Assembly: GCA_029261405.1 (NCBI GenBank)
Contig: JAJDBK010000028.1
Coordinates: 1-38,034 of the forward strand
Reading direction: 5' to 3'
DNA: 38,034 nucleotides
From: Nitrospinaceae bacterium
GTDB lineage: Bacteria; Nitrospinota_A; UBA7883; JAJDBK01
Shown here: one piece after another, positions 1 through 38,034 of the stretch
Layout of the letters: each line of letters begins with the position of its first letter
Numbering within the stretch: the first letter of the stretch is position 1
The notes under the pieces: generated by a model
Database searches by the model: none
Told to the model about the DNA's origin: nothing
Seen by the model: the letters and a program-made list of their open reading frames with translations, nothing else
Made by a program: the position numbers and the translations under genes

Positions 1-216
1 CTCCCGCTTCAACTGCGCAACTTCTTCATCGCGGGGTTTTCCCGACCCACCGAACGCTTGACCTGATGCATTATCATCTTCTCGCTTCCACCGGGCCAAT
101 AAGCTGGCGCTGATGCCAATCTCCAACGCTACTTGACGACAACTCACCCCTGGCTGTCGGGTCAATGCTACCGCTTCACGCTTAAACTCAACGTCATACT
201 TTCTTCGATTCGACAT
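1..216 (-). CDS. IS3-family transposase OrfA, N-terminal part (cut by window edge)
   Basis: The reading frame starts at an ATG at 216 and runs off the left edge without a stop, giving 72 residues. It begins MSNRRKYDVEFKREAV and continues with a helix-turn-helix (SCRQVALEIGISASLLARW). This is the usual start of the small OrfA DNA-binding protein of IS3-family elements. In that family OrfA recognises the element ends and is joined to the DDE-containing OrfB by programmed frameshifting; OrfB would lie outside the window. GGAG-like bases (actccttt on the plus strand at 221-228) sit just upstream of the start. Family assignment is secure from the motif; the exact subgroup cannot be named from this fragment. 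Confidence 0.85.
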   Translation of the reverse strand, partial: MSNRRKYDVEFKREAVALTRQPGVSCRQVALEIGISASLLARWKREDDNASGQAFGGSGKPRDEEVAQLKRE

Positions 217-275
217 AAACACTCCTTTGGCACATTATGCGCCTTCTTGAAAGTGTCCGTGAAAACGGGGTTGAA
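1..275 (-). mobile_element. Left end of an IS3-family insertion sequence (partial)
   Basis: The element contains the start of OrfA plus about 60 bases of leader. Read on the minus strand, the leader contains CCCCGTTTTCACGGACAC, which resembles the terminal repeat style of IS3 elements (C-rich outer part, GGACAC inner part). The outer boundary is placed near 275 because coding similarity to a different (IS481-type) transposase begins there. The boundary may be off by about 5 bases and the target duplication cannot be checked because the other end is outside the window. Confidence 0.6.
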
Positions 276-466
276 CCCGTCTGCATCGCAAGAAAATTAA
301 CATATCGGTTGCGCTTTGTGGGCAAAGACTTGGAATCAAAGAGGTGGATGAAGGTATTTGGCTTCTCAGTTTTATGGAGTATGATCTTGGATATATAGAT
401 TTGGAGCGGAAAACTTTACAACCATTAGACAACCCGTTCGGCCCGAGGTTGTTACCTATGTCTTAG
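275..466 (+). pseudogene. C-terminal remnant of an IS481-type DDE transposase
   Basis: The frame from about 293 reads KINISVALCGQRLGIKEVDE and, further on, GYIDLER and PLDNPFGPRLLPMS before a TAG at 464-466. This is the characteristic C-terminal tail of IS481-like integrase-core transposases (family pattern: RKINLS, then a G-Q-x-G-IKEV segment, a WLVSFMDYDLGY-like segment and ENPFGP near the end). Just upstream, residues VCIARK, which should join this tail, lie in another frame, so a frameshift falls in the A-rich run at 291-296. The gene has no 5' part: it is truncated where the IS3 end begins. It is non-functional. The non-coding DNA after the stop (467 to about 510) is probably the old right end of this element. 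Confidence 0.75.
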
Positions 467-480
467 GTACGTTGTGTTAC

Positions 481-513
481 CCATTTCTCCGGGTCGGACC
501 TTCGGAGAAATGG
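481..513. repeat. 11-bp perfect inverted repeat abutting the tRNA 3' end
   Basis: CCATTTCTCCG at 481-491 is perfectly complementary to CGGAGAAATGG at 503-513, with an 11-base loop. On the minus strand the first arm starts with the CCA end of tRNA-Pro, so the hairpin would begin inside the mature tRNA terminus. No T-run follows, so it is not a classic intrinsic terminator. It may be a 3' processing signal, a terminal repeat left by the adjacent IS481 remnant, or coincidence. Confidence 0.5.
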
Positions 514-587
514 TCGGGATGAGAGGATTTGAACCTCCGACCCCTCGCTCCCGAAGCGAGTGCTCTACCAGGCTGAGCCACATCCCG
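511..587 (-). tRNA. tRNA-Pro (anticodon CGG)
   Basis: The minus strand folds into a full 77-nt cloverleaf. The acceptor arm is CGGGATG paired with CATCCCG, followed by discriminator A and an encoded CCA (511-513). The anticodon stem CTCGC/GCGAG encloses the loop TTCGGGA, giving anticodon CGG, which reads the proline codon CCG. The T arm contains GGTTCAAAT. The gene lies 31 bases beyond the 3' end of the sialidase-like gene on the same strand, and may be co-transcribed or have its own promoter. Confidence 0.95.
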
Positions 588-618
588 ACTGCAATAGATG
601 ATGATAGCTCTAATAGTT

Positions 619-1710
619 CTATTTTACAAGTTTTGCTGGAGACAATATTTCCGGCCTCTCTATTCTCTCCTTGAGCCAGTCTATATTGAAATAAACATGT
701 TTCAATGTGGCCCTCTCGTCATGAGACCAGATGGCGTGAATCATGCCGTCTCCGGTTTGAATCATGGCCGGGTAGGCGAACGCCGCATCGTTGTTTCCCG
801 GTTTAAATTCGAGGTCGGCGATTCGTGCAAAAGTATCTCCGCCATCCCCGCTTACGGCAAGCGACAAGGGGTTTCTGCCCCGTCGTGAGTGATTGTAGGC
901 CAGGAGTGTACCAATGTTATCGATATAAATGGCGCAGATCGCTGATCCGGGGTTCGGCAAGGTCGTCATGGTCTCTCTCAACCAGCTTTTGCCATTATCT
1001 GTTGAATAGGCCCGCCTGATAAAGCGGTCTGACTTGTCACGGGCGAGGAGAAGTATCCGCTTATCGGGAAGTTTCACAATGGTCGGCTGAATGGCGTCAG
1101 TACTCTCTATCGACGCATACTGTTTTGCCGTGATCTTCCCCTCCTTGTATGTAAGCAGGGCGGTGTAGGAGCCAACAAGGCCGACTTCGTACCAGAAATC
1201 CACGAACAGCGGGACAAGCATCTGGTGATCCCCCACTTTTATCGGTGGGTTACGTGGCAGGTTGCCTGGCCAGCCAACTAACCGTTCTCCTTCGCTCCAG
1301 GTTTTGCCGTCATCTTTCGAGACGACATAATCGACCATGGCTCCGCTCCAGCCCCCTACCACCACCGATGCGAAAAAGAGCCAGATATTGCCGTCGTCGT
1401 CTTTAAAAAGAGCGGTGTTACCCAGCGATTTTGTGTAGTCGGAAGGAATTATGGTAAAAGGAAGACTCCACTTCCCCTTTTTTTTCTCCCACCTTGCGCC
1501 GAAGATCTCAGCGTCACTGCTCGTCTCCACTTTCGAGGAGAACCAGGTGGCCAGCAGGTCACCATTCTCAAGCTCCACCAAAGACGCGCCGTGGGGTCGA
1601 CCAAACCCTTTGGCGGGGAAAACCAGGTCTTTGCCAAAAACCTGTTCAGCTTGCGCCTCACCAGCGATCAGGATAAAAACTACCAGTAAAACGGATAATG
1701 GGATTCTCAT
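619..1710 (-). CDS. Sialidase-like (BNR/Asp-box) secreted protein
   Basis: This is a 363-residue protein with a beta-propeller of the BNR_2/sialidase type. At least three Asp-box motifs are visible (SKDDGKTW, STDNGKSW, SGDGGDTF), together with the RPHGASLVELENGDLLATWF strand pair common at the start of such propellers. The start chosen is the ATG at 1710, which gives a clean signal peptide (MRIPLSVLLVVFILIAGEAQA); a longer frame from 1767 would run into the upstream gene. That gene's TAA ends at 1712, one base before this ATG, so the two are translationally coupled. In the family, members hydrolyse or bind terminal glycosyl groups, but sialic acid itself as substrate is not shown. It is the last gene of a glycan operon, so trimming of a surface glycan is a reasonable inference. 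Confidence 0.8.
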   Translation of the reverse strand: MRIPLSVLLVVFILIAGEAQAEQVFGKDLVFPAKGFGRPHGASLVELENGDLLATWFSSKVETSSDAEIFGARWEKKKGKWSLPFTIIPSDYTKSLGNTALFKDDDGNIWLFFASVVVGGWSGAMVDYVVSKDDGKTWSEGERLVGWPGNLPRNPPIKVGDHQMLVPLFVDFWYEVGLVGSYTALLTYKEGKITAKQYASIESTDAIQPTIVKLPDKRILLLARDKSDRFIRRAYSTDNGKSWLRETMTTLPNPGSAICAIYIDNIGTLLAYNHSRRGRNPLSLAVSGDGGDTFARIADLEFKPGNNDAAFAYPAMIQTGDGMIHAIWSHDERATLKHVYFNIDWLKERIERPEILSPAKLVK

Positions 1711-1711
1711 A

Positions 1712-2857
1712 TTACCAGGTGTACTTTCCGACAATGGCCGCCACTTTTTCATGCCATCCCAATGCAAAAGGATCGCTGACCTGTTGGCTTTCGTGTTTGA
1801 CTTTGTGCAGACTTTCGTGAAGGCTGACAGTGAAGGGGTCGTCCTTGCGCCCGTGATGGAAAAGAGACACTTCGATAGATCGTCTCATACTTCGATGTGT
1901 AAGGTTGGCCGAACCTGTGACGGATATTTTTCCATCAATCAACGCCACTTTTGCGTGGGACATTTTTGGATAAAGAAATACGTTCACTTTGGCCAAGAGC
2001 AATCTATTTATTGTTACGCGGTTGGCAAAAAAATGTGTGCCTGGATCTCTCGGCATAATAACGTCCACATCCACTCCCCGTTTCTTAGCCTCAGTCAGGG
2101 CCAGGATTATATCGTCATCGGAAAAATATGCGTGCAACAGAAGGGCGCTCTTTTTCGACGACTCGATGACCTCCAGAATACCCCGTTTTATTTCACACTT
2201 CTCCCGGCTGTTCGTTGCCAGAATGAATGGCGCCGTAGTGGGCCAGTCTTTCCCTTCAGACATCACCGCGCCGAAGGCTGTGGACCAGTCGGAGTCGAGT
2301 TTTACCATATAATCGAGCCAATTCAGATGGTATTCGTCCCCTATGTTCATGCCTCCGAAGAGGACGAGACGGTTGTCGATGATGAAATATTTGCTGTGAT
2401 CGGTGGCCCGGAAAATATCCACCACCACGTCTATTCCCGGTTCCCCGCTCAAAATCCCACCGGGGAAAACCGGACTTCTTCTACCCGAAATGGTGTCCCG
2501 GAGTTCAAAAAAGAAACCTGCAACGTCTTTACGGACGGTGACATGCACTCCCCTCCTCCCAGCCTTCACCAACTCGTTTGCCACGAGGCGGCCTATGTTG
2601 TCACCCCGAAATATAAAGGTCTGGACGAAAATTGATTTTTTCGCTTTTCCGAGTTGGCGAAGAATCTCGTCGAAAGCCTCCTCTCCCTCAACCAGAAGGG
2701 TCAGTTCGTCTGAAGTGGTCGGTTCAGTGAAGAATTTTTCCGGCAACAGGGATGCTGTAACAGGTCCGAGCCCGAAAGGTGAAAAAAGCAGGATAAATAT
2801 CGCGAAGAGTGATATGAGAAGGATCAAGCCGGGAATAACGATGGTGATCGAAGGCAT
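1712..2857 (-). CDS. Phospholipase D-like / cardiolipin synthase-family protein
   Basis: The protein has 381 residues, one N-terminal membrane segment (about residues 4-27) and two complete HKD motifs: H154-K156-D161 (HSKYFIID) and H301-K303-D308 (HAKVALID, followed by GSANLTHRS). Two HKD motifs in one chain form the active site of phospholipase D-superfamily phosphatidyltransferases. Bacterial cardiolipin synthases have the same plan, usually with two N-terminal helices and about 480 residues, so this is a shorter variant. It probably acts on membrane phospholipids or transfers a phosphatidyl group to another head group. It is the fourth gene of the operon, 12 bases after the GT4 gene and 1 base before the sialidase-like gene. 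Cardiolipin synthesis is one option; a role in a modified glycolipid is another. Confidence 0.82.
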   Translation of the reverse strand: MPSITIVIPGLILLISLFAIFILLFSPFGLGPVTASLLPEKFFTEPTTSDELTLLVEGEEAFDEILRQLGKAKKSIFVQTFIFRGDNIGRLVANELVKAGRRGVHVTVRKDVAGFFFELRDTISGRRSPVFPGGILSGEPGIDVVVDIFRATDHSKYFIIDNRLVLFGGMNIGDEYHLNWLDYMVKLDSDWSTAFGAVMSEGKDWPTTAPFILATNSREKCEIKRGILEVIESSKKSALLLHAYFSDDDIILALTEAKKRGVDVDVIMPRDPGTHFFANRVTINRLLLAKVNVFLYPKMSHAKVALIDGKISVTGSANLTHRSMRRSIEVSLFHHGRKDDPFTVSLHESLHKVKHESQQVSDPFALGWHEKVAAIVGKYTW

Positions 2858-2869
2858 GAATTATCCGGA

Positions 2870-3997
2870 CTAAACGGATTCGTAGACTTCCTGAGTCGCC
2901 CTGGCGGTTTTGGCCCAGGAGTAGAGCGCCGCTCTCTTGATTCCTTTTTCTCTCAACTCACCACGAAGTTCCGTAGATCCTGCAAGCCGGATGATTGCGT
3001 TGGCGATCTGGTCGGTGTCGTTAGGATTCACAGTGAGGGCGGCGGCGCCGGCGATCTCCGGAAGTGACGACACGTCTGATGTTATAACCGGCGCTCCGCA
3101 AGCCATGGCTTCGAGAACCGGCAACCCGAACCCTTCGTACAATGTTGGGAAAACGAACATATCCGCGCTTTGGTAAAGCTCAAGTAGCTCCACTTCCGAG
3201 ACGTAATCGGTGAGAATAACACTTCCCGATTCGTTTACCTGCTCAAAGGTCTCCAGGATCTCCTTATACAGCCAACCCCGTTTGCCGCATATGACAAGCT
3301 GATAGCCACTCCCCAGCTTTCCACGAGCCTTCTCGAAAGCTCGCATTAGACGTATCAGGTTCTTGCGCGGTTCAAGATTCCCGACAAAGAGCATGAAGTT
3401 TTCGCGGATACCGTACCGTTTCATTACATCAGTTTTCACCTGTTCCCTGTTTGCGGGGGGGGCGAATCTGTCGCTAACGGCAAGAGGCACGACGGCTATC
3501 TTCTTCTCCGGAACGTTAAGCCATTTCATCAGGTCGTCCTTGTTAGACTCTGAATCTGATATGATCCGGTCCGATTTGTTCGCCACAGCTTTAATAAGGT
3601 GACGCATATACCAGGCGTATTTCATCGGGATTGTTTCCGGCATGACGTAAGAAACGATGTCGTGGATTGTGGCTACAGTCTTGAGTTTCCCTTTTATCAA
3701 CGGTATCATAAACGCCGGTCCGTGGAATATCTCCACTCCCAGCTTCTGCAGGTTCCAGGGGAGAATTGTGTTTTCCCAAAGATCGCCCACCAGATGGTTT
3801 TCGTTGGAGATCTTTGTCTTGTAGTGTGAGAATTTTGGATTTTCGCCAAATTCCTCCTCGAAATCACCGTTATTAGAGATAAGGCAGTAGTCGTTTTTCC
3901 CGTCAAGACCCTGGAATTCGCGGATCAGGTTCGTTACATAATAACCGACACCCGATTTCGGTTTATTTATGGTCCGTATGTCGATGGCTATCCGCAA
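2870..3997 (-). CDS. Glycosyltransferase family 4 (GT-B fold)
   Basis: This 375-residue protein starts MRIAIDIRT, contains the Gly-rich N-terminal loop GVGYYVTNL, an HGPAF segment, the family-typical VGNLEPRKNLIRLMRAF at the start of the C-terminal Rossmann domain, and the EGFGLPVLEAMACG signature with the two Glu residues of the E-x7-E motif. GT4 enzymes transfer a sugar from a nucleotide donor with retention, typically in LPS, O-antigen or exopolysaccharide assembly. The start codon is TTG at 3997, supported by GGAG six bases upstream. The gene lies 28 bases after the sulfotransferase gene in the same operon. The sugar and acceptor cannot be told from sequence. Confidence 0.9.
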   Translation of the reverse strand: MRIAIDIRTINKPKSGVGYYVTNLIREFQGLDGKNDYCLISNNGDFEEEFGENPKFSHYKTKISNENHLVGDLWENTILPWNLQKLGVEIFHGPAFMIPLIKGKLKTVATIHDIVSYVMPETIPMKYAWYMRHLIKAVANKSDRIISDSESNKDDLMKWLNVPEKKIAVVPLAVSDRFAPPANREQVKTDVMKRYGIRENFMLFVGNLEPRKNLIRLMRAFEKARGKLGSGYQLVICGKRGWLYKEILETFEQVNESGSVILTDYVSEVELLELYQSADMFVFPTLYEGFGLPVLEAMACGAPVITSDVSSLPEIAGAAALTVNPNDTDQIANAIIRLAGSTELRGELREKGIKRAALYSWAKTARATQEVYESV

Positions 3998-4025
3998 AAA
4001 CTACTCCGTCTGGCAAAAGCCCATT

Positions 4026-4931
4026 CTACATTTTCATACGGTGCAAAAGAAAGCTCATCTCGTCAGATAGACCAAGTTTTTTTGCCCGATCGGTTAAATA
4101 TCTCTCTTCGTCCTGCGTAACGGCATCGATTCGGATAGGCGCATTGAGGGTTTTCATGCAGTCAAAAGAGATGTCAAATCTCGATTCGATCTCTTTTTTC
4201 CCCTCTTCAGGATGTTTCAGAAAGTTTTCGTAAGAGATAATCATGCCATCTTTCGCCATAACGTCCGCAACCGCCGCCCGGTTCGACATGACCCAGGCAA
4301 CCAGAAAAGCGTCGAAAGCGTTGAGAGAATAATGTAGTCGCTCTAATGAAGTAAGGTTTACAGCCGGTTTCCCCGTAAGTTTATGGACCTGATCAAACAT
4401 CACACCGATCTGGAACGCATTCGACGCAAAGAGCGGTTTGCCCCCCTTTTTGACCATCTGTTTAAGCGCCGACCCCTGGTTGAAGTAGATCCTTGTCATC
4501 GAGTCGAAAACGTCGAACGGGTTCCTGATAATGTGGATAAGGCCTGTCTCAAATCGTTCGGCTATATCCTTAAGCGCAAAACTCCACCTGTTGCTCTGAA
4601 GAATCGTGGGGCTGGGTAGTTCGTCGTAGATTCCGATATAACTGAGCAAGCGGTCCCGGTCTTCAGGGAAAACCATTCCCAGTCCCGGATTAGGGTGTTT
4701 TCTTGCAATCCGCTCCGTAAGGCCAGGGATGGCGACATATTCGTCCCAGAGGCTCATGTTGTGCAGTTCGTCAATGAACGGCTCTTCCGTAAAGCGGGCA
4801 ATATACTTCAGGATTTCTTCGTGGCACGGTTCATAAAAGACGATGGTTTCAGGGTTGCTCGCCCTCACGATTTTCCAGAAAACAGATGTTCCACTACGGA
4901 AAAAACCGTTTATGACGAGTTTTACCGCCAT
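4026..4931 (-). CDS. Sulfotransferase-family protein (PAPS-dependent)
   Basis: The protein has 301 residues. Near the N-terminus is a 5'-phosphosulfate-binding-like loop (FFRSGTSVFWK, residues 10-20), and residues 134-144 read HIIRNPFDVFDS, matching the 3'-phosphate-binding motif R-N-P-x-D with the conserved Ser. These two motifs define PAPS-dependent sulfotransferases. There is no signal peptide, so it is cytoplasmic. It would add sulfate to a hydroxyl or amino group of a glycan or lipid intermediate. It sits between a GT2 gene (15 bases upstream) and a GT4 gene, which argues for sulfation of a surface saccharide. Some relatives with this fold use other donors, so the reaction is inferred. 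Confidence 0.82.
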   Translation of the reverse strand: MAVKLVINGFFRSGTSVFWKIVRASNPETIVFYEPCHEEILKYIARFTEEPFIDELHNMSLWDEYVAIPGLTERIARKHPNPGLGMVFPEDRDRLLSYIGIYDELPSPTILQSNRWSFALKDIAERFETGLIHIIRNPFDVFDSMTRIYFNQGSALKQMVKKGGKPLFASNAFQIGVMFDQVHKLTGKPAVNLTSLERLHYSLNAFDAFLVAWVMSNRAAVADVMAKDGMIISYENFLKHPEEGKKEIESRFDISFDCMKTLNAPIRIDAVTQDEERYLTDRAKKLGLSDEMSFLLHRMKM

Positions 4932-4946
4932 GATTATCCGGGCCAG

Positions 4947-5897
4947 CTATTCCAGAACGTTTCTGACGACGTAGATCGGTTTATTCTGCGACTCGTGGTA
5001 TGTTCTGGTCTGGATTTCGGCAAGCAGTCCCATGGAGATAAACTGCACTCCGATAAAAATAAGGAGTACCGCCAGAAGAAGGGCCGGTCTGTTTGATAGA
5101 GGCGCGTCGAAAAAATATTTCTCGATAGACAGCCATAACGCCAGAAAAAAACCGGTCATCCCGGAGCCTAAGCCGATCAGGCCGAATATCTGGATCGGTC
5201 TGGTGGAATAACTTAAAAGAAATTTCACGGTGACAAGGTCAAGGATGACCCGAACAGTCCTTCCTATTCCATATTTTGACACTCCGGCGACTCTGGGGCG
5301 GTGGTTAACCGGAATCTCGACCACCTTCACCCCCATCCAGGAGGCTATGGCGGGAATAAACCTGTGCATCTCCCCGTAGAGCCGGATGTTTTTTATCACA
5401 TCCTTATGGAAAACCTTCAGGGAACATCCGTAGTCGTGCAGGTTGACCCTGGTTGTCATTGAAATAATCTTGTTGGCTATTATAGAGGGAAGACGTCTGC
5501 TTAACATCTTGTCTTTTCTGTCTTTACGCCAGCCGGACACTATATCGTAGCCCTTGTCGAGCAAGTCAATCATCGCCGGAATGTCAGCCGGATCGTTTTG
5601 CAGGTCTGCGTCAATGGTAATGACAGTCTCTCCACTGGCTTTGTCAAAACCGGCGGAGAAGGCGGCGGTCTGGCCAAAGTTCGCCCTGAACCGGATAACT
5701 TTTATCCGACTCTCCTTTTCACGCCAGGAGGAGAGTTTTTCGTAAGAGCCGTCATCCGAGCCGTCATCCACCGCTATTATTTCAAAGTCAGAGTCGAGAT
5801 TTTCAAGGACAGGTATGACCTCCTCCATGAAAGAGTCGATATTCGGCTCTTCATTGAAGATAGGAACAACCAGGGAAATCTTTGTTTTATCGGTCAT
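4947..5897 (-). CDS. Glycosyltransferase family 2, DPM1/ArnC type with two membrane helices
   Basis: The product has about 316 residues and begins MTDKTKISLVVPIFNEEPNI, the standard start of the GT-A fold. The metal-binding DxD appears in VITIDADLQNDPADIP. A GKAxxL-type segment is replaced by VVEIPVNHRPRVAGVSKYG, typical of dolichol/undecaprenyl-phosphate sugar transferases. Two C-terminal helices (FGLIGLGSGMTGFFLALWL and the LLLAVLLIFIGVQFISMGLL region) anchor it in the inner membrane. Relatives move a sugar onto undecaprenyl phosphate. A longer frame back to 5960 exists, but the extra 21 residues look unlike the family. As first gene of the five-gene minus-strand operon it probably makes a lipid-linked sugar for later steps. 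Confidence 0.88.
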   Translation of the reverse strand: MTDKTKISLVVPIFNEEPNIDSFMEEVIPVLENLDSDFEIIAVDDGSDDGSYEKLSSWREKESRIKVIRFRANFGQTAAFSAGFDKASGETVITIDADLQNDPADIPAMIDLLDKGYDIVSGWRKDRKDKMLSRRLPSIIANKIISMTTRVNLHDYGCSLKVFHKDVIKNIRLYGEMHRFIPAIASWMGVKVVEIPVNHRPRVAGVSKYGIGRTVRVILDLVTVKFLLSYSTRPIQIFGLIGLGSGMTGFFLALWLSIEKYFFDAPLSNRPALLLAVLLIFIGVQFISMGLLAEIQTRTYHESQNKPIYVVRNVLE

Positions 5898-6026
5898 GTC
5901 GTAACTGCTCGTAACGTATCGCTGTTGAAAAGATGTAAGTCTACCCGATCCTGCCGACATGCTACAACCCCGGATAAAACCCGATCTTTTATTGCGGCCC
6001 GAATGATGTTATAGATATAGCGCAAA

Positions 6027-6032
6027 TATAAT
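6027..6032 (+). promoter_or_regulatory. Possible -10 box for the PilZ gene
   Basis: A perfect TATAAT lies 26 bases before the PilZ start codon. No convincing -35 hexamer is found at 16-18 bases, so only the -10 is reported. Confidence 0.25.
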
Positions 6033-6058
6033 CTACTTCTCAAACCACGAAGGCTGGA

Positions 6059-6376
6059 ATGACAAATAAACGACGCGCTGAACGTAGCGATGACGGGGTC
6101 CACTGTCGGCCTACAGTAACGATTCAGCTAGGGATGAAGCAGAGGGTTCTCACCCCGAAACTTATCGACCATTCCACCACCGGAGTACAATTCCAGGACT
6201 ATATTCAGGATGAGGTGCTACAAGACCGGACCGCCATAATAGAACTCTGGTTCGGTGACCCACCCAAGAAACATGTGGTCGAGGGGCGTATCGCCTGGAT
6301 CGAACTCTACGGGGGTATGATGAGCTTCGGTTGTGAGTTTTTTGACGAACAACCGCAATTCGATAAACCGACCTGA
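6059..6376 (+). CDS. PilZ-domain protein (probable c-di-GMP receptor)
   Basis: This is a 105-residue single-domain protein. It carries both signature elements of PilZ c-di-GMP-binding domains: R-x3-R at the N-terminus (R5 and R9 in KRRAER) and D-x-S-x2-G (D37, S39, G42 in DHSTTG). The later strand IAWIELYGGMMSFGCEF also fits the PilZ barrel. With both motifs intact it should bind c-di-GMP and act as a stand-alone effector on motility, secretion or polysaccharide synthesis. It is divergent from the glycan operon and converges on tpiA with 11 bases between stops. Its partner is unknown; regulation of the adjacent glycan operon products is only a suggestion from position. Confidence 0.85.
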   Translation: MTNKRRAERSDDGVHCRPTVTIQLGMKQRVLTPKLIDHSTTGVQFQDYIQDEVLQDRTAIIELWFGDPPKKHVVEGRIAWIELYGGMMSFGCEFFDEQPQFDKPT

Positions 6377-6387
6377 CTCTGGCGGAA

Positions 6388-7158
6388 TTAACCGACCGCC
6401 ACCCCGGCGGAAATAATGCCGACAAAATCAGCCGATTTCAAACTCGCCCCGCCAATTAGTCCGCCATCTATATTGGTTTGCCGAAAAAGCTCCCCGGCGT
6501 TACCCGGTTTAACAGAGCCTCCATACAGTATCCGGGTCTTCTGCGCTATTGTATCGTCAAACAGGACGGCTATCCGTTCCCTGATCTTTCCATGCGCCTC
6601 CTCCGCCTGTTCTGGTGCGGCGGTTTTTCCTGTTCCTATGGCCCAGACCGGCTCGTAAGCCATAACGATTTTTTCCATCTGGTCAGCGGTCAGCCCGGTC
6701 AGCCCTTGTTCTATCTGCCTGTCGAGAACATCCCAGGTGGAACCAGATTCCCTCTCTTCGAGGGTTTCACCGACGCACATGATCGGTTTGAGGCCACCTA
6801 TCAGGATAGCGGCCTTTATCTTTTTATTGACCGTCTCGTCCGTTTCTCCGAATAACTGTCTCCGCTCCGAATGTCCCACTATGACCCATTTGCACCCCGC
6901 TTCCTTTAGCATCATTGGAGATATCTGCCCCGTGTAGGCGCCCGACTCCTCCCAGAAGACATCCTGTCCCGCCAGTTGCACACTTACATCGCCGAGGGAG
7001 TCGTAGATCGATTTTATGGCGGTAAAAGGAGGGGCTATCACGATCTCCACCTTATGGACATCCCGGATCTTTTCTTTCAGCGCATTGACCAGGTCGAGAG
7101 CCTGACCAACGGTATTAAACATCTTCCAGTTTCCTGCGACTATTATTCTTCTATCCAC
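6388..7158 (-). CDS. tpiA: Triosephosphate isomerase
   Basis: This 256-residue enzyme interconverts dihydroxyacetone phosphate and glyceraldehyde 3-phosphate in glycolysis and gluconeogenesis. Catalytic residues are in place: N10 and K12 (AGNWKMF), H96 (VGHSERR) and E169 (AYEPVWAIGTG), with the phosphate-gripping loop after E169 and the GGSVKPGN segment near the C-terminus. Length is normal for the family. The start is a GTG at 7158 with AGGAG seven bases upstream. It is the last gene of the gap-pgk-tpiA operon, 17 bases after pgk. Confidence 0.97.
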   Translation of the reverse strand: MDRRIIVAGNWKMFNTVGQALDLVNALKEKIRDVHKVEIVIAPPFTAIKSIYDSLGDVSVQLAGQDVFWEESGAYTGQISPMMLKEAGCKWVIVGHSERRQLFGETDETVNKKIKAAILIGGLKPIMCVGETLEERESGSTWDVLDRQIEQGLTGLTADQMEKIVMAYEPVWAIGTGKTAAPEQAEEAHGKIRERIAVLFDDTIAQKTRILYGGSVKPGNAGELFRQTNIDGGLIGGASLKSADFVGIISAGVAVG

Positions 7159-7175
7159 AATAAATCTCCTCTTGT

Positions 7176-8360
7176 CTATCCGTCGGTAAGGGCTGAGAGG
7201 CCGGGCAGGGTTTTTCCTTCCAAAAGCTCAAGGAAAGCTCCTCCGCCTGTGGAGATGTGACTCATTTTGCCAGAGAGGCCCGCCTTGTTAACCGCCTTTA
7301 CAGAGTCGCCGCCCCCTATGATAGTCAGGGCGGTCGATTTTGCCATGGCCTTCGCCACGGCCAGAGTACCGGTAGCGAAGTGCGGGTTTTCAAAAACACC
7401 CATCGGGCCGTTCCAGATAATTGTCCTGGCCGGTTTTAACGCCAACACAAAAAGCTCCGCGCTGGCCGGTCCGATATCTGGCGCCACCAGTCCTTTTGGA
7501 AGCTCCTGGCTTGTAACAACATCGGTAACCTCGTGGGAGTCGATCGACTCGGCGACGATGAAATCGACTGGCAGATAGAGCTTTACCCCCTTCTTTTTCG
7601 CCTTTTCCATCACCCCGTTTACGTTGTCGATCATCTCTTCTTCCAGGATGTTGCCACCTATCTCCATTCCCATGGCTTTCAGGAAAGTGAACGCCATGGC
7701 GCCGCCGATCACCATGATGTCGCACTTGTCGATAAGGTGGTTTAACACGGTAAGTTTCGTTGATACCTTGGCGCCGCCGATTACAACGGCAAGGGGGCGT
7801 TCCGGGTTGGAGAGGGAACGGTTGAAATATTCGATCTCCGCCTTGAGCAGGTAGCCTGCGGCTGATTGATCGACGAACTGTGTAATCCCGGCTGTTGACG
7901 CATGCGCCCTGTGGGCGGTTCCGAACGCATCGTTTACATATACATCACATAACGAGGCCAGCGCCCGGGCGAACTCCTCGCCGTTTTTCTCCTCCTCCGG
8001 ATGGAACCTGAGGTTTTCCAGTAGCAAGACATCTCCGTCGCCAAGAGAGTTAACAGCCTTTTTAACTTTATCCCCGACACAATCCTCCACGAAGTTGACC
8101 TTGCGACCAAGTCTCTCGGAGAAAGCTGGCGCCACCTGCCTTAAGGAGAATTCGGGACTCACCTTCCCCTTGGGTCGGCCAAGGTGGGACGCTACGATAA
8201 CCCTGGCGCCCTCCTTTACGGCGTATTCGATTGTGGGGAGCGCCGCATCTATTCTGGTCACATCGGTGACCCACCCTTTTTCGAGGGGAACGTTGAAATC
8301 GACCCGAATAAATACTCTCTTTCCCTTCAACTCCACCTGATCGACGGAAAGTTTGTTCAT
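7176..8360 (-). CDS. pgk: Phosphoglycerate kinase
   Basis: This 394-residue enzyme converts 1,3-bisphosphoglycerate and ADP to 3-phosphoglycerate and ATP. The N-terminal substrate-binding signature VFIRVDFNVPL is present, as are the basic patch (ASHLGRPKG), the LLENLRFHPEE segment, the hinge and GGAKVSTK loop, and the C-terminal nucleotide-binding IIGGGDSVKAV. Length and motif order are those of ordinary bacterial Pgk. It is the middle gene of the glycolytic operon, seven bases after gap and 17 before tpiA. Confidence 0.98.
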   Translation of the reverse strand: MNKLSVDQVELKGKRVFIRVDFNVPLEKGWVTDVTRIDAALPTIEYAVKEGARVIVASHLGRPKGKVSPEFSLRQVAPAFSERLGRKVNFVEDCVGDKVKKAVNSLGDGDVLLLENLRFHPEEEKNGEEFARALASLCDVYVNDAFGTAHRAHASTAGITQFVDQSAAGYLLKAEIEYFNRSLSNPERPLAVVIGGAKVSTKLTVLNHLIDKCDIMVIGGAMAFTFLKAMGMEIGGNILEEEMIDNVNGVMEKAKKKGVKLYLPVDFIVAESIDSHEVTDVVTSQELPKGLVAPDIGPASAELFVLALKPARTIIWNGPMGVFENPHFATGTLAVAKAMAKSTALTIIGGGDSVKAVNKAGLSGKMSHISTGGGAFLELLEGKTLPGLSALTDG

Positions 8361-8367
8361 GACGAAA

Positions 8368-9375
8368 CTATAGACCTTTCGCTCCGATAAATTTTATCAG
8401 GTCGCGCACTCTTGAGGAGTAACCCCACTCGTTATCGTACCAGCTCATAACTTTAACAGTTGTGCCACCGATAACCCTTGTGGTCATCGAGTCGAATATC
8501 GAAGAGGCCGGGTTTCCGTTGAAATCCTTGGAGACGAGGGGAAGATCGCAATACTCCAGAATGCCCTTAAGTTCGTTTTCCGAAGCCGATTTCATGGCGG
8601 CGTTAACTTCGTCCACCGATGTGGATTTCTCCAATACGCAGGTAAGGTCCACCAGCGATACATTCGGTGTCGGAACCCGGATCGCCAGACCGTCAAGTTT
8701 GCCCTTCAGGTCGGGTAACACCAGCGATACAGCGGCGGCGGCTCCGGTCGAAGTCGGGATCATGGAGACAGCGGCGGAACGGGCGCGGCGAAGGTCACTG
8801 TGGGGAGCGTCGAGAAGGCGTTGGTCTCCAGTATAGGAATGGATGGTTGTCATAAGCCCGTTTACCACGCCGTATGAGTTCATAAGAACTTTTGCCACAG
8901 GCGCGAGGCAGTTTGTGGTGCAAGAGGCGTTCGATATAACATGATGCGACGAGGGGTCGTATGTCTCTTCGTTTACACCCATGACGATGGTGACATCCTC
9001 ATTTTTGGCCGGGGCGGAGATTATGACTTTCTTTGCGCCGGCTGTCAGATGTTTTGCGGCGTCGTCACGTTTGGTGAAAAAACCGGTCGATTCGACGACA
9101 ATATCCACACCCAGCTCTTTCCAGGGCAGATTGGCCGGATCGCGCTCGGCGGTGATACCTATCCGTTTTCCACCTACGATAATGGCGTTCTCTTCGGCTG
9201 TGACATCCTCTTCAAGAATTCCGAAGGTCGAGTCGTATTTCAGCATATGGGCCAGAGTGTTTGCGCTGGTAATATCGTTTACGGATACTACTTCTATCTC
9301 GTTATGCCCCATGCTGGCCCTGAAAACGTTTCTGCCGATACGTCCGAAGCCGTTGATACCTATTTTTAAGGCCAT
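8368..9375 (-). CDS. gap: Glyceraldehyde-3-phosphate dehydrogenase, type I
   Basis: This 335-residue enzyme oxidises glyceraldehyde 3-phosphate to 1,3-bisphosphoglycerate. The NAD-binding start GINGFGRIGRNVFRA, catalytic C152 in SNASCTTNCLAP and H179 in TTIHSYTGDQ are all visible. D34 (SVNDI) is the residue that usually favours NAD over NADP. The ATG at 9375 has a strong GGGAGGG ribosome site. It is the first gene of the gap-pgk-tpiA operon, and a sigma-70-like promoter lies about 70 bases upstream. Confidence 0.98.
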   Translation of the reverse strand: MALKIGINGFGRIGRNVFRASMGHNEIEVVSVNDITSANTLAHMLKYDSTFGILEEDVTAEENAIIVGGKRIGITAERDPANLPWKELGVDIVVESTGFFTKRDDAAKHLTAGAKKVIISAPAKNEDVTIVMGVNEETYDPSSHHVISNASCTTNCLAPVAKVLMNSYGVVNGLMTTIHSYTGDQRLLDAPHSDLRRARSAAVSMIPTSTGAAAAVSLVLPDLKGKLDGLAIRVPTPNVSLVDLTCVLEKSTSVDEVNAAMKSASENELKGILEYCDLPLVSKDFNGNPASSIFDSMTTRVIGGTTVKVMSWYDNEWGYSSRVRDLIKFIGAKGL

Positions 9376-9442
9376 TTATATATCCCTCCCGTGCAGGTAA
9401 ATTAGGATCGTGTAATTTAGTTAGTGGATGATCTGTCTATCA

Positions 9443-9470
9443 AGTATACAGTCAACAGGACGATTCTCAA
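9443..9470 (-). promoter_or_regulatory. Sigma-70-like promoter of gap-pgk-tpiA
   Basis: On the minus strand TTGAGA (9470-9465) and TATACT (9448-9443) are separated by 16 bases. The -10 lies 67 bases before the gap start codon. This is a good match to a housekeeping promoter by eye, with no experimental support. Confidence 0.4.
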
Positions 9471-9543
9471 ACAAACGGTTTTAAGCCAGGGGGGGAAAGG
9501 AGGCTCATTGAAACCAAAAGTATCACCTTTTGCCTGTTTGAAG

Positions 9544-9549
9544 TATAAT
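9544..9549 (+). promoter_or_regulatory. Possible -10 box for the 126-aa gene
   Basis: A perfect TATAAT lies 47 bases before the ATG at 9597. The -35 position has only a weak match. Confidence 0.25.
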
Positions 9550-9596
9550 CCGCATGTGAAGTGTCTTTATCAGAACCAGCATTTTAATATTAATCG

Positions 9597-9977
9597 ATGA
9601 ACCAGATCGCCGGTCAGGAAGTTATATACGACTTCCTGAAACAGTTAGCCGACACCACAGAGGAAGTTTTCGCCAAGGTTGGCGACAGCGACCTGAACTC
9701 CATCGACCATACCATTGTCTTGAGTTATATTGAGTCTGTACGCAAGATACACTTCAGGCTGATGAAGAGTCACAGCCACGAAGAGGGCCGTTCCAGGCTG
9801 ATAGAAAAGTTCTTCAACCATTGGAACAATATTGTGTTCGGAGTCTATTACATCGACGATATATTAAAAAAGAACCAGACCCTCACCGAACGTCAGCACA
9901 CAATTCTCCTGACCACCTTAATGGAGATTAAAAGCTACACGGATAAACACCGCCGTGAGGACGACATCAAAGATTAG
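9597..9977 (+). CDS. Conserved-looking hypothetical protein, 126 aa
   Basis: I do not recognise a family. The product is soluble and probably all-helical, with no signal peptide, membrane segment or metal motif. A His/Glu-rich stretch (KSHSHEEGR, around residues 57-65) lies in the middle, and the C-terminus is charged (DKHRREDDIKD). Codon use and base composition match the neighbours, a -10-like box lies upstream, and the frame fills the space between gap and the reductase gene, so it is likely a real gene. It converges on the reductase with three bases between stop codons. No function is proposed. Confidence 0.65.
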   Translation: MNQIAGQEVIYDFLKQLADTTEEVFAKVGDSDLNSIDHTIVLSYIESVRKIHFRLMKSHSHEEGRSRLIEKFFNHWNNIVFGVYYIDDILKKNQTLTERQHTILLTTLMEIKSYTDKHRREDDIKD

Positions 9978-9980
9978 TCT

Positions 9981-10796
9981 CTACCACCACTTCTCCGAAT
10001 GAATCTGTCCCGGATTCTTTCTGCTGTGTTCCTTGAATCCATCTTTGATGAGGGTTTCGATCATTCCCTCTACCATTCCGGGGTTGCCGCACAGGAAAAC
10101 ATGGGTGTCTTCGGGCGTTGGCTCAAATCCCCACGCTTTCGTGACAAGGCCACTATTCCATATATCCTGTACATAACCTGTCTCTCCCTGCCAATGGTTA
10201 TTCTCCTGTTGCGGTCTGCTTATAGTGGGAAGGTAGGAAAAATCGGGACATTTGGCGGACAAGGTTTCAAGTTCGTCCCGGTACCCAAGATCCCACGAGT
10301 GGGCGGCTCCGTGGATGATGGCGAATTTCCGCTCCGATCCACACATGAAGATAGAACGGATCACGCTTATGTGGGGCGCCAGTCCGGTGCCGGTGGCCAA
10401 CAGAAGAAGGTTTACGTCGTCGGGCGCTTCGTTAACATGAAACACCCCGGCCCCTTTACTCGACAAAAATATCGGGTCCCCCTCCTTTAGTGCGAAGAGC
10501 CTTGGGGTAAACTCACCCGAACGAACGTGGGTCACATAAAACTCCATATACTTCTTCTCCAGCGAGGAAGAGGCGATGGAGTAGGATCTTCTGATAAGTT
10601 TTTCGGGGTCAGGAGTCTCTTCGTCAGGATCACTTACCGGATGTCGGGGCGCTGATCCGGGCAAACCGAGAACAACGAACTGACCAGCAATGAAGTTTGA
10701 AAGATCCCATCCTTCAGGGGCGACTCTGAAGATCGAGAGACCCGGGGAGACTTCTGTAATTTTTGTAACCGTTGCGTTCAATTTAGATTTATTCAT
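9981..10796 (-). CDS. fpr: Ferredoxin/flavodoxin-NADP+ reductase
   Basis: This 271-residue flavoprotein has the FAD-binding signature RRSYSIASS, the NADP-binding LLLLATGTGLAPHISVIR segment, HVFLCGNPGMVEGM, and a C-terminus ending EKWW, where aromatic residues stack on the flavin in bacterial Fpr enzymes. It should pass electrons between NADPH and ferredoxin or flavodoxin in the cytoplasm. A PDxDEETPDPEK-like acidic insertion sits just before the FAD motif, slightly lengthening the N-terminal barrel. It lies 30 bases after arsC on the same strand. The electron-carrier partner is not encoded in the window. Confidence 0.9.
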   Translation of the reverse strand: MNKSKLNATVTKITEVSPGLSIFRVAPEGWDLSNFIAGQFVVLGLPGSAPRHPVSDPDEETPDPEKLIRRSYSIASSSLEKKYMEFYVTHVRSGEFTPRLFALKEGDPIFLSSKGAGVFHVNEAPDDVNLLLLATGTGLAPHISVIRSIFMCGSERKFAIIHGAAHSWDLGYRDELETLSAKCPDFSYLPTISRPQQENNHWQGETGYVQDIWNSGLVTKAWGFEPTPEDTHVFLCGNPGMVEGMIETLIKDGFKEHSRKNPGQIHSEKWW

Positions 10797-10826
10797 TTTA
10801 TCAGTCGGCTCCTTTTAAAGGTCATG

Positions 10827-11249
10827 CTACAGAAATGGTGAATCCTCTATGTAACGCCGAATCTCGTCGCGGACTTCCCGGAACGCCGACATCTTTTCTG
10901 ATTCAGTCTTTGCGTTGGCGGCGAGTTTTGGCGGATCCCTGAACGGCTTCCTTATAACCTTCGCTGTTCCACTAAAAGTGGGGCATTCAGAGTCGGTAAC
11001 GTCGCAAACAATTATAACGTAGTCGAACTCAACTTCGTTAAGGTCATCAACAGTTTTTGACGTATGGCCTGAAATATCCACGCCAGCCTCGGCCATGATC
11101 TTTATGGCGTCAGGATTCACAACGGCGGACCTTATCCCGGCGGAATAAGGTTCTATCGTATCGCTTTTCAGATGTCGCGCCCAACCTTCGGCCATCTGGC
11201 TTCGGCACGAGTTTATGGCGCACAAAAACAGAACTTTCGTTTTTTCCAT
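10827..11249 (-). CDS. arsC: Arsenate reductase, thioredoxin-coupled type
   Basis: This 140-residue protein has the low-molecular-weight phosphatase fold. The P-loop C-x5-R is C10 to R16 (CAINSCRS). The redox pair C82 and C89 (CDVTDSECP) and the catalytic Asp D105 (RDPP) fall at the same numbers as in the well-studied pI258 ArsC. These cysteines distinguish true arsenate reductases from protein phosphatases. It reduces arsenate to arsenite using thioredoxin. No ArsR, ArsB or Acr3 gene is nearby, so it is not in a classic ars operon; it lies between a purine permease and fpr. AGAGAG precedes the ATG. Confidence 0.92.
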   Translation of the reverse strand: MEKTKVLFLCAINSCRSQMAEGWARHLKSDTIEPYSAGIRSAVVNPDAIKIMAEAGVDISGHTSKTVDDLNEVEFDYVIIVCDVTDSECPTFSGTAKVIRKPFRDPPKLAANAKTESEKMSAFREVRDEIRRYIEDSPFL

Positions 11250-11268
11250 TATTTATTCTCTCTTCTTC

Positions 11269-12615
11269 TTACAGGAAAACATATCTGAGAATGAACATGA
11301 CGGTCAACAGGTGTGTAAAGGGGTGGACTGCAAAAAATTGCCCGTTGACGATTTTGAGAGCGGAATAGCAGATAAATCCCGCGCTGATCCCCTCGGTGAT
11401 ACTCAGGGAGAGGGGGGTGATTATGATGGTTATGTACGCTGAAAAGCCACCTGCCGCATCATCCCAATCGATTCTTTTGACAAGTTTCAGCATCAATGAC
11501 CCGACGACTATCAGGGCAGGCGCGATAATCGGATAGAGATAAACCCCTTTGGATATTTCGTAACCACCCCCGATGGTCTGGGCCAGAGGATAGAAAAATA
11601 TGGCTATAAAAAAAAGCAGGCCTGTGAACAAGGAGGCAAGACCTGTCCGACCACCGGCGGAAATCCCGGAAGCGCTCTCTATATAAGAAGTCACGGTCGA
11701 TGTGCCGAGCAACGCTCCAACCACCGTACCGCCCGCGTCGGCGGCGAGGGCTTTTTCCGCTCCGGGCAGCTTTCCCTTCTCATCGAGCAGGTTTGCGGAG
11801 GAGGCGAGGCCGATAAGTGTGCCGACCGAATCGAAAAGATCGAGAAAGAAGAAGATAGCGATCACCACCAGGAACTGGGGATGGGCAAAAAGCCCGCCAA
11901 AATCGAGACTCAACATCGTCGGCGAGATAGAAGGTGGAGTTGAGAGGATACCGTGAAAAGTAGCAAGTCCGAAGGGGAGGGCTGTCACGGTAGTTATCAT
12001 GATTCCCCAGAGTATGGCGCCTCTGACTTTTCTTATGGTAAGCGCCATGATCGCAAGCGTTCCGAAAGCTGTCAGCAGAACCGGAGGGGAAGTGACATCT
12101 CCTAACCCCACCAAGACACCCGGCGCATCGACAATAACTCCACCCCATTGCAGACCGAGCATGGCGATGAGAAGACCTATGCCGACGGCAAGCCCGTAAC
12201 GGAGCGATTCCGGGATGGCGTCGACAACCTTTTCGCGGAAACCGAACAACGAAAGGAAGAGAAACAGAGACCCGGAGAGGAAGACCGCCGCCAACGCCTG
12301 GTTCCACGTTAAACCGAAACCACCTGTGGCCGTTGTCCCACACACGGTGAGTGCGAAGAAGAAGTTGTGCCCCATGGCCGGCGCCAGCGCAATAGGATAG
12401 TTTGCAAGAAAAGCCATCAGGATCGAGGCTAATCCTGATGAAATGCAGGTAGCCACCATAACGGCGCCAAAGTCCATGCCTGCCATGGAGAGAACCGCCG
12501 GTTGCACAAAAACGATGTAACTCATGGTCAGAAAAGTGGTGGCTCCAGCCACCGCTTCCGTGCCGACCGTCGTGTTCCGCTTGTCGAGCAGAAAGAGATC
12601 GTTCAGAAAACGCAT
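11269..12615 (-). CDS. NCS2-family purine permease (AzgA/PbuG-like)
   Basis: This 448-residue inner-membrane protein has about 12-14 hydrophobic segments. The family signature near the N-terminus (VAGATTFLTMSYIVFVQP), the NYPIALAPAMGHNFFFA loop of helix 3, the FFFLDLFDSVGTLIG segment and the GTSTVTSYIESASGISAGGR loop match the adenine/hypoxanthine/guanine branch of NCS2 transporters. These are proton symporters for purine bases. The ATG at 12615 has GGAATATGGA upstream, a weak ribosome site. arsC follows after 19 bases, though no functional link is evident. Confidence 0.92.
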   Translation of the reverse strand: MRFLNDLFLLDKRNTTVGTEAVAGATTFLTMSYIVFVQPAVLSMAGMDFGAVMVATCISSGLASILMAFLANYPIALAPAMGHNFFFALTVCGTTATGGFGLTWNQALAAVFLSGSLFLFLSLFGFREKVVDAIPESLRYGLAVGIGLLIAMLGLQWGGVIVDAPGVLVGLGDVTSPPVLLTAFGTLAIMALTIRKVRGAILWGIMITTVTALPFGLATFHGILSTPPSISPTMLSLDFGGLFAHPQFLVVIAIFFFLDLFDSVGTLIGLASSANLLDEKGKLPGAEKALAADAGGTVVGALLGTSTVTSYIESASGISAGGRTGLASLFTGLLFFIAIFFYPLAQTIGGGYEISKGVYLYPIIAPALIVVGSLMLKLVKRIDWDDAAGGFSAYITIIITPLSLSITEGISAGFICYSALKIVNGQFFAVHPFTHLLTVMFILRYVFL

Positions 12616-12667
12616 TCCATATTCCGGGGTATTTCAGATGGCGAATTGTACCACAGGATCGAATCGT

Positions 12668-12705
12668 AAAAAAAAAGGCCGGACAACGTATTATGTCGTC
12701 CGGCC
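12668..12705 (-). terminator. Intrinsic terminator downstream of the porin gene
   Basis: On the minus strand GGCCGGAC (12705-12698) pairs with GTCCGGCC (12684-12677), followed at once by nine T residues (12676-12668). This is a textbook rho-independent terminator. It lies about 115 bases after the porin stop and separates that transcript from the permease gene. Confidence 0.9.
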
Positions 12706-12734
12706 CCTTCTTAAACTTTCATAAACGCCCCGGA

Positions 12735-12818
12735 GGCAGGTGGCTCAAGCCACCCCCCGACGCGAACGTAAACCGACTATCGGTTCCTAGCGTCAGCGTA
12801 ACTGGCCGTGGCCCTGCC
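12735..12818. other. Structured element between the porin stop and its terminator
   Basis: Several nested stems are visible by eye: GGCAGG (12735-12740) with CCTGCC (12813-12818); GGTGGC-TCAA-GCCACC (12739-12754); GACGC (12759-12763) with GCGTC (12790-12794); and AACCG-ACTAT-CGGTT (12771-12785). The first two compete for two bases. Because stems are symmetric, either strand could form them; on the minus strand it would be a 3' untranslated structure ahead of the terminator. Read on the plus strand the junction bases loosely recall a c-di-GMP-I (GEMM) aptamer, but key positions differ and no plus-strand gene follows. It is reported as a structure of unknown role. Confidence 0.45.
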
Positions 12819-12819
12819 A

Positions 12820-14064
12820 CTAGAATTGGTAGACCATTTTGAATGCGAGCGAGGATTCTGAGTCCTTGGAATTGCCGTCCTTGTCGTGGAATGTATTCTC
12901 ATTTGAAGTTGTCTGTCGGTATTCGGCGAGGAACTCAAGCTCGTGGCTCATATGGTAGAGAGGAGCTATGGTGAACGAGTTTCTGGTCTCATCTACAGCG
13001 TTACCGAATCTTGCGCCACCTTCGTCGTGGAACGAGTCGTACCGGAGGGTCACACCCATATGGTTGGCAAACACATAGTGACCGACCAATAGAAAACCGG
13101 TCCATTTGGCGTCATCGCCCGGTGTTACCAGAGACTGCCCGTCGAAAGTTCCGATGTTAAGCTCGAAACCGATGGTCAGATGTTCCATAGGCTCATACGT
13201 AACATCGACATCGAATACCGTAAGCTTGGCTGTGGTGACCGAAGCGGACGCTCCAGTGAAATGGCCGGAAGCGACCGGTTCTTCAGCCGCCCCGGCTGTG
13301 TCGTGGGATGTATCCGTAGTGGTTGTGTCGCTGGAAGTATCTTCCGCCGGGGTAGAGTCATGAGAGGTGTCGCCGCCGCTACCTTCCGTCGCAAAGCCGT
13401 TTTCATTTCCGCTAATGAAGGAGAAGCCGATGTTCAATCCTTCCATCGGAGTGACGCCGAGTCTACCGCCGAATGTTTTATCGGTGTTGTCGTCTCCGTT
13501 GTTGTCCCATCCGTTTACCACATAGACCGAATAGTCGATCATGTCCCCGGCGGATCCCGAGACCATGGCGCCTGTAAGGTTGGTCGGCAGACCATAATCG
13601 AAAACCATGGCGTGGGAGAACTGCAACATTTCGTTCGGATCGAGAAGCTCCCATCCTATCGGCGCGTTGAACTTACCGAAGGAGAGGACAGCCGGGCCTA
13701 CACCTACCCATACATATCCCTGCTCCAGAACATTGTCACCATTGGTTTCTTCACCAACCAGGTGTTGAAGGTCGATCCTAAATCCGCCAATGTCCCCGAC
13801 ATCTTTTGTAATATCTAGCTCCGCCTGCTCTAACAGGAAGGTCGATTCGTCATGGTTCGGTACATTGTGGTATGCGGTCTCAAGAAAACCTGTAATACCA
13901 AAACCGAGACCAGTATCAGCGCTCGCTGAAGAGTGAGTCTCCGCAGGCGCCTCATGCCCGGAAGCCGCGCGCTCATCGGCTGGCGCAGGATGGTCGCTGG
14001 CAAAAACCGGCGCGCCCTGTAGAAGAAAAATGGCGGCCAGGGCCATCATCATAAACCTTTTCAT
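12820..14064 (-). CDS. Outer-membrane beta-barrel porin (OmpL/BBP2-like)
   Basis: The product has about 414 residues. The start at 14064 is chosen because AGAGGAG lies six bases upstream and it begins a signal peptide (MKRFMMMALAAIFLLQGAPVFA). A short His/Ala/Ser-rich linker follows. The barrel shows alternating strands, the segment SFGKFNAPIGWELLDPNEMLQ and nearby SHAMVFDYGLP that are typical of the BBP2/OmpL-like porin family, and a C-terminal QF for BAM recognition. A Ser/Thr/Asp-rich low-complexity loop (about residues 228-267, bases 13264-13383) interrupts the barrel, probably at the cell surface. It is monocistronic, with its own terminator. The solute is unknown. Confidence 0.85.
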   Translation of the reverse strand: MKRFMMMALAAIFLLQGAPVFASDHPAPADERAASGHEAPAETHSSASADTGLGFGITGFLETAYHNVPNHDESTFLLEQAELDITKDVGDIGGFRIDLQHLVGEETNGDNVLEQGYVWVGVGPAVLSFGKFNAPIGWELLDPNEMLQFSHAMVFDYGLPTNLTGAMVSGSAGDMIDYSVYVVNGWDNNGDDNTDKTFGGRLGVTPMEGLNIGFSFISGNENGFATEGSGGDTSHDSTPAEDTSSDTTTTDTSHDTAGAAEEPVASGHFTGASASVTTAKLTVFDVDVTYEPMEHLTIGFELNIGTFDGQSLVTPGDDAKWTGFLLVGHYVFANHMGVTLRYDSFHDEGGARFGNAVDETRNSFTIAPLYHMSHELEFLAEYRQTTSNENTFHDKDGNSKDSESSLAFKMVYQF

Positions 14065-14201
14065 TTTTTGCTCCTCTGACTTTTCCATAATAAAATTAAC
14101 TAACGTTTTGTTTATGAAAAGCTCCCCTACGAGTTTTTCAAAGGTCGAATATTAACCTTTTCCAAAAAATAATACAATGTGACTTCCCGATTCCTTCTGG
14201 T

Positions 14202-14229
14202 TTGAAATATTGGGTTGTATGAATAATAG
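14202..14229 (+). promoter_or_regulatory. Possible promoter of the ATP-grasp/alcohol dehydrogenase pair
   Basis: TTGAAA (14202-14207) and TAATAG (14224-14229) are separated by 16 bases. Transcription from it would start near 14236, which fits translation from the ATG at 14278 rather than from an upstream TTG at 14233. Confidence 0.35.
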
Positions 14230-14277
14230 CCATTGGCTATGTTATACTTCCCGGAATTATGGATTAATCCTGAGAAA

Positions 14278-15426
14278 ATGTCTGATATACCTGCTGGTGA
14301 TCCGCTCCTGCTTGTAGGAGACAGTTTTCGCTATCTTGCGATGAATGCTGTGCGCCATGGCAGAAATGTCAAGGCCGTGGTCCACTCCTCCTCTTTCGAC
14401 CTGGAAACGGTTGCGCCCGTAAAAAGAGTCGAAAGACCTGCGCCAAACCGGTTCGACCCGTATGGGCTTATCTCCGCAACAACAGGAGAGAAGAATTCCG
14501 GCATTGTCTACGGTCCCGGTTTTGAAAACCATGTCATCGCCTTGTCCAGGCTGGGAGACACCGGACAGGTGTACGGATGTTCTATGGAAACCGTCCGCAT
14601 GACCCGCGACCCCGAATCGCTCAAGCGAGCCTCTAAAGCCTGGAACTTCCAATACCCCGAGATCTACTATATGAAAAGTGACCTCGACGTCACTATGGAT
14701 TGGGTGGGTAAACCTGTGGCCACTCACAGCGGCGGCGTTCATATGGTGGCGCCCGGGGGTAACGAGGAGAAGGGTTTCTACTACCAGAGCCACATCAATG
14801 GCATACCCTCATCGGCGGCGGTTGTCTCTGATGGGTCGGAGGCTTTTGTTCTGGGGGTCGTGGCCCGGATATGCGGCGATGAAACTTTCGGAGCCGAGGG
14901 GTTTACACGCTCAGGAGGAATTTTCCCTCATCCATTCGCGGACGAAGCGATGGAGCAGGTAACAAATATCGCCGACGCTCTCACTCTGGAGTTTGATATC
15001 AAGGGGTTGTGGAGTTTTAACTTCATATATGACGGTCGCGTGACCCTGTTATCGGTCCACCCTCGACCATCCTGGTCGGTCGGTCTGGTAGGCGCCGCCA
15101 CCTGGAACGACCTTCTCGGTCTGCACATCGACAGCGTTACCAAAAAATATTCAAATATCATAATCGACCCCGGTTCCATGGCCTCTTATTATGCCGAGGC
15201 CGCGGTTCGGGCCAAGCGCGACGTTGTCTTTACCGGCGCCAGACAGTGGATTGAGAAAGGCGCCAGGGATATCCCCCTCGACGGTACCCTTATCACCGCT
15301 GGTGAACCTCTGCTGACCGTCTGCGCCGTCGATAAAACCTATGGTATGGTCATGGAAAAATTGCGGGCTAAAGCCTCCGAAGTCTACAAGCTCCTTCAAA
15401 CCACCGAGACCGTATCACCTCTCTGA
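14278..15426 (+). CDS. ATP-grasp-fold ligase-like protein
   Basis: The product has 382 residues from MSDIPAGD. It opens with a Rossmann-like pre-ATP-grasp segment (LLLVGDSFRYLAMNAVRHG) and GIVYGPGFENH. It then shows ATP-grasp features: KPVATHSGGVHMV as the nucleotide-binding strand and Gly-rich loop, and FYYQSHINGIPSSAAVVSDG, which matches the pattern of uncharacterised ATP-grasp carboligase-like proteins (COG2232 type). Such enzymes join a carboxylate to an amine or thiol through an acyl phosphate. The ATG at 14278 is preferred over a TTG 45 bases upstream because the family core starts here. The stop lies 10 bases before the iron alcohol dehydrogenase gene, suggesting a shared pathway. The substrate is unknown. 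Confidence 0.7.
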   Translation: MSDIPAGDPLLLVGDSFRYLAMNAVRHGRNVKAVVHSSSFDLETVAPVKRVERPAPNRFDPYGLISATTGEKNSGIVYGPGFENHVIALSRLGDTGQVYGCSMETVRMTRDPESLKRASKAWNFQYPEIYYMKSDLDVTMDWVGKPVATHSGGVHMVAPGGNEEKGFYYQSHINGIPSSAAVVSDGSEAFVLGVVARICGDETFGAEGFTRSGGIFPHPFADEAMEQVTNIADALTLEFDIKGLWSFNFIYDGRVTLLSVHPRPSWSVGLVGAATWNDLLGLHIDSVTKKYSNIIIDPGSMASYYAEAAVRAKRDVVFTGARQWIEKGARDIPLDGTLITAGEPLLTVCAVDKTYGMVMEKLRAKASEVYKLLQTTETVSPL

Positions 15427-15436
15427 TATAGCGCCT

Positions 15437-16603
15437 ATGGACAACTTTGTATTCCAGAACCGCACAAAAATAGTATTCGGCAAGGATAGTGTCGATAATG
15501 TAGGTGAAGAGACCGCCAGGATTGGTGGGAAGATACTGCTCGTCACCGGAGGCGGGAGTGTGCGACCTACAGGTCTGCTCGACAAAAGTGTGACCATGTG
15601 CGAACGCGCCGGTCTTACCCTGGAGTTTCTGGAGGGGGTGGAGGCGAACCCGGATGTCGAATCTGTCCGGGAGGGGGTCAATATCTGCCGTTCAAAGGAT
15701 GTGGACGCCCTTCTGGCAATCGGAGGTGGAAGCGTAATCGACGCCGCCAAAGCGATCGCCCTGGCCTCTCAATATGAGGGCGACCCGTGGGATCTTTTCG
15801 GGAAGAAAATTAAACCTGAAAGCGCCCTGCCGTTGGGAGTTGTGCTTACCCTCTCCGCCACAGGCTCCGAAGCAAACGGCAACACCGTCATCTCGAACCG
15901 CGCCCTCGGCAGGAAGGCCGCATATTACCATCCAGAGTTGTACCCGCGCTTTTCCATCCTCGACCCTACGCTCACCTACTCCGTTCCGGCGGACCAGACC
16001 GCTTTTGGTTCGATAGATATTCTGACTCACGTTTACGAGCAGTATTTCCACACAGCCAAGGATACGCCGTTACAGGACGGCATTGCGGAGTCGATTATTC
16101 AAACTGCGCTCAGGAACACTCCCGTTGCCCTTGATAACCCGACTGACTATACTGCCAGGGCAAACCTGATGTGGGGGGGCGCTCTGGCCTTAAACGGCCT
16201 GTTAAGTTCCGGGGCGAAAGGGGACTGGGCCTGCCATATAATCGGCCATGAACTGACTGCGCGATACGGAATAGCTCATGGCGCCGTGCTGGGGGTTCTT
16301 TTCCCTGCCTGGATGAAAAAAATTTATCCCCGTGATATCGACCGGTTCTACCAGTTTGCGGTGAATGTATGGGGTGTCACGCCAAACACCGAAGAAAAGG
16401 AGAAAGTTGTTCTTGCTGGTATCGAGGTTATTAAAAAATTCTACAAGGAAAAACTGGGAGTCGGTGTCACCTTGAAAGATTACGGAATTGACGACAAAAA
16501 GTTTGACCTGATGGCGGAGGCGGCGACTGGTTCCGGAACTCTGGGTGGTTTTGCCGCTTTATCAAAAGAGGATGTAAGGGATATTCTACTGCTGGCTCTT
16601 TAA
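15437..16603 (+). CDS. Iron-containing alcohol dehydrogenase (YqhD/BdhA-like)
   Basis: This 388-residue enzyme starts MDNFVFQNRTKIVFGKDS, the standard N-terminus of the butanol dehydrogenase/YqhD branch. GGGSVIDAAKAIAL is the nucleotide-binding loop. The iron ligands are the Asp and His of SIDILTHVYEQYF and the two His of IIGHELTARYGIAHGAVLG. It should reduce aldehydes to alcohols with NADPH in the cytoplasm. A longer frame from 15341 overlaps the upstream gene and is rejected. The 10-base spacing from the ATP-grasp gene implies one operon, so its aldehyde may be related to the product or substrate of that enzyme. Confidence 0.92.
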   Translation: MDNFVFQNRTKIVFGKDSVDNVGEETARIGGKILLVTGGGSVRPTGLLDKSVTMCERAGLTLEFLEGVEANPDVESVREGVNICRSKDVDALLAIGGGSVIDAAKAIALASQYEGDPWDLFGKKIKPESALPLGVVLTLSATGSEANGNTVISNRALGRKAAYYHPELYPRFSILDPTLTYSVPADQTAFGSIDILTHVYEQYFHTAKDTPLQDGIAESIIQTALRNTPVALDNPTDYTARANLMWGGALALNGLLSSGAKGDWACHIIGHELTARYGIAHGAVLGVLFPAWMKKIYPRDIDRFYQFAVNVWGVTPNTEEKEKVVLAGIEVIKKFYKEKLGVGVTLKDYGIDDKKFDLMAEAATGSGTLGGFAALSKEDVRDILLLAL

Positions 16604-16637
16604 CGGAGGGTAATCCGCCTTCATGCCGGGCCTTTTA

Positions 16638-17441
16638 TCAGTCCCCCATTTCGGCGAATTCGTCTTCGCTAATCTCCGCAACGTCATCGTCATCGTCGTC
16701 CGTAGCGGTGATATCTATAAAAACTGTCTCCTCCTCGTCGGAATCGTCGATTATGTCGTCTCCAATGTTAGTGTGCCGGATCGATTTCGGGGCCTTCTCT
16801 TTCGCTGGAACCGGCGTTTCCTGTTCGGCTTCCCGGCTCTTTTCTTCTGCCTGTTCATCTTCTTCGGCCAGGGATGCGGCAAGCGCGTTTGCGGCGGCCT
16901 GTTTCTCTGGTTCCTGAAGCTCCGGGGTAAGGTCAGCGTCTGGAGTCTCAGCAACTGTAATGTCGGGATCTTCAGGTGGGGGAACTGGCGCCACAACCGG
17001 AGCTGGCGTGGCGAGAGGAGGGGGTGGAGTCCTTTTTATCGCAGATTTTCGAAGGTCTTGCAACCTTTTGGCTCTGGTCAGGATCCTGTTGACTTTTTCT
17101 ATTATCTTGGCAGGCTCGAAAGGTTTTGCGATATAGTCACTGGCCCCCGCGTGAAGCAGTCTCAGGACGGTTTTCCGGTCGTGTCTGGATGTACACATAA
17201 GCACGGGGAAGTACTTGTCTTTTCTTACGGTACGGATATATTCGATGACTTCACTGCCGTCCATTTCCGGCATTTCGTAATCGAGAATGGCAAAATCGAA
17301 TTTCTTCCCGCTATCGAGAACTTCCACGCCTTCCCTGCCGTTGGGGCATTCGGTGAACTGGGCGTCCGGAAAAGTCCCGGCGATGATTTTCTTGAGCATC
17401 TTGCGCATCAAGGTGTCATCTTCAATCAACAGAACTTTCAT
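16638..17441 (-). CDS. Response regulator: CheY-like receiver with long acidic disordered tail
   Basis: This 267-residue protein has an intact receiver domain (residues 1-125): acidic pair D8/D9, phosphoacceptor D54 (LDYEMPEMDG), T84 and K106 (IAKPFEP). After it comes no known output domain. Instead there is a Pro/Ala-rich stretch (about 133-160), then a Glu/Gln-rich segment, and a strongly acidic end with a run of six Asp. The tail has no membrane or DNA-binding motif. It may bind a partner through charge, or act as a spacer. The gene is 68 bases after lptG on the same strand, and the ATG lacks a clear ribosome site. No cognate kinase is in the window. Confidence 0.85.
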   Translation of the reverse strand: MKVLLIEDDTLMRKMLKKIIAGTFPDAQFTECPNGREGVEVLDSGKKFDFAILDYEMPEMDGSEVIEYIRTVRKDKYFPVLMCTSRHDRKTVLRLLHAGASDYIAKPFEPAKIIEKVNRILTRAKRLQDLRKSAIKRTPPPPLATPAPVVAPVPPPEDPDITVAETPDADLTPELQEPEKQAAANALAASLAEEDEQAEEKSREAEQETPVPAKEKAPKSIRHTNIGDDIIDDSDEEETVFIDITATDDDDDDVAEISEDEFAEMGD

Positions 17442-17509
17442 GATTCAGCAAAGTCACTCTTGTATTTCTCAAAATCCCTTAGGACGACTGGCTACCCGTT
17501 GATGGTACG

Positions 17510-18598
17510 TTATTGCCTTTTACTAAGCAACATGAATAAGCCGACAGATGCGAAGATGGCGTGAGCGCCATATGCGGCCAGTTCAGGCGGCAATCTGCCC
17601 GCCCTGCCGAAGGCAAGTCCCATGGAGAACATGAACCAGAATAGCCCTCCGATGACGAGGGCCACCGCCACCCCCACCATCGCCCCGCCCGATCTCGAGG
17701 AGCGGTTCCCCATAGGGATGGCGATAAGGGGCATCACCAGGCTTATAAGGGGAAATGCGAGTTTGGCGTGTTTCTCCACAATGTACTTCGTGGCGTCGTA
17801 CCCTTTTTCGCGGATATCAGCTATATATTCTCCGATCTGACCCCGGTTCATCTCCTCCGGGTCGAGTTTCACCTTGGTAAAATCCTCTCTTTCGACAAAA
17901 CCCGTGGGCATCTTCTTTAGTGGCGACCGGTTCTCTGTGAACGCCCCGTATTTATCGAACGAACGTTCTATAAATGAGTGGAACACCCAGGAGGAGCCAT
18001 CGAACCTCCCTTCCACCGAGGATATTCTCGAAGCTATAGAGGCGCGGCTCTTGTCGAATCGGAAAATCGAAACATCCCGCAATACACTGTTCTCCATATC
18101 GACATTACCGATATTCCATATAGCTCCGTCATCCGCCCGGTACCAGAACCTGTCGTTTGAATAGAGGCTTTTTCTCGGTTTTTTCTTTATCTCTTCGTAG
18201 TAGACCCTGTTCGACTCTCTGGCGGCGAGATGAAAAAGGTATTCGCTGTCGAGAAACGCCAGGGTACTGATTATCGCTCCACCAAGGATTATCGGCGCGG
18301 ATATTCGCATCATACTCATGCCGACCGATTTCATCACAATGATCTCGGAGAACCGGGCCAGAGAGGATGTGGTCAGCAGGGCGGACAGCAGAACACAGAT
18401 CGGGGTCACATGAAAAACCGCCATCGGTACCTTGAAGAGCATGTATCTTGCCACCTGATCGGCTGTGGCTTCGTATTTGACGAAATATCCGACGTAATCG
18501 ATAAAGACCACCATCTCGTAGAACGCAATCAGGGTGGCCAGGGAGAGGAGAAAGGTTTTGACAAACTCTCCTAGAATGTAGCGGTCGATGGTTTTCAT
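17510..18598 (-). CDS. lptG: LPS export permease LptG (YjgP/YjgQ family)
   Basis: This 362-residue inner-membrane protein has three N-terminal and three C-terminal hydrophobic segments flanking a periplasmic domain of about 170 residues. The start MKTIDRYILGEFVKTFLLSLATL is diagnostic for the LptF/LptG family, and the C-terminal half has FPLISLVMPLIAIPMG. LptF and LptG form the membrane channel of the LptB2FG ABC exporter, which extracts LPS for transport to the outer membrane. The N-terminal wording favours LptG over LptF. No lptF or lptB is adjacent, so the pair is split. It begins 12 bases after the moaA stop. Confidence 0.88.
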   Translation of the reverse strand: MKTIDRYILGEFVKTFLLSLATLIAFYEMVVFIDYVGYFVKYEATADQVARYMLFKVPMAVFHVTPICVLLSALLTTSSLARFSEIIVMKSVGMSMMRISAPIILGGAIISTLAFLDSEYLFHLAARESNRVYYEEIKKKPRKSLYSNDRFWYRADDGAIWNIGNVDMENSVLRDVSIFRFDKSRASIASRISSVEGRFDGSSWVFHSFIERSFDKYGAFTENRSPLKKMPTGFVEREDFTKVKLDPEEMNRGQIGEYIADIREKGYDATKYIVEKHAKLAFPLISLVMPLIAIPMGNRSSRSGGAMVGVAVALVIGGLFWFMFSMGLAFGRAGRLPPELAAYGAHAIFASVGLFMLLSKRQ

Positions 18599-18610
18599 TA
18601 ATTCAACGGG

Positions 18611-19603
18611 TTACCCGCCGATAGAGCGCATGACACGCTCAGGGATTTCTGCGGCGCTCGAATCGGGTAGCGACCTTATCCGGTTTTTGTTTTTCACCGC
18701 CCTTCGCACAGTTTTGGCTATATCTATATCGTCCGCCCCAATTTTTAACAAGGAGATCAGGTCTGCCGATTCCTTGTCGAAAAGACAGGTTATAAGGCCG
18801 CCAGTGGAGGTGAGCCGCAGGCGGTTGCAGGAGGCGCAAAAATGTTTCGTTACGGCCGAGATGATCCCGATTTCGCCGACGGCGCCATCGAATTTGCATA
18901 GTTCAGCAGGACCGCTCAACGCTCCTTTGCCCAAAGGCGCAAGTTCCCCCAGGCGACTGACACGTTCCCTGATTTTATCAGCCGACATGAACATTTTTTC
19001 GTTCCACGCTGAAGGGGTCGCCGACATGAATTCCAGAAACCGCATCTGGATATTCATCTTTTTAGTCAGACGGGCGAACCGTTCGATTTCGTTGTCGTTC
19101 ACCCCTTTCATCACCACCATGTTTATCTTTACCGAATCGAAACCGGCTTTTGTGGCGGCTTTGATCCCTTTAATAACCTTCAGCAATTCGTCGTACCCGG
19201 TAATTTCGGTGAATTTTTTCCGGTCGAGGGTGTCGAGACTGATGTTGACCCCGTTGACTCCGGCTTTGCGGAGAGAGTGGGAAAACTCCGGGAGCAGGGC
19301 GCCGTTGGTGGTGATGGCGATTTTTTCTATTCCGTCGATTTGTCTGACCTGCCGGATAAACGATACGATCCCTTTGCGTACTAACGGTTCTCCCCCTGTG
19401 ATCCGCACTTTTTTCACACCCATGCCGGCGAAGATTTTTATCAGTCGCAAAAAATCCTTGTAACGCAGAATGTTACATCTTGGATACAACTCGACACCTC
19501 CTGGGGGCATACAGTATGAACAGCGCAGATTGCACCGGTCAGTGACCGACACCCGGAGGTATTCGATCACCCTCCCGTGATTGTCGGTCAGAGGTTCAGA
19601 CAT
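18611..19603 (-). CDS. moaA: GTP 3',8-cyclase (molybdenum cofactor biosynthesis)
   Basis: This 330-residue radical SAM enzyme makes the first step of molybdenum cofactor synthesis, converting GTP to 3',8-cyclo-GTP. The N-terminal 4Fe-4S cluster cysteines are C24, C28 and C31 (DRCNLRCSYCMPP). The C-terminal substrate cluster C-x2-C-x13-C is in CASCNRLRLTSTGG through LITC. The invariant Gly-Gly C-terminus is present (MRSIGG). RITGGEPLVR is the SAM-binding GGE segment. It follows a tiny candidate membrane ORF by six bases and precedes lptG by 12. No other moa or moe gene is in the window. Confidence 0.97.
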   Translation of the reverse strand: MSEPLTDNHGRVIEYLRVSVTDRCNLRCSYCMPPGGVELYPRCNILRYKDFLRLIKIFAGMGVKKVRITGGEPLVRKGIVSFIRQVRQIDGIEKIAITTNGALLPEFSHSLRKAGVNGVNISLDTLDRKKFTEITGYDELLKVIKGIKAATKAGFDSVKINMVVMKGVNDNEIERFARLTKKMNIQMRFLEFMSATPSAWNEKMFMSADKIRERVSRLGELAPLGKGALSGPAELCKFDGAVGEIGIISAVTKHFCASCNRLRLTSTGGLITCLFDKESADLISLLKIGADDIDIAKTVRRAVKNKNRIRSLPDSSAAEIPERVMRSIGG

Positions 19604-19609
19604 CGCGGA

Positions 19610-19705
19610 TCAGCTCCGACCCCGCCACGCGCCGGAACGCACAATGAACGCCAGGCAGACCAACGCGACAATAATAATTAAAATCCATTCCGAGAAACCG
19701 AACAC
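19610..19705 (-). CDS. Candidate 31-aa single-helix membrane protein upstream of moaA
   Basis: The frame starts with GTG at 19705 and stops with TGA at 19610-19612. GGAG sits five bases before the GTG. The product reads MFGFSEWILIIIVALVCLAF and then IVRSGAWRGRS: a short amphipathic start, one membrane helix of about 17 residues and a basic tail, as expected for an N-out small membrane protein. The stop is six bases before the moaA ATG, a typical coupling distance. It is too short to assign to a family; the start resembles TatA-type helices but lacks their amphipathic extension. A longer overlapping frame in the same strand looks like random sequence and is rejected. Confidence 0.45.
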   Translation of the reverse strand: MFGFSEWILIIIVALVCLAFIVRSGAWRGRS

Positions 19706-19916
19706 TTCCGCTCCAAATTGTTATATTGTAGATGGCCCAGTATATCCCATTACTTTTAACGTTGGTGGTGGTCGCGTCACAGCAGTAGATTACTTCTGAA
19801 TTTTCATGGCTAATTGTGTGATAGTGTACACTGCAAATCAGGGTTTTGATTTTCCCGCTTGGAACAATCAACTTTAAGGACAGATGGAAGCAAGTAACCA
19901 CATTGAAGAGGGTTTC

Positions 19917-21749
19917 ATGGACATATTCAAGAGCAAGTCACTTAGTGTAAAGATATTCACCATTCCTCTGCTCATATCCATAATAATAGTGGGGATCATT
20001 CTGGTTTCCGTATGGCAGGTAAAGGGCACCCAGGTAATCACAGACAGGGTTATAGACCTGCGGGCGCCAACGGCGAAAACCGGTGTTTTGTTGCTTAACG
20101 GGGTAAACCATTCGCTGGCGGCCTTGCGTGGCTGGATAATCCTTGGCAATCCAAAGTTCAAGGAGGAACGAGCCAAAGCGTGGGACAACATCAACAACTC
20201 TCTTGCTGTGATGACAAGGTTTTCGAAAAGCTGGACTGTTCCGGCAAACGTTGAAAAGCTGAAGACTATGAAGGTTCTTTTTGGAGATTTTCAAACCTAC
20301 CAGAAAGAGATAGAGGATATAGCCAATACCAGGGAAAATCTGCCAGCCAACAATATACTCGTTCAGGAGGCGGCGCCGAAGGCGACAACGCTGTCCAAAG
20401 AGATTACCCGGATGATCGATCTGGAGATGGGCGCCGCGGCTACAGAGGAGCGCAAGGCGTTATTCGGCATGATGGCCGACGTGCGGGGCACGTTGGGGCT
20501 TTCGTTGGGGGCGATCCGGGCCTATCTTCTTTCTGGAGACGAGAAGTTCAAGACTCAGTTCGATAAACTGTGGGCCAAGAATGAAAGACGTTTCGGCGAC
20601 CTGTCGAACAATACGAGACTTTTGACTTCAGAACAGATGCAATCGTACAACACGTTCAAATCCACCAGAGACGCTTTCAAAAGTCTTCCTCCAGCGATGT
20701 TTGATATCAGGCGGGGTGATGAATGGAACATGGCGAACAGGTGGCTCGAAACGAAAGCGGCGCCTACTGCGGTGAAAATCGTTGTGATGCTGGAAGGAAT
20801 GATCGCCAACCAGCAGAGTCTGATGGATAAGGAGACCAAAAGCGCCCGCGAGGCCAACTCGAAATTGATAAATAGCATATTTATTGCAGGTCTCGTCGGT
20901 ATCGTGGCGTCAATATTCCTGAGTATTATCATTGGTCGTTCGATAACGAAACCTGTGACCAATATCATTGAGAACCTTTCCGATGGCTCCGCTCAGGTCA
21001 ATTCTGCGGCGGAGGAGATTTCTTCGGCAAGCCAGTCGCTGGCCAACGGCGCCACGGAGCAGGCCGCTTCGATTGAGGAAACATCCGCGTCTCTGGATAT
21101 GATGGCGTCTCAGACAAAAAAGAACGCGGGTAATGCAATCGAAGCGAACACCATCTCCCAAAACGCCCGGGAAGAGGCGGAAAACGGCGCACAGGCCATG
21201 GCGGAAATGATCTCGGCGATGGGAGCGATCAACAAGTCGTCTGAGGAGATATCGAAGATCATCAAAGTGATCGAGGAAATAGCGTTCCAGACCAACTTAC
21301 TTGCGTTAAACGCCGCTGTCGAGGCGGCCAGGGCTGGTGAACATGGTAAAGGTTTTGCTGTGGTGGCTGAAGAGGTGCGAAACCTTGCACAACGCTCCGC
21401 CGCCGCCGCCAAGGATACTGCGAACCTTATCGAAGCGGCTGTGAAGAAAGCGTCCGATGGTGGTGAGATAGCTCAGCGGGCCGGGAAGGCGCAGGAGGTG
21501 ATAGTAGACGGTGTAAAGAAAGTGACCGACCTTGTAGCCGAGATAGCGTCTTCTTCCAACGAACAGGCGCAGGGCGTGGATCAGTTGCATTCGGCCATGG
21601 TGCAAATGGACAAAGTGACCCAGCAGAATGCGGCGAACGCGGAAGAGTCCGCCGCCGCCTCCGAAGAGCTATCGGCGCAGGCCAGAAGCATGTATGATGT
21701 GGTGGAAAATCTTAACACCCTGATTAAGGGATCGAACAGCGCGATTTAG
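19917..21749 (+). CDS. Methyl-accepting chemotaxis protein
   Basis: The product has 610 residues from [24 protein letters not shown] four bases before this ATG supports it over an ATG 33 bases upstream. TM1 is near residues 11-31, followed by a periplasmic helical sensor of about 290 residues of the four-helix-bundle type, and TM2 near residues 310-332. HAMP is short: only the first helix ([13 protein letters not shown]) is clear before the signalling helices begin, a layout common in deltaproteobacterial receptors. The CheA/CheW-binding tip is perfect ([20 protein letters not shown] and [13 protein letters not shown]). No CheR-tethering pentapeptide is at the C-terminus. It is monocistronic, with no che genes nearby; its ligand is unknown. 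Confidence 0.95.
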
Positions 21750-21969
21750 TCGCTCCTGAAAAAGCGAAAATATCCAATATACATTGAATATTCCCACCTC
21801 CGGCAGTGCATCACTTTCCCTTTGATGGTGGTTGTTTTTCTTGATCTTCCGAAAGCATATTACTTTTGGGGTAGACACAACTCCACACGTAAAAGCGTAT
21901 ATCCATTTCGCAACGAGACTTCTATAAGTTACGCGCGCCAGTAGCCGTAAGGCTTACAGGTTCGGTACG

Positions 21970-22362
21970 TTATAGGGCGTTGATGGCGGTTGTCAGTTTT
22001 TCTTCCGCCTCATCGGCCACATCGGCAAGGTCCACACCTTCGACATTAGCCATAAGAGCTTTCGGACTGACAGCGCTGACTGTGATTTCACCTTCAGCCT
22101 TCTCGTAGACCACCACGTTGCACGGCATCATCAGGCCCACATCGTACGATTTCCGCAAAGCCTTGAGCGCGATGGGTGGATTGCAAGCGCCAAGAATTCT
22201 ATAGTTGATAAAATCCTCGCCAAGTTTCTCTTTTAAAGTGGCCTTAACGTCTATGTCGGTAAGAACTCCGAACCCCTGCCCCTTAAGGGTGGTGATGGTT
22301 TTTTCCACAACATCATCAAAAGCGCCTGTGACTGTTTTTTCAATTCCTAACCCTGTGCTCAT
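21970..22362 (-). CDS. DUF302-family protein
   Basis: This 130-residue protein matches the DUF302 pattern: an N-terminal helix (VEKTITTLKGQGFGVLTDIDV), the segment YRILGACNPPIALKAL, and the MMPCNVVVYEKAEGEI strand pair. Structures of the family show a dimeric alpha/beta fold, and the biochemical role is unknown. The conserved Cys residues (GACNP, MPCN) could be reactive. The ATG at 22362 is chosen because GGAG lies six bases upstream, overlapping the end of the previous gene; a TTG start 12 bases earlier is less likely. It is the last gene of the sigma-factor operon, one base after the CoA-binding gene. Confidence 0.88.
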   Translation of the reverse strand: MSTGLGIEKTVTGAFDDVVEKTITTLKGQGFGVLTDIDVKATLKEKLGEDFINYRILGACNPPIALKALRKSYDVGLMMPCNVVVYEKAEGEITVSAVSPKALMANVEGVDLADVADEAEEKLTTAINAL

Positions 22363-22363
22363 T

Positions 22364-22819
22364 TTATTCTCCAAAATGTTTGTTATGCTCTATTTTCAAG
22401 CATTTATCCTGAACGACGGCAATGCCAGCATCGCGCAGTTTCTCCGCCGCCCGGTTGTTAACTACTGAAAGCTGTAACCAGACCGTTTTCGGTTTTACAG
22501 CGATGATCTCTTCGACCATATCTTCGATGGCGTCGGAACGCCGGAAGATATCAATAATATCGACAGGCTCGCGTACCTCAGCCAGACTTGAATAAGCCTC
22601 TATCCCTTCCCAGGCCGTGAACCGTGGATGCACAGGAATTATATTAAACCCGTGGTCCCGTAGATATACGCCCACCCTGTAGCTATCCCTGTCGTTTTTG
22701 TTCGACAGACCGACGATAGCTATGTTCCGGCTCTCTTTTATTATTTCCGCTATCGTACCGTCATCCAGATTGCCTTCCGGTTTATCGGGCCTTTTTGATA
22801 TGTCACACGCTTCGGTCAT
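22364..22819 (-). CDS. CoA-binding domain protein (YccU/COG1832-like)
   Basis: This 151-residue protein has the small Rossmann-type CoA-binding fold: NIAIVGLSNKNDRDSYRVGVYLRDHG for the nucleotide loop, NIIPVHPRF for the second strand, DIIDIFRRSD, and a C-terminal VVQDKCLKIEH that matches the conserved Cys and EH of the family. Relatives bind CoA, and some take part in thiol protection of proteins. Its ATG overlaps the TGA of the anti-sigma gene (ATGA), so translation is coupled. Membership of a stress-sigma operon suggests that it serves in the response rather than in core metabolism. Confidence 0.88.
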   Translation of the reverse strand: MTEACDISKRPDKPEGNLDDGTIAEIIKESRNIAIVGLSNKNDRDSYRVGVYLRDHGFNIIPVHPRFTAWEGIEAYSSLAEVREPVDIIDIFRRSDAIEDMVEEIIAVKPKTVWLQLSVVNNRAAEKLRDAGIAVVQDKCLKIEHNKHFGE

Positions 22820-23085
22820 TTTCCGTCAGTCCCCTCTTCGTCGGTTTTGGAGATATTATCGGCCAGAAAACGTTTCAGGTTGTCAGAAACCCCATCAGGA
22901 ATCGGGTCATCCAGAATGGTATCGCCAACGCCCCGGAAAAGCTCGACGGTTTTGCGTAGTGTGTTAATGAACGCAACACACGGTTCGCAATCCTCAATAT
23001 GTTTTTCAATCTCATCGCACATATCGGGATCGAGTTCATGATCAATATAGTCGCCGAGCCGTTCAAATATCTCTTTACAATCCAT
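22816..23085 (-). CDS. Anti-sigma factor with zinc-binding ZAS motif
   Basis: This 89-residue soluble protein carries the zinc anti-sigma pattern H-x3-C-x2-C (HIEDCEPC) with an upstream acidic helix (LGDYIDHELDPDM). In this family the zinc-bound helical domain clamps the cognate ECF sigma factor, and the cysteines can sense oxidation, as in RsrA. There is no membrane helix, so sensing would be cytoplasmic. It overlaps the sigma gene by 11 bases and the CoA-binding gene by four, so all are made together in fixed ratio. That the signal is redox or thiol stress is an inference from the motif. Confidence 0.87.
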   Translation of the reverse strand: MDCKEIFERLGDYIDHELDPDMCDEIEKHIEDCEPCVAFINTLRKTVELFRGVGDTILDDPIPDGVSDNLKRFLADNISKTDEEGTDGK

Positions 23086-23713
23086 CTTCGGCCCTACCCT
23101 CCGAGTTCTCTACGGTATTCTTGAACCTTTCATTCAATCCCTCTCTCGCCATGAGTCTTGCGCGATGCAGGCGCGACTTCACGGCGGCCAATTTCATACC
23201 GAGCGTCTTAGCGATCTCCACATTGGAAAACCCCTCCATATCCTTCAAAATCAGCACGACTCTCTTGTCCTCCGGCAATCTTGCGATAATCTCATCAAGA
23301 ATCTTCTTTATCTCTGTGTTGCCGTAGATCAGCGAAGGATTCTTCGACCAATCGACTATCTCCCTTTGCAGAGGGGAACCGTCGATTTCAATCGGTCTAT
23401 CTATCGAAACCAGGTTTACGTTTTTTCTTTTCCTGATCTTCATCAGGGAACAGTTTGTCGCAATCTTGAACAACCATGTCGAAAAGGCGGAATCCCCCCT
23501 GAAGGAGCCGAGCGCCCTGAACACCTGGAGGAACGTCTCCTGCAAAGCGTCCTCCGCATCCTCTTTATCTCTCAGTATTTTCAGGCAATGGTTGTAGATC
23601 CTGGCTTCATACTTCTTGACCAGACGATCAAAGGCGGACATGTCGGAGTTCCTGACACGTTCGACAAGTTTATCGTCTTCAATCTTGCTGTCGGAAGCTT
23701 GCGTATCTGACAT
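23075..23713 (-). CDS. RNA polymerase sigma factor, ECF subfamily (RpoE-like)
   Basis: This 212-residue protein has the two ECF sigma domains only. Region 2 includes YNHCLKILRDKEDAEDALQE and STWLFKIATNCSLMKIRKRK; region 4 is a helix-turn-helix (FSNVEIAKTLGMKLAAVKSRLHRAR). It directs RNA polymerase to stress promoters. The linker (residues about 100-130) is longer than average. The anti-sigma gene follows with an 11-base overlap. ECF operons are usually autoregulated, but I do not see a clear GAAC-type promoter in the 82 bases upstream. It is divergent from the NtrC-family gene. Confidence 0.93.
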   Translation of the reverse strand: MSDTQASDSKIEDDKLVERVRNSDMSAFDRLVKKYEARIYNHCLKILRDKEDAEDALQETFLQVFRALGSFRGDSAFSTWLFKIATNCSLMKIRKRKNVNLVSIDRPIEIDGSPLQREIVDWSKNPSLIYGNTEIKKILDEIIARLPEDKRVVLILKDMEGFSNVEIAKTLGMKLAAVKSRLHRARLMAREGLNERFKNTVENSEGRAEDGL

Positions 23714-23746
23714 TTACGATGCGGATTTTGTTAAAAGGGTTCGTTG

Positions 23747-23767
23747 ACGCTAATGTTATCACGCTAA
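23747..23767. promoter_or_regulatory. Direct repeat in the sigma-factor/NtrC divergent region
   Basis: ACGCTAA occurs at 23747-23753 and again at 23761-23767, separated by seven bases, so copies are 14 bases apart. It lies 34-54 bases from the sigma factor start and 29-49 from the NtrC-family start. It could be a regulator site serving either gene. Confidence 0.3.
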
Positions 23768-23795
23768 CCGCATGTAAAGTGACAAGAGAACAGTA

Positions 23796-25214
23796 ATGCG
23801 GCACAATACCGGCATGAGCGAAAACAGGATACTGATAGTTGACGACAGCCCGGAGAACCTGGAGCTGTTGGCGTTGTTACTGGAGCGAAACGGCTGGGAA
23901 TACGATATGGCCGATTCTGGCCGGAGTGCGATCCAGCGGCTTGAGGAACGCCGGTACGATCTTGTTATAACCGACCTGATGATGCCGGAGATGAACGGTC
24001 TCGAACTGCTACAGCGGCTCAAGGAGCGGTGGAGCGGTACCGAGGTTGTCATCGTAACCGCCTATGGTTCTATCCCGACCGCTATCGAAGCTATCAAGAA
24101 GGGCGCCTACTCATACCTGATGCGCCCGTTTGAGCCAGATGAAGTGGCCTTGATGATTCGGAAGATCTTCGAGCTTCTCAAGATACGCTCAGAGAACACC
24201 ATGTTAAGGGAAGAACTGAGCCGGGCCAGAGGTTTCGAGCGGATAGTAGGTAAAGGCCCGGAGATGCAAAAAATCTTCCAGATGATAGATACGGTAGCCC
24301 AGACCAACTCGACAGTGCTGGTTTTGGGTGAGTCTGGATCGGGCAAGGAACTTGTGGCAAGAGCGATCCATCAGAAAAGCTCCCGGGCCTCTCAACCGTT
24401 CATAAAGGTCTCTTGCGCCGCCCTGCCGGAAGGGCTTCTCGAATCGGAACTGTTCGGGCATGAAAAAGGGGCGTTTACCGGAGCGGTATCGGAGAGAAAG
24501 GGGAGGTTTGAACTTGCCAACAAGGGCACGCTCTTCCTCGATGAGATCGGCGAGATATCGCAGGCTGTGCAGGTAAAGTTGCTCAGGGCGATCCAGGAGC
24601 GGGAGTTCGAGCGAATCGGGTCGTCAAAGACCCTGCATACCGACACAAGGATAATCTCGGCCACAAACCGCAACCTCGCGGACGAGGTGGAGAAAGGAGG
24701 GTTTCGGGCTGACCTTTATTACAGGCTCAACGTCATAACCATCGAACCTCCGCCTTTAATGAAACGCAAGGACGACATACCTCTACTCGTCTACCATTTT
24801 CTCGAAAAATACCGGACCGAGACCAGCAAGGATATCAGCGGAGTCTCTGACGACGCGCTGTCAAAACTGACCTCTTATCGATGGCCCGGAAACGTCAGGG
24901 AGTTGCAAAACGTCATCGAACGGGCCGTAGTCCTGTGCCAGGGGAACCGGATAGAGTCTATCGACCTGCCCGACGCTGTTTCCAGCATGAAGGATGGAGT
25001 TACCGTTCCGGGAGTTAACGAAGAGCCGACCAGACTTCTCCCCCTGAAGGTGGCCAAATCGAGATGGGAGAAGACTTATATCGAAAGGGCGCTCCTGAGG
25101 TTTGACGGCAATGTGACGAAAACAGCCCAGGGAATCGGCATCGCCAGAAAAAATCTTCAGGAGAAGATAAAATCTTACGAAATAGGAGTGCGGAAAGAAA
25201 CCGGCGATTTCTGA
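23796..25214 (+). CDS. Sigma-54-dependent response regulator, NtrC family
   Basis: This 472-residue protein has three domains. The receiver (about 9-125) has D16/D17 and phosphoacceptor D60 (VITDLMMPEMNG), but the usual Lys before Pro-Phe is Arg (LMRPFEP). The AAA+ domain has Walker A GESGSGKE (178-185), the sigma-54-contacting GAFTGA loop (224-229) and Walker B LFLDEIGE. The C-terminal Fis-type helix-turn-helix (NVTKTAQGIGIARKNLQEKI) binds enhancer DNA. It activates sigma-54 promoters. Translation could also begin at ATG 23814, where MSENRILIVDD resembles typical starts. No histidine kinase is adjacent, so it is an orphan regulator here. Confidence 0.95.
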   Translation: MRHNTGMSENRILIVDDSPENLELLALLLERNGWEYDMADSGRSAIQRLEERRYDLVITDLMMPEMNGLELLQRLKERWSGTEVVIVTAYGSIPTAIEAIKKGAYSYLMRPFEPDEVALMIRKIFELLKIRSENTMLREELSRARGFERIVGKGPEMQKIFQMIDTVAQTNSTVLVLGESGSGKELVARAIHQKSSRASQPFIKVSCAALPEGLLESELFGHEKGAFTGAVSERKGRFELANKGTLFLDEIGEISQAVQVKLLRAIQEREFERIGSSKTLHTDTRIISATNRNLADEVEKGGFRADLYYRLNVITIEPPPLMKRKDDIPLLVYHFLEKYRTETSKDISGVSDDALSKLTSYRWPGNVRELQNVIERAVVLCQGNRIESIDLPDAVSSMKDGVTVPGVNEEPTRLLPLKVAKSRWEKTYIERALLRFDGNVTKTAQGIGIARKNLQEKIKSYEIGVRKETGDF

Positions 25215-25388
25215 TGAGATTGACGCTTTAAGGTGTCTATGTTACTGTTATAAAAGATTGCGCTTAATGTCGGGACGCCCTCCCCTTAGCCGTAGGCCCT
25301 TCTGCGGCATTCAATATTTAACGGCGATTCCCGAAAGATACATTTGATATTTAACAATTAATTTTCTATCTCCCGGAGTAAATGAATA

Positions 25389-26465
25389 ATGATTAAACTT
25401 ATGGTTTTTATTGACGGCACCTGGTTATATTCAAATTTGCGGCATCTGGCCAAGGAATCGAGCCAGCCCGGTTTTTATATCGATTATGGCATTCTGGCCC
25501 ACGCTCTGAAATACGAACTGGAGAGCAGGGACGACCTGCCGGAGATGGACCTTGTCCGCACCCACCTTTTCGGCAGTTACCCGGTCAACTACGATATCTG
25601 CGACGAAGACCGGGCCAGGCGCAGAAAAGATTTCTTCGCCCTGCTACGTGAGGATTACCACTATGAGGTGGAGTCGTTTCCCATCGATTACCAGAAAAGA
25701 CGCATACTGCACGATGACCGTTCCGAAGAGGACCCCTTTGTGCCGAAGGAGAAATGTGTCGATATAGCTCTGGCTACCGCGATGATGTATCACGCCGCCA
25801 TAAACTCATACGATATCGCCGTTGCGGTTGTAGGAGACAAGGATTATTACCCGCTACTCCAGAAGGTCAGGATGCTCGGCAAACGGGTCGCCATAGCCTC
25901 TATCCAGCAGTCGTGCGCGAGGATGTACGCCGAACGTAGCGACGAAAAACGGCTGAAGGATTATCATATAATCTGGCTAAACGACATGGTTTCCAAGATC
26001 GCATGGAAACCGGAGGAGACACTGGTCGAGTGCAGATCCCCGCTACACGAAGGGAATCCCGAGGCGCTGACAACCATCCGCCTGCGGGAGGGACAGCCGT
26101 TTTTTTGCGACGACTGCCGGGGAAGGTTCGCCGAGCAGAAAGCCGAGCAGATGGCGCAATATACCGGGGATGACCATGAAGAGACCATGGAGGAGGGATC
26201 GGAATGGCGCAACGAGGAGTATGAAGAGGCGGACAACTCGGTCCACGAAGGTATTATAGAAAACCTGAAACCTGACCGGGGATTCGGGTTCATCAAACGT
26301 GAGGATGGCGCCAGTTTCTTTTTTCATGTTACCCACCTGGCCAACGTGGAATGGCATTCGCTCAAGGCGGGTCAAAGGGCGCAATTCACCGTGATAAAAC
26401 AGCCGATGGGTTCGAAAGCGGGGTCCGCCGGGGAGGTTACGGTTACGGATGAACCGACAGGGTGA
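25389..26465 (+). CDS. NYN-domain (PIN-like) ribonuclease fused to a cold-shock domain
   Basis: The product has 358 residues. Residues 1-205 form a NYN/LabA-type PIN-like domain: D9 in VFIDGTWLY, D125 in CVDIALATAM, and D150/D152 in VVGDKDYYPLL supply the acidic, metal-binding active site of this nuclease family. Residues 215-243 contain C-x4-H and C-x2-C (C215, H220, C240, C243), a possible zinc knuckle. An acidic linker (260-285) leads to a cold-shock domain (287-353) with RNP1-like GFGFIKR and RNP2-like FFFHVTH for single-stranded RNA binding. The order suggests an RNase brought to RNA by its own S1-like OB fold. GGAG lies 10 bases before the ATG. The gene appears to stand alone. Confidence 0.87.
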   Translation: MIKLMVFIDGTWLYSNLRHLAKESSQPGFYIDYGILAHALKYELESRDDLPEMDLVRTHLFGSYPVNYDICDEDRARRRKDFFALLREDYHYEVESFPIDYQKRRILHDDRSEEDPFVPKEKCVDIALATAMMYHAAINSYDIAVAVVGDKDYYPLLQKVRMLGKRVAIASIQQSCARMYAERSDEKRLKDYHIIWLNDMVSKIAWKPEETLVECRSPLHEGNPEALTTIRLREGQPFFCDDCRGRFAEQKAEQMAQYTGDDHEETMEEGSEWRNEEYEEADNSVHEGIIENLKPDRGFGFIKREDGASFFFHVTHLANVEWHSLKAGQRAQFTVIKQPMGSKAGSAGEVTVTDEPTG

Positions 26466-26477
26466 GAAGAGGTGATA

Positions 26478-26741
26478 TCAGGATCTGATTACCGTTATCT
26501 CCATTTCGGTTCCGAGGGCGGCCAGAAGATCGATGGCGTCACGAACAGAGTCAGATGGTGTCAGCAGTTCGACTACGCCTCTGGTCTGGTCCACCGTTCT
26601 GGGTACCGTCATATGCCCGTAGCTCTCCACCACGGAGACCAGATATCCGATCTGGTCAGGAGGCGCAATGAAGAGTATTCTGCGGCAATCTGAGTCTGGA
26701 TCGGGTATAGGAAATGATATTCTATCAGCTTTCTCGTTCAT
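26478..26741 (-). CDS. DUF4911-like protein
   Basis: This 87-residue soluble protein has the pattern of DUF4911: a strand RRILFIAPPDQIGYL, a helix ending in VVESYGHMTVPRTVD, then VVELLTPSDSVRDAIDLLAAL and a last strand EMEITVI. The fold looks ferredoxin-like (beta-alpha-beta-beta-alpha-beta). The family is uncharacterised and, as I recall, concentrated in deltaproteobacteria and relatives, which is one taxonomic hint. Its stop is 12 bases from the convergent NYN gene stop, and its start is 37 bases from the divergent rlpA start, so it is a single-gene unit. Confidence 0.7.
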   Translation of the reverse strand: MNEKADRISFPIPDPDSDCRRILFIAPPDQIGYLVSVVESYGHMTVPRTVDQTRGVVELLTPSDSVRDAIDLLAALGTEMEITVIRS

Positions 26742-26778
26742 TAAAGTCGATTCGTCCTGTGTGTGGTAACTTTTGAAT

Positions 26779-27576
26779 ATGAGAATAACATGGATGACAG
26801 CGCTGATAGCTACCGTTATCGTTTCGATGGCCTGTTCGGCCTGCGCGGGGAAAGAGAGGATCAGAAAGCGGGTCGGTGTAGCCAGTAGCGTTGCGGGGAA
26901 ACGCCCTTATCCATCTTCAAAACTCAAGAGAGTCCGTCCTTACACTATAAGGGGAGTTACCTACTATCCCCTGAAGGACGCCTACGGTTATAACAGGGTC
27001 GGCTCCGCATCGTGGTACGGTCCGAATTTTCATGGAAAAAAAACGGCTAACGGCGAGATATACGATATGAACGCCATGACCGCCGCTCACAAGACATTGC
27101 CACTCGGTACCATGGTGGAGGTGACCAGAGTCGATACGGGGAGGAAAATAGTCGTGAGGATAAACGACAGGGGACCATTTGTAGGCGCAAGGATCATCGA
27201 CCTGTCGAGAAAAGGAGCGGGGAAACTCGACATGCTCGGTTCGGGAACCGCCAAGGTGCGAGTGGTCGCCCTCGCCAGAGGGAAACAGGGAAGTAGCGGA
27301 ACAGAGCCGGTACTCACAGCCCCGGCTCCTGATTTTGAAAAGGGCCGGTTTTTTGTTCAAGTCGGCGCGTTTTCCGACCCCGGCAACGCGGAACGCCTGA
27401 AATTAAAACTCCCCTTTCCGGGAGAAACCGTTCGACTCGAAAGGTTCACAACCCGCGAAGGTCAAACCCTTACACGAGTACGGATAGGCCCATATGGCAA
27501 AGAAGGGAGCGCTAACGCCGCTTTGGCCGAAATCGCCGATCTCGGTTTTCCCCGGGCTTACGTCATCGCGGATTAA
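26779..27576 (+). CDS. rlpA: RlpA-like lytic transglycosylase lipoprotein with SPOR domain
   Basis: The product has 265 residues from ATG 26779. The N-terminus is a lipoprotein-type signal (hydrophobic to VSMAC/CSAC, with Cys at the end). The double-psi beta-barrel holds [18 protein letters not shown], the LPLGT segment and [17 protein letters not shown] with the catalytic Asp in the NDRGP motif. The C-terminal SPOR domain (from about [17 protein letters not shown]) binds denuded glycan at the septum. RlpA cleaves naked peptidoglycan during daughter-cell separation. A TTG six bases upstream is a less likely start. It is followed 29 bases later by the retropepsin gene. Confidence 0.93.
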
Positions 27577-27605
27577 CCAGGATTATTAACAGTGGTTCGT
27601 GAATA

Positions 27606-28247
27606 ATGCGTGTCGGCGTTCTCATTCTCGTATCGGCAATCCCGCTCGCCATAACAGCTATGCAAATCGACGCCGGGGAACGTTTCGCCTACAGGTATAA
27701 AGACGACTCCGGAGACGTACACATAAGAGGGTCTCGTGAAAGTATACCTGACCGGTTCAGGGAAAAAGCTGTCGCCATGCGACTTGAGACGATCCGCTTC
27801 TCCAGGGAGAGCCGGAAACGTAACAAAGGCGACGCCGTTCTCGGCGCGGCAGGGTCCATACTACTTGAAGAGGACAAAGGCCGACTTATGGTCGAGGCTA
27901 AATTCAATAAATCTGTCGATAGAGGGGTTTTGCTCGATACAGGCTCCCAGTTGGTTATTATCACAACGAAACTTGCGTCAGCCCTCGGAATTGACCTTGA
28001 AAAGAGCGGGGTTTCCGGCTTCACCACCCCCTCCGGCGCGTTTACGGCTCCCACCGTTTTTTTACGCTCGATCACCATTGGGCCTGCCACGGTAGAGAAT
28101 ATCAGTGCGGTGGTGATCGATTTTCCAGGCAAAGGAAAGGTGAGCGCAGTGATCGGCATGAATTTTCTGTCTCACTATACCTTCAGAATCGACACCATCG
28201 GCAAGAAGCTGACCTTTACCGGTCTGGCGGAAGAGTCGGTCGATTAA
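27606..28247 (+). CDS. Retropepsin-like aspartic protease, exported
   Basis: This 213-residue protein has an N-terminal hydrophobic signal (about residues 1-20), then a DUF4124-like segment (YRYKDDSGDVHI) and a charged linker. The protease domain begins near residue 92 and has the active-site triad D111-T112-G113 in LLDTGSQLVII, a flap region, and the late hydrophobic-Gly motif VIGMNFLSHYTFRID typical of clan AA bacterial proteases (TIGR02281-like). These act as homodimers because each chain brings one Asp. It is probably periplasmic. Co-location with rlpA may point to envelope protein turnover; the target is unknown. Confidence 0.85.
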   Translation: MRVGVLILVSAIPLAITAMQIDAGERFAYRYKDDSGDVHIRGSRESIPDRFREKAVAMRLETIRFSRESRKRNKGDAVLGAAGSILLEEDKGRLMVEAKFNKSVDRGVLLDTGSQLVIITTKLASALGIDLEKSGVSGFTTPSGAFTAPTVFLRSITIGPATVENISAVVIDFPGKGKVSAVIGMNFLSHYTFRIDTIGKKLTFTGLAEESVD

Positions 28248-28333
28248 CCTTCAAAAGTGACATTGAGCTTGATTCAGATACCTGATAAATGCCACAGTAA
28301 TACATGCCGTTTTTACGGTTTGGAGAGACTGGT

Positions 28334-28362
28334 TTGCATCAGTCGAATTTTGCGTTTTATAT
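28334..28362 (+). promoter_or_regulatory. Possible promoter of the GH57 cluster
   Basis: TTGCAT (28334-28339) and TTATAT (28357-28362) are separated by 17 bases in an AT-rich stretch 36 bases before the GH57 start. It is a moderate match by eye. Confidence 0.3.
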
Positions 28363-28397
28363 TAAAAACATAACAAAGCGGTACAAAATTAAATCGT

Positions 28398-30800
28398 ATG
28401 GGAAGATATCTTTGCATTCACGGGCACTTCTATCAGCCTCCGAGGGAGAATCCGTGGTTAGAAGAGATAGAGGTTCAGGATTCCGCCGCTCCGTTCCACG
28501 ACTGGAATGAGCGGATCAATCGTGAATGTTACTCTCCGAACACTGTTTCACGAGCGCATAATAAGGCTGGCAGGATCAGCGGGATACGGAACAACTTCGA
28601 GGATATCAGCTTTAATATCGGCCCCACCCTCTTCTCCTGGCTCGAAACTCACGACCGCTTCACCTACGACAGGATTATAGCCGCCGACCGCGCCAGCCAA
28701 CACAAGTATGGCGGTCACGGAGGGGCTATCGCCCAAGCGTACAACCATATAATCATGCCCCTTGCCACAGCCAGGGACAAGGATACCCAGATCAAGTGGG
28801 GAATAGCCGATTTCCACTATCGGTTCGGCAGGAAACCTGTGGGGATGTGGTTGCCGGAGACTGGCGCCTGTATGGAGACTCTGGAAACTTTGGCGTCGAA
28901 CGGAATATTGTTCACTATCCTGTGTCAGTCGCAGGCCAAAGAGGTAAGGGAGTCGTGGGAGTCGAATCTCCACGGGACGGACAGCGGTATCGACCCGACC
29001 CGGCCTTACTACGTTTCATTGAAGGACGGAAAAAAGATCGCCATCTTTTTCTACGACGGCCCCATCAGCCGGGCGGTCGCTTATGAACGGCTGTTGCAGA
29101 GCGGAGAAAAATTCGCCGACAGGCTCAACAGCGGATACTCACAGCACAGAAACTGGGAACAGCTACTCTCCATAGCCACCGACGGCGAGACCTTTGGGCA
29201 TCATCACAGGTTTGGCGAGATGGCGCTTACATACGCCATAGACCGATTCAACCATTCGGACGATGTCACTATGACAAATTACGCCCAATACCTCGACAGC
29301 CACCCGCCCGATACCGAGGTTGCCATCCACGATTTTTCCTCCTGGTCGTGCGCCCACGGCGTAGACAGGTGGCGCAACGATTGCGGATGCAAGATCGATG
29401 TCCAGCGAGGTTGGCGCCAGCGTTGGAGAGCGCCTCTGCGTAAAGCCCTCGACCGGTTAAAAGAAGATGCGGATAACCTTTTTGCAAGCGAAGGGGGACT
29501 GCTTTTTACCGATCCGTGGACCGTGCGAAACGATTACATCGACGTGATTTTGAAAAGAGTTGAACCGGCGGTTTTTGTGAATGAGCGAATGATCGGAACT
29601 CATACCAGGGGGCGTACCATTGAAGCGCTAAAACTCCTTGAAATGCAACGCAACTCAATGTTGATGTTCACCTCTTGCGGCTGGTTTTTCGACGATATCT
29701 CCGGTATCGAGACCTTGCAGATATTAAAATACGCGGCCAGAACGATTGAGCTGTTCGAGTCTCTTTCACACGAGCGTGTCGAGGAGGAGTTTATCGAAAC
29801 CCTGACCGAAGCCGGAAGCAACATTCCGGAGTATGTGCACGGTGGCTCCATCTACCGCAAGATGGTTCAGCCGGATAAAACCCCCCTGTCGAAAGTCACG
29901 GCCAACCACGCCATCATCAAAGCCCTCCATCCTGAAAACGGCGCTTCCCCCGTATCGACATTCAGTGTGAATGAGGTCTATTCGGTCCACGAGGGATTCG
30001 GAGAAAACACTTTTTCACTCACAAAAACTGTAACCGGCTCCACCATCACCCTCGAAGAGAGTCCTTTTATGGTGGCGACGCTGAAACTGGGCAAATCGGA
30101 CGTAACCTGTTTTGTAAAGAGTATCTCAAGTGAAGTCGAGTATACGGACGCAGTGCGGGAGTTGGTAACCGTCTGGCGCGAGAAACCGATAACGGGTGTC
30201 ATACGAACCATCGACGATCTGTTCAAGGATGGTGGCGAGACCTTCTGGCTCAAGGATCTGTTTATAGAAGCGCGAAGGAAGGCTGTGGCCAATATCGTCT
30301 CCGGCCATGTGGACCGCTTCTCGGAAACATACGAAAAGCTGTTCCACGATAACCGCATGGTCATGGAGTATTTTATCGGATCGGGAGTTCCGGCTCCGAA
30401 GGAGTTCCATATGGCGGCAAAATACACCCTGGAAAGGGAGCTTCTGAATACCGCCGGGGAGATTGGGACTCATAGCGGCCTGGACCGGATGGCGCGGCTG
30501 ACCGGAGACATCAAAAGGTGGGACCTCAATATCGACTTTGAACCGATCCACACAAGGATCGAGGAGGCGATCTGCGAAAAGATCACGGAAAGCGTCTCGT
30601 CGAAGGATATATCGAAGATAAAACGAGTGGTGGAGGCTCTCCTGGCGGTACAATTCGCCGGTATCAAACTTGACCTGTGGGATCTGCAAAACAGGTTCGC
30701 GGAGGCCTATTTCGCTTCACGTAAAGCCACCAATGATCCTTTCCTCACAAGCTCCGAGATCACAAAACTCGGTATCATGCTCAACTTCGCCAGTGACTAA
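28398..30800 (+). CDS. Glycoside hydrolase family 57 with DUF3536 C-terminal domain
   Basis: This 800-residue cytoplasmic enzyme begins YLCIHGHFYQPPRENPWLE, the first GH57 motif. The expected catalytic nucleophile is E154 (GMWLPETG) and the general acid D262 (ATDGETFGHHH), both in place. The second half from about residue 400 matches DUF3536, a helical extension found only on this branch. GH57 enzymes act on alpha-glucans as amylases, branching enzymes or glucanotransferases; the specificity of the DUF3536 branch is not known to me. It is first of a tight plus-strand cluster, with a GT4-like gene three bases downstream. Storage-glucan or glycan remodelling is the likely role. Confidence 0.9.
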   Translation: MGRYLCIHGHFYQPPRENPWLEEIEVQDSAAPFHDWNERINRECYSPNTVSRAHNKAGRISGIRNNFEDISFNIGPTLFSWLETHDRFTYDRIIAADRASQHKYGGHGGAIAQAYNHIIMPLATARDKDTQIKWGIADFHYRFGRKPVGMWLPETGACMETLETLASNGILFTILCQSQAKEVRESWESNLHGTDSGIDPTRPYYVSLKDGKKIAIFFYDGPISRAVAYERLLQSGEKFADRLNSGYSQHRNWEQLLSIATDGETFGHHHRFGEMALTYAIDRFNHSDDVTMTNYAQYLDSHPPDTEVAIHDFSSWSCAHGVDRWRNDCGCKIDVQRGWRQRWRAPLRKALDRLKEDADNLFASEGGLLFTDPWTVRNDYIDVILKRVEPAVFVNERMIGTHTRGRTIEALKLLEMQRNSMLMFTSCGWFFDDISGIETLQILKYAARTIELFESLSHERVEEEFIETLTEAGSNIPEYVHGGSIYRKMVQPDKTPLSKVTANHAIIKALHPENGASPVSTFSVNEVYSVHEGFGENTFSLTKTVTGSTITLEESPFMVATLKLGKSDVTCFVKSISSEVEYTDAVRELVTVWREKPITGVIRTIDDLFKDGGETFWLKDLFIEARRKAVANIVSGHVDRFSETYEKLFHDNRMVMEYFIGSGVPAPKEFHMAAKYTLERELLNTAGEIGTHSGLDRMARLTGDIKRWDLNIDFEPIHTRIEEAICEKITESVSSKDISKIKRVVEALLAVQFAGIKLDLWDLQNRFAEAYFASRKATNDPFLTSSEITKLGIMLNFASD

Positions 30801-30803
30801 AAT

Positions 30804-31754
30804 ATGGCGATCTATTTCTATTGCTACGATAACAACGAACCGACTGGTGGCATAAAGCAGATATACCGGCACGTCGATATTCTGAACAACGCCGACATGG
30901 AGGCTTTTGTCCTGCACCAGGAGGAGGGGTTTTTATGCACATGGTTTCAGAACGAAACTAAAATCGCCTATGTATCAAAACTTTCGTTAACCCCGAACGA
31001 CATTCTTGTCGCCCCGGAACTTGTCGGCCCGACGTTTTCCAGAACCGCTCCGGGAATAAATAAAGTTATCTTTAACCAGAACTGTTATTACACTTTTACA
31101 GGCTACTTCCTCGACCCTACCAACATGGAGAGTCCTTACAGAAACGACGATCTAAAGGCGGTCATAACGGTTTCCAAAGACAGCGCGGACTATATGCGAT
31201 TCGCCTTCCCGCATATTCCAGTCCATAGAGTCCGCAACGGCATCGACAACAGGCTTTTCCGATACGAAGAAAAGAAGAAACGATTGATCGCGTTTATGCC
31301 GCGCAAAAATCCACACGCCGTCACTCAGGTTATAAACATGCTCAAATTCAGGGGTTCCCTCCAGGGGTATGAACTGGCGCCTATCGATGGTCTGAGTGAG
31401 GAGGGGGTGGCTCAGATACTCAGGGAGTCGTCGATATTTTTGAGCTTCGGCTTCCCGGAAGGTTTTGGACTGCCGCCAGCGGAAGCCATGGCTTGCGGAT
31501 GCGTGGTGGCCGGTTTTCACGGTGGTGGCGGAAAGGAGTTTTTCTGGCCGGAGTTCTCCTATCCTGTTCCCCAGGAAGATATTACCGGCTACGTTGCAAC
31601 TGTTGAGCGAGTCATCGATCTATTCAACAACGAGCCTGAAACAATGAAACGAAAAGGAATAAAAGCGTCTGAATTTATCGGCGCCAACTACTCCCTTGAT
31701 AAAGAGTCGAAGACTGTCATAGCCGCTTTTCAGGCGATTCTTCAATCCGGGTGA
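30804..31754 (+). CDS. Glycosyltransferase, GT4-like
   Basis: The product has 316 residues. The N-terminal half has the GGIKQIYRHVDILN segment and conserved VRNGIDNRLF. The C-terminal half has FGFPEGFGLPPAEAMACGCVVAGFHGGGG, which contains the paired Glu and Gly-rich donor loop of GT4 enzymes. It is about 50-60 residues shorter than many GT4 proteins. It lies three bases after the GH57 gene, and its TGA overlaps the GTG start of the next gene (GTGA), so all three are probably co-translated. Donor and acceptor are unknown; protein or glucan glycosylation are both possible in view of the neighbours. Confidence 0.82.
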   Translation: MAIYFYCYDNNEPTGGIKQIYRHVDILNNADMEAFVLHQEEGFLCTWFQNETKIAYVSKLSLTPNDILVAPELVGPTFSRTAPGINKVIFNQNCYYTFTGYFLDPTNMESPYRNDDLKAVITVSKDSADYMRFAFPHIPVHRVRNGIDNRLFRYEEKKKRLIAFMPRKNPHAVTQVINMLKFRGSLQGYELAPIDGLSEEGVAQILRESSIFLSFGFPEGFGLPPAEAMACGCVVAGFHGGGGKEFFWPEFSYPVPQEDITGYVATVERVIDLFNNEPETMKRKGIKASEFIGANYSLDKESKTVIAAFQAILQSG

Positions 31755-33487
31755 GCATGTTTGAAAAAGCCAATCTGGCGGCGTTAAAAAAAAATCATCC
31801 GGCTCTACATTCGACTCTCGAAAATTTCATCACACCCCCTGAAACCAGTATCGGATATGCGGTTATTGCTTCAAAGAGCGGCGCTTTAACCCTTACAGCC
31901 GAAACTGACGGTTTCACAACCCTCTTTCACAGCGGTTACGACCCTGTAAAAGAAGCGGACAGGATCGTATCATCGTGGGGGGATATGAGCGGATACCGCA
32001 CCGTTCTATTTTCCGGGTTCGGGTTGGGTTACGTTCCCCTGCGAGCCTTGTCATCCCTGAACACAACACAGCGGGTTATCGTGGTGGAGCCGGAAATGGA
32101 GGTTCTCTCCCTGGCCATAAAAAATATCGACCTGACTCCACTTTTTACCCGCGCCAATACACATATAATAACCGGTCCTGAGTTTATGGAGCGATCAGAC
32201 GACCTGATAGAAGGTAACACTGACAAAACTTTCAGTTTCCTTCTCCCCCCTGCGTGCAAACTTGACCCACGGCTGATTTCCATTACGGAAAAAGGCTCGG
32301 CGCCACTACTGAAAAAACGGTTGTCATACCCGAAATTCGGATCGCCCCGATGCAAAGCCCTGCTTTTTGAAAGTGGTTTTTTCCTCGAACAGGAGCTTAT
32401 GGCTACGTGGGAGTCGAGAAATTCCCCGTTCACCACTATTGAAGTACCGGTTTCAGGGGCTGGCGAGACCGGCTTTATTAAGGATCTGTTATCCCGGTTG
32501 GCCGATTTCAGGCCCGATTACATAATTACGATCAACAGAATTGGATTCGACCTGGATGGCAAACTTGCGCGACTGCTCACAAGTTACAAGACTCCTTTCG
32601 TAAGCTGGTTCGTCGATAACCCGCTGTCGATTGTCGAGAGGGGAGGCGTAGCATCCGACTACGACATCTCGCTTGTCTGGGACGAGTTTTATGTCGCCCC
32701 GATGAAACGGCTCGGTTTTACGAACGTACACTATTTCCCCTACGCCGCCGACACCACGATTTTTCACGCTTCCGAAAGCCCGATTAAAAAAAAATACCCG
32801 ATATCCTTTGTGGCAAGCTCCATGGAAAAGATTTTAGCTGATCGTCTCGCCGAGATTCGGAATAGAACTGGCCTGATGAAAATCTTCCGGAAACTGACCA
32901 CAAAACCTTACGAGTGGGGCAGAGTCGATATCCCTGGAATGGTGAAGGCGGAGCTGTCAGGCCATGTCGTCTCACCATCGGAATCAGCCTCCCTTGAAAC
33001 CGCCACAGGATCTGCAATAACCCAAAGAAAAAGAGTTGACGCCCTGCTTGCCATAAAAGACATGCAACCACACATATTCGGTGACAGCGGCTGGGCAAAA
33101 CTCCTGCCGAAAGATTTTACCATTCATCCACCAGCCGATTACCGGCGCGACCTGCCTGCGATCTATCGGGCTACTTCGGTCAACCTGAACATATCAAACC
33201 TGCAACTTCTCAACTCGCCGAACCAGCGACTCTTCGATGTCAGCGCCTCCAGTTCGTTCCTGCTGACCGACAACCCGGATAACGCCGCAAAATTTCTTGC
33301 GCCAGATACGCAGGTCGGAGTATTTAACAACCCGCGTGAGCTTGCCGAAAAGGCGTGTTATTATCTTGAGAAGGGAAATGAGCGAGAAGAGATGGCGGTC
33401 AAGGCTTGCAACACAATTTGTTCAGGGCATACATATCGTCACAGGACCGAAGAGCTTGAAACTTTGCTCGGCTCAATCTTCCGTTAA
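31751..33487 (+). CDS. MAF-like domain fused to a CgeB-type glycosyltransferase
   Basis: This 578-residue protein joins two recognisable parts. Residues 1-160 resemble the N-terminus of motility accessory factor (MAF) glycosyltransferases: LFHSGYDPVKEADRIV, then a Rossmann loop LFSGFGLGYVPLRAL and RVIVVEPEMEVLSLAI. From about residue 215 it matches CgeB/Glyco_trans_1_2: PDYIITINRIGFDLDG, FVSWFVDNP, and near the end NQRLFDVSASSSFLLTDNPD with the following FNNPRELAEKA. MAF proteins add nonulosonic acids to flagellin; CgeB proteins glycosylate surface proteins. The GTG at 31751 overlaps the previous stop; ATG 31757 is an alternative. No ribosome site is strong. A role in surface-protein glycosylation is inferred. 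Confidence 0.8.
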   Translation: MSMFEKANLAALKKNHPALHSTLENFITPPETSIGYAVIASKSGALTLTAETDGFTTLFHSGYDPVKEADRIVSSWGDMSGYRTVLFSGFGLGYVPLRALSSLNTTQRVIVVEPEMEVLSLAIKNIDLTPLFTRANTHIITGPEFMERSDDLIEGNTDKTFSFLLPPACKLDPRLISITEKGSAPLLKKRLSYPKFGSPRCKALLFESGFFLEQELMATWESRNSPFTTIEVPVSGAGETGFIKDLLSRLADFRPDYIITINRIGFDLDGKLARLLTSYKTPFVSWFVDNPLSIVERGGVASDYDISLVWDEFYVAPMKRLGFTNVHYFPYAADTTIFHASESPIKKKYPISFVASSMEKILADRLAEIRNRTGLMKIFRKLTTKPYEWGRVDIPGMVKAELSGHVVSPSESASLETATGSAITQRKRVDALLAIKDMQPHIFGDSGWAKLLPKDFTIHPPADYRRDLPAIYRATSVNLNISNLQLLNSPNQRLFDVSASSSFLLTDNPDNAAKFLAPDTQVGVFNNPRELAEKACYYLEKGNEREEMAVKACNTICSGHTYRHRTEELETLLGSIFR

Positions 33488-33526
33488 CCAAAAAGTAAAT
33501 ATGTAACCACTACAAGGAGTGACACC

Positions 33527-34555
33527 ATGATTCGTACAATATTCATGTCACTGTTTCTGGCCGTAGCCTGCATCGCGATAACGGCTCAAGCCGGGTCGCA
33601 ACTATTGAAAGACTCGCTCGAACATTTTGCGCCTCTGCCGGACCAGCCTGTTTACAAGGCTGGTAACCCCGGCTCACGGGAGAAACTCGAACTTGGCAAA
33701 ATGCTTTTTTTCGATACCCGTCTATCAAAATCGAACGTCTTCTCGTGCAACTCGTGCCATAACCTCGCCGGAGGTGGTGTCGATAACAACCCGTTCTCCA
33801 CAGGACACAAGTGGCAGGTCGGCGGTAGAAATGCGCCGACGGTTTTTAACGCCTCACTGCATATCGCCCAGTTCTGGGACGGACGGGCCGAAGACGTGGA
33901 AGCGCAGGCTCAAGGTCCGATCCTCGCTGGTGTGGAGATGGCGGCCACAAAAGAGCTGGCCTTAAAAAGGATAGGCTCCATCCCGGAATACCAACAGCGT
34001 TTTGCGACAGCCTTTCCGGGTCAGGAGAACCCGTTTACATACGAGAACATCGCCAACGCCATCGGCGCTTTTGAACGTACACTGCTGACCCCCTCACGGT
34101 TCGACATGTTCCTGAAAGGAAACGAATCGGCTCTCACCGATGATGAGAAGGCGGGCCTTGGTCTGTTCATTGAAAAAGGGTGCGCCGATTGTCATGACGG
34201 GATAGCTGTCGGCGGTGGAGGATACCGGGAGTTCGGAGTCTCCAACAAACCGGAAGGTCTCACTGACCGGGGGCGGATAGAGGTTACCAACGATGAAGGG
34301 GATATGCACGTATTCAAGGTTCCCTCCTTGCGGAACATCGAACTTACCTATCCTTACTTCCATGACGGATCGGTCTTCAGCCTTAACGAAGCCATCAGCA
34401 TCATGGGATGGACCCAGCTTGGAGAGAAACTGACGGATAGCCAGATCGGTAGCATATCCACATTCCTGCGCAGTCTCACAGGTGAACGACCAGATGTCAC
34501 GCTACCGGCGCTACCCCCATCAACAAAGGAGACACCAATACCAGACAGGTTCTAG
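33527..34555 (+). CDS. Di-haem cytochrome c peroxidase
   Basis: This 342-residue periplasmic protein has a Sec signal (about residues 1-22, cleavage after AQA) and two c-type haem sites: C74-x2-C77-H78 (CNSCH) and C219-x2-C222-H223 (CADCH). The sequence around them (LELGKMLFFDTRLS, NAPTVFNAS, FWDGRAEDVE) and the later VPSLRNIELTYPYFHDGS are standard for the bacterial CcpA/MauG superfamily. It reduces hydrogen peroxide to water using a cytochrome c or cupredoxin. GGAG lies eight bases before the ATG. It starts 39 bases after the glycosyltransferase gene; shared transcription is possible but no functional link is evident. Confidence 0.95.
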   Translation: MIRTIFMSLFLAVACIAITAQAGSQLLKDSLEHFAPLPDQPVYKAGNPGSREKLELGKMLFFDTRLSKSNVFSCNSCHNLAGGGVDNNPFSTGHKWQVGGRNAPTVFNASLHIAQFWDGRAEDVEAQAQGPILAGVEMAATKELALKRIGSIPEYQQRFATAFPGQENPFTYENIANAIGAFERTLLTPSRFDMFLKGNESALTDDEKAGLGLFIEKGCADCHDGIAVGGGGYREFGVSNKPEGLTDRGRIEVTNDEGDMHVFKVPSLRNIELTYPYFHDGSVFSLNEAISIMGWTQLGEKLTDSQIGSISTFLRSLTGERPDVTLPALPPSTKETPIPDRF

Positions 34556-34574
34556 CGGGTGCGTGGCGCACCGC
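34555..34574. other. GC-rich hairpin right after the peroxidase stop
   Basis: GTGCG (34559-34563 region) pairs with CGCAC (34567-34571) around a TGG loop, with a further GCG/CGC beyond a bulged G. No T-run follows, so it is at best a weak transcript-end or stabilising structure. Confidence 0.3.
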
Positions 34575-34715
34575 CACCTTAACGCCACTGCTATCGGAGT
34601 CATGGGGATGGTCTTCAGCATCTGTAGCAGTAAGGTATTCAGACTTGGCGCCGGCGTACATGGGTGAGCGTCTGGAGATACCCATACTGGTTGGTGTTAA
34701 AAGGGCTGGTGGTAC

Positions 34716-35390
34716 ATGAATGATGAGACTGTAGAGAATCCAGAATGGACTTTTGTAAAGGAAAGTCCAACCTGGATCAGGGATATACTTAACCCGGCGT
34801 TGGACTTACCGTTTGATAAGGAGTGTTTCGTCCCGTCAAAGAAAGTCTCGACATCAGGTTTCCTGGCTTCCCTGTTTATGATGGCAATGATTCTGTTACT
34901 TATCTTTCTTGTATACGACTGGTATATCGGTTTCCTGGAGAAACTCGGATCGGAGAGGGAACTGGCGCCAAAAGCTTTTGCGGCAATCTTTCTGTTGGCC
35001 CTCTTTATAATAGCGCTCGTCTGCGCACAACTAAAAAACCTGATTTCAAGAATAAGGGCTCGCTCCCGACATTCCGCTGGACGTTTTCGGGAAGGTGTAT
35101 TCGTTTTGCCGCCGCCAATGGATGGTCTGCTGTTTCACGTTGACGGCAAGGCCATATACATTCCATGGGGAATTATCAGGGAAGTGGACGGAAGGAGGGC
35201 GCGGGACAGGAGTGGTGTCACGACATATTTTTACGTCTATTACGAATACGCTTCTTCGGGCGTAAACATCTCCATTTCATTAGCCCACTTCCTGGATCCT
35301 TTCGAGGCGGGGCTTGCCGCACGATTAAAAATATGGTGTACAACCGGAACATGGTCAAGCATAGACGGCACAACAATAATGGAACGCTAA
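34716..35390 (+). CDS. Hypothetical inner-membrane protein with two helices and a soluble C-terminal domain
   Basis: I do not recognise a family for this 224-residue protein. Residues 1-45 are soluble. Two membrane helices follow (about 48-70, FLASLFMMAMILLLIFLVYDW, and about 85-107, AFAAIFLLALFIIALVCA), with a basic stop-transfer patch RIRARSRH. The rest (about 120-224) looks like a beta-rich PH-type domain: GVFVLPPPMDGLLFHVDG, AIYIPWGIIREVDGR, and YFYVYYEYASSGVNISIS. The layout resembles YcxB/PH-like membrane proteins with two helices and a cytoplasmic barrel, but this is only a resemblance. It lies 160 bases after the peroxidase and 173 before the IF-2N gene, and those gaps hold no clear genes. 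Confidence 0.65.
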   Translation: MNDETVENPEWTFVKESPTWIRDILNPALDLPFDKECFVPSKKVSTSGFLASLFMMAMILLLIFLVYDWYIGFLEKLGSERELAPKAFAAIFLLALFIIALVCAQLKNLISRIRARSRHSAGRFREGVFVLPPPMDGLLFHVDGKAIYIPWGIIREVDGRRARDRSGVTTYFYVYYEYASSGVNISISLAHFLDPFEAGLAARLKIWCTTGTWSSIDGTTIMER

Positions 35391-35453
35391 GCTGGTCGAT
35401 TAGTGGAATTTCGCTTTTCAGACCGTGCGACATGTACTGGTCGTGCGCCACGC

Positions 35454-35491
35454 ACCCGGCTGTACGCCACGTACCCGGCTGTACGCCACGT
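35454..35491. repeat. Two perfect 19-bp tandem repeats
   Basis: ACCCGGCTGTACGCCACGT occurs at 35454-35472 and again at 35473-35491. A shorter degenerate copy (GTGCGCCACGC) lies just before at about 35443-35453. The array is in the non-coding space upstream of the IF-2N gene, 72 bases before its start. Confidence 0.85.
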
Positions 35492-35563
35492 ACTGTTGCC
35501 GAGTCCGGTGTTCTTTAGTATCATTACGGGATTAACTTTAATCTTCCTTGAGACGGTATCGAT

Positions 35564-37057
35564 ATGGAACGGATAAGGGTTTACGAAGCGGCCAGAAAAC
35601 TTAACATCAAAACCAAAGAGCTTATTCATGTTCTGAAGGAGCGGGGCGTTATTGTAAAAAGCCCCATATCTTTTATTTCGATGGAGGATTTTGAAGGCGC
35701 TTTAAGCTCCATGGTCTCCTCTCCCGACAAGATTGTGGAAGAGGAAAAAAAACCTGCGCAGAGCAAAAAGAAACGGCTCAAGATTGTGAAGAGCGAACCT
35801 GCGCCATCCAAACCCGCTAAAGCCGTTGTTCCCGAACCTGAGAAAGAACCGGCGCCTGTCGCCGTGAAAGCGAAACCGGCCGAAGTAATACCGATAAAAC
35901 GGGAAGAACCCGCAAAAGAGGTGAAGACGCCAGAACCTGCCAAGGTTGCCGCAAAGGTTAAAGAAAAGGTGGTCTCTGTGGAGGAGAAACCGGCGCCAGC
36001 CCCGTTCACCGGATATTCACCGGTTCCTATTAGCGAAAAGAAGAGCAGAGGTACTTCCGCGCCTTTCTCTTTCTTCTCCCTCGGTCTTGCGAGTGTGGCC
36101 ATGCTGGCCGCTCTGACTCTAAACTCCATGATTGCCTCGAACGAAGCGAAGATATCAGTTATCACTGGTGATGCGGCGGCGATCAAGTCGCGCCTCGCCA
36201 CAGTCAGCGGTCAGGTGGTCAAGTCGGATGAAAAAGCGGCCAGCGCAATGACGCAGGCGGATCAGGCGGACGATAAAGCTGTAAGCGCCATAAACACCGC
36301 TAACAATGCGGAACAAACCGCATTCGACGCAGTCGCCACCGCTACACAGGCGGACCAGAGCGCTACGAAAGCTGTCGCCACAGCAACGCAAGCCGATCAG
36401 AGCGCGTCTCAGGCTGTGAATACCGCTACGCAGGCCGATCAGAAAGCCTCAGGCGCAGTCGCCACCGCTACGCAGGCAAACAAAAACGCCGCCGGAGCAG
36501 TGGAGAACGCGGTTCAGGCGAATGAGAAGGCGACCGGAGCGGTGTTGACCTCCGCACAGGCAAACCAGAACGCCACCCAAGCGGTCAACACCGCTACGCA
36601 GGCAAACCAGAAAGCCTCAGGCGCAGTCGCCACCGCAACGCAGGCCGACCAGAACGCCACCCAAGCGGTCAACACCGCAACGCAGGCTGACCAGAAAGCC
36701 TCAGGCGCGGTCGCCACCGCAACCCAGGCCGACCAGAAAGCCTCAGGCGCGGTCGCCACAGCCACGCAGGCCGATCAGAAGGCGGCAGTCGCAGTGGCCT
36801 CCGCCTCGCAAGCTAACCAAACTGCGGCCGGAGCCGTGACCACCGCAACTCTGGCTGACCAGAAAGCGACCGGAGCTGTTTCTCTTGCCCAGCAAAATAT
36901 TGCCAGGATCAACAGCGTTAAAAAAGAGGAGGCCATTGTCGCCCTGCAGAAACGTTCAACCGCTCTGGCCGAGTCGTCTGTAACCTTACCGGCTAGCCTG
37001 TCGCAGAGGATCATGGACCTTTCGAGGAAAGTATCCGCCTTAGCCTCGTCGATGTAG
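35564..37057 (+). CDS. Membrane protein: IF-2 N-terminal-like domain, charged linker, one helix, 16 alanine-rich repeats
   Basis: The product has 497 residues in four parts. Residues 1-48 match the IF-2 N-terminal domain (RVYEAARKLNIKTKELIHVL then a FxSMEDFE end). Residues 55-165 are a Lys/Pro/Glu/Ala linker like that of IF-2. Residues 168-191 form a single membrane helix. Residues 223-446 contain sixteen 14-residue units, consensus QKASGAVATATQAD, then a short non-repeat tail. The 14-residue period equals two heptads, with Ala at the core positions as in alanine-zipper coiled coils such as Lpp. There is no GTPase domain, so it is not IF-2. If the N-terminus is cytoplasmic, the repeats form a periplasmic rod. 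The function is unknown. Confidence 0.8.
   Translation: MERIRVYEAARKLNIKTKELIHVLKERGVIVKSPISFISMEDFEGALSSMVSSPDKIVEEEKKPAQSKKKRLKIVKSEPAPSKPAKAVVPEPEKEPAPVAVKAKPAEVIPIKREEPAKEVKTPEPAKVAAKVKEKVVSVEEKPAPAPFTGYSPVPISEKKSRGTSAPFSFFSLGLASVAMLAALTLNSMIASNEAKISVITGDAAAIKSRLATVSGQVVKSDEKAASAMTQADQADDKAVSAINTANNAEQTAFDAVATATQADQSATKAVATATQADQSASQAVNTATQADQKASGAVATATQANKNAAGAVENAVQANEKATGAVLTSAQANQNATQAVNTATQANQKASGAVATATQADQNATQAVNTATQADQKASGAVATATQADQKASGAVATATQADQKAAVAVASASQANQTAAGAVTTATLADQKATGAVSLAQQNIARINSVKKEEAIVALQKRSTALAESSVTLPASLSQRIMDLSRKVSALASSM
36230..36901 (+). repeat. 42-bp coding tandem repeat, 16 units
   Basis: The array encodes sixteen consecutive 14-residue units with no length change. 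Units 10, 12 and 13 are identical in protein sequence and nearly identical in DNA, while the first two and last three are divergent. That is the pattern expected from expansion in the middle of the array by slippage or unequal recombination. No spacers are present, so it is not a CRISPR array. Confidence 0.9.
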
Positions 37058-37069
37058 GTAACTTTTCGC

Positions 37070-37444
37070 ATGGGAGTCTACGCCGCTGTGGCGCTTGGTG
37101 GCGCATTCGGAGCTTGCGCGCGTTACGCCGTCTCGGGGGCCGTCCACGCAAGGATGGGCGCCGCGTTTCCTTTTGGAACGCTTGCCGTCAACATTATCGG
37201 TTGTTTCCTGATCGGTCTGGCGCTCGAGATAACGGAGGGTCGGTTCATCGTAAATCATAACGTAAAACTTTTTCTCACTGTGGGACTGCTTGGAGGTTTC
37301 ACCACCTTCTCCACCTACTCGTATGAAACCATGGCCCTTCTTCGCGACGGTATGGCGGTAAAAGCGGCGATCAACGCTGTTGGATCGATTATGCTGGGAC
37401 TGGTAGGAGTTTATCTTGGAATGATTTCCGGCAGGCTGATATGA
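37070..37444 (+). CDS. crcB: Fluoride ion channel CrcB/Fluc
   Basis: This 124-residue protein has four hydrophobic segments. The family motifs are complete: GGAFGACARYAVS at the N-terminus, FGTLAVNIIGCFLIG with the pore Asn, and GLLGGFTTFSTYSYE, which holds the break with central Na+ and the Phe/Thr/Ser track. Fluc channels work as antiparallel homodimers to expel fluoride. It starts 12 bases after the IF-2N gene, leaving no room for a fluoride riboswitch, so it is probably read through from that transcript. Its stop overlaps the DUF190 start (ATGA). Confidence 0.95.
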   Translation: MGVYAAVALGGAFGACARYAVSGAVHARMGAAFPFGTLAVNIIGCFLIGLALEITEGRFIVNHNVKLFLTVGLLGGFTTFSTYSYETMALLRDGMAVKAAINAVGSIMLGLVGVYLGMISGRLI

Positions 37445-37800
37445 GCGAGGGTTTTACCAAAGCTACGCTACTCAGGATTTTTGTGGGCGAGGCGGATACC
37501 ACTTCGGGTATGGCGTTCTTCGAGGCGGTGGTACAGCTTGCCCGTGCGGAGGGGCTGTCGGGCGCTACGGTGTTACGCGGCATCGAAAGCCTCGGACAGG
37601 ACGGTACTACCCATACGGCGAGGTTACTGCGGCTGTCCGAAGACCTGCCGGTAGTGGTGGAGATAGTCGATACCCCGGAGACCATTGAGCGGTTCATTCC
37701 GAAACTCGACGAGCTTTTTATAAACGCAACATGCGGCGGTCTCATCACAACCGAAGAAATAATGATGAGAAAGTACAGGTCCACCACTGCCCGCAATTAA
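37441..37800 (+). CDS. DUF190-family protein
   Basis: This 119-residue protein matches DUF190: LRIFVGEADTTSG, FFEAVVQLARAEGLSGATVLRGIESLG, then LLRLSEDLPVVVEIVDTPETIERF and GGLITTEEI. The fold is PII-like (ferredoxin-type trimers are known in relatives). DUF190 genes are often found directly after crcB, as here, with a 4-base ATGA overlap, so a role linked to fluoride resistance or channel regulation is likely. The biochemical activity is not established. Confidence 0.92.
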   Translation: MSEGFTKATLLRIFVGEADTTSGMAFFEAVVQLARAEGLSGATVLRGIESLGQDGTTHTARLLRLSEDLPVVVEIVDTPETIERFIPKLDELFINATCGGLITTEEIMMRKYRSTTARN

Positions 37801-37805
37801 TATTT

Positions 37806-38034
37806 GGGGCTGTCCCAGATAACACCTTAATGTGTTATAGAGGATGGCATGAGAAAGAGTCGTCTGATTGATGGAGCATTTTGTAGCGGGGACAACAGCT
37901 CGATGCGCCGCAGAACTGGTTGGCGTAAATCGCAAAACAGCCGCTTATTATTTTCACCGCTCGAACAGGAATCCGATGAAGTTGTCGGGGGTGAGATCGA
38001 AGTGGATGAGAGTTACTTTGGCGGCAGGCGTAAA
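37806..38034 (+). mobile_element. Left end of an IS1595-family insertion sequence (partial)
   Basis: GGGGCTGTCCCAGATAACAC at 37806-37825 resembles the terminal repeat of IS1595-type elements, which open with a GGGGCTGTC-like sequence. The transposase remnant follows. The flank just outside is AT-rich (AATTAATATTT). The element runs off the right edge, so its other end and target duplication are not visible. Confidence 0.6.
37849..38034 (+). pseudogene. IS1595/ISXO2-like transposase, frameshifted (cut by window edge)
   Basis: The frame starts MRKSRLID at an ATG at 37849 with GAGG upstream. The family sequence then continues in another frame: EHFVAGTTARCAAELVGVNR and KTAAYYFHR, a helix-turn-helix typical of the N-terminal part. 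It then moves to a further frame for ESDEVVGGEIEVDESYFGGRRK, which holds the first catalytic Asp of the DDE-type domain. Two frameshifts (near 37875 and near 37965) therefore break it within 120 bases. IS1595 elements do not use programmed frameshifting at these places, as far as I know, so this copy is most likely dead. Sequencing error is an alternative. Confidence 0.75.

Follow-up and report, generated by a model that had tools for sequence, protein, structure and literature searches.

A predicted IF-2 N1-type module on a membrane anchor in a single-copy protein family of Nitrospinota class UBA7883

An open reading frame on the forward strand (35564–37057, +) of the analyzed window, a stretch of 38,034 nucleotides from a Nitrospinaceae genome, encodes a 497-residue protein that belongs, in lengthened form, to a family found across its class. 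In this family the small N-terminal module of IF-2 (IF2_N) is carried as a head by a membrane helix, followed by a helix of coiled-coil type and, at the C-terminus, a cap; this architecture is well supported, and we hold it to be very probably correct. IF2_N itself is an established module; its combination with these parts appears to be new. Apart from the head and a generic alanine zipper, the protein is not covered by any family in Pfam or NCBIfam, and a membrane-bound IF2_N protein was not found in open-licence papers, in line with the preliminary description of this DNA, which knew of no characterized protein with such a layout. That description had recognized the IF2_N head, linker, membrane helix and rod, but did not mention the conserved cap; its parts were right, and the protein is a long variant within a family. 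The parts of the gene and the genes downstream of it are as follows.

35564..37057 (+): whole gene, with IF2_N head, linker, membrane helix, Ala-repeat rod and C-terminal cap (497 aa)
35564..35719 (+): predicted IF-2 N1-type head, residues 1–52 (Pfam match 1–43)
35720..36064 (+): Lys/Pro/Glu/Ala linker, residues 53–167, predicted to be disordered (pLDDT <50 at residues 56–174) and varying among orthologues
36065..36136 (+): membrane helix, residues 168–191 (best 19-mer 168–186), kept in 22/22 members
36137..36214 (+): juxtamembrane helix, residues 192–217, common to the short orthologues
36215..36886 (+): sixteen 14-residue Ala-rich repeats, residues 218–441, only in the window's copy of the family
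36917..37054 (+): conserved C-terminal helix-turn-helix cap, residues 452–497
37070..37444 (+): fluoride channel gene crcB, which follows in the same orientation; context, outside the system as far as shown
37441..37800 (+): DUF190 (COG1993) gene, overlapping crcB; context only

The HMM check proposed for the head was run, and Pfam IF2_N (PF04760) matched residues 1–43 with E = 7e-8 and 32.6 bits, above the curated cut-off of 25.3. The protein has no signal sequence, IF2_N beginning at its first residues. Pfam and NCBIfam scans detected neither a GTPase nor the IF-2 C-terminal domains, which agrees with the proposed loss of the GTPase, and the Lys/Pro/Glu linker that had been described is modeled as disordered. 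Hydropathy analysis likewise bore out the membrane helix placed at 168–191: the strongest 19-mer (168–186) has a mean KD of 1.96, and no other segment comes near it. The sixteen Ala-rich repeats exist as strict units and are matched by Pfam Alanine_zipper (PF11839, E = 4e-7), while the cap is a separate match to the family profile at 36902–37054 (E = 5.5e-5). The IF-2 of this genome is encoded on another contig and has its own two IF2_N copies; the window protein is therefore not the working IF-2. A 19-bp unit present in 2.5 copies lies just upstream of the gene (35446–35493).

AlphaFold2 models were generated for the window protein and a short orthologue from 5–6 sequences each, with a low overall pTM (0.26–0.27). 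The window model has an IF2_N fold with pLDDT of about 90, disorder at 56–168, long helices from residue 169 and a turn before the last helix; in the short-orthologue model the cap is the most confidently predicted part (pLDDT 95). For both models the top solved match was the Thermus IF-2 N-terminal domain (rmsd 0.9–1.7 Å; for 4b47/4b48, Foldseek probability 1.00 and rmsd 1.0–1.6 Å). The small size of the domain makes the E-values of the whole models weak, and the match of the head to the IF-2 fold rests on the aligned region together with independent sequence evidence. The next match of the short orthologue was Pseudomonas IF-2 N2 on the ribosome (PDB 7uiu, 1.8 Å over 49 columns), with MerR-like DNA-binding domains ranking below IF-2. 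An LptF/LptG permease and a BBP2 porin are encoded in the window as well, so that the cell is expected to have an outer membrane and a periplasm. From hydropathy and charge we infer that the head is cytoplasmic and the cap periplasmic.

When relatives were searched for IF2_N, an extra copy in a short frame, on top of the two within IF-2, turned up in many genomes from the order and the class to which the window belongs. These short-frame proteins align end to end with the window protein except for the repeats. A family profile built from 21 short orthologues detected one member per genome in 22 of the 23 class genomes, the window's included; in three fragmented alignments, as well as for the window's own copy, the member was returned as two pieces. 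The sole class genome without a member, in which only IF-2 matched, is about 90% complete and split into about 170 contigs (G009). The profile search found no member in the single phylum genome outside the class, and three broad, partly overlapping searches (289, 385 and 386 genomes) returned no full-length match outside it, the other matches being mostly the IF-2 N-terminus in long frames. A single-protein search with the window sequence over genome contigs returned no relative; these were recovered by the family and alignment searches. Deposited names of the member genomes include UBA7883 and Nitrospinota isolate nNGHbin12, the latter belonging to the Nitrospinota class UBA7883 (PMC10839748).

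Three further candidates were set aside. Two weak non-class matches (G028 and G095; L200:4009–4812 and L201:3391–4113) are membrane coiled-coil proteins whose similarity to the profile covers its linker, membrane helix and coiled coil; they carry no IF2_N and on present evidence are not orthologues. A 648-aa frame in G003, considered as a second long variant, contains a 242-aa orthologue plus open frame upstream.

Across the orthologues the order of parts is common: head, variable-length linker, membrane helix, coiled-coil-type helix and C-terminal cap. The preliminary description had suggested a search for orthologues with its three parts; the head and membrane helix indeed occur in the same order in 22/23 class genomes, whereas the Ala rod is confined to the window's copy. 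When scanned individually with Pfam, 20 of the 21 orthologues matched IF2_N (40.8 bits in L035), and every member (22/22) has one membrane segment, with mean hydropathy from 1.96 to 2.84; in most, basic residues before the membrane helix equal or outnumber acidic ones. Few head residues are invariant in the alignment (M1, A10, L24 and G28). The final residue is F, L, M or I in 22/22 members (C-terminus at 36995–37054 in the window), and this conserved hydrophobic end may be a PDZ-type ligand or, equally, the last core position of the helix. A Ser/Thr two residues before the end, as in PDZ-type C-terminal ligands, was seen in 16/22 members.

The rod that sets the window protein apart consists of 16 units of exactly 14 residues (218–441), with Ala at unit positions 1, 4, 8 and 11 in 14, 15, 16 and 16 of the 16 copies, respectively; these four make up the core positions, two per heptad. 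In the 13 regular copies the difference is 0.58 at third and 0.15 at second codon positions, which indicates that the protein sequence was under selection while the DNA drifted. In the relatives a short coiled coil takes the place of the rod, which in the window's species follows the juxtamembrane helix and precedes the cap; judged from these alignments, it is a lineage-specific insertion lengthening the family core. A fully extended helix over residues 192–474 would measure about 42 nm (calculated at 0.15 nm per residue) and would exceed the usual periplasm. The modeled rod is interrupted at 325–329, amid the repeats, and helical hairpins occur among the fold matches; for a rod of identical repeats, however, a modeled turn is unreliable. 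Coiled-coil matches to SMC, UspA1 and viral fusion proteins were judged to be generic coiled-coil similarity.

To assign the head within IF-2, N1 and N2 profiles were built from the class's own IF-2 proteins. The head scores higher with N1 than with N2 in 21 of 22 members, and profile–profile comparison gives E = 1e-14 for N1 and 4e-6 for N2; by sequence, the head is of the N1 rather than the N2 type. The net charge of the first 50 residues spans −5 to +10 across the 22 members and is zero or negative in 14 of them, which speaks against a conserved nucleic-acid surface such as a dedicated rRNA-binding one. Domain I (N1) of E. coli IF-2, when isolated, binds NusA in cells at a site predicted to comprise KH2 and AR1 (PMC12297416). 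The N2 sub-domain contacts helix h16 of 16S rRNA (PMC9192638). The genome of the window has a NusA core (C24:10711–11715), and its gene adjoins infB, whose N1 lies at C24:10378–10512. As the NusA AR-repeat model TIGR01954 matched in 0 of 23 class genomes, a NusA contact identical to the E. coli AR1 contact is unlikely. The preliminary description had offered two roles for the head, one related to RNA or the ribosome and one as a plain protein-binding helix bundle. Either may hold; we lean towards protein binding on the basis of the N1-type sequence, the variable charge and the published N1–NusA contact.

The gene neighborhood in the sister family f6 differs from that in the window's order. In 9 of 11 f6 loci the next gene downstream, in the same orientation, is ychF, which encodes a ribosome-binding ATPase; the two are 18–92 bp apart in eight loci and 252 bp apart in one. 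The ychF gene was recognized by length (359–360 aa) and sequence. In E. coli, YchF is a 30S-binding protein that can be cross-linked to IF3 and to proteins of the small subunit, and it holds back the translation of leaderless mRNAs (PMC8138138). This neighborhood leans towards translation as the process involved. Still, the adjacency is confined to f6, the window's order having other neighbors, and synteny within one family can be inherited without function.

In 9/11 f6 loci a −10 box (TATAAT or TATAAG) ends 7–9 bases before the ATG of the gene, the arrangement expected of a leaderless transcript. A simple scan counted 24 TATAAT-before-ATG starts in 134 kb of f6 loci vs 2 in 103 kb of window-order loci, which suggests that f6 uses leaderless mRNAs widely; with so many f6 genes starting in this way, the leaderless-type start is not special to the family gene. 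In the scanned f6 loci (L160–L169 and L042), many genes have TATAAT a few bases 5' of the ATG. Several f6 loci also encode a secreted FlgT_C-domain protein divergent from the family gene, e.g., L161:6780–7622 (−).

Upstream of the window gene lie glycosyltransferases and a MauG-like haem protein; downstream are crcB and DUF190. The pairing with crcB was found only in the window and L034, and crcB was accordingly treated as context. Control of the gene and crcB by a common fluoride riboswitch was considered and dropped, with no Rfam match near the gene. About 10 kb upstream, at 25389–26465, the window encodes a protein with NYN nuclease-type and cold-shock domains, possibly RNA-related judging from these domains. 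The contig end (37850–38034) reads like the start of a transposase, with a EVDESYFGGRRK-type stretch that we take to be ISXO2/IS1595-like.

Several known systems share parts of this layout. The closest is the IF-2 N1 sub-domain (PF04760), to which the head is alike in sequence family and fold and which is likewise followed by a long charged disordered linker; in place of the GTPase and the C1/C2 domains of IF-2, the family protein has a membrane helix, a coiled coil and the cap. IF-2 N2 on the 30S shoulder (7uiu) has the same small fold, but the family head is nearer N1 by sequence. TolA has a short cytoplasmic N-terminus, one membrane helix, a long Ala-rich helical rod (domain II) and a C-terminal domain. 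A similar layout of membrane segment and helical rod is predicted for the window protein from hydropathy and the model, but its head is IF2_N, its relatives lack the rod, and TolA family models in Pfam and NCBIfam, domain III included, do not match it. The alanine-zipper lipoproteins Lpp/OprI (PF11839) also place Ala at heptad core positions, but the match to them covers low-complexity Ala heptads only; the protein has no lipoprotein signal and scores 16.5 bits with the Lpp model NF040598 (cut-off 43). RacA/MerR-like tethers resemble the family in combining a small helical head with a coiled coil. The fold similarity is weak, however, Pfam detects no MerR/HTH family in the window protein, and the family has an IF2_N head that is mostly not basic and a membrane helix of its own.

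We tentatively propose that the protein is a class-wide, single-copy inner-membrane tether whose N1-type head docks on a component of translation or transcription. The coiled coil would make the protein oligomeric, so that several heads on tethers of about 50–150 residues would face the cytoplasm. There they could dock on a contact of the IF-2 N-module, be it NusA together with RNA polymerase or the 30S initiation complex, thereby holding or modulating expression complexes at the membrane. In the window's species the Ala rod would merely lengthen the periplasmic part and be dispensable for the core function. Docking on the expression machinery is suggested because the head is IF2_N by sequence and fold and N1-like, because of the pairing with ychF, and because of the published N1/N2 contacts; the ychF adjacency in one family only, the missing TIGR01954 match and the variable head charge count against it. 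We consider it less than an even chance, and exactly as probable as an envelope scaffold in which a re-used IF2_N binds an unrelated protein while the periplasmic coiled coil and cap do the work, TolA-like. The cap and coiled coil are conserved class-wide along with the head, the confident modeling of the cap in the short orthologue and the scarcity of invariant head residues fit a re-used fold on a working periplasmic part, and the hydrophobic terminal residue could be a docking end. Against such a scaffold, the head has kept its IF2_N match in nearly all orthologues and its proximity to N1, and the f6 pairing with ychF would be left unexplained.

Narrower versions of the docking proposal are each unlikely. 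The head might act on NusA alone and never touch the ribosome, as a membrane-bound competitor or anchor at paused RNA polymerase; its N1 type, the sufficiency of E. coli N1 for NusA binding (PMC12297416) and the nusA–infB adjacency fit this, but AR repeats were not detected in any class genome, and the disordered linker has no counterpart of the E. coli beta strands 57–90 that join the predicted contact. It is about as improbable that the protein regulates translation initiation from the membrane in this class, mimicking IF-2 N1 so as to capture initiating ribosomes or their partners at the inner membrane and working with YchF. In that case, if its own f6 mRNA is leaderless, the protein could feed back on leaderless initiation, and the periplasmic cap would link the state of the envelope to translation. 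A nucleoid or DNA tether, in which the head would play the part of the MerR-type winged helices in RacA, pSK1 Par or BldC, is improbable too, and less likely than docking on expression machinery or on an unrelated protein. Lower-ranked fold matches of the short orthologue do include DNA-bound domains of these three proteins, but IF-2 comes out on top, at lower rmsd and higher identity, sequence places the head in IF2_N, and most heads lack a net positive charge. A functionless accidental fusion or decaying IF-2 fragment could be imagined from the IF-2 elsewhere in the genome with its two IF2_N copies; orthologues with head, membrane helix and cap throughout the class and the protein-level constraint on the repeats contradict it, and since the family is conserved, a meaningless fusion is practically excluded.

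Together, our results describe a stable single-copy family with IF2_N on a membrane anchor, a natural experiment on the binding partner of a module known as the front end of IF-2, whose N1 partner, NusA, was reported only in 2025. The family may also physically connect gene expression with the envelope, in bacteria distant from the commonly studied models. In addition, it illustrates how a coiled coil can take up an Ala-zipper rod without loss of the conserved head and cap.
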